Part shown: positions 1-64,000 of the stretch, one piece after another
Layout: every line of letters begins with the position of its first letter
Position numbering within the stretch: the stretch's first letter is position 1
Source: Phytophthora sp. 'mugwort'
Taxonomy: Eukaryota > Oomycota > Peronosporomycetes > Peronosporales > Peronosporaceae
NCBI GenBank assembly: GCA_033558025.1
Contig: JAUCEF010000005.1
Coordinates: forward strand, 3,224,001 to 3,288,000
DNA length: 64,000 nucleotides
Reading direction: 5' to 3'
Position numbers and translations under genes: made by a program
The notes under the pieces: generated by a model
What the model was told of the DNA's origin: nothing
The model's database searches: none
What the model saw: the letters and a program-made list of their open reading frames with translations, nothing else

Positions 1-2
1 GT

Positions 3-404
3 TCTATCATTAATACGGCTTCGTTCGTGGGTATCCTCGGCGCGGCCACGCCCCAGCTCGCCTACACGTCCAGTAAGGGCGCCGTAATCGCCATGTCCCG
101 TGAGCTGGCCACGATCCACGCTCGGGAGAACATCCGCGTGAACGCCCTGTGCCCTGGCCCGCTCAATACTGAACTGCTACAGAAGTTCCTAGACTCGGAG
201 GAGAAGAAACAGCGCCGTCTGGTGCACGTGCCCATGGGCCGCTTTGGAGAGGCTGCCGAGATGGCAAAAGCTGCGCTCTTCCTTGCTTGCGATGACGCGT
301 CGTACATAACCGGCACGTCCTTCGTGGTTGACGGCGGCATTACGTCCGCCTACGTGACGAGCGAGGGTCGTGTGGACCCTTTCGGTGGTCCAAGCGAGGT
401 GTAG
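3..404 (+). CDS. Short-chain dehydrogenase/reductase, 3' part (5' end outside window)
   Basis: The frame is open from base 3 and runs to the stop at 402-404, so the real start lies upstream of the window. About 133 C-terminal residues are visible. They carry the classical SDR active-site pattern: a Ser in the 'NTAS' strand, then Tyr-x-x-x-Lys in 'YTSSK', followed by the 'IRVNALCPGP' segment that lies after the catalytic helix. Near the end is 'YITGTSFVVDGG', the usual C-terminal strand of FabG-like NAD(P)-dependent oxidoreductases. The nucleotide-binding Gly motif would be in the missing part. The substrate cannot be told from this fragment; SDRs of this shape reduce or oxidise sugars, alcohols or ketoacyl groups. 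No introns interrupt the visible part. Confidence 0.9.
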   Translation, partial: SIINTASFVGILGAATPQLAYTSSKGAVIAMSRELATIHARENIRVNALCPGPLNTELLQKFLDSEEKKQRRLVHVPMGRFGEAAEMAKAALFLACDDASYITGTSFVVDGGITSAYVTSEGRVDPFGGPSEV

Positions 405-1382
405 AAGTAGCCAGAACTTCCGAGTTCCACGTAAGTGTTGTTGGGAAGGCGAGTAGAGAAAGCGAGCTTTTAACAAGTATTAGCTCGCGACAATATGCCG
501 TGTTCGGCACGTCAAATGGATAGTGCTTTCCTCCGTTTTGATGTGAGGGGGTGAGGGTAATGACCGCCAGACTACTGTAGCAAAGTATATCGGTATAAAA
601 ATTCAGCGGAAGTCCGTGCAAAGCAACGCAGCGGGCGGCGACTTAATGGATAGTGCTTTCCTCCACAGTTATTAAAACTGTTGCAGCCAGCAACCCTGTA
701 TTCCTACAGCATCACTGTAGGTCCATCAATTTTTTTTATAATAATACTGTCGCCGACATATCGTTTAGCAACGTCAGCACTCCTACCATGAACTACGTGG
801 ACAACTCGATAGTATATCGACACCTAGATGGCTTTTATCAATCTTCTTGAAGTGATGATGGCGTTTAGTGATAGTATGTGCTGCCATCAATCTGAATACA
901 AATAGACTGCAATAGTTGTAATTGATCCAGACATCTTCATTATATTAATAGGTACGCACGTAATAGCTGGAACCGCTGCAGCTAGGAGCGCTCGCTTATA
1001 CGGCAATTGTCAACCTCGGGGAGATGGCGGATGCTTAGCGGCAGCGCTGTGTACACACTTGCCACCGACTCAAGATTTGGCAGCCACCAACGGCTTAAAC
1101 TAATCCGTTGATGGTATGCCAACCAAGCACAACAGGTACATACATGACTCCGACACCGATGACGGACCTGCCGTCGCACACGCCAGGACCGCAACATGGC
1201 ATTCCGTCCGCCACCATCTGCACAATTTCGTCACTGTTAGTACATCCCCGTCACCAACCGCAAAGATTGGCACTTCAACTTGCGCATATTGAAGAATAAA
1301 ATGTAGTGCACACCATCTTATCAGGTCGGATCACCGACGTCACTCCCACACCTACCACCGAAGCACCAAGACCATATCCATC
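405..1382. other. Intergenic stretch, no gene recognised
   Basis: About 1 kb between the SDR stop and the amidotransferase start. It holds a 20-bp direct repeat (515-534 and 645-664) and short open frames such as 653-850 (+) that resemble nothing I know. I see no exon with protein-like composition. Confidence 0.6.
515..664. repeat. 20-bp exact direct repeat, copies 130 bp apart
   Basis: The 20-mer aatggatagtgctttcctcc occurs at 515-534 and again at 645-664. The copies lie in the otherwise featureless region downstream of the SDR gene. An exact 20-mer is unlikely by chance over such a short distance. It could be a relic of a small insertion or a local duplication. Confidence 0.7.
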
Positions 1383-2468
1383 ATGCTGATTCGTTTCCCC
1401 CGGCACCTACCAGCCGTCACTTCGCGCGCGTTGAGCTTGTCAACATCGTCATCTTCGCTGAAGGTGCTTGTCATTGACGGCTACTCGCCCGAAGGCCGCG
1501 CCGATCTTGAAGCTGGCGGAGCTAGCACAGCCGGCAAGCTGTACATCGACCTACTCAGCAAATCGGCGCCTGCTGGCGTGGAAGTCGCGTCCGATGTCGT
1601 GTATCCTGCGGACGGCGACTTTCAGGCGCCCAAACTGTCCGAGGTAAGCTGCAAGACGGATCCGAGCTTCTGTTTACATTAGTTTAGAGGGCAACTGAGC
1701 AGGTATTGCTGCGCTATGAATGCTGATAGTACCATGCAGTGGCGTGGACGGGCTGTTCGCTGACGATTCATAACGCCAAAGACGCTCGTGTTACCAAGCA
1801 GATCGACTTTGCCAAGAGAGTCTTCGAGGAGGGTGAGGTACTGCAGAATCCCAATTTCAGCGACCTGATGCTAAACGAATGTACCACTTGTTACAGGCAT
1901 TCCTCAGTACGGTAGTTGCTGGGCGGCTCAGATCGCGGTAGCCGCTGCTGGAGGCCACTGCGGACCGAATCCTCGTGGTCGTGAGATGGGTATTGCTCGC
2001 AAGATTGAGCTATCTCCGGAGGGCCGTGCGCACCCGATGTTTGAGGGGAAGCCGTCAGTATTTGACGCGTTTACGAGCCACAACGATGAGGTCACCCACA
2101 TGCCGCCTGGAGGACTTGTCCTCGGTGGCAACGACTTCACAGCAGTGCAGGCAGTGACAGTGCGCCACAAGAAGGGCGACTTTTGGGCTGTGCAGTATCA
2201 CCCGGAGTACGACCTGCACGAGCTTGCCCGACTGACGTACTGCCGCCGAGCTAAGCTCGTGAGTCTGGGATTCTTTGCGAACATAAAGAGTGCCGACCAG
2301 TATGTAGACGACCTGGAAAATCTGCACATTGATCCATCTCGCTACGACATCGCGTGGCGTCTTGGACTGGATGCCGACGTCATGGACGAGAACATTCGAT
2401 ACTGTGAGACGCGCAACTTCATCAAGCACCTCGCGCTTCCTTACAAGGCGGCTCAGACGGGCAAATAA
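1383..2468 (+). CDS. Class I glutamine amidotransferase-like protein, three exons
   Basis: Proposed exons are 1383-1643, 1730-1832 and 1897-2468, giving about 311 residues. The introns (86 and 64 bp) begin GTAAGC and GTGAGG, end AG, and keep phase. The product has the GATase1 fold found in GMP-synthase-like amidotransferases: 'VAWTGCSLT' before the nucleophile, the nucleophile elbow 'YGSCWAAQ' (Cys at about residue 129), and His-x-Glu in 'QYHPEYD' (about 223 and 225). These three form the Cys-His-Glu triad that frees ammonia from glutamine. No synthase domain is fused, so the acceptor is unknown. The first 25 residues are rich in Arg, Ser and Thr and lack acidic residues, which suggests a mitochondrial presequence. 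The start is the first Met of the open frame. Confidence 0.85.
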
Positions 2469-3163
2469 GTAGATTCGATCGCGGATGGTAGCATTATTCG
2501 GTCAATACGCTATGAGAATAAGATCTAATCTACGCTAATTACAGTTGAAGAACTTGCACGAAAGCTGTTCGGGCACTTAAAACCAAACGCCGAACTAACA
2601 GGGGGTGCCAGAATTGATCGAGTTGCCGCGGAAATCTCATGCGAAATGCGATTTTAGGGCAAATGACATGTCATTTCGAAGTTTTGTCCATAATGATGGC
2701 CCCCACGCAGGGGATGTCAGAATTCTGCGCGGGAAACCACCTAGACAAGAACCCAAACCGAACAATTAACGGCGTTGCATTGCCAAAGACTAGTGGCCGC
2801 CTTTTTTTAACGCCGAGGTCAGACCTCCTCGCTCTGGAATTCGGACTGGGTAGCACTACCAGATCCTTATGCAGATCCTATCGCGGTGCTACATGACAGC
2901 GAGAGCAAACTCAGCTGTGAGTGGCGGTCTCTCTGCACCGCGTTGTGGCTTCGATGGTCGCAGTCAGATAGCGATGGTAGCAGCCTGACAGCGACGACGG
3001 CGTCAGGCAAGCGTCTTCCTCTTGAAGGTTGCCGTTGCCGTTTAACATATTGTTTGGCGCTGGGGCAAATAGCATGTTCTATTTCCTAAAATCTCCCACC
3101 TCTGGACGTGGGTCATTTCGAAAGGCTGGTGCGTTTGCTATAAGGGTTAGGTAAGAATAATAT
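2469..3163. other. Intergenic stretch, no gene recognised
   Basis: About 0.7 kb between the amidotransferase and the left end of the MULE-like element. Short open frames on both strands (for example 2639-2896 and 2886-3089, +) lack recognisable protein character. Confidence 0.5.
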
Positions 3164-3170
3164 GGGCATT

Positions 3171-3490
3171 GACCATGTTGCGCCATGTTTTGTCCATGAT
3201 TTTGTTGAATAAATGACGGATTGCTTATGGAGACGGTAATTTAAAATTTCCATGTTTGTCTCATGATGAACATGTCCAAACCATGTTGCTAGCACAGCAT
3301 GAAATTGAAGACTAATTGCAAAAATAAAATGTCGGATCGCTGTAGTGCATCCGTCAAACTACGTCTTGGAATGTATCCATTGAGTGCGATTGCTCAAAAC
3401 ATGGTACAACAAGGACAATCATGGAAGTCATGGTGATCATGGAAATCAGGGGCAATGGTGGTAAATATGGACATTCACATGAAACATGTA
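3171..3490. repeat. CATG-rich subterminal repeat cluster of the MULE-like element
   Basis: I count 14 CATG tetramers in about 320 bp, usually as ccatgtt, aacatg or tcatgg, against roughly one expected by chance. A smaller cluster lies at the opposite end (7533-7560), and others at 6085-6270. Part of the left block is also duplicated: aataaatgacggattgc near 3208 resembles aataaaatgtcggatcgc near 3324. Such subterminal arrays often bind transposase, but that role is inferred. Confidence 0.6.
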
Positions 3491-3529
3491 CTGGGTGGTT
3501 AGCAGTGAGATCCGTGTTCACCTTGTCTT

Positions 3530-6500
3530 GCTCTCCTCAACAAAGTTCACGACTGTGCGCAGAATATCCCATCGCCGACATTGGAGCCCGTTCGGAAAGT
3601 AGTCGCTACCCACTCCTTTGCCAAACCGGCGCCAAACGTACAAGCAGATAAACAAGCCACAGTTATTGCTGTCCTTCTGGATAGGACGTGCACGGACGTA
3701 ATTGTGTACGACTGTGAAAGGCTCGACTTCGCTAGCTCTCCAGCCAACTCTGCCAAAAGTTTTGATTCGCTCGCTTATCCAAACTGTTGTAGCAGTGAAT
3801 AATTGTTCTCGGCCGATCGATCAGAAGGCAAGTCCAATGATTCCCGTTAACGTTAAGCGGCATGATATTCAGGCCCCCATGAGATCCTGACACCAAAATT
3901 CAACGTTTGCGGGGGTACGCGTTTGCCTTGATTGGGTGCATGCGTGCTCATAGAAATTAGAATCACGGTGTCATTGTTCTGGTACCTCGATGCAAGAACA
4001 TTCGCGAACACGCCGATCAAATTGTCATGAAACCAAGTATCGTCGAGAGAACAGTACAAATGAATCCATTCCGGATGAAATCCGTCGCCAAACCCAGGGA
4101 GACGTTCATGTGGCCACGATTCAAGCAACATCCTGTTCAGTGCAGCTGCCCCTTCGTTTTGAATCGCTCATCGACTTTGCTCAGTAGCCAGGAATTACAC
4201 TCCATTCCGTCTCTGCATCTTTTGACCGAACTCCACAAGAATTGCATGGGCCATCAGTTGCCGCTGTGAAAAATCACCAAGACCTTGAACAAAAAGCACC
4301 CAGCATTCATTAAGGTCCATAACATCTCCGTAAGATGCGGTCTGCTCAATCAGATGAAAACCTTCCTGAACTAACGTCTCTGGGAGACGATATGTAGTCG
4401 TTTCGACTGTGGAGGTATGTTTTGATACTGACATTTCCTTTTGTTGTAGCTGCATCTTCGAACCTCAAAGACGGTCATATATGACGACAATTCCACGAGT
4501 GGCGGTTGGCGTTTCTTCAAAAATTGCTCCGCTTCGCTTACATCATCTCCTCTAGTTATATCCCGCAGCTTGACACCCTTGTTGTAGTATTTTCGCTGCT
4601 GGCATCGCTGTGTTTCTTCCACCGCTCGGTCTTTACGAGACCGACCCACCCGGCTTTTGGGGTTGAATGGTTCCAGTTTACCGCCTTCCTTCGTTTCCTT
4701 CTTTTTCTGCATCTTGCGTTTTGGCGTTGGTTTCGAATCCTCGCGACCGAAACTCCCGTGTACCTGGTGATCCTTTCCTCTTCCCTAACACTAGATAATG
4801 GTGCGATCCCGGTGCCGGGACCTCTTCATCACTAACAACACTTTCATCAATTGTCAAGTCACCGCGTCTTAATTTCCCCACCACGTCTCTAAATTTTCAA
4901 GAGCAGCCCGGAATTTGGCGTCTGGAAGATCTGTGAGCTCCGACGAGATATGATTCATGACATTCTGAGCACACTTGTCGCGCTCGGTCGTCTGCTTCTT
5001 ACGTTGAACCTCGTCACGATCTGTATTGATACACAACGGAACGGCAACGTCGGCCAGGTCTTCCTCCAAAACACCCATGCGTAGCCATCTACATGTCAAC
5101 CAAGATAGCAGAAACATGGGGTAAGCATGAAGGGAAACATATATCTAAAAAGCTATAACATGGCAGAAACATGGACGTGTGTTAGCGCTACTATAATAGA
5201 CCCATGATCGAAGCAACGTGTTGCGCACCTGTTAGGATTTTGCCGAGTACGGAATGGTGGGCATGTGAAGGATGTGTTGTCGAAACGGCATTCCACGTCT
5301 ACAAGGTAGCTTCATCGTGGCTGAAAACTCACATGTGCACATCCACGTTATCTTGTCGACGCGATGTTCACGATCCTCGCGCTTCAGCATAACGTACGCA
5401 TCTTGGACCACAATTTCGCAGCTTTGGGCATTGCCAGGGTCAATAGCAAACTTATACTCTGTCAGAGAAAAACTCCTGCTATTCATTTCCACGGAGCTGA
5501 TTCATATCATCGTCATAGTTGAGATTGCGTTGCATCCCGGGCTCTGTTACGCGTGTGTTATACTCGTCTTCTTTGCGCCTTGGTAGCGGATCACTGTCTC
5601 TAGACACTGTCGCATATACATTGAGTTGTCTAGATCCACTTTCAGCTTTCCAAAATAATTATCACGCCGATTGTCAGTGATGTTACTGCAGTGTGGAAGA
5701 TCCATGCGATGAAAAGTAAGCCACATCAATGCACACTCCATCCAGTTCGCCGAAAAGTACTCCCATAATGCTGTGCAGTTTCCACGAGAAGCAAGCTTTT
5801 TGAACTCATCGGCATGTTGCTGCAACTCCTTTGCTGACCTGGGTAACCCATGTTCGACACGCAGAAAATACATCTGCTTCAACACATCGCTTGGATACGT
5901 CCCGTACTCCTTGTCATCTCGAATTGCTCCACGCAACCACTCGATGACATGAAAATGACACAGTAGGATGCGCGCCTCTGGACACATGTAGCGCAGGACT
6001 TGGATCTCATTCAGATCTTTATCCACCATAATCACGTTCGTTCGCCCCAGTCGTTAACCGCGTGAAATTGCTCTACAACCTTCACCATGTGCCAGCCTGC
6101 GTTGCGTTCGATCATGGAATGCTGTGCGGCCTACCCATTTCCATACTGATCCATGACCATCAGCGTACAAATCTGGTACTTGTATCTGCAATCATGGCCA
6201 CGCATGGACGAGACATTGTAAGAATGGTCAAACTTAGCAGAAACATGGTAAAACATGTTGCTTGCATGTGTTCGTTTTGACTTGTTACCTGTGTTCTCAA
6301 TGAGCAGTATTTCTGGAGAACGTCGGTATAACTTCCACATGTTCTTAGAACTTATGGTCATGACAGCGGACGGACCAGAAGGTGCGTCAAAGTCAAAGTT
6401 TACCAGCAGCTCCGCTACCGGATCTTCGTCACTCAACTCACCACCTAGTTTTAACCAAACAGGGTCACATGACAAACATTAGTAGCCTCCCATACAGAGC

Positions 6501-7463
6501 TACATACTCCTACGGTTCACAGCACCCGCGCCCTTGATCTTTGTTATAAGATTGTAGACAGCCTTGAACTGCACGGAAGAGGTAGGCTCTCACGAATGTA
6601 ATCGCAAATTCGGCTCGCCTTACTACCACTCGCGACCATCAACTCTAAGTCACTCATGATCGGCGCGTACATGACGGATAGAAGGATACTGGTAAACGTC
6701 GCCTTCAGGAAAGTGATTGTGACCATAAGCACGCTTGCTTGACTTCAATACACCATCCAACGTTTGTGCGCTGCACACATTGGGCTCCGAACCGCATTAG
6801 ACACCCGGCTTCGTGGATGTTTACCGCGGGCGCTGACGTTTCGCGACCTAGGTTTCCAGCCATGGATACAGATGTAGCTGATAGGGTTCCATCGCGTCAG
6901 GTACGAACGAAATTTCTGAACGTATCTTGCCAGCGTTACTCTTACTTCGCATTTTTTGGGCGTTATGTAGACGAACATGTATAGTTTCACTGATAGCAAG
7001 CAGCGTATGCGTATCGTTCTAATACTTTTTTAGGTAGCCATGCAGCTTTTTCCAGGACTGCGATATTTTTTAACAGCGGCAGCATAGTGGAGCTTAGCGT
7101 CGTCATCTGAAATAGCGCGTTTGCGCGAGAGCGAAGTACCAGATGCGCACGCGTTACTGTTATTTTCGCTGCGATTCTCACTATCGCCATCGCTAGGATT
7201 GTCATTTGTTCGTCGCTACTGTCAGCGTCGCCGCTTCGACATGTATCATTTTGGCGCGTCCCAACCGGTCGAAGGTCCAGATCATGATCATTCATTTGTG
7301 CCGCCTGCGCTTGCGTATCACCTGCATATTCCTCTCCATCCGTCAGTGTGTATTCGGCAGTCCACACCCATTGATATGTTCTCCATCTCACTGGCACCGT
7401 AGCGCGTACACTATCTGTTACGTCGTCCGCTTCCTCTTCACTGCTGAAGCCACCATCGCTCAC
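3530..7463 (-). pseudogene. MULE transposase fused to Ulp1-like cysteine protease, broken
   Basis: Reading from 7463 leftwards: an acidic start ('MSDGGFSSEEEADD'), then at 6475-6131 'PEILLIEN' and 'TLMVMDQYGNG' typical of the first catalytic region. Next at 6035-5547 come 'VDKDLNEI' and 'ILLCHFHV', then a SWIM-type 'CTCEFSATMKLPCR' near 5320. A linker follows, then an Ulp1-like part: 'DDTWFHDNLI' near 4045 and 'PIQKDSNNCGLF' near 3650, the latter holding the expected catalytic Cys. Breaks include an in-frame TAG right after 'YGNG' (about 6130), a frameshift in a G-run near 6050, a stop at 5547-5549 and further stops downstream. Intron-like insertions seem present around 6190-6285 and 5096-5224. 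The expected first Asp (LLID) reads Glu. The element should not be active by itself. Confidence 0.75.
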
Positions 7464-7653
7464 GGGTTGCCGCAGCGCCCAGCAGGCTCCTTGTGCGTGC
7501 TATGCAGCTACTCAACAAAATAAATATCACAAACATGACGAAAACATGAAGCAAACATGTTAGTCAAGTGCACGACGGAAATGGCGGAACTACCAGCATT
7601 GCGTCACTGCCTGGGCGCATCAGCAGTGTAGCAGTGCCCAGCGGCCCAGCAGC

Positions 7654-9723
7654 ATGGCGTCAATACCGGACCGCCTCAGCCGTATGACGGCAGTGGCCGG
7701 CCCAAGCAGTCACACCAGCACTCGCTCGGCCTGGATTGACAGCGGCAGCATGCACGCACAGCTCTACAACCGCAATAGCATGCAAGTCCTGTTGAGTGGC
7801 AGCAGCTCTCAAATCACCACCACTGATATCTCGCAATGGCAGAGCAGCCGCGTCACACTCGGTGCTGGCATGAACCCCGACACGGTTCGCAGCATCAACT
7901 CGCCAACTCCGAACACAGAAGCGTACATGGCGTCGCTGAACATGCAGAGTGGGCTTCATGTCGTCGCCCTGGCTAAAGTCTCCAAGGCCAACCAAGACAA
8001 TGCCGAGTATGGATTATTTTTTCTGTTCTTCACGGTTGCATTTCGAAGCCGTTTGCACAAGTGGACATCAGATTTGCTGGCGTCTCGCGGTCAGGCCAAG
8101 CTCACCGAAAGTGAGTTCAATGCTTACTGTGGCCTCGAAATTGCAATGAGTATTTGTCCGCTGAACGAGATAGCAGAATGCTGGTCTGACAGTCGTTTTC
8201 TTGGTCAGGCCGCATTCATTGAGACCATGCCAAGAACGCGGTTCCAGAACATACGAGCACCGCTGCAATATCACGCGCCTGATGACCCGAATCTGGATAA
8301 GCTGCGCGATCCGCTATGGCACAGCAGAACGCTTCTAGCTCACTTTCAGAAGCGATTCGCAGAGTTTGCTGTCCCTATCGGTGTGAGCAGTATCGATGAG
8401 ATGACAACGTGGACGAAGGCACGCTCAAGATCTCGAACCTGCATACCGTCCAAGTCTGACAAGTACGGCGTGCGGTTCTACGCTGTCGTAAGCTGAGATT
8501 CACTCTACGTACACTCAGTTTAGGATAATTGCTCAGGCAGTACACAGACTTCAGCACCCGCTCAACGGTACACCACGCGATTCCCATTGCTTCGCACCCC
8601 TCTCTTCAACACCCTGACTCGCGACGGTATCGTGGTGAGTGCGAAATCAGCAACAGCACTAGGTTGGCGATGGTAGGTCCCAATCGAAGATACTACTCTC
8701 ACCTAGCAGCTACAGACTCATGGTGTCCGGCGACTTTTACACACGACACACTTTCGCAAGAGCTATGCTCGCGTTGAGCGTGGTGCGTGGGACCACGCAG
8801 CTGCAGTCGATCCAGAAGCTGGATGGAAGAAAAAGAGGCAGACCATGCAAAGCTCAAAAGGCCTACCTAAGAATCGACAGACCGCGTACCAGCCGATCCT
8901 CACGTTCGCAGACACCGAGCAGACTACATCATCCGCAAGGCTCGCAAGGTCGAGATATTCTACTCGAACGACCTGCACGTAACTTCATCATCATTGCAGA
9001 CACTCCATGGCTCTTCCGATGAGGCCGTGGCAGCAAGCCACGGCCTCTTCCCAACTTAACGCTGGACTGACGAACGTGTGCTGCACCGAAAGATATTCAT
9101 GGCACCAACTGTGGTAGCAGTGTACAGCCGCTTCATGAACGGCGTCGATCGTGTCGACCAGCTCCGCTCGACCAATCCAACTAGGCGTCGCGAAACGCGG
9201 CTCAATATGACGTTGCTCACATGGCTGCTAGATATGGCTACAATCAATGCTTTTGCGTTGCTGAAAAAGACAACCGGATTAGGGCCGACGCTGCGTGAGT
9301 TCAAACGACGGATTGCAGACCGCCTGACGCGCAAGAGAAGCGCTAAGGCGGCAGCAGATGCGCCGTAAGAAGAAGCGCCAGCGTGAAACATTGGAGGAAG
9401 TGGTCGGAGCCGATACGTCTGTGCATATTATCACTCCCAACTAAACAAAGCACAGCAACGACAAGCTGAAGTGCTACTTATGCAGCCTCAGAGGATTAGA
9501 CAAGAAATCAAGATACGGCTGCACAAAATATGAGCGTGAGTTCCAAGTTGAATGTTTTAGCGCCTTCCACTATCAGGACGTCTTCAAAGCGCGCTCCGAA
9601 CTTCGCGAAGCACTGGACGCGATATGCCGAGCGACGACGGACGATCCTGTAGTGTTCACGCGCAAGCGAGCAAATAAGTCTATCACGTGCGTCGAAGCGT
9701 TGACATTGTCTACAGCTACATAA
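7654..9723 (+). pseudogene. piggyBac-type transposase, decayed
   Basis: A plus-strand frame starting at 7654 runs to 8496. It carries piggyBac-like segments: 'FLGQAAFIETMPRTRFQNI', then 'DPLWHSRTLLAHF', 'SIDEM' and 'PSKSDKYGVRFYAV'. Coding similarity resumes at about 8940 ('VEIFYSNDLHV'), crosses an in-frame TAA at about 9056-9058, and continues with 'YSRFMNGVDRVDQLRS', the hallmark MxGVDxxDQ region. It ends with a Cys-rich tail ('KCYLCSLRG...YGCTKYE...VECFSAFHY') and a TAA at 9721-9723. The middle (about 8500-8940) is out of frame and poorly preserved. The domain order matches DDE_Tnp_1_7 proteins, including the C-terminal zinc-binding region. The TTAA-flanked termini of a piggyBac element were not found, so element boundaries are open. 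Confidence 0.8.
9021..9047. repeat. Perfect 11-bp hairpin with 5-nt loop inside the piggyBac remnant
   Basis: gaggccgtggc at 9021-9031, loop agcaa, then gccacggcctc at 9037-9047. The arms are perfect reverse complements. It lies within transposase coding sequence, just before the in-frame TAA. Confidence 0.85.
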
Positions 9724-10114
9724 TATACTTTGCAAGCTTACCGTTTTGTTGTCTGGCCAAAGCTGGTCAAGTTTCCGTTTCATGCATGCTTGAAAGTATC
9801 CTCTAATGTTCCTCTTTTTCAAGTAGAGATACATTCTGCGCAGGGACAAGCGGACTGCACGGTTCCGCTGTCGCCTCCGCGACAGTCTGTCTTGAAAACC
9901 CCAGCTAAAATCGCTAATTGTCCGTAATCTTCCGGATAAAAAGGGTTATCGCAGAGTCATCCCCCGGATGAGTGTCCTGAAAATTCTGGATATGGGGAAA
10001 TAGGTTCAATACAATCATCCATACAAAAGAGTATCGGTTGCGCGTAGTGCATAATTTACCGGACACCATTCCTGGACAAAAACAAAATGGCGCGACTGTT
10101 CAGTCCCGAACGCG
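9724..10114. other. Inter-element stretch, no gene recognised
   Basis: About 0.4 kb between the piggyBac remnant and the Crypton-like gene. It probably includes the 3' end of the piggyBac element, but I found no convincing terminal repeat. A short palindrome (tcatcc/ggatga) sits near 9960-9970. Confidence 0.45.
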
Positions 10115-12377
10115 ATGGAGGCGGAAGAACAGGGTGGATTGTCCGACCTCGAAGAAAAAGTCACCGTAGCGCGTGCAAGTACAATCTCCGTGAAGTCGCG
10201 TGCAAGTACAATATCCGTGAAGTCGCGTGCATCGTACCACGGCTCTACGGTTCGTTTTCTTCAGTGGATGTTCAAGAACAAGGAGTCGCTTATTCCGGCC
10301 GAGTTCGCCAGCGCAGTCGCTCTTAATGCCAGCGGTGTCCCTAACAAAGCGTCGCTCAGGCGTGCACTGTCGTCGGCGCCTAACAACCCTCCTATAGACT
10401 TTGATCGAATCACGGTACGTGACTCTATGACATGGATCGTCTCACTGAAGAAGCCTAATGGTTTCTATCATATTTTTCTACATATGCAGGCCACCGCTCG
10501 GCTTTTACAACCTTTTTCAAGATTATCACCGTGTGATGTCGAGCGATTTGCTTGCGAGCTAAGCAGTCACTTCAAGGGATTTCAGCGCAAGGTGGCAGAA
10601 GCAGTCGGGCAGGGCTGTGGTCAGATCAAAGTGGGAAAGGACCCCATGTCTCTCGGCCTGTACAAAGAAGTTGCCATGACAATGCTTACTAGTCCATCGA
10701 GGGACATGGTATTTGCTAGGACATTTATGTATTGTCGTGGAATTTGATGTCATGAGCTGCGAACACTGCGTCAATTTGCTACAGCCATTTGGAGTGGCGG
10801 GAAGATGCTCTCTGTGTGTATTTTGCGCATATGAAAAACGATTAAAGAGGCTCTCGGCCTCGCGATCCGCGTCATGTTTACTCAAAAATCCAACAGCTTA
10901 AGAGATATGCCCCATCCTTGCTGTTGGTAAGCTACACATTACGGCGCGAATGATACATTTGTTAAGATAACTGTGATATTTGTGCCTTTTTAGGCGTTTA
11001 CTGGGCCGCATACGGTGTCGACACCACAGCGACGCACTTATTTCCTGGCAATGACCAGGGTGAACGTTTTCGGAAGGTGCTGGGACGCGTGCTCAAGGCG
11101 CCATCTATCGCATCTGAACTCGAACGTCGTGGCGCAAATGCCAGCGATATTGTTACCCATTCGATGCGCAAGGGAGCATCAACATTTTGTTCTTCGGGGT
11201 CGACGGCGTGTCCTACCGCGGTTGCTGTTATCTCAGAGCTGGTTGGGCAGTGGGAGGTGTTCAGGACCGGTATTTAAGACATGGTGCTGCTGGTGACATG
11301 TTTGAAGGCCGAACAGTGAGCGGACTTCCGATTTTGCAGCCTGAATTTGCCATTCTACCTCCCAACTTCCCTGTTGAGGACGAACATGTTCAAAGAGCAA
11401 AGCGACTTTGTTTTCCTGGATTACCTCAATACGTTGGATTTTGTTGCCGATTTTGCCTTAGCGTCACTAATCTACCATTTGAATTTTCTTCGCCAACATC
11501 TCCCCGGCAGCCATCCACTCTTTTAATCGCCTCTGCCGATTCCGACTTAATAAGTCAGCTTCGTGCAATAGTCACGACGGACGGACCGCGAAGTAATATT
11601 CAGCCAACCGGTGTTCCACCACACGTTACGATCCTAAACGAAGTTCGTTCGGCGCAAAATGAAAAGTGATAGATAGTCGAAACGCGGACATGCAAGAAAT
11701 TATACATTCGCAAGACAAGTTATGCGAGCGCTTGGTAGCTGGAGTTGCTTTAATATTGGACGAGCGGGCTATTCAATCTGGTGTTCCGACCTGCAATAGC
11801 ATGACAGACTCGATTATGAAGAGGTTAGAGGATGCAGGAGTTCTTTCGCACGCATGAAAACGCGGTCAATCATAATAGGCATGAACAGGGCTTGGTGACC
11901 ACTGAAAACGCGACAAAGCAGCTCACCAGCGCGACGAACGAAGAATTTTCTTCGTATCCTGTATACCATTGGGGAGGCAACATGCATTTATTTCCTGAAG
12001 TCATGAAGCTACCAAGTGGAACGGCAGAACAAGCATGGGTATATTGGTGTTGCGGCAACGCCGCTGAAAGGCTTCCCCCTTTACGACAACTTCGACCGCA
12101 CGACTTGATTAATCGTAACCAGCGCAAACGATTGTGTGAGCTGAAGTTACTAATGAAGAAAATCGAGTTGCGAGCACAAACACTTGGCTTACCGACAGCC
12201 AGAATATCATTTGCAGCGGCTGCGGATGTATTCCAGCAATGCAAAAGCGCCATCGAACTGTCAACTGAGACGGCGAACAGCAGAAAAGACGACGAGGCCA
12301 ACTCGTACGGGTCTCCGCAGCAACTATATTACGGAATCAGGTTAAAGCAGCTAGTATCGCTCATGTTGCAGCGTTGA
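10115..12377 (+). pseudogene. Crypton-type tyrosine recombinase, broken
   Basis: The start at 10115 opens a Ser/Lys-rich N-terminus. An intron (10415-10489, GTACGT...GCAG, 75 bp) lies in frame. The core-binding region follows to about 10727, where one G appears deleted. In the shifted frame come 'VLSWNLMS' and 'FAHMKND' with in-frame TGA (10753-10755) and TAA (10843-10845). A second frameshift lies near 10880, then another TAA at 10899-10901 and a clean intron at 10927-10993. The catalytic part is recognisable: 'THSMRKGAST' (His-x-x-Arg) near 11160 and, after another frameshift near 11235, 'GGVQDRYLRH' with the likely nucleophile Tyr. The C-terminal part (11832-12377) has 'WVYWCCGNAAERLPPLRQL', reminiscent of GCR1_C-like domains of Cryptons. 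Cryptons move by recombinase without terminal repeats, which fits the lack of TIRs. Confidence 0.75.
10170..10231 (+). repeat. 27-bp tandem repeat (2.3 copies) in the recombinase N-terminus
   Basis: Units at 10170-10196 and 10197-10223 differ at one base (tctccg/tatccg), and a partial third unit runs to 10231. It encodes the 9-residue unit RASTISVKS. A whole number of codons keeps the frame. Confidence 0.85.
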
Positions 12378-12607
12378 GTGAGAGGCACTGACTGCTTGTA
12401 GTATCTTCTCCAGCTTGATTGATTCATTCTTCAAAAAAAAGTTCGCTAACGTTGTTATAGACCAAGCTAGTCGATACAACCTATATACAAACTGCTGTCC
12501 TGTAATATCCAGCAACTGTCCGGTGAATTCCGCCCAAGAGTAAATAGATGAGGAAGTACGACAAAAAAAACTACTCGCATTGATAAAAATTGACCTTAAC
12601 AGTAACA

Positions 12608-12700
12608 CGGTTCGAGATGAAGCCCTGGATGGACCATTTGCGCGTGTTTGGTTCTGAGGGCTATACTCATATTGATGATGCGAAGAGACGGTTTTCAAGG
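12608..12700 (+). pseudogene. Copia-type retrotransposon integrase fragment
   Basis: A short plus-strand frame reads 'RFEMKPWMDHLRVFGSEGY' followed by 'THIDDAKRRF'. This matches the part of copia/Ty1 Pol just after the integrase core, which normally reads KP.. .HLRVFGS.AY.HI. The sequence around it is not recognisably retroviral, so only about 30 codons survive here. Confidence 0.7.
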
Positions 12701-12975
12701 CATAACTGTGTCGAGTTACAGCTTTCTCGATTGCAGAACACTTTTTCGACAGTTCATCACAATAAATTGCGAGGCGAAATAGGGTCAAAATTGAAGAATT
12801 GCAATTCAACACCTTAATGGACGTGTGTATTTGGGAACCGAACAACATGCAAATGCGCAAGAGCTAACCAACAAAGGCCACACAGACGAAGAAAGTTCAT
12901 CGACGACTAGTGCAAATTGTAACGTGTTGTGCAGGCGACAAGCGTCCGCCTGGTTCCGTTATCTACAGCCTTCGC

Positions 12976-14340
12976 TTACTGCTTGCCACCTTTTTTCTTG
13001 GCGGCCTTCTGCATCTTGGCGGCTTGCAGGTTCACCTTAACGTCGCGGGTGAAGGGCAGGTAGGTGACGCCACCCATGAAGGGCACAAGCACCTCCGGGA
13101 CCTTGACGCCGTTCTCGTCCTGGTAGTTCTCTAGGATGCAGCAGACCGTGCGCGTGGAAGCACACAGCGTCGAGTTCAGCATGTGCACGTACTTCTTCTC
13201 ACGTTGGTTCTCCTTCTTGACGCCGCAACGGATCTCCATGGCACGCGACTGGAAGTCCGTGCAGTTGGAGGCCGACACTAACTCGCGGTACTCCTTGTAG
13301 GCGGGGAACCACGCTTCCAGGTCGTACTTCTTGACGGCAGCATTGTTGAGTTCACCCGACACGATGTTTACCACGCGATACGGCAGGTTCAGCGACTGGT
13401 AGAACTCCTCGGCGTGACGCAGCATCTCCTCGTGCATGGCAGCGGAGCTCTCCGGGTCCGTGATGCAGAATTGCTCCATCTTGTCGAACTGGTGCACGCG
13501 GAAGATACCCCAAGTGTCCTTGCCGTGCGAGCCGGCCTCTTTACGAAAGCAGGTGGAGAAACCACCGTAGCGCAGAGGCAAGGAGCTCTCGGTGATCCAC
13601 TCGCCCCTGTGGTAGCCGCAGATGGGCTGCTCGGACGTGGCGATGAGGTACTTCTCGTCCTCGCCGATGACCTTGTACAGCTGCTCGTCGAAGTCGTCGA
13701 GCTGTGCAACGGCGGCCATACCTTCCTTGTTCATGAAGAAAGGCGGCTTAAGCATCTTGTACTGGGCCTTCATGAGGAAGGTCGTGGCGTAGGCCATAAG
13801 CGCCTGCTCGAGCAGGAAGCCGTAGCCTGTAAGGAAATACGCGCGGTGGCCAGCCACCTGCACGCCGCGCTCAGGTTCGTAGCCATCGATACGGTGCAGC
13901 ACCTCGTGGTGAAAGTGTAGCCCCTCCCTCTGGATGGGGGTGCCCCATTTCTTGACCACAACGTTTTCGTCCTCGTTGCTCGAGACAGGTACTGTGGGGT
14001 CCACGACATTGCCAATCTTGGGCAGCTCCTGATCCACGAGCACCTTGAGAGCTTCGGCCTCCTTCTTCTTCTCGGGAAGCGAGGCAGCCAGCTCCTTGCG
14101 CTCGTCACTGATCGCCTTGAAGTCCTGCTTGGCCTTGCTGAGCTTCTTGATTTCCTGCTGCAGCGCGTTCATCTTCATGCTAATGGTCTCCACTTCGCCC
14201 TGCTTCTTGCGCCACTGCTCATCCAAATCGATCACTTTATTTACGGTGTCCACGTCCAAAAAGCGCTTCTGCTGGTCGGCACGCACGGCGTCCGGGTCGC
14301 CGCCACGCTCGGGGCGCAGGCGGTTGATATCGATCGGCAT
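12976..14340 (-). CDS. SARS1: Seryl-tRNA synthetase, cytosolic type
   Basis: A single exon gives 454 residues, beginning 'MPIDINRLRPERGGDPDAVR'. The N-terminal 115 residues form the long Lys/Glu-rich coiled arm that grips the tRNA variable arm. The class II catalytic core follows: motif 1 around 'YFLTGYGFLLEQALM', the Ser-binding 'ATSEQPICG', motif 2 around 'CFRKEAGSHGKDTWGIFRVHQF', and motif 3 near the C-terminus ('NGVKVPEVLVPFMGG'). A basic tail ends 'KKKGGKQ', as in eukaryotic cytosolic SerRS. It charges tRNA-Ser (and tRNA-Sec where present) in the cytosol. Length and start match the eukaryotic family. Long frames on the opposite strand (for example 13414-13920) are antisense shadows. Confidence 0.97.
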   Translation of the reverse strand: MPIDINRLRPERGGDPDAVRADQQKRFLDVDTVNKVIDLDEQWRKKQGEVETISMKMNALQQEIKKLSKAKQDFKAISDERKELAASLPEKKKEAEALKVLVDQELPKIGNVVDPTVPVSSNEDENVVVKKWGTPIQREGLHFHHEVLHRIDGYEPERGVQVAGHRAYFLTGYGFLLEQALMAYATTFLMKAQYKMLKPPFFMNKEGMAAVAQLDDFDEQLYKVIGEDEKYLIATSEQPICGYHRGEWITESSLPLRYGGFSTCFRKEAGSHGKDTWGIFRVHQFDKMEQFCITDPESSAAMHEEMLRHAEEFYQSLNLPYRVVNIVSGELNNAAVKKYDLEAWFPAYKEYRELVSASNCTDFQSRAMEIRCGVKKENQREKKYVHMLNSTLCASTRTVCCILENYQDENGVKVPEVLVPFMGGVTYLPFTRDVKVNLQAAKMQKAAKKKGGKQ

Positions 14341-14693
14341 CTTTAAAGCTACTTAGGGTGCTTGGCTGTGGCGGTGCGTAACTTTTCCACGTATGAGCGG
14401 GGAGCGGGAGCCATCGAAGGGAAGATTCGCTACCGCCACCGGAACGATAATACATGTGCGATCGGTAGCAAATGTAACCAATCATCGCAGATCTTAATGA
14501 CGTGGTAGGAATTTGTCGCATTCGTAAAAAAAAAAAAAACGCTAAGAGGGACCTCAGCCACATTCATAATCTAGCGCCCTAGACATTCTTGTAGAATCTT
14601 TACTAACTCAATGCCATATATTTAGGTTTGACACCATATCCTAAGTTCATAAACAACTTCAGAGATCGAGCCTGGCTTGCATAGCGGCTATCA

Positions 14694-15890
14694 TCACAGC
14701 AGCGTGCCTCGCTGGTGGTGGCGCTCCTGTGTGGCAGTGAATCGGTCCACGACAGTATTGGCGTTGGTGGCACCTTTCGTGAGCGTTGCCAGGTACGAGA
14801 CCAGCAGCGCATCATTGTACTCCTGCGTGAACGCCGCGTCGAAGTGCTCCGACTTCATTGCAGGCAGCTGGTTGCAAATGCTCGAGATCTGGCGCAGCAT
14901 GTTGTGGTCTAATGGCGCCTCGCCGTTTTTCATGGCGTGCAAGAAGCGGAGCAGCACGTCCACCTGCCGATCCAGCATCTTCATGGCGTCTCGGACGTTG
15001 CCCAGGTACGGATGCACTGAAGCGACCAAAGCACCAAAAGAAACGTCAACATGGTAACAAACACTACGGAGACAGATTGAGCCTAGCAGAAAGACTTACA
15101 GGACGACTTGCTGGCATCGCCAATGGGTGCAACCTTGGAGATGTGGTCGATAGCAATGCCCTCCGTTTCGGACGTCTCGATCTTGAACGGTGTCTTGACA
15201 AAGATCATCTTAGGCACGCCGTTGAGCATGTGGAGCTCCGACTCGAACAACGAGATCGGCAACTTCTTTTTAGTGCTTGGCCCCTTGGACTCCGGGTCCA
15301 GGATCATAAACAGTGGGCTCTCGTTAAACTCCATAACCTGTAAAAATGCCATCCGTCAGTTAACCTCGTAGAAACCAGACCAACGCTTACAGCCATTGCT
15401 TACCACGCGATGCACCGCCAGATCGCTCGGCAGAGCCTTAGCACCCACGGTGTACCATCCAAGCAGCTCAAAGCCTGGGAAAACCTGTGAAACTGCAGTC
15501 ATCCACCACACAAAGCGTCAGAAGCAGCCAGGCCACAGTACATCCTGCCCAACCACTGAGTCACGCACACTGCTGGATACGCGAGGTAAGGAACTCCTTG
15601 TCAATCTGGATATCTCCATTGGCAACGTCATACTTCATTTCAAACGAATCATAGACGTCCACGTCCAGGCCCTTCTGGATGCCGAAGAGCGCGCCGATGA
15701 CCTGCGGCGTTTCCGTCTGGCTCAGTTGTGAGTTGCAGTTCTGCCGCGTCTGATGGTCCGCAATGTTCACGATGACCAACGGGTGGATCTGGATCTGCCG
15801 CTCGCCACCGCCGCTCGCGCCGCTGTCCTCACGCTGCACCAGCATCTGCTCGTCCTTCTCTTCGGCGCTCGTCATCTCCGTGTCCTGCAT
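14694..15890 (-). CDS. CSN6: COP9 signalosome subunit 6, four exons
   Basis: Exons (minus strand order) 15890-15569, 15483-15404, 15337-15100 and 15016-14694 give 320 residues with phases 1, 0 and 1 at the junctions. The MPN domain begins 'IQIHPLVIVNIADHQTR' and continues 'PQVIGALFGIQKGLDVDVYDSFE', 'FELLGWYTVG' and 'VMEFNESPLFMILDP'. The JAMM metal ligands are absent, as expected for CSN6, the non-catalytic partner of CSN5. The C-terminal half has 'DHISKVAP', then a helical region 'HPYLGNVRDAMKMLDRQVD' used for holocomplex assembly. The signalosome removes NEDD8 from cullins. eIF3f and Rpn8 are alternative MPN- relatives, but these segments fit CSN6 best. The start is divergent from the ELMO gene, 303 bp away. 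Confidence 0.92.
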
Positions 15891-16193
15891 GCCTTCGATG
15901 ATGATCTTTGCGTTTTATTCCGTTCAGTGGCAAAACCTGCATCCGGTGGCAGCAGCCGGTCCGAATATCCCGCCCTGTTTCTGTCCTTTTATGTGGCAAT
16001 TGTGTTCCGCACTTGCAATTGTCGGCGTGACGCTCGCTCGCTCGCGCTGACTATTCCGGTCCATCGTTGAGTAGCCCCTTAAGGCGGCACTGAACCAGAT
16101 TCCCCCTCGGTCTGTGGCGCTCTTCCTCTTTCTCTCGACGTCGCACTTCGAAGTCCGCTATCACCTGCAGTTGTCGGAGCGCAGCGCAGCATC
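15891..16193. promoter_or_regulatory. Divergent intergenic region between CSN6 and the PH/ELMO gene
   Basis: Only 303 bp separate the two proposed start codons, so promoters of both genes must lie here or overlap the neighbouring 5' ends. I could not identify a specific initiator or factor site with confidence. Confidence 0.5.
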
Positions 16194-19033
16194 ATGAGCG
16201 ACCAATTGTCGGACGACCTGCTCTGGTCCCTGGACGTACGGCAACAACGGAACATCATTGACACCGTTCTATATGATGTGTATATAATTATATTCTAACT
16301 CGTCGGTATTGGTGATTTATTACTACTCAGAATCTAATCAAGAAAGATGCGGGCGTCGACGTGGACAACGACGCCGACCTCGTGCGCGCTAGCTTCTACA
16401 CACAGGACAGCATGCTAGGCTGCTCTATGATTGGCAGCGACCTGGTCTTCGGCCGTCGGGAGTCGGACCGGTCGTCACCCGACAATGACGACGCCGTGGG
16501 ACGCTTCGGACGACCCACGGGACTCATGGGCTACGGCATCGAGGAGGACGAGCTGGACGACGACGAGATTATCGGCCCCATCGAGGAGCGCATTCCCGCG
16601 ACCTTAAGCGGCACGCAGCCCAGCAGTGGCAGCAGTTACGCTCGGCAGTCTTTCAGTCAACGCAGCATCAGCGAAGACACCGACAGGTCCCTTTCCTTCG
16701 CGTCCGAAGGGGAATTCAGTGTCGAGAGCATCTCAGCGTCTTCACCGCATCGGAAACGCTCGACGAGACGATTGAGTGATGGAGATCAGGGTACCTATGA
16801 ACAACGAATTGAGGCGTCGCTCGCTGGATACATCACCAAGTCGTTGAATGTCGAGTCGCGCATGGTCGCAGAGCAACATCCAGACCGGCCATTTACCATG
16901 AGCGATCTTGCCCACTTCAACCCGCAGTTTGGACGGGAGATTTATCTCGAAAGGCTAGGACAAAGTCTTCAGGATCAGGAAGGAGGAGGGAAATCCCTGG
17001 CTTCGTATCGTAGATCAACCATGCAGCGGATGTCCACGCCGGCTGATATTATCCGACAAGGGTGGATATCTAAGCGCGGCGACGTTGTTCGGACTTATCG
17101 AAAACGCTGGTTTACGCTACGTCGGATGCCGCAAGGCCCGATGCTGACGTACGCCAAGGACGACAGTGAAGGTTCACCAACCAAAATGATTGACCTCAGT
17201 TCAACATCACGCTGCATAGTCGTCACAGGTAAGAACGCAAAGGATCATGAATTCAAGGTCATGACATCTGCGGATTCTTCGCGACGTGAATACTGCATGG
17301 TAGCGGCCTCCAGCTATGAAATGACGCAATGGGTGTGTGCAATTCAAAACGCTATTAACTCGGGAAACCGCTCGACATTCGACGGTGCCACCGACTTTCA
17401 GCAGCTGTGGTATGAAGCAGGAATCCAGGGATTTTTAGTTCGCTACGGGGTGCGCAAGTGCAGCTCACGGAATCGACTTCAGACTCGAGTCCTCGAGCTG
17501 AACTTTGCCGAGCAAACCCTTACGAATTCACGGCGAGGAGAGACCCTTACGACGTTTCATTTTACAGACATTCGCGGGATTTCAGTGAGCAGTGTGCGTT
17601 CCAGTGGAGAGGAACATGGTATTAGCATCGATTTCCATGGGCGACATCGATCCTGGCCGGTTTTCCTGGATACCCTGGAGGCACGAGATGATTTGTTTGC
17701 GATTTTGCAGCGGATTGTTGACAATGTGGTATCTGGAGACGACCTTGAAAAGCGTTCATCTCGCTTGACTCTAAAGACTGGCCATCTTGAAACGAAAAAT
17801 GCTGGGCCGCACGCTACTTTGCGCGGCCGATTGTTTGTTTGTCTTCACGAAAACTGTATCATGTTTTATCCGGCAGATGGAGACACCAGCACGCGGCCGT
17901 GGTATGTCAGCGCCCTTAGAGGTCTTCGTCTTTCAGCCCTAGAGGAAAAACGGGTTCTTTACATTGGACGGCTGTCACTTGCATGCCCGTCCACTGCAGA
18001 GTGCCGCGCCTGGTACGATGCCATCTCAGCTGCTATGTGTCTGCCTTCAGAGATTATTGAAATCGAACTGAAGGAGCGAGCAAAAATCCGAACCGTTTTC
18101 CAGTCATGTGTATCTCGGCTGCGAAAATTGCTCAAGGCTAAAGTGACACCTGAGCCGAACGGGCCGCCGAAGGACCAGAAGACGGTGAACATGATGATCA
18201 CCAAGCTCTGGGAACTTGTGTTTCCTGGGGAATCATTCACGTCAAATACTGACCCAAAGTGGTTGGAAATTGGTTTCCAAAGAGGAGGTCCGGCGTCTGA
18301 TCTTCGTTCAAGTGGCCTGCTTGGACTCTACTGCCTCATTTTCTTCGCTAGCTACCCATCGAGCGAATTTCAGCGTATCCTACAGCGCACGCGACATGGT
18401 GTGAGTGAAGGCAACATGAAGAATTACCCACTAGCAATTGCCTGCATCAACGTGGCGTCACTTTTGACCGAAACGCTCGGTTTGGGTGATGCTGGTACAC
18501 ATTCGGAAGGCTGTTCACTGAACGCGATGAAGACGTACAGCGTTTTGATTGCACAAAGCGTTAGCAAGTCGCGGTCTTCAAAGCCAGCAAAGGCTTATTT
18601 GTCGTCGCGGCCAGTAAGTGACTACGAGTGCTGGGAGGATGTCGTCAACGAGCCCGAGAATCACGTGTTCGAGACCATCTTCTGCTTACTATTTCCTGTT
18701 ATGGACTCACTTTTCGTTGAGATGGGAGCGGTAAGTCTTGTCAACTCCTTCTCATGTGAAATGCGTCTTGTTTTACTGTAGGCGATGCTGATTTCGCTGT
18801 GATTTTTGGGCCATTTGGTACAGGGATACATGGAGTTTGGACAAGTCACCATCGCGTTCCGACGTCGTGTGAACGAAATTTTCAATGCACAGCCCAAGTC
18901 ACTGAACGACCTTCAGAAGCTGGCGAATGAGCCCTGCACTGGCACACTTTCAGTGCCGACGGTGCTCAGCAAGCAGCACAAGATAGGCAAAATTAGTATG
19001 GGCAAGAAAGTAGTGAGGGCGGGCGGTATGTAG
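16194..19033 (+). CDS. Triple PH-domain ELMO protein, three exons
   Basis: Exons 16194-16235, 16331-18730 and 18824-19033 give about 883 residues; both introns (95 and 93 bp) fall between codons. The first exon encodes only 14 residues ('MSDQLSDDLLWSLD'). An acidic/Ser-rich N-terminus is followed by a PH domain at about 240-350 ('RQGWISKRGDVV...KRWFTLRR' to 'MTQWVCAIQNAI'). A second PH-like region follows ('IQGFLVRYGVRK' to 'DDLFAILQRIV'), then a third ('KTGHLETKNAG' to 'CRAWYDAIS'). An ELMO domain sits near the C-terminus ('LWELVFPGE', 'WLEIGFQRGGPASDLRSSGLLGL'). ELMO proteins act with DOCK-type exchange factors or as Arf/Rac GAP-like regulators; PH domains suggest phosphoinositide-directed membrane recruitment. 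The precise target is unknown. Confidence 0.85.
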
Positions 19034-19601
19034 CTCGACGAAAGAAGGCGAGCTTTACCACCCCACTTAGAGATTTTGAAGTTGTACGGCTTGCACAGTG
19101 ATAGATATGCCATGCAATTTTGCGTGAAGCCATCTGAGTCGGAAGATATTGATGTCACATGAGTAAGTCCACCATAGATGTGGTTCCACTACTATACTTT
19201 GAATCATAACGTTACTATTATTTTCTCGAAGGTAGTTTAAGCGGAGGCTAATCCCTTCATTACTTGCGTTCTACATCGACATAGGCCACCGTCACATCCC
19301 AGTACACACACGTATGCAGCATCACCGGAGCTATTTGATTACGGAAGCTGCGTCGACAATAAAGTCCGATGCAAGTGCAAATGCCGACTTCTTCCGCCTC
19401 CACGGCCACCACCTGCAGGTCCAACGCCCCGACCGAAATGACGATGTGGGGGGGGGTGGCCGTGCTGCTCCGCACCTCCGTGGTGTGCGGCCGTGCGCGC
19501 CAGAAACCGTTCCCATGAAAGTTTTATCTCACGTAAAAGCTGCACAGATTGCTCTTTTGCACGGCCCAAAGCCTACATGAGCATTTAGCACAACATTGGT
19601 G
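19034..19601. other. Convergent intergenic region, no gene recognised
   Basis: This lies between the 3' ends of the ELMO gene and the CHAT/NB-ARC gene. A run of nine G (about 19447) and a GC-rich block at 19380-19520 support open frames on both strands. A minus-strand frame ending at 19260 ('TCVYWDVTVAYVDVERK') is mildly protein-like, but I cannot connect it to any exon. Confidence 0.45.
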
Positions 19602-22600
19602 TCAGGACGTTAATTTAAGACAAGTTTTCACAATAAGGTTGCGTACCGCCTCGGACGTGCTGGTAATCTGGATGTAGGCTTCTGGCATCGACTGCTGAGT
19701 ACTCTCCTTTTTGCCATCATCTCGGCCTTTGCTCCACTTGATTAACGTCTGCGGCCACGGCCCAATGTAGCGCAGCTGTGCGCAGGCAATGGCCTCGATC
19801 TTTTTCAAGTGTATACCACGCTCACCCAACAATTTGCCCGGGAAATTAAACTTGCGTGAAACAAGCGCCTCAGCGTCAACGATGTCGTACACGTTGACTC
19901 GAGCGAAAAGGTGACCCGAGGATACAGAACCCTCAACGCTATCACCACTTAGCACCGCACGCTTAAAGCTGCTCGTCTCACCACTCATGCTGCTGTTACT
20001 TTCATCTTGCCCCATTTCATCTTGCTCCAGGGCCGAAAGTCCAAGTTTTTTCATCTGCCGCCCTCTTTCTTCTACTGTTTTACCCTCATCTTCATTTCCC
20101 TGTAGTCGTAAGCACTTTCCAATTTGTTCTGGCAAGGCGGACAAGTCCAAGTAAATCAGTACGGGATAAGTCATAACTGTCTACAAAGGTCTAATTCACC
20201 GTACCGATACAAAATCCTACGTCGCGAGTGTCCGGAAAAAGCTGCTGACGGATATCTTGTGCTTTCTTGTAGGCTGTAATCGCCTCCGCATAACGTTTCT
20301 AGCGAGCACAACGATTTTAAGTGTGAGCATTACAAAATCTGCCCTCAACAATAAAAAGTAGTGTTGTTACCTGATCTCGATAAACTCGCGCGAGATTAAT
20401 GAAGATACGAGCAGCGCGAGGGCTAATGTCATTGAAATAGCGATCAGTAATCTGCAGTGCCTCCTTGATGTTTTCTTCTGCTCCGCGCCAATCTTTCTGA
20501 AATCAGCAAAAAAAATATAGATCACCATAGTAAAAGGCTTAGACAAAATGCGGAAAAGAACAGTCAATCCGACTCATGACGTACAGTCAGACGCTTGAAA
20601 TTGCCCATGTTGTTGAGCGTAGCAGCTGTCTCGAAGCTTGCATTGCCAAGTCTGCTCCGACGAATCCGTAGTGCTCGCTCATAAAGACGTCCAATTTCAG
20701 CCCGCTGCGCAGCTAACTCCTCCTCACTATTAACAATTAGCAGCAGTTAGCACCAGCGACGATTGTACCATTGCAATCTCTCTTACCTTAATTGCTGCGC
20801 TTCAAGTTGGTTGGACAGATACAGTGCTAAATTGTTCAGCGACTGTGCAACTTGTGGATGGTTTTCACCGAGTGTTATCTCGCGAATCTTGAGCGATTGA
20901 CGATACATGCCAGCAATATCGGGTCGAGGCTCTTCCTCCACATTTGCATTTGGGGTATCTTTGCTCACACCCACCATAGCGCTTTCTTGGCTAGGGCTCG
21001 TCAGGCTTTCGCTACTGGTGCTGGATCTACTTGGGCTAGGACTTGAGCTAGAGTGAGCACCTCGATGAGAGCTACCGCCTCTCCGCGCTCCGCTTTTCCC
21101 TCCTCTCAGATGCCGATCTCTTGGTTCTCGGGCATCTTCACGCTGTGCTGCCGACGGTGATCGACGCTTTCCAGCGGTTGGGTAATTCTTGTAGAAGTTG
21201 GCCAAGTTGTTCAGACTTGTTGCATATTCCGGGTGGTTCTTACTCAGCACTCGACTGCGCATCTGAAGTGCTCCTTTCAACAAGCGCTCCGAGTGCTGCA
21301 GCAGCCAGACGTTATGCGCTAAGTATCCCCATCGAGTACTGAGGCAAATACCAAACTGGTTCAACACTTCAGCTACTTGCGGGTGTTCCGACCAACCTAG
21401 AACCTCGCGCTGCAATCGTAGCGATTCGAGGTAGTGATACTCTCCTGCCACCCAGTCAGTGACGTCACAACATGCGTAGCCTAGGTCTGTTAATAGTAAA
21501 GCTTCTAACGCGATGAGCTCACGGATACCCACGCAAGTGCAGCGGTCATGTGCCGCGGCTGCAGCAACGGGTGCTTGCGGCTCCTCGAAAGATGGCAATT
21601 TGTCCAGCAGCGATAGCTCACGATCGAACTTTGCCTCTTCCACATCCCATAGCAGCGTTGCAGGATCGTTTTCACGATTACCGCAGGTACAATGCAGTGA
21701 ACGTGTCTCTCTTGAGAGTTGCAGGCATGAAGATACCACTTGAATACGTCGCCGGGGCTCAACGCGTGCTCGAAAAATAAACCGACAGCGCACCACCAAG
21801 TTGCTGTACAGAAGAGCATCCACGATAGACGAGTTATTGAGCGCAGCAGCTCGTGTAGATCTTCGACCACCTCCAATTCCACTGCTGCTGCTACTACTAT
21901 TGCTTGTACTTCCAGCAAAACTACTGCTCTGGCGTTCAATAATTGGTTTGGGCGTTGTCCCAGCTTCCGCGAAAAATGATGGTACACTCCTTGACCTCAT
22001 CGTACCGGCAGCACTGGAGACTCCGCCAAGCTGATCACTTACAAGGTCTTGCTGGACACGGCGATTACTCTCACGAACTTGCTCAATACTCTGCTGTGTC
22101 AGCTCATGAGCCAACCGCATAGCTGATTCAATATTAGCGCGTTCCTTGTCGAAAAGCGCTAATGTGCCATCAAAACGGTAGGCGTGTGATGCCTTGGCTA
22201 CGATCATGCAGTAGTAGCGCACAAAACGCCTCTTCCATGTGAGAAGTAGCTCTTTGCCCAGCGGATTACTTGTGGGAAGAGCACCCATGGATGCCGTCAC
22301 GAACGAGGACGGAGCAGCACTTGAACTCGAAGTCGGTGCTGGATCAGTAAAACTCTCGTCCCCCATACGACCAGCTTCTTCCTCTGCAAAGAGTTGCACG
22401 AGATTGTGCATGCGATAACGATTTGTTTTCGAGTCGAATTCCACAAGCGACCACTGGTGAAGAAGCTCAAGAGCTACACTTGCCGACGTAACACTTACTT
22501 CACGAGCTTGAACCTCTTCGCTACTCTCCAGATCAAGCAGGTCGTAGCTGTCATTCGTCATGGCGCCGTCGTTGTCGAAACCAAACCCATCCATATTCGA

Positions 22601-25265
22601 AAGTTGAGACCCAAGACTGCGAACGGAGGAAGCGTCATCATCTCGATTGCGACTTCGGTTGCTCTTAGCATACGCATCAGCAGGAAAGTATGTCGAGCAT
22701 GAAGAATTCGTTGTCCCACCCCCTGAGCCGCTTCCGGACGTAGACATCAGAGAATAGCTACTACTTCCCGCCAACTTCCCAACAGCATTCTGCTCCGTCA
22801 AAACACTTGAAAGAACTGCTTCAGCAGCTTCAATCTCGAAGCTTCCTCGAAAAAATCCGAATGCCATAAAGGCTAACCGCAATGGCTCGTCTAAATGGCA
22901 AAAAGATGAGCGGATGCATCTGTCTACACATTCTTTATGTCCCACTTGGTTGAGTTCTCTGATAGTCTCGAACCTGTGCTCATCACGCTACAGGACATCA
23001 CGACGAAACGATACAAAACACAAAATTATGAGTATTTCGCTTTGTATATATGAAGAGGAGACAACCAGATCTTCTTTACCTCCAAGTACTCGATCATACG
23101 CTCTGGTGTAACAGTCATTCGAGCGTTAGCAAGCGCACGACCAACAACGCGGATAGCAAGTGGGAGGCATCCACAGATCCTTGCCAAGCGCTCAGCTAGA
23201 TTAGTGGAGCAACCAGGAGCGACAAGACATAGTAACTCCGTCTGCGCCATACACACCACGCAAACCATCGAGTTAGTCAATGAGTGGCTTGGCAATAACG
23301 CAAACATGCGCTTCAGTATCTTACCGCCGTGTGCAACGGGAGCTCCGAGATTGAAAGTGAATAGGGAGTAACGCTGGGAATGTGCATGTTGCGGCGAGAG
23401 GCAAGCAGCAATTTCAGGTTCGGGGCGACGGAAATAAGCTGATGCAACAGTTCTTCACCCTTGTTTTCATCCTCATCCAGAAGCTCCTCAACCTTGTCCA
23501 GCACCAATAAACAGTTCTTGGTCCTACATGTACAAAAAGTGTCAGCTAGAGACGGCAACCAACAAAGGCAGGATGCAGTAACTCGAATACGTCTCGTGTA
23601 GAGCTCACCCTAGCTCTGCGAACACTTCTTCGTCCGTGTCCGCAGCAGGCATACCAATGCTCTGTGCGATGGCATAACGCACAGTTGAGAGTTTTTGGCC
23701 TTCCAGATCCACGTAAAACACACCATCAGGAAACATTCGGCGACTGTGCACAAAGTGCGCGACCGAGATAATGAGAGAGCTCTTTCCGATCCCTGGTGCA
23801 CCTAAGCACGCTGTCACGGCATTCTCGCGCAGCGACTTCACCATAAGATACGTTTCAGTATTGCGGCCGATAAATTGGCCATGCATGGACGGTATGTTGG
23901 ACGGATATCGTGGTGTATAGTCGCGTAGCTTTCCGTTCGGGATATCACCGAAAAGAACAACATCGTGCGCGGACGTACCGAGCAGCAGGAATTTGCTGGA
24001 TTCGTCATGTGGAAATGCCAACACATGACCCTTGCAACAGCACTGAGCCGCACTGTGTTGCGAGTGGCGTGATCCATCACGCATCCACGTGCACGTGGGT
24101 TCGTGGAGGTGCCTGTAGAGCAAATCAATACACAGAACAATTAGTTTGGTGCAGACACAACAACTATTAACGGCCTACAAACATGTTCAGAAGCACACAT
24201 GAAAGGAAAAACTTACGCGCAGCAGCAAGCAGCCCTTTTCTGGGTAGGAAGAGCACGCACCGCACCCTTCGCGATCTCAAATGCCGTCGATACTGTATGT
24301 CCATGAAATAGTGACAGATAAAAATGCTTTGCAAACATGGTAGCCGACGCGTCCACTACGAGCGAGTCCGAATGTACTGCCACGACATGAGGGATCCCTG
24401 CGTTCAAGAATACTGATGCAACCTTCTGACTATGACAGGCATTGACGAACACAAGCTTCACACTGCCATCCAGCGGCCTCGGACCGACCATGGCCGTTTC
24501 GGTTGTCTTCATCTCGACCGGGGCCGCTCCTGGCACCTGTTGCTGTCTTCTATCACCTGAAAACATCAACTGCCGCAGTGCATCCGGCGTAATCAGATGC
24601 GTGCACCCTGCTCCATCTTCGAAGCAAAGAGCGGCGCGTTGCCCCAGTCCGTGACCTGAGAAGTGCAGCACCGTGCACTTCCAGGCCGTCATGAGGCTGC
24701 GCAGAATATCCGCCGTAGCGATATCAAACCGCACGTGGATGGCTTTATGTTGCACGTCCGTAAGCAGCGAGTTGCTGATCTCCCGTCGCTCCGCCTCCAG
24801 GTCCAGCTTCTCCATGGGATAGATGCGATGGCGACTGTCCTTGATCACGAGCGGCGCCGCGTGCAGCACCACGAGGTCCAGCGCGTTATCATCTCGAGGC
24901 AGCCAGACATGGTTAAGTTGCTGGGAAGTTGCTGTCGTTGAAGTTGTCGTGGCTGACGTTGAAATCGTTGCTGATGTAGACGCATCACCCGACGACCCAA
25001 TCAGGGCCTCGATGGCCTGCGAGATCCGCACGCGGTCCCCGAAGGCCGCAATGCCCAGGTCATCGCGCAGCGCGTTGCGCGTGAGCTCTGGCAGGATGGC
25101 GCCCGAGATCTTGTTGGCGGCGAAGAGATCCACGTGCTCTATGAAGCCCTGTGCGTGCAGCCAGAAGCCCACATCGGCGCAGGACCAGGCGCTCCACGGC
25201 CCGGCCGGCACGGCGCCTTCCATTTTGAAGTGAAAAGTGAGGTAGCTGAAGGCGTACCTATACAT
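19602..25265 (-). CDS. SAM-CHAT-NB-ARC-TPR(-KH) protein, NLR/apoptosome-like, nine exons
   Basis: Exons in transcript order: 25265-24217, 24112-23609, 23523-23325, 23241-23080, 22987-20787, 20726-20585, 20496-20371, 20298-20221 (or -20200) and 20099-19602. All junctions keep phase, giving about 1652 residues. Domains: SAM (about 22-90); CHAT caspase-like domain with 'HFSGHG' (His205) and 'NACHSQ' (Cys277); NB-ARC with 'FIGRNTET', P-loop 'GAPGIGKSS' (about 454-462), Walker B 'LLVLD' (523-527), 'GCLPLA' (608-613) and an MHD-like 'MHN' (831-833). Kinesin-light-chain-like TPRs follow ('HPEYATSLNNLANFY', 'HPQVAQSLNNLALYL'), then a KH-like end ('FNFPGKLLGERGIHLKKIE'). The family logic is a TPR sensor, a nucleotide switch and a protease effector. 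Translation may start at Met15 (25223). The last intron's donor is ambiguous, so the KH exon is the least certain part. Confidence 0.82.
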
Positions 25266-25372
25266 TAATCAAGCTAAATGTACTGCAACGATTACGTTAT
25301 TGGTGTTAAGACAGACTCAGATCTGATCCCAATATTGGCGCTTGAGCCATCCATTATTATTGGGACACCGAG
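25266..25372. promoter_or_regulatory. Short head-to-head promoter between the CHAT/NB-ARC gene and POP4
   Basis: The two start codons are only 107 bp apart (149 bp if the NB-ARC gene starts at Met15). No clear initiator element was identified. The spacing implies overlapping or bidirectional promoters. Confidence 0.5.
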
Positions 25373-26603
25373 ATGTCGTCGGCTGGGGGCAAGAAGCGGC
25401 CGCGTGCCGACCTGCTGGCGTCGCTGGACGCGGCATTCGCGTCCGCTGCGCAGCCTGCAGTGTCCAAGTACACGGCGCAAGCTGCGGCGGAAGCGGCACC
25501 CAAGGACAACAAGCAGCAGGCCTACCAGCACTCGAAACGTAAACGGAAGGACAAGAAGCGAGACCAGGGCAGCAATGGACGAAGAAACGGCAAGGACGCG
25601 GGCAAAGAGACAGGGATAGAGGGGAAGAAGAAGAAGAAGGATGTCAAGGTCGATCCACTGTACGAGAAGATGGACGCGGAGCTGCTGGCCATTGGACTGA
25701 AAGACTGCTCTCTGGTACGTAACAATGCTGGTAGCCTTGGTGGTTGCTTGATGCGATGTTGACACTTGTTTTATTGTAGCAACCGCAGGCGAAGTTCTTA
25801 ACGAAGCCGCGTGCACTGCATGAGACGCTTAAGAACTATCTGGAGTCGGTGACGCAAGGCACGAGAGCAGGCTCGAATGCTGTCGATAGTCTCAAGAACA
25901 AGGTGCTGTCCCTGGACAACCCCTTTAAGATGACTGCAGCCGAGACAGTGGAAAAAACAATTGCGGCTGCTAATAGAAAGCAAACGATTAAGCTGCTGAG
26001 TGCGCGTCGGCGTAGAGCTCTTGGCCTGCACATGCTTGCTGGGGAGATGAAGTATAGCGACGCTGAGCAACTCAACGGCATTTGGACGCGCTATGTCAGT
26101 CAAGTGATTGAAAGCGAGCTCAGTGAAGTCCGTCCAGTTACCGAGGCGGTGCAACGTGCGCGTAACGCAAAGCTGCAGGCTAAGCTTAAGTATCTGGATC
26201 TGTCTGGATGCCCTGTTGAAGGTGAGCCGGGTAGATCATTTGAACTTCGTTTTCTGCCGTAGCGGACGATACTAAGCTTTGCCGTGCATTTTGTAGTGGT
26301 TCAATCGCAGAATCCGTTCAATGTTGGCGTCAACGGCATCGTCATCGCAGAAACCAAGCTAACAGTCCAAATCTGTTGCCCGCCGCCGTCAGGCGGTGGT
26401 AATAACAGCAGCAATGGCTTCATACACAGTACGTTCCTGTGGTCTGTACGGATCAGGTCACGTAGTTATTAACGAACATTTTGATGTTGATGTGTACAGC
26501 GCTGGCGAAATCCAACTCGCGTTTCAAGGTTCGTCTCAACTCGATTCGGAGCTTGGTTCTCGACGGAGCCTGGTTCGCTGAGCGAGTGCAATACAGTAGC
26601 TAG
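25373..26603 (+). CDS. POP4: RNase P/MRP protein subunit POP4 (Rpp29), four exons
   Basis: Exons 25373-25714, 25780-26221, 26297-26428 and 26500-26603 give about 339 residues. The C-terminal third matches the Sm-like barrel of Rpp29/POP4: 'VVQSQNPFNVGVNGIVIAETK' region then 'RFKVRLNSIRSLVLDG'. Before it lies the conserved helical 'RRRRALGLHMLAGEMKYSDAEQLNGIW', which resembles the POP4 core preceding the barrel. The N-terminal 110 residues are Lys/Arg-rich ('KRKRKDKKRDQGS', 'GKKKKKDVKVD') and likely serve nuclear/nucleolar targeting; they make the protein longer than animal POP4 (about 220). The product would bind RNase P and MRP RNA for tRNA 5' and rRNA processing. The last exon is short and less conserved, so its boundary is less certain. 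It is transcribed away from the CHAT/NB-ARC gene. Confidence 0.85.
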
Positions 26604-26746
26604 TGGCCTAATTAAAACTGTAAGAGAGACCTTGCTTTGACATGAAGTATCCATTTTGACAACGTACTTCGAAATATTACTTCAAAAGTACTATGTACTA
26701 CTACAGTAGTAGTATGACACTACGGTTACTAACGTAATAATTCGTT

Positions 26747-26760
26747 TATATATATATATA
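26747..26760. repeat. Short TA dinucleotide run
   Basis: A TA run upstream of PIGN, within the 243-bp space between POP4 and PIGN. It may sit in the PIGN promoter; it is too short for further inference. Confidence 0.7.
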
Positions 26761-26846
26761 AGAGCATAAGAGCTTTTGAGCAGTCTACGCATCTTTGGTA
26801 TACGATGTATACATACGTCCGTTGCCTTTTGTAGCTCCACGGCGTC

Positions 26847-29800
26847 ATGAACGGCAGCGTCGCACGCCTGCTGCTGCTGGGCGTAGCATTCCACGCGCTA
26901 TGTATCCTCAGCATATTCGACATTTACTTCCAGTCGCCCGTGGAGTCCTCAATCCGCAGCGCCAACTACACCTCGTCGCCGCCAGCCAAGCGCGTCATCA
27001 TCTTCACGCTCGACGGGTGTCGTGTCGACAAGTTCTTCAAAGTTGTCGCTGGCTACGCTGACCACTACGACCTCAGCCCGGATAGCGCTGCAAACTCTTC
27101 GCAATCCCGACCCGATAGCCATGTGCCGTTCCTGGGCGACGTGATCCGCAATCGCGGCAGTTGGGGCGTCTCGCACAACCACGCGCCGACCGAAAGTCGG
27201 CCATGCCACGTGGCGCTGACCGCAGGAATGTACGAAGACCCGCACGCCGTCTCCAAGAGCTGGAAGCAGCATCCGGTGCCATTTGATTCGGTGTTTAATC
27301 AGAGTAATCACGCTTTTATCTTTGGCAATAAAGACGTCGCCCCAATGCTCGCTGCTCACGCGCCACAAGCTTTGGAAGAACATTATACAGCGAAAGAAGA
27401 GGTCAATATCGTACGGGAAGACACGACGCTGCTCGATGTGTGGGCGTATCGTAGAATGAAGGAATTGTTTACGAGAGAAACAGAAGCGAAGGATCCGGAG
27501 TTGTACAGAAAGTTACATAACGACAAGTTGGTAATCTATTGTCATTTTCTAGGGACCGACTTGACGGGGCCGAAATATGGAGCAAACTCGAGAAAATACT
27601 TGGATAATATCGCAATGGTGGATGAATTGATTGAGAAGACGCACAAGATGATTGAAATGTATTATGGAAACGATGGACGTACGGCGTATGTGGTAAATGC
27701 GGACCATGGAATGGATCTTCGGGGCGACCATGGTGACGATGCGCCAGCTAAAACGCGGACGGCAATTATTGCATGGGGTGCCGGTGTCCAGGGACCTGAG
27801 ACAGCGAGGAAGACTGGCAACAAAGAGTTTGAAATTGAGTTGCCCACTCGATCGAGAGCTGAGGTACAGACACGTCTGGAGGCGCAGGAGCATGAGGAGC
27901 AGGTTGCTGTCCGTGAATGGGATGCAGTATTAGGTCTCAAGCGCAAGGATGTTATGCAGATAGATGTGGCGGCACTGATCAGTGCCTTGGCGGGACTTCC
28001 GTATCCCCGTAACTCGGTGGGAGTTCTGCCATTCACTTACTTGCTCAAGGATAAGTATCGCGCCAATGCCATACGCGCAAATGCCCAACAATTGTACCAG
28101 CATGCGTTGCGCAAGGAGGAGAAAAAGCGCGCTCACCGGGGTTTACTATTTGTTCCGTACTCATATCTTCATTACCGTGTGCCAGACCTCGAGGCCCATA
28201 TTGACGAGGCCATCAGCAGCATCAGCGAAGGCCAACGTCACACAATACACGATGATGCACATCGCGTTGTCGAATTACGGAGCCAAGAGATGATTGAGAT
28301 TTGTCGGAACGCGATCGTCTATTATCAGACGTACGACTGGTTGTTCCTGCGGGGATCAATCGTGCTGGGTTATGTCGGCGGGGCTCTTGTCATGACTGTA
28401 GCTTATCTGCATCCCCAGAAATTTCGCGCACGATGGCTCTTGACTCATACGATTGACGTCAAGTTTCTTGTCGTCGTAGCTGCAGTCATGTGGTGGCGGC
28501 ATCTTGCGGAATCACCGACAACGTATTATCTGTACGGCTTGTGCCCTTTAATGTTTTGGAAATTTATTTGGCGACATCGTGGTGAACTGCGAGCAATACT
28601 TCCTCTTGGGAAGAGCTCCGGCTGGAACTGGAGTACTCAAGCTGCGTTGATATTCCTTAGTTTGGAGCTGGTAGTCTTTGGATTTCAACGTCGTGCTATG
28701 TTCAGCTTGTTGTTTGTTCTACTGGCGTTGCAACCGAAGATTATCAAAGGGAAGCTACTGCAACCGAGACGAAGCGTGCAATGGAAAGACCGTCTACACT
28801 GGAGAAAGTTAATGTCGCCAACTTCTTGGTGGTCGACAAGTTGTCTCTGTATCGCTATCTTCCCATTCCTGCCAAGCGAAGACGACGAGAACATACCCTT
28901 GATTCATCTTGGTGCGATACTGGTATTAATCTTCACGTTCGTTGTGGTTCGCAACATTTCGACTACTCACGAGCGAAAATCTCAGTTGAAGGCGGTACAT
29001 TTATCTGGTGGACCTCCTGTGGTTTTAGCAATGCTGACTGTGCAATGGACGTCTGCTTACCTAGACAGCAAAAGCGTGCCTCCATTTTCCCTCGTGGCTT
29101 TAAACTGGATGCTTGCCATGATGCCATTGATGTGGCTGCTCGTTCAAATAAAATACCAGAGCAAAACTACGGGGCTGCACTCGCTCAAGCTTGAGGACGA
29201 TGGAGACTTGGAAGGTCAACAAACCGGAGGAGAAACTACGCGTGTGTTGGTGGTGCGACTAATGAAGGTGGCGTTAGCATGCGCGCCAGCGGTCATATTG
29301 CTTAGCACGTCTCACGAGGTGCTATTTTATCTCGTGTTGTGCGGCGGGCTTGCTAGTTGGGTGATGCTGGAAGCCATGCAGACCTGCACTGGAGGAGTTT
29401 CTCTGTCTTGTGAGATACAGCGAGCGCTGATGCTTTTACTCTTTACCCAGGTTTCGTTCTTTGGAACAAACAGTGTGGCCAGTGTGACAAACTTTCGGAT
29501 TCCTTCAACTCGGCGGTTCCTAACAGAATCTGCGCCTTCCATTGCCCAAGCGCTTGTCGTATTGAAGCTCGTGATTCCGTTCGTGCTTGTCGCCTGTGCG
29601 TTCCGTCTGATCTTGTTACTACCGTCGAGACCAGCATCGACACGAGAAAGTGAGTTGCGTGGAAAGTCGCTGTGGGTATCGCGATATTTTCTCCTGGCAG
29701 TGCCTTTGGCGGACGTCCTCGCTCTGCAGTTCCTTTTTCTTGTGAATAACGAAGGCAGCTGGAAGCAGATGGGGAACTCCATCGCTGAGTTCTGCATCGT

Positions 29801-29924
29801 CAATGGCCAGATCGTCCTTCTGCCGACGCTACTTTTCCTCGCCTGGGTGTTCGTTCACGACTTCGAAAGGATTAGTAGAGGATATGAAGTAGTACGAGAA
29901 GACGAAGACGACAAGGGCAACTAG
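26847..29924 (+). CDS. PIGN: GPI ethanolamine phosphate transferase 1 (PIG-N/MCD4)
   Basis: A single exon of 1025 residues. A signal anchor near the N-terminus ('RLLLLGVAFHALCIL') precedes a lumenal alkaline-phosphatase-superfamily domain. That domain has a metal/catalytic site at 'IIFTLDGCRVD' (Asp56), 'APTESRPCHVAL' with the conserved Thr nucleophile region, 'AGMYEDP', and the metal-binding 'NADHGMDLRGDHGDD'. The C-terminal half has many hydrophobic spans typical of the PigN domain. The enzyme adds phosphoethanolamine to the first mannose of GPI precursors in the ER. The usual Gly of SRPGH is Cys here. Length is close to yeast Mcd4 (919) and human PIGN (931), slightly longer. The 3' end converges on the next gene with a 67-bp gap. 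Confidence 0.95.
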   Translation: MNGSVARLLLLGVAFHALCILSIFDIYFQSPVESSIRSANYTSSPPAKRVIIFTLDGCRVDKFFKVVAGYADHYDLSPDSAANSSQSRPDSHVPFLGDVIRNRGSWGVSHNHAPTESRPCHVALTAGMYEDPHAVSKSWKQHPVPFDSVFNQSNHAFIFGNKDVAPMLAAHAPQALEEHYTAKEEVNIVREDTTLLDVWAYRRMKELFTRETEAKDPELYRKLHNDKLVIYCHFLGTDLTGPKYGANSRKYLDNIAMVDELIEKTHKMIEMYYGNDGRTAYVVNADHGMDLRGDHGDDAPAKTRTAIIAWGAGVQGPETARKTGNKEFEIELPTRSRAEVQTRLEAQEHEEQVAVREWDAVLGLKRKDVMQIDVAALISALAGLPYPRNSVGVLPFTYLLKDKYRANAIRANAQQLYQHALRKEEKKRAHRGLLFVPYSYLHYRVPDLEAHIDEAISSISEGQRHTIHDDAHRVVELRSQEMIEICRNAIVYYQTYDWLFLRGSIVLGYVGGALVMTVAYLHPQKFRARWLLTHTIDVKFLVVVAAVMWWRHLAESPTTYYLYGLCPLMFWKFIWRHRGELRAILPLGKSSGWNWSTQAALIFLSLELVVFGFQRRAMFSLLFVLLALQPKIIKGKLLQPRRSVQWKDRLHWRKLMSPTSWWSTSCLCIAIFPFLPSEDDENIPLIHLGAILVLIFTFVVVRNISTTHERKSQLKAVHLSGGPPVVLAMLTVQWTSAYLDSKSVPPFSLVALNWMLAMMPLMWLLVQIKYQSKTTGLHSLKLEDDGDLEGQQTGGETTRVLVVRLMKVALACAPAVILLSTSHEVLFYLVLCGGLASWVMLEAMQTCTGGVSLSCEIQRALMLLLFTQVSFFGTNSVASVTNFRIPSTRRFLTESAPSIAQALVVLKLVIPFVLVACAFRLILLLPSRPASTRESELRGKSLWVSRYFLLAVPLADVLALQFLFLVNNEGSWKQMGNSIAEFCIVNGQIVLLPTLLFLAWVFVHDFERISRGYEVVREDEDDKGN

Positions 29925-29991
29925 AAATCTAAACCAAGCTTTCATTTCCAAGTTCGAGGATCTTGTTGAGGTTGCATTGTAAAGCCTGCGC

Positions 29992-32547
29992 TCATTTGCA
30001 CGTAATCAGTTGCGACCAGGACAGCTCGGACGCGCGGAGAGACGCCAATAGCTCCACTTTTTCAAGTGGCACGGAATATTCGCGTGCAACACGAGCCTTG
30101 TCATTCGCATGAACTATTTTGCAGTCTAACCCACTTCCTCGAAGACGATAGAGATGCACACGAGCACGTCCAAGTTTTAGAACTAGCAGATTCCACGGAT
30201 CGCTCAAGAACACCAGGTTCATTAGCATACGCTGGGACGTTGATGCCGAGCCGGTAGCGATCTCATCGCCATAGACATTAGCAGCACGAGTTTCGTCCGT
30301 ATTCTCCTCTCGCATCTTGTCGGCGTTACGTTGGTTCCGCTGACTTAACCACGATATAGTAGCAGTCAGCATAACGAGTAAAGGTTCCAAGAGATCATCA
30401 TCCCAACTCACGGAGAGACAACTAGGTTCCCAAAGAGCTCCTGCAGCACTTGGAACGGTCGAACGAGCAAAGAATAAAGGGTCAGGGACTGCATGGGCTT
30501 TTGCCTGACTGAAGCTCGTCGGTTTGACCCACCGACGTCGATGCCAGCGCATTAGTGCGCGCACCACTAGGATTACCACCACGTAAATAATGGCAGCAAG
30601 AGCGACAGCCAACATGTCGCTGTAAATGCCTTCGAGGTTCATCTTCCACGCATCCAGTGTCTCGGAACGCAGTAGCATAAAGGTTGGCACGGGTTCGACC
30701 TCATTAGCCTCTAAGATCCGCGCATCCCGGTTGTCAACAGCGATTCCTCCCTGTGCTACAAAAGCAACAGCACCAAGAGCCAACGCAGGCATCAGATGAC
30801 CACGGACCCCCGAGACTCCGTGTGATGGCGTCCACGCCCCCGCTGAGGTCTGCAACAAGACTCGAAACCGTGCAAGCAGTGCCAGGAGCCAAACACTGCG
30901 CATATGCACAGCCAGCCAACGCGTCAACGCTGACAAACTCTCCGTTGCGCTCTCCCCGTCGTCATCTTCCAATTCGTAAATTATCAGAGCGTCAATAACG
31001 TGTGCGCTTGCATAGCAAAGCACGGGTAGCCAACTTCCATACACCACAACCTGACTAGGGACAGCAAAGAAAACTCGCAGAGTACACTTGAGTCTTGCTG
31101 TGCTCGTGCCTTCAATATTATCAAAGGCTGAGAATACAACAGCGTAGCAAGCAACAAGGAGACACAGGACCCTTACGATCACGTACAACTGTCCAATGAA
31201 GCGTAGAGTGGATGCCAGAGAGGTCCATTCGAGAGCATCCGTGTAGAGGACCTTACCCTCCACACGCTCGTCAAATACAACCGTCGTAGTGCAGACTCCT
31301 GCGTCAGTGCAATCTCGGACCCGGTAAAGTGCCACCACATTGTAAATCTTGTGTGCAAGCAGTACAGTGCCACCCAGTCTCGTAAGGGGGTCCGATTCGG
31401 TCTCAACCAACGTCACGTCAAGTTTCTCAGTCTTGGCTAGAGTTTTCTGGAGGGCTGCAGCTCGCGACGACACCCTTTCCCAAAGTGCTTCGCTCTCGCT
31501 GCTAGCGCTGGTTAACGACGCCGCCCATGGTTTTTCACACAAGAGCGGTCGATCCAAGTCGTCAACACACAAGTCGACTCCTGGGTTGGCGGGGTCAAGG
31601 TCCCCGAATGTTGTGACCCAAACACTGAGCCAGTATTTGTGATCCAGCAAATTGCGCGACAAGAAACTCGTGCGGCTACTTGCAGCGGTGGACCCCGAGG
31701 CTGCACTGCTTGAACCTGTCCAACGTGCTTTAGCACGCGCTGCGAAGCACACGCGTTGGGGGAACGAGCTCAGTTCACCTCGGGCCATGAGCGCAATGCC
31801 ATCGTCAGTCTGGGCCACGTTCTTGTAACTTGTCGTGCTGGGTGCATTGGCTACCAGGATTTCGACAACGGTATCGAGCATGTCAAATACTGTTGCCCCC
31901 GGTAGAGAATCGTCGCAGTCGCTACTATACGCAGAGTCCGTGGACTGAGCACTAAGCATACACGCAGGCCAGGACGAATCCAGCTTTGGGGACGCATCCA
32001 GCAGGTCTCGAGCCGTGCGTAATCCGTAAGAACTCGGTGTGAACTTGTAAAGCGCCGTCGAGACCTCAGAGTCGGTCGTAACTGCGTCAGTGATGGTCGT
32101 GCCGTTCCGGAAGATCGTGTAGTCTGGAAGTACCGTCGGTCCATACACCATAAAAACGTTTGGCTCAATCTGGACGAAGGGGAGACTATCGATGCTTGTG
32201 CCCGCACGCGGGACATCGGACAGGAGCAGCGCGTAGGCGAAGAGGACAATGACGACTCGGAGAGCCGTGGGTCGAGACAGTCTGTCGACGAAAGTCGCTG
32301 CCTCGCGCGCACCGTCCGGGTGCATCGCATTAAGCAGAAGCGATGAGCGTTTGCGCCCCCAGGTGGCCTCCGTCTGGACAGCGGACAAGGACGGCGAGCT
32401 TGTCGGAGGAGAACCGGATGCGGGGGCCTTGCTTTGGCTGTCCATATCGACCTCGGAGAGTTGGTCTTGATTGCGCGTCTTGGCACGCTGAGCGGACTCA
32501 CCGCCGCTCACGCCACCGTCAGCTGAGGTACCGCCATGCACACCCAT
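29992..32547 (-). CDS. Multipass membrane protein of unknown function
   Basis: A single exon of 851 residues. A cytosolic-looking Ser/Gly/Gln-rich N-terminus of about 90 residues is followed by one hydrophobic span ('VVIVLFAYALLLSDV'). A long Cys-containing loop (about 115-450) comes next, then a cluster of spans: 'YVIVRVLCLLVACYAVVF', a pair around 'VVVYGSWLPVLCYASAHVI', 'SVWLLALLARF', 'MPALALGAVAFVA' and 'LAAIIYVVVILVV'. A cytosolic tail of about 160 residues closes the protein. The layout (one span, big extracytosolic loop, several spans) resembles a receptor or channel subunit, but I recognise no family motif and do not assign a function. The start Met lies 398 bp from the divergent M50B gene. 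Confidence 0.85.
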   Translation of the reverse strand: MGVHGGTSADGGVSGGESAQRAKTRNQDQLSEVDMDSQSKAPASGSPPTSSPSLSAVQTEATWGRKRSSLLLNAMHPDGAREAATFVDRLSRPTALRVVIVLFAYALLLSDVPRAGTSIDSLPFVQIEPNVFMVYGPTVLPDYTIFRNGTTITDAVTTDSEVSTALYKFTPSSYGLRTARDLLDASPKLDSSWPACMLSAQSTDSAYSSDCDDSLPGATVFDMLDTVVEILVANAPSTTSYKNVAQTDDGIALMARGELSSFPQRVCFAARAKARWTGSSSAASGSTAASSRTSFLSRNLLDHKYWLSVWVTTFGDLDPANPGVDLCVDDLDRPLLCEKPWAASLTSASSESEALWERVSSRAAALQKTLAKTEKLDVTLVETESDPLTRLGGTVLLAHKIYNVVALYRVRDCTDAGVCTTTVVFDERVEGKVLYTDALEWTSLASTLRFIGQLYVIVRVLCLLVACYAVVFSAFDNIEGTSTARLKCTLRVFFAVPSQVVVYGSWLPVLCYASAHVIDALIIYELEDDDGESATESLSALTRWLAVHMRSVWLLALLARFRVLLQTSAGAWTPSHGVSGVRGHLMPALALGAVAFVAQGGIAVDNRDARILEANEVEPVPTFMLLRSETLDAWKMNLEGIYSDMLAVALAAIIYVVVILVVRALMRWHRRRWVKPTSFSQAKAHAVPDPLFFARSTVPSAAGALWEPSCLSVSWDDDLLEPLLVMLTATISWLSQRNQRNADKMREENTDETRAANVYGDEIATGSASTSQRMLMNLVFLSDPWNLLVLKLGRARVHLYRLRGSGLDCKIVHANDKARVAREYSVPLEKVELLASLRASELSWSQLITCK

Positions 32548-32886
32548 GGCAATATGAACTGGGACGCGATCAACGGTCGACCTGCTGGAAGGTCAGCGGT
32601 TTCGCTGAGCGCCCAAATGCAGCGCCCCCCCAACAAGTCTTTGCTCACATGTGTGGTACAGCGAACATGGCTGCTTGCTGCACAGGGATCGCTGTCGTAG
32701 ATGGCTAGATTATAAAAACACTAACTTAGTCTTGTCACCCATACTTTGCCGAGCTCCCATAAGGTCAAGTTCGTCTGATAAGAATCCATCTAGGCGTGTG
32801 ACTTGTGGATTATGGGTTCAGATGATTACGACTCTATGATTGGCCGAAAAGTTGTTGTATGGGGCATCTCAGGTGATATACGCCAC

Positions 32887-32905
32887 TTCATTCCTCGACT
32901 TGCCT
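32887..32905 (+). promoter_or_regulatory. Candidate oomycete initiator (Inr-like) upstream of the M50B gene
   Basis: The sequence cttcattcctcgacttgcc contains tcattcc, matching the core of the oomycete Inr (TCAYTYY), about 55 bp before the ATG at 32945. The distance is plausible for a short oomycete 5' UTR. This is a consensus match only. Confidence 0.35.
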
Positions 32906-32944
32906 CGTTCACCGAAGTGCTTCCTCTTCACTTGCCCTGCCATC

Positions 32945-34117
32945 ATGACCGTGGACTGGTCGCTCGAGTGCTGTAACGACAAGCAGTTCCTGTCCATCTT
33001 CCTCATCATCTGCTATGCTGTCGTCATCTTTAAACTGTAGGAGGTGATGGATGACCTTCGTATTGATGTGCGCGCACTTATTCGCTGACCTCTTTGCTCC
33101 TTTCTCTCCTTGATACAGATGGCGTGTATCGATCCTCCACCCGTTTAAAATTCTGTACGTCACTCTCACATCGCGGGAGACGAATGGAGGAGATCGTTGC
33201 ACTAACGAGGTCTTGCTACTTCCTGTGATTAATGCAGTACGGTATTCCTGCACGAACTGGGACACGCGACGGCTGCGTGGCTCACTTGCGGCAGCGTACG
33301 GAGCGCAACTAAAACTAGAACTATTACAACGAAATACGCTGGAGCTAATAAGGCAATTGATGCATTGATACAGGTGAAGGGGATGGAGGTGCACCCGGAT
33401 GAAGGTGGCGTGACCAAGACCGTCGGTGGACTGCAGTGGGTCATCCTACCAGCAGTACGTTGCCGGTTAAGAGGTGTACGTTGATATCGTCTAGATAATA
33501 TTTACACGCGTTATTGCTAACTACAGGGCTACCTGGGATCTGCGATGTGGGGTATGGCGCTGACGATCGCGAGTGCAGACAAGACGGCGTCGGAGGTGGC
33601 AGCGGGCGTCCTCATTTTCTTCCTGCTGATCTTCATCTTCTACGCGCACAACAACTACCTTCGCATCCTGAACTTCTGCTTCATCCTCCTACTCGCGGGT
33701 CTGTTGGCGCTGAACATTTCGACGACTTTCGACGCTCTGCAGTACGTGACGCTCTTCCTCGGCGTCATGAGCTGTCTCTTCTCGGTTTACGACATCTGGG
33801 ACGACCTCATTTCCCGCCGCGTAAACGAAAGCGACGCGTCGGTCTTCGCCAAGATGACGCACACGTCGAGTCGCTGCTGGGGGGTTATCTGGGGCATCGT
33901 TGCGCTCGTCTCGCTCGCCGCAGCCGTGTATTTCAACCTGCTTGTTGCAGAGGACACCGGTGCGTCGCTTACAAACATCTCCGACGCCTCCACGGGCACC
34001 AAGATTGCGCTGGCCTGTGCCGTCGTCATCGTGGCTCTCGCTGTAGTGCACACAGGTTTTACGCGGAGATGCATGCTGCGGAAACGCGAGGGGTTCAATA
34101 GTTACTTCGCCGCATAG
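32945..34117 (+). CDS. M50B-like membrane metallopeptidase, five exons
   Basis: Exons 32945-33036, 33119-33154, 33238-33295, 33374-33454 and 33527-34117 give 285 residues; all junctions keep phase. The zinc-binding HExxH reads 'TVFLHELGHATAAWLTCGSV' (His48, Glu49, His52), followed by 'VKGMEVHPDEGGVTKT' and 'WVILPAGYLGSAMWG', the pattern of the Peptidase M50B-like family. Six or so hydrophobic spans follow or surround these motifs. The long loop seen in site-2 proteases is absent. Members in plants and fungi are poorly characterised membrane proteins, so proteolysis is likely but unproven. Exon 2 encodes only 12 residues, so automatic predictors may miss the 5' exons and start at the internal Met at 33545, losing the active site. 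Confidence 0.85.
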
Positions 34118-34449
34118 GTAGGTCTACGGATACGATGGGTGACGATTACCACACCACATACCCGAGCGCCTTCATCACTCAGGTGCCGAGGGATTACACA
34201 TAAGGTAGTCACTGAAGCTGTGGAGAATCGAACAACTTATAATTCTCTTCATCTTCTCTGTAGAGTTCATTCCTGCATGTTAGGTTATCACCTAGCAAGC
34301 CACGAGACCAGCGTATGCACTACTTTATCTACCCAAAAAGCTACACACTCAACAAACCACACTTATGGATTCTCTAAAGCGCAAGAATATCCTTTATCCG
34401 TCAATGGGCTTACGATCATTTATTGTCTTGCGACTTGACAATGAGCCAC

Positions 34450-37400
34450 CTATGGAAGAATACCGTTGGTCATACGCTGGAAGTTGTCATACTGGCGAGT
34501 GCTGTAGTTGTTGTTGCTTTTGCGGATGAGCGACAGTACGTGCGCCACAGCCTCTTGCTTGGACAGTGTCAGCTTAAAGCGAGATCGCAGGCGCAATAAA
34601 ATATAATCAGCGTCGATGCCCAGGAAGCACGGGTACGGTGACTGTCGTGACATGACATCCACAAGGTCACAGATCTCGTCACAGTGCTGTTGGCACGCAA
34701 GGAAGCCTCGCGTACACAACGTAACGTACTCCTTGAAACCATCAGAGTCCTGGCCACCCATAGTCTCCACCATCTCGGCGGTCAGCTTGAATGGGGCTGT
34801 CTCAATGCTCAGCATTCCACCCGGCGCGATACCAAGCAAGAAACCATAATCGATATGGATAAGGTGACCTTCGTTGTCCAGCATGATGTTGCCGTTATGC
34901 CGATCTTTAATTTGAAGGAAGTAGCACACAAGCGAGTACCCTGCCATAGACTGAATAAACTTCCGCCGCGCTTCCTTGAACCGATGCGAGTCAGGTGGTC
35001 CATACGACTTCTCAAAGTGATGCAGCAGTGAAACGTATCCTTCCCGCTTCTTCAGACCGTCCAACGAAATTGCGTTGATCAGCGTTTCAATTAATCCAGT
35101 GGACGAGCTCGTAGCGATGATGCGATATCTCTTCACCCACATAGGTAGATTCGCGCCCCTGAAAATTTCAACAAACTTTTGAATCAACTGCAGCGTAAAC
35201 ACTTCCTGGCGAAGATCATCATTACTCTTGCCGATCATGGATACGATATCCCACCCGGGAAGGTGGCCATAAGGTGATGCAGCCATAAGTCTTGCTCGCT
35301 TTGAGCTCCAGGACTCGCCAAAAGCAGCTTCAAAATCTCTGCGGCGTGCCTTTTCGCGCTCAACTGCTTCTGCTGTCAAGTTACCCGTTGCCAAATCCAT
35401 TTCCAACGGTGCTGAAGGTTCGCCTGTCGCCGTCACGCCGTCTGCATTGGTTCCACTCATAATCTTTCCAATAGGCTGCATGAGGACCGGTGGAGCTGTT
35501 GACGGCGTTGACACAATGTCAGGGACGTCAATTGGCGTCTCAGGAACTGGGGCTCGACGAAGTGTGGCAACTGGGGTTTGATCGTACGACTCAGGAACGA
35601 CAGGCCGAGGAATAATAGTTTCCGTGTGGACTTCCTCAACATATTCTGCATCGCCAGCAAAAGCTTCACTTGCCTGATGTCCAATCAACTGACCAATTTC
35701 ATCATCCTCTACGTAGTTGACTTCAGAAGATTCAATCGCACTATTTCCGTTCAAATTCTGCCTTGAAGGCGACCGCGGTGACTCGGGAAGCGAAGCATCT
35801 TGTGGTTGGTCCTCGTCGAAAGGATTGCCGCGTATCACCTCGAAGATCAGCAAAATAGGCACACGTGCTTTCGTCGAGAACGCCGTACCTTCTTTTGTGG
35901 GTATCCGTACGATGCGCTCAAAAGGGTCCGTGGCTTTTACCAGCGGTACATACGCCATGGGCGGTAGATGAAGTTTCTCCAAATACGATGGTAAGTGGGC
36001 CTTCCGATCTTGAATAGACGGCACAAAACGCAGTGCCTCTGCGATATCGGTGATCTGTTCCACGAAATCACATTCATCTGCAAAGTGCTTTGCCAGCAAG
36101 GACTTGTCTGTCTGGCTCAAACGTCGCATCGACTCACTGAAGATACTTGTTGGCTGGTTATCAGTGTCCTCCTCTTCAAGAATCGACAGCCGCTCGTCTT
36201 GCTCATAGTCGTCACCTGCGGGGTGCGTGAGCAGCATGGAATTAGGGTCTTCCTTTGGCGTGAGAAGATGCTGCTGAAAGCGCGAAAAATCACGGAATCG
36301 GCTGTCCACATCACCATCTAGCGAGCTGCTACGATCCGTGCCGTTCCTCGCCATGGGCGGTGAGATGGAAGAATACGAATCCATACCGGCCGGAGAGCTA
36401 CTAGCGGCAGCGATACTGTGCGCTAGGCGACGATGGCTAGCAATTTCTTCTGTCAGTTTTACGATAACCTGCAGCTGGTCATCTGTAGGCATCGGAAGGT
36501 TACGCTTGTGTACCTGCGATGCTTCTTGCAGGGGATCACGGCTGAGCACCGTGGCACGGTCTACACCTGCGACCTCACGCTCAATTTCCACCATCAACCG
36601 CACCACACGTGCGTATTTGTCCTGCATCTCTTTGGGTTTTCTCGGATCAAATGAGTCTTCCAATGCGCCTTGAAGTTGCCATCGAAGAAGAAGAGCCAGA
36701 TGAATGGAGCGCGAGCATACCGACAAAATGAGCTCGTCCAGCCAGAAAATCTTCTCGAAGTCAAAATTCGGAATTGAGAGATACGCATGAACGATCTGAG
36801 GCCAATAGAACTCCACCTGGTTGATACGAGTGTACGAAAAGTGCAGCAGCTTCTCCACAACAGGCTTGAACAACAGAGGATCACTATCCAAATGACGATG
36901 CAGCAAGATCACAGCGCGATAGACGCTAAAACTACGTGCACGGAACTCGCGGTGCAGGCCCAAAATTTTCAGGTCTAGCGGGATTTCGGGATGGTCCATT
37001 GTATGATCATAAAATCGCCGGTCCTTCAACAAAATCTCCTCGCATTCCTCTGCAGTAATCACCTTCGCCTTCAGTAAATCAATAGCAATCTTAGCCGACT
37101 CTGTCTGCAGTGGACGCTTCGGCATTATCAGCTCAATCGGTGCCTCGGGGTTCAAAGGCTTCGGGTACAAGCAGATACCTGCCTTCAGTCGCTCTACCAT
37201 GGCACGCAAGTAGTTGATGTAATTCTGCGCCTCATAGCAACGGTCACATACGCGCTTGGCGTAATAGTGCGATCTCTGCGGCAGCGGCACCTTGTGAGCT
37301 GTAAACTTATCGCAAAACAGTCCGTCACAACTGTTGCACTTGTACAGCAGTGCTGCCGCAGTCGGCGCCGGTTGTCCCGCAGCAGTAGCTTCTGTTGCCA

Positions 37401-37944
37401 ATCGGGTGCAATCCGGACACTTGCACGTCACGTCCGTCTCACTGGATGGCACAATCACCGTGCTCACGGGTGAGATCGATACATCAAACGATGCGTGCTG
37501 GAACAACGCCGCTGCAAGGCGGGGCACGGTGGTCTCCACCGCCGTTTGGATCGCTCGGATCCACTTTTCTTTGTCCATGGGCGTGTCGGCGTAAGCGTAG
37601 AAGACCTTGCTCTGTGCCGTGGCGAACAGGAAGCCGTGCTGGTAAATGTGCATGTTGCCTTTGCCATCCCATTCCTGCACCCCCAGCACGTCCACCTCCC
37701 CCTTAATCCGCAGCATGTGATACGCATCCTCCTGCGTGCTGCATGCCCACCAAATAAAATACACGAGATCCAGAGCTTTAGCAGAATGTAAACCCATCAA
37801 ATAGATTCAAAAATACCCACCCTACCTGTAGTAATGGAAGGACGTGCCCACGAGGAAGCAGTAGCGCCGCAGCATCGGTGGCGGTGACGACGGACTGGTG
37901 CGGAAGGTGAGGTAACCCTCACAGCTAGCGCGTGAGGCCTTCAT
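34450..37944 (-). CDS. Phosphatidylinositol 4-kinase (type III beta-like) with PH and FYVE-like domains
   Basis: Exons 37944-37826 and 37738-34450 give about 1135 residues. A split PH domain opens the protein ('CEGYLTFRTS...MLRRYCFLVGTSFHYY' joined to 'AYHMLRIKGEVDVLGV' and 'KEKWIRAIQTAV'). A Cys-rich FYVE-like zinc finger follows at about 155-225 (Cys pairs 'CKCPDC', 'CNSCDGLFC', 'VCDRC'). Next come a PIK accessory helical region ('FYWPQIVHAYLSI') and a linker rich in acidic and Ser residues. The kinase core has 'ISLDGLKKREGYVSLLHHF', catalytic 'QIKDRHNGNIMLD' and 'GHLIHIDYGFLL'. The kinase part matches PI4KIII-beta rather than PI3K or TOR. It would make PI4P on Golgi or endosomal membranes, with PH and zinc finger supplying lipid targeting. 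The start may extend upstream; the chosen Met gives a complete PH domain. Confidence 0.88.
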
Positions 37945-38291
37945 GGCACTCCACGAGATCAGACGAAGTCCGCTGCGACGGCGGCGTCTCGTGATGGCGC
38001 TTAGCGTCTGCGGGCACTCGCAATGGGGCGCACAAGGCCAATCTGCGGGTTGCAGGGCGTTGACTGAGACGTGGTGGGCGGTAGGGGATTACTCGTCGCC
38101 GATTGAGCTGCTACGCGTGTTCAGCGGCTCTTCGGGTAGAGGAGACGACGTTGAACACAACAAGGATGGTGCGGCCGGACGCGCGTCACTGGGAGGGGGG
38201 CTACAGCGAGAGAGGGAAGCGCTCAAGAAGCGCGAGCCTTCTCTCTTCAAGTGGGCGTTGCGGTGTTGTGTGGAGGCTCCCTCCCTCGTGA

Positions 38292-38336
38292 AACCCGCGG
38301 GACATTGAATGATGGTCCCATAAGGGAAATCCCGCG
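38292..38336. repeat. Two copies of the palindrome CCCGCGGG upstream of BOP1
   Basis: cccgcggg occurs at 38292-38299 and 38329-38336, 37 bp apart, each followed by A. They lie about 100 bp before the BOP1 start and 350 bp before the PI4K start. They could be a factor-binding pair in this shared intergenic space; function is a guess. Confidence 0.6.
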
Positions 38337-38438
38337 GGATCTGAAGACTGGTACAGGCGTGGTACACTTAGTTTTGCTGGTTGCGAGCCCACCAGCAGTT
38401 TAGTGCATCAACGTGCCAGTCAATAGAAACAGGATCCG

Positions 38439-41189
38439 GTGGACTCGATGGCTCGCGGGAAGAAAACGGTGGCGCCGCTTAAGGCGTCTACGCCTAACGT
38501 TAATGGCGGCAACAAAGGCAGCAACAGGACGGCCGGCGTTGCGAAGAAGAAGCAGAACAAGCAGCAGGTGCAGACGTCCGCCAAGGGCAACAAGAGGCCT
38601 GTGAAGACCGTCAACCAGTCGGTGGCGGAAGAGAGCGAAGAGGACGAAGAAGAACAAGAGAGCGAAGATGGAGAGAAGGATGACGATGAAGCCGCCAGCG
38701 AGACGGAGGACAGCGACGAAGCTGATAATGAAGAGGACGACGAGTTTGAGGATCAGGGATCGTCATCGGATGATGGCAGCGACGAGGAAGAGGACGATGA
38801 CGCTGAGCTCACGGAGCTGGAAAAGAAGACGCGCCACTTCACGGTGGACCGCGAGAAGGAGGTGCAAAAGATGCGCGAGGACGGATCGCTCTCGCTGGCG
38901 TCGCAGCTGCACGTGGACGACCTGTCGTCTGATGATGAGGAGAATGTTAACACCATTGGCAACGTGCCGCTCCGGTGGTACGAGGACTATGACCACATTG
39001 GTTACAATGTGGACGGCAAGAGGATCATGAAGTCGAACAACGGGGACGGCATTGACAATGCTATTGCTGCGAAGGATGATCCGAACTACGAGTAAGTCGT
39101 GCTATAGCTGCTGGGTCAAGCAAGTTACATTGAAGTGGACTGACAGTGTATTTGTTTGTTTGACAGCCGCACTGTGTACGATGCTTACAATGACCGTAAG
39201 ATTGTTATCTCGGACCGCGACATGGAAATTATTCGTCGTATGCAGGCCGGTGCTTTCGCGCACCCGGAGTTTGAGGCCTACCCGGACTACGTCGACATCT
39301 ACTCTTCGAACAAGATCATCCATTCGATGGGCAACGACCTTGAACCTAAGAGCCGATTCCTGCCTTCGAAGTGGGAGCGTATGAAGGTCATGAAGATCAT
39401 GAAGGGTATCAAGGAAGGTCGCATCAAGCTTGACCAGGAACCCGAGAAGAAGCCCGAGTTCTATCAGATGTGGTTCGACGACGACCAGGCGCAGACTCGC
39501 AAGGGCCCGGCCAACGTGCAAGCGCCTAAGATGCCGCTACCTGGACACATTGAGTCGTACAACCCTCCGGATGAGTATTTGTTCTCAAAGGAGGAGCGTC
39601 GCGCTTGGGAAGAGGCCGAACCAGAGGACCGTGAGACGAATTTCATGCCGAAAAAGTTTAAGTCGCTGCGAGAGGTGTGCGGCTACGGCGGCTTCGTACG
39701 TGAGAGATTTGAGCGTTGCCTGGATCTGTACTTGGCACCTCGTGTCAACAAGCGCAAGCTTAACATTGACCCGGAGTCCCTTGTGCCGGAGTTGCCGAAG
39801 CCCCAGGATCTGCGTCCTTTCCCCAATACATTGGCACTCGTCTTTAGCGGCCACACCGGCCGTATTCGCTCACTGGCTGTGGACCCGTACGGCCAGTACG
39901 TGGCCTCGGGCTCGGACGACTTCACCGTCCGGGTTTGGGAGCTTGAGACTGCGCGTTGCCTGCAGGTGTACAACGTCGGCGCTGTGGTGAACAAGTTGTC
40001 GTGGAACCCGAACAAGGATCATCAGTTGCTGGCCGTCGGGGCTGCCAAGAAGGTCTTTATCATTGCTACCGGAACAGGTAGCGCTGACCAGACGGAACTT
40101 ACCAACGCCCTTGTCGGCGATGCTGACGACAGCATTCAGACTACGGACAAGGATGGCAAGACAAATAGCGCCTATGGCGACGTCCAAGTTATCGACGAGG
40201 ATGAGGCCAGTGTGGAGGCCGATGCGCTTAAGAAGAAGGTGCCAGTGACCTGGCGGTTCTACAGCGGCACGAAGGGCACGCACAAATCAAAGAAGGCGGC
40301 GGAACGACCGTGGCTCGAGCGTCGTATGGGCACTGGTATTCGTGTTGTGCTGCACCACACGAGCGACGTGAAGGACGTGGCATGGCACTACAAGGGTGAC
40401 TACCTTTCGACAGTTGCCCCTGGCGCCGGCTCTGGAGCTGTGCTGATCCACCAGCTCTCGAAACGTAAAACTCAGAACCCGTTCCAGAAGAGTGTGGGCC
40501 AGGTGCAGTGCGTGCTGTTCCATCCGTCCAAACCATTCTTCTTCCACGCCACCCAGCGCCACGTGCGCGTGTACAACCTCGTGAAGCAGTCAATCGTCAA
40601 GAAACTGTCTTCGGGTGTCAAATGGATCTCGAGCATGGCGGTGCACCCGAACGGTGACCATCTACTTGTGGGTAGTTACGACCGGCGGTTGTGCTGGTTT
40701 GACCTAGATCTGTCTTCGAGGCCGTTCAAGACGCTCAAGTACCACGAAAAGGCTGTGCGCGATGTGTCGTTCCACGCCAAGTACCCGCTCATGGCTTCGG
40801 CCTCGGACGACGGTACCATTCACATCTTCCACGCCATGGTCTACTCGTACGTATGCCCTGAGACGAGGCCATACATATCTGGGATTCTGAAGTGATTAAC
40901 TCGTTAAACTGATAATTTGTTACGTATCTCCTCAGGGACCTGATGAAGAACCCGCTGATCGTGCCGCTCAAGATCCTGCGTGGCCACGAGGTCTCTGGCG
41001 GCCTTGGTGTCATGGCGCTGGCCTTCCACCCTGTCCTGGTACGTGTTTCATCTCTCGGCGTGTGAACGTCATGTCCGGACGACGATACAAATAACTGATG
41101 CTTCGGTTATAATTGTTTGGTTCGTGTAGCCCTGGGTGGTGACAGGCGGCGCTGACGGTTCCATTCGTCTCTTCCAGAACATTCACTAA
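38439..41189 (+). CDS. BOP1: Ribosome biogenesis protein BOP1 (Erb1), four exons
   Basis: Exons 38439-39091, 39167-40846, 40936-41038 and 41130-41189 give 831 residues (or start at the second Met, 38448). A Lys-rich start and a long acidic stretch (about 70-130) precede the BOP1NT domain: 'PLRWYEDYDHIGYNVDGKRI', 'KPEFYQMWFDDDQ', 'PGHIESYNPPDEYLFSKEE', 'LRPFPNTLALVFSGHTG'. WD40 repeats follow ('RIRSLAVDPYGQYVASGSDDFTVRVWE', 'MASASDDGTIHIFH', 'PWVVTGGADGSIRLFQNIH'). BOP1 joins PES1 and WDR12 in the nucleolar PeBoW complex that matures 27S/32S pre-rRNA for the large subunit. The final two exons are short but complete the propeller. Length agrees with family members (about 740-800). Confidence 0.96.
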
Positions 41190-41830
41190 CTCGCTCGCTT
41201 GGAACGACTAATAGCGAGCAACCACCCGCAAGCTGCCAGCGAGGTTGCGCTCCCGGTGTACCTTTCAATGAGCGTGCACTTCCTGTTGGCAGGGGGGCAG
41301 CTAGTAAGACGATTTTCAATAATAGACAACATGCATGTGCTCCGAAACAAAACGTCGGGTCCATAAGTTTCTGACGCCATCAATGGCAGGAGCACATTTA
41401 CACAGCTCTCGGCTCTTGATGACGGCATTGTGGGCCTCGCCTTTTCGTGACCAGCGAAAGCCAGTGCATCTCACCCATCTTGAACCACGACACCACGCAG
41501 ATAATCGCTACCACGAATTAAAACGAGCCAAGACGAATGCACGCAATGCAATGCAATGCAAAGCTGGCGTCCGGACGTGAAGCAAATGACATATGAAGTC
41601 CTTAATTTATTTAGCAACGAAAGGAAAGAGGAAGGTTAGGCTACAGCTAGACTAGTCGGGAAGCTGCCGCTGGTTGGTCCAAGCGGGTCACCCACGCCCT
41701 GCCCGCACAAAATACACCACGAGGCTCAACACATCCGGAAACACACGATCACAATACTTGAACCATCGTCCGCCTCTTTTGATCTCCGCGAGCTCGCACG
41801 CAACTTCCATCGAGTCACGCGTCCAGACTT
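41190..41830. other. Convergent intergenic region, no gene recognised
   Basis: Between the BOP1 stop and the stop of the Gln/Tyr-rich protein. It holds a short tandem array of the pentamer gcaat near 41543-41560. I see no coding signal. Confidence 0.55.
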
Positions 41831-42406
41831 TTAGTTCTTCTTGCCCATGCCTGGGATACGGAACCGTGATTTTTTGGGTGCCGATGTAGGCATGGGAGGA
41901 GGCATCTGCCCGTATCGGACCGGGTACTGGTACTGACCACCCAGTGTCGTAGGCGGAGCCTGCTGCAGGCCAAAGCCGCCGGTAGGCTGGCCATACTGCG
42001 CCTGAGGCTGTCCGTACTGCTGTCCGTACTGCTGATGAGGCTGACTGTATTGCTGATGAGGCTGTCCATATTGCTGACCGTACTGCTGCTGAGGCTGGTT
42101 GTTACCGTAGCCGTAGACGCCCGACGGCTGCTGCTGGCCAAAGCCAGAGTGCTGCGGCGGGTACATGCCCGTGGCCATGACGGGCGGGTAGCCGGCGTTA
42201 TTCGTGGGGTTGGGGCGGTTCTCCTCGTCCGAGTTGCGTTGATTGTGGCTCACACGCTTGCCATGCATGTCGTACAGCGAACCTTCAGTGGGCTCTCCAT
42301 CGCCGTCCAGCAGGCTGGCATTATCCACTTTGCCTTTGCGGTCCAGCACCGTATCACCCGAGAGCACAGCGCGATCCGACTTCTTCTTGCGCAGGAACCC
42401 GACCAT
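41831..42406 (-). CDS. Gln/Tyr/Gly/Pro-rich low-complexity protein, unknown
   Basis: A single exon of 191 residues from the Met at 42406 ('MVGFLRKKKSDRAVLSG'); the frame stays open upstream but that part looks non-coding. The N-terminal 60 residues are basic then acidic ('LLDGDGEPTEGSLYDMHG'). From about 75 on it is dominated by Gln, Tyr, Gly, Pro and Asn, with imperfect repeats of 'QQYGQP' and 'HQQYSQP' (about 110-150). The end is basic ('PKKSRFRIPGMGKKN'). There is no signal peptide or membrane span. Such tracts resemble prion-like or adaptor proteins. The regular repeats, basic ends and lack of stops argue that it is real, but I do not recognise a family. Confidence 0.65.
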   Translation of the reverse strand: MVGFLRKKKSDRAVLSGDTVLDRKGKVDNASLLDGDGEPTEGSLYDMHGKRVSHNQRNSDEENRPNPTNNAGYPPVMATGMYPPQHSGFGQQQPSGVYGYGNNQPQQQYGQQYGQPHQQYSQPHQQYGQQYGQPQAQYGQPTGGFGLQQAPPTTLGGQYQYPVRYGQMPPPMPTSAPKKSRFRIPGMGKKN

Positions 42407-43299
42407 TGTGACTAAGAATTGCTTGCTTAATGTAGAGAGGGAGAGAAACTGTGTGGGTAGATAGCAACGAGGAAGGTTTCCTCTTCTTGCTCGAGCGGAC
42501 GATTCAAGTATGGCGCGCACGTTTGGCTTGGAACCGAGACCAGCCGGAAACTGGTTCTAGCCGCGCCCCTCCCCCCTCCCAGCTCCCACTCGATCCTCCT
42601 GCCGCTCCTCTTCTATGCTGGCACGATTTGTCGCAATATTTCTGAAACCTGACCACTTGGACTCAGTATGCCGTGTGAAAAGTCGCCAGGCGAAAAATCT
42701 CACCTACTCCTAATAGTCGCCACAAGCTAATTGTAAGTTGCAAGTTGCAAGTTGCAACGATGGTCAAATCCACGTGGACGCACGAGCGAGAAAGCTACTG
42801 ACAGATGGAAGTTGACTGGGCGAGACTATGATGTCGTGCGGTTGTGCAGCCAGCGTACATGTCCATGCCAAGATTTTCGAGACCGATTGCCGATACGCTA
42901 CCAAAAGACCGTTTACGATTCCTTGGAAAGTGATGCCGTTGAACCGAGGTCCACTTGGCTACCATTATTTTTGATTTGCGTTGACGTCTTAGGAGCAGCA
43001 TCAACTGCTGCATTACAGCGCAGCGCGACAGCACCTGCTTCCTTTTGCAGGACAGGACGAGCTTCCACGAAAGCAGACCATGTGTGGGCAGCTGGCAAGT
43101 TGCCCGGCGATTTAGCGTTCACCTACCCGTATGCGGAGCCACACGGACAATAATACGACAGCTAATATACTTTCCGTGGGTGTTTGGGGCGTCCTAGATG
43201 CATGAGCTCGCCGTCGTGGTAAGCTCGGTCGAAACCCAGGATCGATATTGTGCCATTAACATAAAAGTATTGCGAATTTAAGTTGCCGTGTCATTACAG

Positions 43300-43309
43300 T
43301 GGTATCAGA
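43300..43309 (+). mobile_element. Likely LTR 3' end and tRNA-Met primer-binding site of a retrotransposon remnant
   Basis: tggtatcaga at 43300-43309 matches the first ten bases of the primer-binding site complementary to initiator tRNA-Met used by many copia elements. It directly follows an A/T-rich segment ending tcattacag, as an LTR end would. No gag or pol frame follows, so only a fragment or a solo 5' region remains. Confidence 0.45.
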
Positions 43310-43666
43310 CGTATCCAGCGTGCCCTTTTGAGGCTGAGACATGTCCTACAAAGCCCAAGTGATAACTACAAGCACCATAACGACGACAACCTGTCGGTCG
43401 GTCTTCCCTGGATCGTAGCCACATCCTCGTGAAACGCTGGACCAGAGCTCGTAACCGAGTCTACGGTCGATCAAATTCTTCCCTTCAGTCTGTATGTCAC
43501 CACGAAGTGAACGATGACAGGTCAACTTCAAGCACGCGGGCTCACTTACCTCGATCACCAAGCGTGCCACACAGTCGCGGCGACTCGTGCTAGAATCCGC
43601 CAGCTCCCTGTACAGTACAGGTGTAATCAGAATCTGTTCTCGTTACCGCCTGCACGTGTCTGTCCA

Positions 43667-43709
43667 GCTCGATGGGCTCACGGTGGAGTCCGCCGTGAGC
43701 CCATCGAGC
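43667..43709. repeat. Near-perfect long hairpin (17-bp arms, 9-nt centre)
   Basis: gctcgatgggctcacgg at 43667-43683 is the exact reverse complement of 43693-43709. Within the centre, gga pairs with tcc after one mismatch, so the whole 43 bp is almost fully self-complementary around 43688. Nothing else in the neighbourhood is repeated. Confidence 0.9.
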
Positions 43710-44152
43710 AGGCGAAGAAGACGCTGCTTGGTCAATGGGTATTGCGCAGTAGCGGGATCTACATGTACGTTGCAACCTCAATTGACCGCGAGATGGGACT
43801 GTATTGTGGTCTCAGGTGTCGGGCGTGCGCAGCTGCAGCACTTCAAGGCACAGGTGCGGCCCACAGAATCTGTGGCACCGATGAATCTGCCCTCCGTGCA
43901 TGTGAAAAATAATGATCTATCCTGTTGCACTTCTGGTACCGACAGTAGGAAACTGCTGCACCCGCCATTCACAAAAGACGTTTGACGTCGACGCCACCGT
44001 TCGCTTGCCTGTTTCAACTGGACTTGGCGACATGGATGTTCATGCAGTACGAAGTATTACTTTATTCTGACGCGTTGATCACCTCCTGTGAAGGAGGGTA
44101 ATTGGACGCTGTGCATTTATCTCTGTTGTCTGTGTTTTCTGTCCTTGATGGT

Positions 44153-44730
44153 TTACCACGTAACATGTTTGTCGAGGAAATCCCGTGTCATCTCTTCGTT
44201 CTGCGCAATGTTCTCCATGTAGGTGTCGTACGACATGTGCCACGGGTCCGGGACGTCTCGCGTGAAGGCACATAACACGCCATCCCGCTCCTTAATCTTC
44301 GGGAACTTCTCAGCGACCTTGTAGGCCATGCCGCTGGCCACGCACACGACGTAGTCGGCCTCCATGCACATTTGCTCCGTCAAGAGCTGGGAGCGGTGCT
44401 TCGACAGATCCAGCTGGTACTTCTTCATCACTTCTACCCCGTGCTTAGAAGCGGGCGAGCCCTCGCAGTCAAACACGTCCGTCAAGCTATACGATTAGCA
44501 ATACACAACGACTTGCAACGTCAGCACCTCCTTCTTTTCGTACCAGTGCTCGGGATCTTTTAGCAGCAACTGCACAGCTACGTCACGTACGCTGCGGATC
44601 GGATGACAATTTCCTTTTCTTCCTGCTGCTCGCGCGTCATGTTGAGCTTGCGTCGGAAGTACTCGACGGCGAAGAGCTCCGAGACCGGCGAGCGGCACGT
44701 GTTGCTAGTGCACACGAACACGATGTTCAT
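44153..44730 (-). CDS. Low-molecular-weight protein tyrosine phosphatase, two exons
   Basis: Exons 44730-44591 and 44486-44153 give 157 residues, the normal size of the family. The P-loop CX5R stands at the N-terminus: 'IVFVCTSNTCRSP' (Cys7 to Arg13). After the intron come 'GSPASKHGVEVMKKYQLDLSKHRSQ', the part around the usual 'SAGT...G' and 'H.A' region, and near the C-terminus 'DVPDPWHMSYDTY' with the general-acid Asp-Pro. LMW-PTPs dephosphorylate phosphotyrosine; bacterial relatives include arsenate reductases, but those have extra Cys pairs in other places. The intron (44487-44590, GTACGT...ATAG) keeps phase. An upstream in-frame Met (44781) would add 17 residues; the shorter start puts the P-loop where the family has it. 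Confidence 0.88.
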
Positions 44731-45433
44731 TGTGGCGTAATGTATCGAATGGTCGATGCTCGGATAGTGTTTTTCAGACACAATTCTGATTTGACACGAC
44801 CCGACCGCCGCGATTGGTTACAAAGACTTCAGTCCAGTACTGTATACATCGACGAACAGGAGGGCGGTGACAAATGCGGCCTGTTCTCGCCTGTGGTGTC
44901 CGCGTTGGGTGCGACTTCAAGCATGATGAGCAGCAGGTTTCAGACACAGACAGCGGGCAGTTTTGCATCCAACCCCCCAAAATTTCGGTACATGCACCAG
45001 GTACAACCATGTAGAGGTACAATACCCAAGGCGCAGTTAAGATTAGCAGCTTCAGCAACATCCCAAACCTACTGTTTGCCGTAGCTTAGGTAGCTCAAGG
45101 CCGGTCCCGAGCGTTCAACTTTCACGATGATACTATTTGCATGCTGTCGTCCACAACGACACGCAGGAAAGACCTCGTTCGTGCTGCATTGCTGTTGCGC
45201 GTGTTCGTATCGTACCGGTCGTTCAACACAAAATTCTCTATACGCGAGCGTTTGCGCGAATAACTTCGTGAGATCGTTTGAATTACCCGACAGAGTATTA
45301 TCGCCATCGTGTGGCTATCGATAAGCTGGTATTAATCATGCGAGCTGGGCATTCCGGTACCAATGGTGAGGGTTGCTCAATCTGTAACGTCATGAAGTCT
45401 ACTTGATCCTTACTGAACGTCTACCGGTTCAGC
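44731..45433. other. Intergenic region, no gene recognised
   Basis: About 0.7 kb between the phosphatase start and the papain-like protease stop. Short frames on both strands look random. Confidence 0.55.
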
Positions 45434-47706
45434 TTACTGGAAGTGCTGGACCACCTTGGCGTATGGAAACGGCCCCAGGAAGTCGCTGTGGTTCTGCTTC
45501 TTTGTGGACGCCTCCAACAACGAATAGTCAAGCTCCGGGTGTAAGGCCTTGTTAACAGCATACGACTGCGGATCCCACTGGATGTCGAAGCTGTTGACAA
45601 AGAAGCCCTGGAACTGCGCAATCCACTGGCGCAGAGCCACGTACGGGATCAAGTAGAAGCCGCACCGATCCGTGTCGTTCTCCTTCACTTCCTCTTCAAC
45701 GGGTTCCAGTGTGAGCGCCATGTACAACTCCAGCATGGGTGGGAGGCACATCTCGCGTGCCACGTGCTGCTCCTCCGAGTACTCCCACAGACACATGACG
45801 GTCATGCGGTCGCCCCAGTCCGTTGTGTTGCGAACAAAGTAAATAAAGTCGCCACCCGTACGACACAACTCTGGATCCTTGCACTTCAGATGTAGTGGTT
45901 GAATATTGACGTCCGCGAACAGCTTCGTCTCCTCCGAGAGACAGTCCTCGATCCTCTCATTGTATTCGTGGCTCTCATTTCCTTGTTTCTTGGACGTTAT
46001 GCCTTCATTCCCGCACTGGTACCAGTTAAACGGGCTGCACCGAAACATAAAGACAACAGTTAATCACAGTCTCGTGCTCTAGAACTACTGTTCAAATAAT
46101 ATAGCGTACTTGTAGCTGTTGGGGCACACAGAGCGTTCCTCCCAGTCGGAAACCTCTTGCATCCAATACGCAAGCGAGTGACTGCCCTGTGTGGGTCCGT
46201 CCGCCCACGAGTTCTTCACAATGAGGCCACCAGTGAAGCCTTCACGAGTCAAAAAGGCATCATTGTAGCCGACAAGAAGCTACCAAGCGAAATATTACAT
46301 ACGCCGTCGACGTATCAGTACCATACCTATCGTCGTGGTTCAGAGGACTGCTACAAACAACAACTTACCATTGCATGACCGCCTTCAATGGACATACCGC
46401 GGTGGCTATAGAATTCGCCCTCCATGTTGCGGTTTCGGCCTCCCTTCAGCGGAATGCAGCACGTCGTGGTGGCCATGTCTCCAGGACATAGGGTGCACGT
46501 TTCGGGCTGGCAGTGACGGTCGGTGGCAAACGCACCAATACACGGATAGTAGTGGGTGACCATTGCAATCGGAGTAGAAAGCGGCATCGCCTGGTTCTTG
46601 CGGACAAGGTGCTCTCTGACAGACATGTCCTCATACTTAGTCGTCATGCTCTGAGATAAGCGAAAGAAACATCGTATAAGCGACATCATTGCATTAATAA
46701 ATAAAAGCAAGGCCAATTTCCGACCCAACGTACCGATAATTCAAACTTCAGCGGGTTACCAGCACCTTGGGCGGCTTCGAGCCCAGGACAGAGCGTATCG
46801 TTACCATCCTCCGTGTAGTATTTGCACACCGATTGCGGGAAGACAGACTCCTTGAGACCATTCTGCAAGTAATACAGCTCGGGCACTTCACCGCCTTCAG
46901 TCGAGTTCATCCACATCTACGGTCAAATGTCAGCATAGTCAAGCAACGGAAATCAATGGAAATGACAGATGAATACTGACCTCATCACCAGCCACCCGAC
47001 AGTCCTTTTGCTGCTGAGAGTCTGCCTCACCAGTGCAAAGCTTGAGAATCTCGACACCGTATGCCTGTAACGTAGCAAAACAATCGCTCGGTCAGCCTTG
47101 CAAATAAAAACTTACGCGGCTCTATCTCTTCGTGACACACCTGCTCGGAAAACGCGACGTATGCGTCTGGTTTGAGCCATCCTTTCTGGACACCGTGCGC
47201 TCGGTACGATTGCTCCAGGAATCCGATGGTTGCAAAATCCCAGCACGTCCCGCGGTAGGCCTGGTCCTGACGCGGCGTTACATAGTCCACCGCAAACTTC
47301 GACGGCAACAGCGCCATTGGGAGCAAATTGTCTTTCGAAAGATAGCGTATGGCCCCAGCGTTGAGATCTTCTCGAGCATCAGTCGTCTCCTGATGAACTT
47401 CGTTTGCAGCTCCCCTGCCACAAAATGACAGCAGCAACAACAACATTTTCAATCAGTGACCGTCAAGATCTCCATAATATTCTGTTGCACGTACGTATTG
47501 TCAACAGTCTGTGATTCCAGACGCGAAATAGTGCTGTGCATCGAAATGCACAGCGACAGCAGCACGAAGAGCGCCATACCGTTCAGCACATAGAAGACTG
47601 TTCGCGACGGCATTCGACCCAGAGCAACAGGCTTATCGGCTACTTCAAAGTGACGCGCGCGAACGGGCAATTCATCGATGTCGTTGTCAGCTAAGGAGTC
47701 AACCAC
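45434..47706 (-). CDS. Membrane-anchored papain-family (C1A) cysteine protease, seven exons
   Basis: Exons in order 47706-47461, 47389-47141, 47064-46981, 46916-46734, 46650-46369, 46279-46110 and 46034-45434 give about 604 residues, all phases consistent. The N-terminal 35 residues are cytosolic-looking, then one membrane span ('VFYVLNGMALFVLLSLCI') makes a type II protein. The C1A triad is present: 'DQAYRGTCWDFA' (oxyanion Gln and catalytic Cys), 'SIEGGHAM' joined across an intron to 'LLVGYNDAF' (His), and 'LIVKNSWADG' (Asn). The usual Gly-Ser before the Cys-Trp is Gly-Thr. A Cys-rich insert lies between Cys and His parts, and about 200 residues follow the Asn. The large extra regions suggest a lineage-specific membrane protease. 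The first donor (GTCACT) and the exon 2 donor (GTGTGT) are non-ideal, so those junctions are less sure. Confidence 0.82.
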
Positions 47707-48040
47707 GCGAGATAGTCAGGGTGTGAACCAATGAACCAATGATGCGCCTTCCATTGCGACATCGCTTACCTGTTCCGGAGCCGTAATGAAGCAGCGGACT
47801 GCGATCTCGTGATCCCACCATTGCTCTTGCGGAGGAGGAGGCGCGATGAGGAATGACGTCCAGGCAAGAGCAGATCTGATCGTGAAAATCACTGTCTCTG
47901 AACAGAGATTGCTAATCAGGTTGTAATACATTCTGAAACATCAAATAGTCGGTGACATGGAATTTACTCAAGTTTAGATATCCTAATACCTTAAAAAGCA
48001 ATAGCCTTAGTGTTCATTACCGTCCAAGTCGTTAGCACAT
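47707..48040. other. Short intergenic stretch upstream of the protease
   Basis: A minus-strand frame (47931-47716) has a hydrophobic stretch ('VIFTIRSALAWTSFLIAPPPP'), but I see no splice path or family to support it. It may be part of the protease promoter. Confidence 0.4.
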
Positions 48041-49795
48041 CTAATTCTCGCAGCCCTCACCGCCAGCGATGACTAGACACGAGGTGGAGTCGTAGATGCT
48101 CATGACGTTGGTCATGACAGACCACACGAGAGCGAATACCAAGTACACCACCGTGACGACACCCATCAAGTAGCTCGAGCCACCGAGACGCTTCATGACC
48201 TGGGTCTGCTCTTTTTGCCGCGGGAGCATGACCAGGAACACGAGCGAGAATAAGTTGAAAGCGTACATGATGACCACAGTGAGGGTCACATCATGTCTTA
48301 CTTCATGGCCGTCGTTCTGGATCCGTTCCGTCGACAAATCCCATATGCTGTCGACGTTACGTGTAATGGCAGTCGAGAACGGAGTGCAAAGGTTGTAGAC
48401 TGTCGTGAGGAGGCCATACATTGCACCTTCATGGCCTTCCGAAGACAGCTCCACGATGATGAAAGAACCAACAATGTAGATAATTCCCTGTGGAATTTGC
48501 TGTAGCACGGGGATTCCAAGCCAGAACCAAGGCGAGCGGGTAACATCCCAGATTGTCATCAGTTTGACCACAGAGTCGAGCGTCAAGTTACAAATCATGG
48601 TCATTACAGTAGTGCGCCGCCAGTCCCAATCACGACCATAGTTACCTGCGAACCAGACGGACATGGCAAACGCGCCCGTCGTGAAGAAACCGGCGACTTT
48701 CTCGGCAAGAGGTGAAACATTCACCCAGTGGGTTTGAATAGGGTAGCTAGATACCCACGTGAACATGGCAAAGATGCCTGCTAGGGTCTGATAAGCGATG
48801 TACTGGTACACTGCTCGAGTCTGCACGATATCCCAGAGTTCGCACATGTAATGTTTGAAGTTCTTGTGGAATTCCGGACGCTTCTCTTCATAGATGAAAA
48901 GCCACGTGAGCGGGACCATGGGCACGATCACAGCGGCCACGATCAGCATGAGCATCGGAAATGACAGCGAAAAGTCAAAGTCACCTCCATACTCGTCACC
49001 GTTGAAGCAAAAAGCTACCAGAACAAGCGCGAGGATATTGAACACGTATCGAGTCGTGTAGATCACCGTCTGCGTCCTTCCACGAATCTCGAGCGGCTCG
49101 CGCTGTGCGAGTTCCACCACAATGCCATCAGCGCACACGTCGGCCATCAAATAGCCGAAGACACACCCCATCATAGGGACGATGTACATGCTGCCCTGGT
49201 TAGCAGCATCGTAATTAATCGTGGCTATAATTTCAGGCGTGTAGTCTTCGGGCTTCACATCACGATAGGACGGATTGGTATAGTAAGGACTGCCCTCGGG
49301 TGTGAAACCCATTTCCAAAAGCATCGCCAACGAGACGATCCAACCCATGACCATGTACGGACGACGACGGTACCCCCAAAGCGGGAAACAGTCCGAGACG
49401 ATGCCATAAAAGACTTTGAAACTCCACGGCAGCTGAACCATCACAGCGGCCGTGGTGGTTTGCGAGCCGGGGATGTTGAGATAGTTTTGCAAATACGGGT
49501 AGATGACGTTGGGCAGCACACCGTCGATGAAGCCGACGGCGGCGTACTGCGCGACGAGTCCAATGTACTGGCGTGAGAAGAGGTTCGGTGCTCCTCCGCT
49601 GCGTAGCGCGCCGCCTTCAATGTAGTCGTCGTACACATAGCGGAGCTTGTCGTAATCGTGCGCGGGCGGATCAAGCGGCGACATGCTGCATCGCGACTCG
49701 CCCAGAACCGCTGCGTTGTCGGGATTGTAGAGCTCAACCTTTTCGTCTGGAAGCGGCATCTCAAAGTCAGTCTCCGTTAACGTCGTGTGGCTCAT
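48041..49795 (-). CDS. Folate/biopterin (BT1) family transporter, copy 1
   Basis: A single exon of 584 residues. A cytosolic N-terminus of about 70 residues ends in 'YVYDDYIEGGALRSGGAPNLF', then about twelve hydrophobic spans of the BT1 branch of the major facilitator superfamily. Family marks are 'GVLPNVIYPYLQNYLNIPGSQ', 'LPWSFKVFYGIVSDCFPLWGYRRRPYM', 'DVCADGIVVELAQREP', and the late 'EGHEGAMYGLLTTVYNLCTPF'. BT1 proteins import folates or pterins in trypanosomatids and plants; related oomycete members may carry other substrates. The neighbouring gene at 51290 is a paralogue of exactly the same length in the opposite orientation. No targeting peptide is evident. Confidence 0.93.
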   Translation of the reverse strand: MSHTTLTETDFEMPLPDEKVELYNPDNAAVLGESRCSMSPLDPPAHDYDKLRYVYDDYIEGGALRSGGAPNLFSRQYIGLVAQYAAVGFIDGVLPNVIYPYLQNYLNIPGSQTTTAAVMVQLPWSFKVFYGIVSDCFPLWGYRRRPYMVMGWIVSLAMLLEMGFTPEGSPYYTNPSYRDVKPEDYTPEIIATINYDAANQGSMYIVPMMGCVFGYLMADVCADGIVVELAQREPLEIRGRTQTVIYTTRYVFNILALVLVAFCFNGDEYGGDFDFSLSFPMLMLIVAAVIVPMVPLTWLFIYEEKRPEFHKNFKHYMCELWDIVQTRAVYQYIAYQTLAGIFAMFTWVSSYPIQTHWVNVSPLAEKVAGFFTTGAFAMSVWFAGNYGRDWDWRRTTVMTMICNLTLDSVVKLMTIWDVTRSPWFWLGIPVLQQIPQGIIYIVGSFIIVELSSEGHEGAMYGLLTTVYNLCTPFSTAITRNVDSIWDLSTERIQNDGHEVRHDVTLTVVIMYAFNLFSLVFLVMLPRQKEQTQVMKRLGGSSYLMGVVTVVYLVFALVWSVMTNVMSIYDSTSCLVIAGGEGCEN

Positions 49796-51289
49796 GCGCA
49801 GGAGACCGCGAATTGCAAACTGCTCCCTGTATACATCGCTGATAACTGGCCACGGCTACAACATCTCAAGGACGGCGCCAAGTTCTGTGCTGGGATGCAA
49901 AGGCCGGGCGATGTGCCTTTAGATTTGCTACTGGAAGTGGGTCATGTCCATACTGGAGCCCATAGTATTAGCCGTCATTCAAACTTTCTACCGCAATGAG
50001 GACAAAACAGAGGGCGCACACAAGAAAATGCAGCATTTCTGGTACTGTAGGCGGCATAACGGACCGATTGTAGGCGATAGAAGGGCCTTAGAGGCAAGTT
50101 ATCGCGCTATGAGACGGAATGCACATGGTATTTCGGCAAAGGCTGCCGGTATCAGTTGCTTTCGACTGGACCTGACCCACTGACTCATTGACAAAAGACG
50201 CATTGAACCTTTTTCAATTCAGCAACTTAACACATGTGCCAACCAGTTGGGAGATGACATCAACTGTGTGCACCCTAGAACTAAAAGAGAGCAGCATCAG
50301 CTGGCAGACGCGTTGACCATGCTCGCTTAGAAGGTCTCTACTACATGTAAACAGTTTGAATTCACCAAACGGTTCGAAGTCCTATGGATTCAACTTGAAT
50401 CCATGTGAGAATGGCCACCTCAGTCCACGACAAGACTTCCGACATATATGTATTATATTATTGTCTTACAGGTGCACTCCAGTTGACTGCGTTGTGGTAG
50501 ATGCAACTCATCGCTGACGGCGGTACACATGTGTATGGTTGTTGCTGTCCTTCACCCACGAGACGTCCAAAATGCAGGTATCACAGAGGTTATCCATCCA
50601 TCAGTGCGGGTTAGTGTACGCGCTTTTCAATGCTACACTATGAGCTGATGTCGACTGTTACCAACAGAGACATGGCTGGCATCCATCGGACGACGCGAAC
50701 CGGCTTGGTCTGTTCGACATGAACGCTTTGAGCCTCATTGCTTGAGCGATTGGCCATTGCCCGCCAACTTTGCACTGAATTGTGCAGAGTCTTTCTGGCA
50801 GAGACCGTGAGCCTCAAGGTCTTCGCCCCAAAGTTGATTGTCAACTCGACACTCGGCACTGTCGAGTGCGCGATAGGAGACCGCGTCTGCGGCAGATGGC
50901 GATCGTCGTCAGTGTCGAGCATTCCATGTCGATTTGTAGTTATCCTGCCCGTTCATTGAACGACGTGCTCCCCAAAGAAGGACGAAAATTCGACGATATT
51001 GCACCAATTTCCATCGAGCTCAGGGCAAAGGGCAGCCGTATCTGGATATACTTAGCATGAGAACTGCCTGGGTTGGCTTGTTACAGCACATGGAACGCTT
51101 TTGTTTGGAGCAAGAGGCTATCCAAGTTCGTGGACGGCGAAAGGGGGAGGGAGAGGTTGTCGATTTGCTTTCCACCGATCTTGCTTCGTGGTGCCACAGG
51201 CATTAGTCATTTTACGCAGCTCTAGACACTACAGTACGCCGTCGACTACAGTGCCAACGTGGTCGGTCACTTGAAGTCCAGGTCCCACG
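49796..51289. promoter_or_regulatory. Head-to-head intergenic region between two BT1 transporters
   Basis: About 1.5 kb between the divergent start codons, longer than most gaps here. I see faint retroelement-like peptides (for example 'HQLADALTMLA' near 50310, +) but nothing solid. Promoters of both transporters must lie within it. Confidence 0.45.
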
Positions 51290-53044
51290 ATGAAAGCAGC
51301 CCGGACAGACACGTTGACCTCGCAGCAGGCACCGATCGAATTGTACAGCGAAGAATCCTGTTCATGGATGATCACGGACTCACCGCAGGATGAATCCCCA
51401 TTCCCCATGGTGTTCGAGGACCATAAGATGCGGTATGTGTACGACGACTACATCGAAGGTGGCGCCCTCCGAAGTGGAAGCACAGCGAGACTTTTTTCGC
51501 GCCTGTACATTGGTCTCGTTGCACAGTATGCCGGCGTTGGATTCATTGACGGGGTGCTGCCTAATGTCATCTACCCGTTCCTGCAGAACTACCTTAATTT
51601 ACCTGGATCCCAGACCACCACAGCGTTCGTGCTCGTACAGATGCCATGGAGTTTTAAAGTGTTCTATGGCATCCTTTCCGACTGCTTCCCGATCTGCGGC
51701 TACCGCCGTCGGCCGTACATCCTCGGGGGGTGGATTCTCACGCTAATCATGCTGTTGATACTGTCGTTCACACCCGAAGAGAAGCCTTACTTCATGGATC
51801 CAGCATATCGAGACGTAAAGCCCGAGGACTACACACCCGAGATCATCGCAACGATCAACTACAATGCGGCCAACCACGGGAGTTTGTACGTTATCCCCAT
51901 GATGGGATGCGCGTTCGGGTATTTGCTGTCGGACGTATGTGCCGATGGAATCGTGGTGGAATTGGCGCAGCGAGAGCCTTACGAACTGCGAGGTAACACC
52001 CAGACCGTGATTTACACCACGCGGACAGTATTCAATATGCTGGCGTACATCCTTTTGGGGTTCTGCTTTAACGGCGAGGAATACGGCGGCGACTTCGCCT
52101 TCTCGTTGTCGTTTCCAATGCTCATGTTGATCGTGACTATTGTGCTCGCACCGATTGTGCCAGTCACGTGGTTCTTCCTTCACGAGGAGAAGAATGCTTT
52201 CGCCATGAACTTTAATCACTACATGCACACGCTTTGGGACATTATCAAGACGCGAGCCGTGTACCAATATATCGCTTACCAATTCTTCTCGGGCATCTTT
52301 GCGTCCTTTACGTACCTTTCCAAGAACCCAATCATGAGGAACTGGGCGGACGTCTCGCCCATTCAGGAAAAAGTAGGCGGACTCTTGTCGACGGCCGTGT
52401 ACGCTACCTCGATTTATATCGCTGGCAACTATGGACGCAGTTGGGACTGGCGGCGCACGGCAGCGGTGACAATGATCAGCTACGTGTCATTGGATGCCTT
52501 TGTCAAGCTGCTCACGATTTGGAATATTGTCCGCTCGCCATACTTCTGGCTCGGAATCCCCATTCTTGAACAGATCCCGCTAGGCGTGATCTTCATTGTA
52601 AGTTCTTTTATCATTGTGGAACTTGTCACCGAGGGACACGAAGGTGCCATGTACGGCCTGCTCACGACAGTCTACAATCTCTCAATCCCGTTCGCCACCG
52701 CCATTACCCGCAACGTGGACAGCGTCTATAACTTGACCACGGAACGGATTCAAAACGACACTAAATCTGTACGAACCGACATGAGCATGACCGTGATCAT
52801 CATGTGGACGGCCAACTTGTTCTCGATCGCATTTTTGATGATGCTGCCCCGACAGAAGGAGCAAACGCGCGCCATGAAGCAATTAGGTGGCTCCAGCTAT
52901 TTCATGGGCGTCGTGACGGTGACGTACCTGATGGTCGCTCTCGTGTGGACGACGTCAACGAGTCTCTTGAGCATCTTTGCGAGCACATCGTGTCTCGTCA
53001 TCGCTGGCGGCAATGGCTGCGACAATAAGCCCATCAAGCCGTAA
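51290..53044 (+). CDS. Folate/biopterin (BT1) family transporter, copy 2
   Basis: A single exon of 584 residues with the same layout as the copy at 48041: 'YVYDDYIEGGALRSGSTARLF', 'GVLPNVIYPFLQNYLNLPGSQ', 'MPWSFKVFYGILSDCFPICGYRRRPYI', 'DVCADGIVVELAQREP' and 'EGHEGAMYGLLTTVYNLSIPF'. The two differ most in the N-terminal 40 residues and the loop after span six. This copy ends 'GGNGCDNKPIKP', four or so residues past the shared end. Divergence of flanks with conservation of the core shows an old, functional duplication. Substrate specificity (folate, pterin or S-adenosylmethionine-like) cannot be told by eye. Confidence 0.93.
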   Translation: MKAARTDTLTSQQAPIELYSEESCSWMITDSPQDESPFPMVFEDHKMRYVYDDYIEGGALRSGSTARLFSRLYIGLVAQYAGVGFIDGVLPNVIYPFLQNYLNLPGSQTTTAFVLVQMPWSFKVFYGILSDCFPICGYRRRPYILGGWILTLIMLLILSFTPEEKPYFMDPAYRDVKPEDYTPEIIATINYNAANHGSLYVIPMMGCAFGYLLSDVCADGIVVELAQREPYELRGNTQTVIYTTRTVFNMLAYILLGFCFNGEEYGGDFAFSLSFPMLMLIVTIVLAPIVPVTWFFLHEEKNAFAMNFNHYMHTLWDIIKTRAVYQYIAYQFFSGIFASFTYLSKNPIMRNWADVSPIQEKVGGLLSTAVYATSIYIAGNYGRSWDWRRTAAVTMISYVSLDAFVKLLTIWNIVRSPYFWLGIPILEQIPLGVIFIVSSFIIVELVTEGHEGAMYGLLTTVYNLSIPFATAITRNVDSVYNLTTERIQNDTKSVRTDMSMTVIIMWTANLFSIAFLMMLPRQKEQTRAMKQLGGSSYFMGVVTVTYLMVALVWTTSTSLLSIFASTSCLVIAGGNGCDNKPIKP

Positions 53045-53220
53045 CAAGTCGAGTAGGAAGTGTTTATGATAAAACGGCAATGCCACCGCAGCTAAACAGT
53101 GCGTCCCAGCGTTATCAGTTATCCTGTCACAGTAACATGTATTCACCGCGAAACTCGACCATCTCGTTGAAGAGCACTGCATTGTCATTTCTGTCTTTAT
53201 CTCTTCAGCTGTTAGGCCCC

Positions 53221-53787
53221 TCACTCGAACAGCGACCAGTCCAGGATGGTGAAGGACTGCAACGCCTGCTTAAATATGGCGGCAGCCACCTCCGAGTTGT
53301 CTTCGAACTGAAAGGCGTCGCGACTGCTGCTGGCTGGGCTGATGCGCATGGGCGCCGACACCGACAGCACTACGTCCGTAGTCACGCCAGGCAGACGGAT
53401 ATTTCCAAGGTACACACGGACCACGTTCTTGGCGTGGTCGCCCTCTTTGAACTTGGCCACGCGCTGGTCGCCTACGATAAGCTGCGTAGCATGCGGCGCA
53501 TCGATGACCACGGGCACGTCCTTGGCGTCCCCCTGCGCTTCCAGCAGCACCGTCACTTCGTCGGGCCCACAGCCGTTGGACTGAGCAATCTCGTTGAAGA
53601 AGAAACGCGCGCTCTGGGCGTCCGCCACGTTCTCCTCGTACTGCAGCAGCTCGACGATGACGCACTGATCTGTGGCCGCGTTGGCGAATACCTCCTGGTT
53701 ATCAGGCACCTGGCGGAAGGAGCTCACGTCCGCGAAGCCATCAGGGATCTCGCAGCTCAATGCGCCGCCGAACAACGGACGCAGCAT
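53221..53787 (-). CDS. MOG1: Ran-binding protein MOG1
   Basis: A single exon of 188 residues, close to the usual size. It begins with the family signature 'LFGGALSCEIPDGFADVSSFRQVPDNQEVFA' region, then 'CVIVELLQYE' and the later 'VRVYLGNIRLPGVTTDVVLSVS'. MOG1 (RANGRF) binds Ran and releases GTP from it, helping nuclear protein import; in animals it also traffics a sodium channel. The start agrees with homologues, in which the conserved Gly-Gly lies within ten residues of Met1. The gene is convergent with the BT1 copy 2 and divergent from RUVBL1 (222 bp between starts). Confidence 0.93.
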   Translation of the reverse strand: MLRPLFGGALSCEIPDGFADVSSFRQVPDNQEVFANAATDQCVIVELLQYEENVADAQSARFFFNEIAQSNGCGPDEVTVLLEAQGDAKDVPVVIDAPHATQLIVGDQRVAKFKEGDHAKNVVRVYLGNIRLPGVTTDVVLSVSAPMRISPASSSRDAFQFEDNSEVAAAIFKQALQSFTILDWSLFE

Positions 53788-53982
53788 CTTCTTCTTCCCT
53801 CCTTGGGTACAAATTGCCCTTTACAACAGGTAAAACGGTAAATGACACTAAGCGGTGAAGTGGGTATGGATTAAACTGTATAATCACGGATACAAATATG
53901 CTCTTTTTTACATAAACTGTATACCGACGTCGAATCCACTTTGATTGGTTGAAGGTCGTAGCTATTGGATCGCGACCATTAG

Positions 53983-55439
<1,457 letters not shown>

Positions 55440-55563
55440 CGACAGACAAGAGATACCTGCATCGCAACGCGTCTTTCCGCCAAAATACACTTGAAGGGTC
55501 ACTCGTTCACTTAGCATTGACCTCTTGACTTTGCTCGTGTTCTCTTTTTGTTTGATACACGCC

Positions 55564-58500
55564 ATGGAGTCCGTGGACAGCGACGTCTTGCGAGAGTCGG
55601 CGATATTTGCTGCGCTTTCTCCACGTGGATACTCCAGACAAGATCGTTCACAAGGGACCTCAGACGTTCGTGGCTCAATGGCGGCAGATTCGACGCTTCC
55701 GCCAGTAAACCCACGAAATACAAGCTCAATCCTCTGGCAATCGGCTACGTCGCAGAGTTTCTCTCCGAAGACCCCACAGTCACTTATAATGGCCATACCA
55801 ATGACTACGAACGAGTGCTGGATAGTGTGGAAATTCTTGTGCGATTGGGTCAAGACACAGGTATTCTACTATAGATTTGAGACTCTGATGCAGTAATCTT
55901 AGCGACTTATTCTGCTTTACTGACGTATTGTAGCTTGCGATGGAAGTACCAGCTTCGATTCCTGGCTTCGGCACGTTTTACCTGTGTATTCAAGCGTTAG
56001 GTATCCGCATCACATTTTTCGGTAAGTAACGAAGCGTATAACATTTCGGCTTGTTTATACATATCTTAAATGTTCGTACTACTCACAGAACCCGATAAGC
56101 AATTCCTTAACAAGTTTTGTATTCAAGTGGACTCGGAGATGCCCGACCCCGCACGTATGGCGACGCTACCATCGACAGTTTCTAACACGGACGCGTTGAT
56201 GGCCACTGGTGGCCGAGGCAGAGCTGCGAGTGTCTTCGGGCTTGGAGACGTTTTTGCGTTTAGTTTTGTGGAAATGGCTGCCTGCTGTGGTAACGCAGTG
56301 GACTCAACCAGAGCACAGGAATGGCTGAATACCGTCATCCATAAGCTTGGGAACGCTATGAGCCAATGCGGCCGAGTACGTATACCACACACAATTTCAT
56401 CCACGTGAATTCTCTTTGACAGCTTTTATTGGTGTCGCTTGTCTTCTATACAGGTAGAGCTGAACATTGGTGCCGGAGTGATCGTATGCATCGATCGTGT
56501 TATCCAGCGTCATCTACTTTCGCGAGACTCGGTACGAGTCGCTTCCCTATCGCAAGAATCATTTATTGGACGTATGTAACGAGATTTTTGTATGTTCTCG
56601 ATCGACTGTACCTACCAGCGTCCGTCTCCACGACCGGAGTACGAGATTCGGACAGGAGAAAGCGTTGTGAAACGAAAGTTGCGCGCCCAAGCCGCTCTTC
56701 AAGCCACCCCAACACCCTCAACCAAGTACGACCTCATTGTTTGTATTTTCCAAAAGATGGCACACAATTGACATGTGAAGTAAACATTTCTGTTGGCAGG
56801 CACTCTTTTCTATCGGGATCCACATTCTCCTCATTGATACAGTTGAATCCTGTGCTTGATCATTCTGATAAGGACGTACCAGACTTCTCGTTTGGACCCA
56901 ACCCACGACGACCGAAATGTACTTCTGTGGTAGTTACTTCCCATACAAAAGCTTCTCCCCGCTCGACTCAACTTCATAAACGATATCAACGATCTTCAAG
57001 CCCGGTAGTGACTCGTACCAACACGTCTGTGACTGCAGAACAAGCACCGTGCAACGAAGGGAATGAAGTAAACACCTTATTAAGTCTTCTCAAGCAAGAT
57101 GAAGCAGAGAATCGGATACCACCACAACTTTTTGATCCTCTGAGCCGCACTCTCTGTGTAGAACCTGACCAGAATGTATCGTATTTGCTCCCGTCGAATC
57201 GCATTGGATCCAACTTCACAGAGTCTGCGGCGTTGCTGATGACAGAGAAGTCTGCGTCTCAGTTTGGGCTGCTCACGCAACACGCTGGAGACTTAGTATT
57301 AGTTGAAAAATCGAGTCTCGCTGGTCCCTCGCTTGAGAGACAAAGGAAAGTACCGGCTCATAGTTCAATACCCGACGAACGATACTTTGAGTATTTGTCC
57401 CACGACAAATTCATCGACCGCAGCTATCTTTCTCCTCTTCCTGCTGAGCTGGAGGCACGAGTCGTGGCTGCTGCTGTCAAGTACATCATGGGACCGTCGA
57501 GTGATCAGATTGAGAACGTGATGGAGATGGCACACAAAGAGTTTGTAGACAACTATTACGCCAGTGCAAAGAAAGCCATTCTCAACTATTTACTGATGCG
57601 TGTGGAATCTTGCACTCGACTCGGGATGCCACAAGGTGTACCTGTTCATGCTCTTTTGCCTATCAAGTGGAAGTGGGGAAGCAGTGACGGACCAACAAGC
57701 TGTAGTGCAGATCTAAAGGCTCTTGTTATGAGGCGCCGCAATCGGCCACCAAGTACTAAACGCATCAGGATAACTGACGGCATTTCTCACTCGAATGCTG
57801 TATACAGCAAAGCAGTTCGTCGGAAGCGTGTGCAGTCCAAGTTGATATCGTTACTGGTTTTGTCAAACCCCCAAGTTCGAGCGCTTCGCTACATGTGGCA
57901 CGACATGCATGCGTCCATTACCCTCGTCGACCTCCCAAGCATTGAAAGTCTGAGCCATGCTGTCGAACCAATGGATATTCTGGAATTTGAGCGAGCTCAA
58001 CTCGCATATTCTGCCAAAATCAAAGTATTTGTCATGGAAAATTGGTACACGAAGACAAAAATGATGTTTGAAAGCGCTGTCCGAGCTGAAACCTTTTCTA
58101 TTCATACGTCTGAGGCAGCAGTAAATTCTCGCTTGCGGCACTTGTTCGACACTATAGCTGCCGTCATGTCATTGCAACTTCGCTCGCTTATTATCAAGTC
58201 GATCCAAGCTTATGTCGATTTTTTCGAGCTGTTCGGGGCAATATCTGAAATAAATCAAGAGACTGACGACAACTTGCAGGTCAAACCAAAACCGACGTAT
58301 TCCGGCTTGCTGACGACGTTGGTATTGCGTGAAGGTCAAATCCAAGTAAGTGCTGATGATTATTAGGGATAGAAAACGCAAAATTGTTGCTCACGAGGTG
58401 TTTTTGTTGTTGCTTCTACAGTTCCGGGATCCTCTGGTGGACATTCCTAGTCGCCTATTGAATGTTCTTCATAATATTCCCAAGCTCTTTACCAATCTAC

Positions 58501-61500
58501 CGCGGATTGAGACGCAGTTCGACGACCCAATTCTGCTGCCGCATACTTCGTCTCCTTTTTTGTGGAATGTCGCGTCACAGGAAGATGACATTGTCGTCGC
58601 GACGATCCGAATTCGAGCAATCATCGAACAAAACTTGACACATTTGCGGAAGTTACAGACCGATTATGACATGTTTGCATTGACGCATCGCTACGTGAAC
58701 TCGGTTGATTGCTTTCATCTCGAAGAAAACAGCGAGCTAGAGACGTATCGAGCCGAGATGGAGCGTGTCCAGGCTACTGCTATGCGACTTGCTATCGACA
58801 ATAGACACTCACAACAGTTAGGTTTGTTCTCCGTCGACTGTCGCCAAGTGAATACAAGACTGCACACAGACTTGGCCCAGTGGACGATTCGACTTCTTGA
58901 AGCGTTTGAGCAGAGAACTGGTCGACTAAATGCCGAGTTACGCCAGCAATACAAGGAAATCGCCGCTCGCCTCGCGAAGAAACCATTGGATTTGTATGAA
59001 CTTGTGGATGCTGAGACCTTTGTCCAGTTTATCAAGAGCGCAAAGCTTCAGGAACTACAAGACAAGGGCAACGTTATCAAGCAACGTCTTCGATTCTTGC
59101 TCTTTGAGCGAGAAAACATGCACATTGGAAATGTTGCCGTTAATTGCTCACTGAATGCACCGATAAATGACTCAGAACATGACAACGAGGGATCATTAGC
59201 AGCAAGTTTTCGGCTTTCAGTAGATCTCCTCGCCTCGACCGCAAAGACGGTTAAATGGCGAAGTCACATGGAGAAACTACTGAAAGAAGCCGAGTCTTTG
59301 CTGGTAACTGAGCGCGCTCGAATCGAGGCCATGTTTATCGCCAAACGATCCCGATTTCAAGCTGAAATTGAAGAATTTGAAGGCGAAGTCCGAGGGTTCG
59401 CCAAGAAAGGCGACTTACGCCACGCAGCCACGTACGTCGTGCAACTTGCCAAGATGCACGACAATTTATTTATCTTTCGGCAAGCCATGGCTACGATTAT
59501 TCAGGAAGAGCAAAAGCTACAGTGGAAATCAACGGATTTTGGTCAATTGGACGACATTGCCCAAGAAATGGCCCCGTATGAACAACTGTGGAAAACGGTA
59601 CGAGAGTTTCGTGAGATGAACTCGCGATGGTTGCGTGGAAATGTCTTCGAGTTACCTGGGGAAGAAGGGATGCAAACGCTGCAGCAAATGCTCACAATCG
59701 TGGCCAATGTGTCGAATGTATTGCTATTGAGTTCTGCGGCGGCGGCGATCACGGCCGAAACAGTTCGGAAGCAAATGACCGACTTTCGTGAGAACGTGAG
59801 ACTTATCGTAGCACTTCAGAACCCAGCAATGAAAGAACGGCATATGAATGCAGTCTCTGGATTAATTGGGATCGATTTTACCACGGAAGAAGTGATCACT
59901 TTGTTGAAATTACTGGAAAATGGAGCTTTTGAACTGGTCAGCAAACTTGTCGATATTAGCGACAATGCGACACAGGAACAACATATTGAGCGAGCACTGA
60001 ACGAGATATGGGAAGAATGGCAAGCAACGAGCGTCGAACTCGTGCCGTCGAGGCATCCGCTTACTTCCTGTTCAGTGCTTGCTACATTGATGACGTCTGG
60101 TGGGTCGAAAGCTGAAGCGTTTAATGTCGTGCTGGAAAAAACCTGCGCAGGACGGATTGTGTCCCTTACGGAGGACCATCTCGTACGTCTTCAATCGCTC
60201 TCTTGTATGTCTCATGCCGGGCCATTTATCAAGGAGATTGCGTTATGGCAAGTTTTTGCAAATGAAATGGGACAAGTTGTAGAAATATTGACAGTAATCG
60301 AGCAATTATGGCGAAAGATAACGCCGTTTTTCGCGGCAGATATTGTGGAGAGTGATTCCGACGCGTCTCAGCTCTTTGCCCGTGCTGCGAAGCTGTACCA
60401 CGCTGTTCATTCCGCTATTCTTTGTACTCCAGCCTGCACGGGTTTTTTTCAGCGAACAAGCTTAACAATGGACCAAAGTTGTCTCTCGCCAGTAAGAACT
60501 TTGATATCTGACTTAAAACAGTGTCACGAGATGCTGGAAACTGTACGAGGCCATGTCCGAGACGGGTTGGAGATTAAACGATCGAGTTTTGCCCGCTTTT
60601 ATTTCCTTTCAGATGCTGAATTGGTGACTGCGTTTGCTCTTACAAGGACACCGAATGATACTATGCTCTGGAAAGCATTATCTCGATGCTTTCCTGGTAT
60701 CCACAGTGTTCAAACGAATGCTGCGAATGAGATCACCGCGCTGCTTAGCTCAGCCGGTGAGTCGTTCCCTCTTGGCTCTCCTATTGTCACAGTTGACACG
60801 CCCATGCCGACGTGGCTAACGAAACTTGAAACTTCCATGACAACAATCTTGCATGCCTCAATCCGTGCTGCATACAACGATCTACCGCGTAAAGAATTTC
60901 GCAAATGGTGTTTGATTTGGCCGGAACAATCACTTGTCGCTGCACTTCAGCATGGATGGACACTTGAGTCAGAGCAAGCGTATCGAAGTTCCAATCAGCG
61001 AAAGGCTTGGACTGAGATTACTGACAAGATTTTCCAGAATATCGACGCGGTGAGCAAAGAGATGCGAGTGGCGACGTATCCTCATGTGAAAGCGACACTA
61101 GCGAATATTATTCTAATGTTGACACAGCTCCGAGACGTTAGTACTGCAATACTTACCGAAGTTGGTGGTCCGTGGATGGAAAACGAAAGTTTAAATACCA
61201 CATGTCCACATGCTTTACCAAGCTTTGTCTGGATTGCACAGCCACGCTTTTATTTCGTGGACAATGTGCTGAGTATAACAATGATGACTTGTTCATATTT
61301 ACCTTATGGACTTGAATATTTAGGAAATGGAGCCACGGGAATTCTAGTAACGCCACTCACATTGCGCTGCTATCATGCGATAGCACAAGCGGCCAGTACG
61401 ATGAGGAAAGGAGCATGCTTAGAGGGGCCTGCTGGAGCTGGCAAGTCGACGATCTGCCGTCAATTAGCTCATTTGTGTGGCCGACTCTACGTCACGTTTC

Positions 61501-64000
61501 AATGTGCCAACAAAAAGGTGGTAATTGACGAGTTAGTTCATTTTACTAAGGCGACCGCGTCGTCTGGGTCGTGGCTTTGTATTGATAATTCCCAGCTCTT
61601 AAATACAAGGCAGATGTCTATAATAACACTGTTGTGCGCACAAGTAATGACGGAACTTGCTGCGAGGCATGCGCATTGCACTCTGGTTGGTGATCGAGTA
61701 CGTCTACGACGAGGAGCTTTCTTCCTGCTAACTGTAACAACAAGGCATCAACTTACCACACCAGTGACGTCTGTGCAAGATTCGCACTTCTTCTTTCGAA
61801 CAATCCTGGTCCAGTCACCAGATATCGACAAATTAGCCGAGTTCGAGCTGAGCTGTAGCCGATTCGTGCATGCGTCAGCACTAGCCAAGCTCGTGGCGAT
61901 TGCTCTCTGTGCATTCGAACGTGGATTTGAGTTGCTGAATCCCCCATCCGAGACGACAAATGGACAGAAAATCCTTAAGTCTCGATTCGGGAATTTGCGT
62001 TTACTGAAAAATGTGGTAAAACGAGCGACGGAATTAAATAATTCTGAGAAGGAGCGTCGTCGACGTACTCGACAAAGTTCCCTGCTCTCACCTGAAGTGG
62101 ATGAGGGACGTAAAGAAGTTCAAGCTACAGAGGAAACGACTTTAAATGATGCAACGGCAGAAGCTATCGCCAGACGTGACGAAGAACGAATGGAACACCG
62201 AAATGTTGTTCAAGCAATTCGAGAATGCGTAGGATCGATTGTACCATCCGCAAATCTCCACCTGATTAATTCCGTTCTACGGGACTTTAATCCACAGTCT
62301 CTTGCCAGGGATTTTCGTGGAAGCTCCGTGTTAATACGTTCAAGAGTAGGCGAAGACGTACCCAAACGTAGTCTTGAAGATGAGGTGGAAAATTATGTTC
62401 GTACACAGGAAACTGCGTGGAAGTGTTGGGGTGTCGAGTTTGGTTTGAAAACGGTGCAACTGCTGCAAACAATGAGAACTCATCGCGCGGTTGTATTATC
62501 AGGCGAAAACCACACGGGCAAGACGAGTTTGTATGCTTCATTGTCTCGAGCACTTACCCAAATTTCAAAGAAAAAGGCTTCAGACCAAACTAATACACAG
62601 AAACGGAACACTGGCGATGCAGACGGGGAACTGACGTTAGTAGCTCCAATACGCTGTGTTGTGGTGTGTCCTCGGGCTCTTCAACTAGGCCAACTACTCG
62701 ATCTTGAAGCAGAAGAGCACTCCCGTAGTGTATTTTACAAGCTTGTACACGAAGCCAAGACGTTGTATAAGATAGATAAATGCACTCAAACGTGGCTTGT
62801 TTTCGACGGAGATCTAGATGCTTTGTGGAGTGAACAACTGATGTATACCATCCAAGAGCTTCAGGATGATATCCCCGGGTATCGAAAAGGTGTGCGCCTT
62901 TCTTCAGGAAAGTTTTTACTTGTTCCCGACTACGTTCGCGTGATAATGGAGACGACAACCCTCACAAACGCTTCACCGTCGTTTGTTACTCGTGTGGGCG
63001 CCGTCCACGTGAACGGATATCTTCGCAATATTGACAGCAAAGGGTGGGAAAATGTGTACAAAGTTTGGAAACTCGTCCGGAAGACGGAGTTCAAAGGGTA
63101 CGCGGAGTTGATTTTTGCCATTCTTGACACTGTAGTGTCGGAAACGGTCCCAGCGGCACTAGAATTTGTCGATGCGAATTTTCAAAACAGTATTCAAGCA
63201 GTGATGCGAATTCAGTGGACACTTGCGATGTTCTACAGTTCGTTAAAACAATTTTGGGAAAAATTTGGTGCTTTGACGAGTGACAAACAGCGTACTACTG
63301 CCGTTCAGTGCCTATTCTTGCAGGCTCTTGTATGGGGGGTGGGGAGTACAACGAATGCTCTGGAACGTCGACAATTTCATGTTTTCTTGTATGATTTAAT
63401 CCTACATGGCTCTAATCATGAGCAATCCCCGCTAAAACGGATGATAATGTTGTTTTTCCCGAATGGATTGCTGGTTGGGAGCCTTTCGAGTAACATTGGC
63501 GGGGACAAGAGCAACACAAGTTCAGGAATGACTAGTAATGCTGGATTAGCGTCACGAAAGCGAACGCTCTACGACTATGGCTTTTCGCTTGCCTTTGGCT
63601 CGAAATGGCTCCTCTGGACGGACTATTATCTCCGTTGGTCTCAAATGTTACTGGGAACTGCATCTAGTGGGTCAATCAATTCAGGATTCACGGCTGAAGC
63701 AAATTATCCTTTGAGCTCACAGCTAAACCACCTCGTGGTCCCCACAGGAGCGACTGCTTCAGCGATTTGTTTGTCTGGACAGTTGCTTCTTGCGAGCTAT
63801 CCTGCCATTCTTACCGGTCCAAAGGATTGCGGGAAGACAGTGTGTGGATCTGCGTGGCTTCTGTTAAGTGCTGCAGTTGCTCAGATACCAACAAGAGTAG
63901 AAATGGAATCGACTGGATCTGGATCATCAGAGGATGAATCAGAAATTGGAAATGCCAAAAAAGCTACAGATGAATCAACGAGCAATACGGTTCTTCCTTC
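55564..64000 (+). CDS. CCDC81-type HU domain fused to divergent dynein heavy chain (3' end outside window)
   Basis: Exons 55564-55860, 55934-56021, 56089-56375, 56454-56531, 56619-56725, 56800-58345 and 58422->64000, phases consistent, give over 2650 residues. The N-terminal 220 residues match the CCDC81 HU/IHF-like fold: 'NECWIVWKFLCDWVKTQ', 'VPASIPGFGTFYL', 'RAQEWLNTVIHKLGNAMSQCGRVELNIGAGVIVC' region. A basic/Ser-rich linker leads to helical stalk and dynein linker sequence, then AAA1 (P-loop 'GPAGAGKST', about 1803; Walker B reads 'LCIDNSQLL'), AAA2 ('GENHTGKTS', 'FDGDLDALW') and AAA3 ('GPKDCGKTV'). The AAA1 catalytic Glu is Asn and the usual 'NPGYAGR' segment is missing, so the main motor site looks inactive. 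DNHD1-like dynein-related proteins are a possible relative. Introns crowd the 5' end while the motor is one long exon. Confidence 0.82.

What the first reader, a model, noticed from the sequence alone, without database searches (positions are those of the whole stretch)
19602..25265. SAM-CHAT-NB-ARC-TPR gene: an NLR/apoptosome-like protein with a caspase-like domain in an oomycete
Spliced by hand, one minus-strand gene puts a SAM domain, a CHAT domain with an intact His205/Cys277 pair, a complete NB-ARC switch and TPR repeats in one chain. CHAT domains are known cysteine proteases or their relatives of the caspase clan, and NB-ARC-TPR is the core of STAND-type immune switches. This order recalls bacterial and fungal conflict systems and animal apoptosomes, but here it sits in a protist lineage best known for attacking plants, not for its own NLRs. 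It could be a cell-death or anti-invader sensor whose protease target (for example a pore-former) is elsewhere in the genome.
Basis: partly seen in the sequence, partly recalled or inferred. Interest (0 to 1): 0.88.

Follow-up and report, generated by a model that had tools for sequence, protein, structure and literature searches.

The report
Conserved oomycete caspase-like NLR-type protein
An oomycete gene encodes one long protein that joins a caspase-like protease to an NLR-type molecular switch and an RNA-binding-type domain; many oomycetes keep it with its catalytic residues intact, and what it cuts and senses is unknown.

The parts
19339..25223 (-). whole coding region of the SAM-CHAT-STAND-TPR-KH gene, 10 exons: 25223-24217, 24112-23609, 23523-23325, 23241-23080, 22987-20787, 20726-20585, 20496-20371, 20298-20205, 20128-19647, 19572-19339
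   Evidence: orthologue agreement
25002..25190 (-). SAM domain, aa 12-74
   Evidence: Pfam SAM_1 48.3 bits, cut-off 23; fold match to Shank, PHC, SARM1 SAMs; coordinates
24243..24884 (-). CHAT caspase-like domain, aa 114-327
24651..24653 (-). predicted catalytic His191 codon (LHFSGHG)
   Evidence: 37 of 39 orthologue rows H, 2 gaps
24435..24437 (-). predicted catalytic Cys263 codon (VNACHS)
   Evidence: 39 of 39 orthologue rows C
24034..24227 (-). Cys/His cluster aa 333-362 (CCC.H.H...C..H..H....CCC), interrupted by intron 1 (24216-24113); putative metal site
   Evidence: eleven Cys/His, each kept in 35-36 of 39 rows with gaps in the rest; a similar cluster also in six other proteins, P0062, P0065, P0066, P0070, P0082, P0088
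22940..23880 (-). STAND NTPase region aa 414-640 (with introns 2-4)
   Evidence: NACHT 28.7 bits over cut-off, NB-ARC and nSTAND1 just under; AfsR 8k60 54.0 bits
23776..23802 (-). Walker A GAPGIGKSS, K446
   Evidence: K in 39 of 39 rows
23484..23510 (-). Walker B LLVLDKVEE, D513
   Evidence: D in 39 of 39 rows
22406..22408 (-). MHD-like motif (MHN), His818
   Evidence: H in 37 of 39 rows, 2 gaps
21533..21691 (-). second Cys motif CxC..CxC (C1057, C1059, C1107, C1109)
   Evidence: C in 32-33 of 39 rows, rest gaps
20034..21469 (-). kinesin-light-chain-type TPR array, about aa 1131-1510 (exons 5-9)
19495..19883 (-). KH domain, about aa 1561-1665 (exons 9-10), GxxG at 19815-19826
   Evidence: KH_1 28.2 bits (cut-off 21.5) in Achlya, KH-I_KHDC4-BBP 31.1 (cut-off 30) in P. 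oligandrum, only 17.9 (cut-off 30) in the window's exon 9 alone; GxxG glycines 37 of 39, 2 gaps

Best explanation
A conserved oomycete signalling protease: a CHAT cysteine protease held inactive by an NLR-type STAND switch. At rest the ADP-bound NTPase and winged-helix module and the TPR arm keep the chain shut. A ligand met by the TPR-KH arm (the KH domain points to RNA or an RNA-protein complex) opens the switch, ATP exchange drives assembly of a ring or wheel, the N-terminal SAM domains polymerise, and the clustered CHAT domains take the active His-Cys geometry and cut one or few substrates of the cell itself, giving a stress, developmental or death response. Shown: gene model, domains, motifs, conservation, predicted folds of SAM-CHAT and TPR. 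Inferred: nucleotide gating, oligomerisation, proteolysis, RNA trigger, downstream response.
Against: No protease activity, substrate, nucleotide binding, RNA binding or transcript has been tested. The KH profile is below cut-off in the window's own exon 9, and of the domains compared KH is the least conserved against S. parasitica (34%). P0035, a second copy in Aphanomyces stellatus, lacks the His in the alignment. CHAT or STAND proteins can be scaffolds without activity. The NTPase exons were not folded at all, and the winged-helix part was folded apart from CHAT at low mean confidence (67.5).
Confidence: 0.5

Rival explanations
1. A defence or allorecognition NLR, as in fungi: the CHAT domain cleaves a gasdermin-like pore-former on non-self recognition and kills the cell.
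For: Some fungal NLRs with a CHAT protease are encoded beside gasdermin genes, and a TPR-CHAT protease activates a gasdermin in Podospora anserina (PMC10197012 and PMC12881547, passages). Same core parts here. The TPR arm, the middle region, SAM and KH are less conserved than CHAT and NTPase.
Against: No pore-former match in ten flanking frames. The TPR arm is still 87-94% identical in 10 Phytophthora rows. Orthologues run through the oomycetes; clearly divergent second copies were noticed in Pythium insidiosum (P0019, P0024) and Aphanomyces stellatus (P0030, P0035), and the other multiple rows per species were not sorted into copies and gene models. The genome-wide gasdermin profile search found nothing, but its controls were silent too, so it says nothing. 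Odds raised from 0.20 to 0.22 after the recount.
Confidence: 0.22
2. A housekeeping regulator (cell division, development or RNA metabolism) in the manner of separase or metazoan TTC28, using CHAT cleavage for a normal cellular step.
For: Conservation and presence through the oomycetes; eukaryotic signalling partners, SAM and KH here and FHA and SH2 in sister genes; the human TPR-CHAT homologue TTC28 is linked to cytokinesis (PMC12314368, passages).
Against: A STAND switch with an MHD-like motif is typical of inducible sensors rather than constitutive enzymes (recalled); no direct data.
Confidence: 0.2
3. A pseudoprotease: CHAT serves as a scaffold only.
For: No activity data; P0035 lacks the His in the alignment.
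Against: His and Cys are kept in 73 and 74 of 75 diverse rows and the model places them after neighbouring strands.
Confidence: 0.07
4. Gene-model artefact: two or three neighbouring genes read as one.
For: No transcript data here; annotations in some species differ in length.
Against: Annotations of P. pseudosyringae and P. infestans align end to end at 90%; the domain order also holds in Saprolegnia and Achlya.
Confidence: 0.01

Closest known systems
Fungal CHAT-NLR and CHAT-gasdermin two-gene units (PMC10197012, PMC12881547, PMC9815663; passages seen)
   Same: N-terminal CHAT protease fused to an NLR switch, with superstructure-forming repeats
   Different: Here SAM precedes CHAT, a Cys/His cluster sits between CHAT and NTPase, a KH domain ends the chain, and no gasdermin match was found in the flanking frames scanned
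SAVED-CHAT protease of type III CRISPR (PDB 8tl0)
   Same: Closest solved fold for the CHAT domain and matching His and Cys motifs; solved as an activated filament
   Different: SAVED sensor instead of STAND-TPR-KH; prokaryotic CRISPR context
Craspase TPR-CHAT (PMC9729208, passages)
   Same: CHAT dyad plus TPRs, protease under RNA control
   Different: RNA is read by a separate guide-RNA partner (gRAMP); no STAND switch, SAM or KH (recalled for the last)
AfsR-type STAND-TPR proteins (PDB 8k60, 8jke)
   Same: Best sequence match of the NTPase to winged-helix region among solved structures
   Different: AfsR is a bacterial transcription factor with a SARP domain (recalled), no protease
Protist CHAT-STAND proteins with a Cys/His cluster (P0062, P0065 from the foraminifer Ammonia, P0066, P0070, P0082, P0088)
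   Same: CHAT, similar Cys/His cluster, PH..S.KFLLL, then an NTPase; P0082 also has a SAM before CHAT. One clade with the oomycete rows is not rejected (p-AU 0.40)

Membership tests
CHAT peptidases (PF12770) | profile match over curated cut-off | tested here: met
   34.1 bits, cut-off 24; 37.6 bits in the genome scan
CHAT peptidases (PF12770) | His-Cys dyad in GHG and AC contexts | tested here: met
   His191 37 of 39 rows (2 gaps), Cys263 39 of 39
CHAT peptidases (PF12770) | caspase-like fold | tested here: met
CHAT peptidases (PF12770) | proteolytic activity | not testable with these tools
   needs protein
STAND NTPases / NLR-like proteins | P-loop, Walker B, MHD-like motif in winged helix | tested here: met
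   K446 39 of 39, D513 39 of 39, H818 37 of 39 with 2 gaps; AfsR match
STAND NTPases / NLR-like proteins | C-terminal superstructure-forming repeats | tested here: met
   TPR_12 105.1 bits
STAND NTPases / NLR-like proteins | ligand- and nucleotide-driven oligomerisation | not testable with these tools
   needs protein
NB-ARC subclass (PF00931) | profile over curated cut-off | tested here: not met
   22.7 against 23.5 bits; NACHT 28.7 against 26.7 passes, but in Achlya nSTAND1 passes (33.4 against 27.1) and NACHT does not (16.5), so the subclass is ambiguous
Apaf-1-type apoptosome | CARD and WD40 around NB-ARC | tested here: not met
   neither among the 25 of 27 families shown at E up to 1
CHAT-gasdermin two-gene unit | gasdermin gene nearby | tested here: inconclusive
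   no match in ten flanking frames; genome search with PF04598 had silent controls
KH domain proteins | KH profile and GxxG loop | tested here: met
   orthologues pass cut-offs, window exon 9 alone does not (17.9 against 30); GxxG 37 of 39, 2 gaps
Separase | separase protease profile | tested here: inconclusive
   no separase family among the 25 of 27 shown; not searched separately

The most novel reading that the evidence does not exclude
A single-chain, RNA-gated caspase-like protease in a eukaryote: the KH domain reads RNA (viral, damaged or misprocessed), the STAND-TPR module turns binding into assembly, and the SAM-CHAT head cuts a death or stress substrate, an oomycete counterpart in one polypeptide of what Craspase does with several.
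Probability: 0.15. Interest if true: 0.85.

Novelty: new variant of a known kind. Interest (0 to 1): 0.56.

Why it matters
If active, it would show that oomycetes carry a conserved, built-in caspase-like signalling protease of NLR type. No title or abstract start that describes it appeared in the listings (open-licence papers only). It offers a defined gene, defined predicted catalytic residues and a small set of relatives in one genome (SAM-KH, TPR, FHA and SH2 versions) with which to ask whether oomycetes have regulated cell death or RNA sensing of this kind.

Tried and rejected
Apoptosome in the strict sense: no CARD or WD40 among the families shown. Artefact of fused genes: rejected on end-to-end orthologues. 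My first view that the Cys/His cluster belongs to oomycete orthologues alone was wrong: a regex over 156 sequences finds CCC.H.H in 36 of the 39 orthologue rows, the window protein, P0082 and P0088, and a looser pattern also in P0062, P0065, P0066 and P0070. The label needs 3 changes on the tree, and one clade of the oomycete rows with P0078 and these six is not rejected (log-likelihood 1.16 lower, p-AU 0.40). P0078, sister to the oomycete rows in the tree, lacks the cluster. One SAM-CHAT clade that also takes in P0050, P0052 and P0082 is rejected (191.7 log units, p-AU 9.6e-71, SAM label 3 changes), but with P0082 and P0088 only and without P0050 and P0052 it is not (10.1 units, p 0.25); so SAM and CHAT met at least twice, not surely three times. 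All groups were named after the tree was seen, and long branches are present. The gasdermin search is uninformative. The NB-ARC genome scan found 0 places, and the NACHT scan found 5, none in the window, presumably because introns split the domain. Downy mildews and Albugo do not appear by name, but clusters at 90% identity hide members, so no loss is claimed. dN/dS was not computed: only proteins of the other species were at hand.

Papers: listings only; passages for PMC10197012, PMC12881547, PMC9815663, PMC12314368, PMC11417357, PMC9729208, PMC10907252; no paper was read whole. PITG_03457 gave 0 papers.

Rows dropped: of 156 sequences (the model, 3 paralogues, 152 proteins) 75 entered the tree; 24 were left out by name as near-duplicates, lesser models or fragments, the other 57 by coverage, length or lack of a match. 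Of the 219 hits the tool listed 120. In one search Phytophthora rows covering under 80% of a domain were left out of that domain (16 given; 8 to 16 used); several rows are models of one species.
Full report
The gene. On the minus strand a ten-exon model starts at ATG 25223 and ends at a stop at 19339, giving 1716 residues. All nine introns are GT-AG and 60 to 104 bases long, and each of introns 1 to 8 would bring an in-frame stop if kept. Of seven GTA or GTG donors tried near the end of exon 9, two (19646 and 19631) keep a long frame into the tenth exon (1716 and 1721 aa). The first was chosen because P. infestans PITG_03457 reads TSEAALERAKEQSVQLLRE across the joint where the model has TSEAALGRAKEQSVQLLRE. 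P0001 and P0002 align from residue 1 to 1681 and 1684 at 90% identity.

Domains. Pfam, on the 1653-aa model that ends at 19602, finds SAM (48.3 bits), CHAT (34.1, cut-off 24), NACHT (28.7, cut-off 26.7) and TPR_12 (105.1); NB-ARC (22.7 against 23.5) and nSTAND1 (27.0 against 27.1) just miss. The C-terminal KH domain is under cut-off in the window's exon 9 alone (17.9 against 30) but over it in Achlya (KH_1 28.2 against 21.5) and Pythium oligandrum (KH-I_KHDC4-BBP 31.1 against 30). A profile of 14 orthologues matches AfsR over its NTPase to winged-helix part (54.0 bits), kinesin light chain over the TPRs, SAVED-CHAT over CHAT (47.8 bits) and several SAMs (60 of 98 matches shown).

Conservation. 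The protein search gave 76 hits among 7986 scored candidates. P0001 to P0039 are orthologues or close second copies: 38 of 39 are named, all as oomycetes (Phytophthora, Nothophytophthora, Globisporangium, Pythium, Lagenidium, Saprolegnia, Achlya, Thraustotheca, Aphanomyces), and one (P0008) is unnamed; several are models of one species. In these 39 rows Cys263 is C in 39; His191 is H in 37 with gaps in P0035 and P0039; K446 and D513 are kept in 39; His818 and both KH GxxG glycines in 37 with 2 gaps. Median identity to 8 to 16 Phytophthora rows is SAM 87, CHAT 94, NTPase 99, winged-helix part 91, middle 85.5, TPR 90.5, KH 86; to S. parasitica P0025 SAM 53, CHAT 58, NTPase 59, winged-helix part 46, TPR 43, KH 34. 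The TPR arm thus changes somewhat faster than CHAT and NTPase but is not hypervariable. This is a protein-level comparison; no dN/dS was possible.

Two features beyond the finding. Between CHAT and NTPase lies CCC.H.H...C..H..H....CCC (aa 333-362); its eleven Cys and His are each kept in 35 or 36 of 39 orthologue rows, the rest gaps. A similar Cys/His-rich stretch in the same place, before a PH..S.KFLLL motif, occurs in six other proteins found: P0062, P0065 (a transcript of the foraminifer Ammonia), P0066, P0070, P0082 and P0088. The three paralogues of this genome and P0050 lack the pattern. A second motif, CxC..CxC (1057-1109), is kept in 32 to 33 of 39 rows, the rest gaps. Metal binding is inference.

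The family in this genome. A CHAT scan of the 86 Mb genome finds four places over cut-off, with 1 of 14 control genomes ringing: this gene; a CHAT-NACHT-TPR frame without SAM (L005); an FHA-CHAT frame with a weak NACHT match (23.9 against 26.7) (L006); and a CHAT frame with weak AAA and NACHT matches (L007) next to a frame with an SH2 domain. The same pairing is one protein in Achlya, P0087, named SH2 domain-containing and with a similar tail. The four keep the His and Cys motifs. In a 75-row tree the oomycete SAM-CHAT rows form one clade (100/99, 17 rows) with the metagenome protein P0078 as sister (96/85); the three other genes fall in separate clades. A clade of the oomycete rows, P0078 and the six cluster-bearing proteins is not rejected (p-AU 0.40), so this may be one old branch of protist CHAT-STAND proteins. 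SAM next to CHAT in P0050 and P0052 appears separate. In the 75 rows the His column is H in 73 (gap in P0035, T in P0071) and the Cys column C in 74 (R in P0071).

Surroundings. Ten flanking frames were scanned, 9 of the 25 of 200 aa or more and one shorter: IS4-type transposase, SerRS, ELMO/CED-12 with PH, PIG-N, PI3/PI4 kinase, BOP1 in two pieces, and three without a match. None matched a pore-forming family; short exons and the frames from about 41 kb on were not scanned.

Mechanism and rivals. The parts fit a STAND-gated protease: TPR-KH arm as sensor, NTPase as switch, SAM as polymeriser, CHAT as effector. CHAT proteases switched by RNA binding (Craspase, PMC9729208) and a CHAT protease solved as an activated filament (8tl0) make this plausible. 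The fungal CHAT-NLR and gasdermin pairs are the nearest biological model; this gene differs in having no pore-former match beside it and in its oomycete-wide conservation. I favour a conserved signalling or stress protease, with an RNA-linked trigger as the most interesting option, over a diversifying immune receptor.

Novelty. Protease-NLR fusions with CHAT are known in fungi. The SAM, Cys/His and KH additions and the oomycete-wide conservation did not appear in the listings, which cover open-licence papers only.

Noticed in passing
L006:5018-7909 (minus), L007:2625-5838 (minus), L005:4090-8271 (plus): Three further CHAT-STAND genes in the same genome, joined to FHA, SH2 or TPR modules, dyad motifs kept in each; a small oomycete CHAT-STAND set built on eukaryotic signalling domains.
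   Followed up: partly
window 24034-24227; P0062, P0065, P0066, P0070, P0082, P0088: A Cys/His-rich insertion between CHAT and NTPase shared by oomycete SAM-CHAT proteins and six other proteins, one from a foraminifer; possibly a metal-binding module of an old protist CHAT-STAND branch.
   Followed up: partly
window 21533-21691: A second Cys motif, CxC..CxC, kept in 32-33 of 39 orthologue rows, the rest gaps.
   Followed up: no
P0035 (Aphanomyces stellatus, 2728 aa): A second copy with the GHG motif broken in the alignment and protein kinase domains at its end; real fusion or annotation merge not decided.
   Followed up: no
   Followed up: no
G000:C1:2696909, C5:82439, C5:5748014: Three more NACHT matches over cut-off in long open frames, away from the four CHAT places: other NLR-like genes of this genome.
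   Followed up: no
window 7564-8496 (plus): Frame with an IS4-type (DDE_Tnp_1_7) transposase match, 77.7 bits.
   Followed up: no
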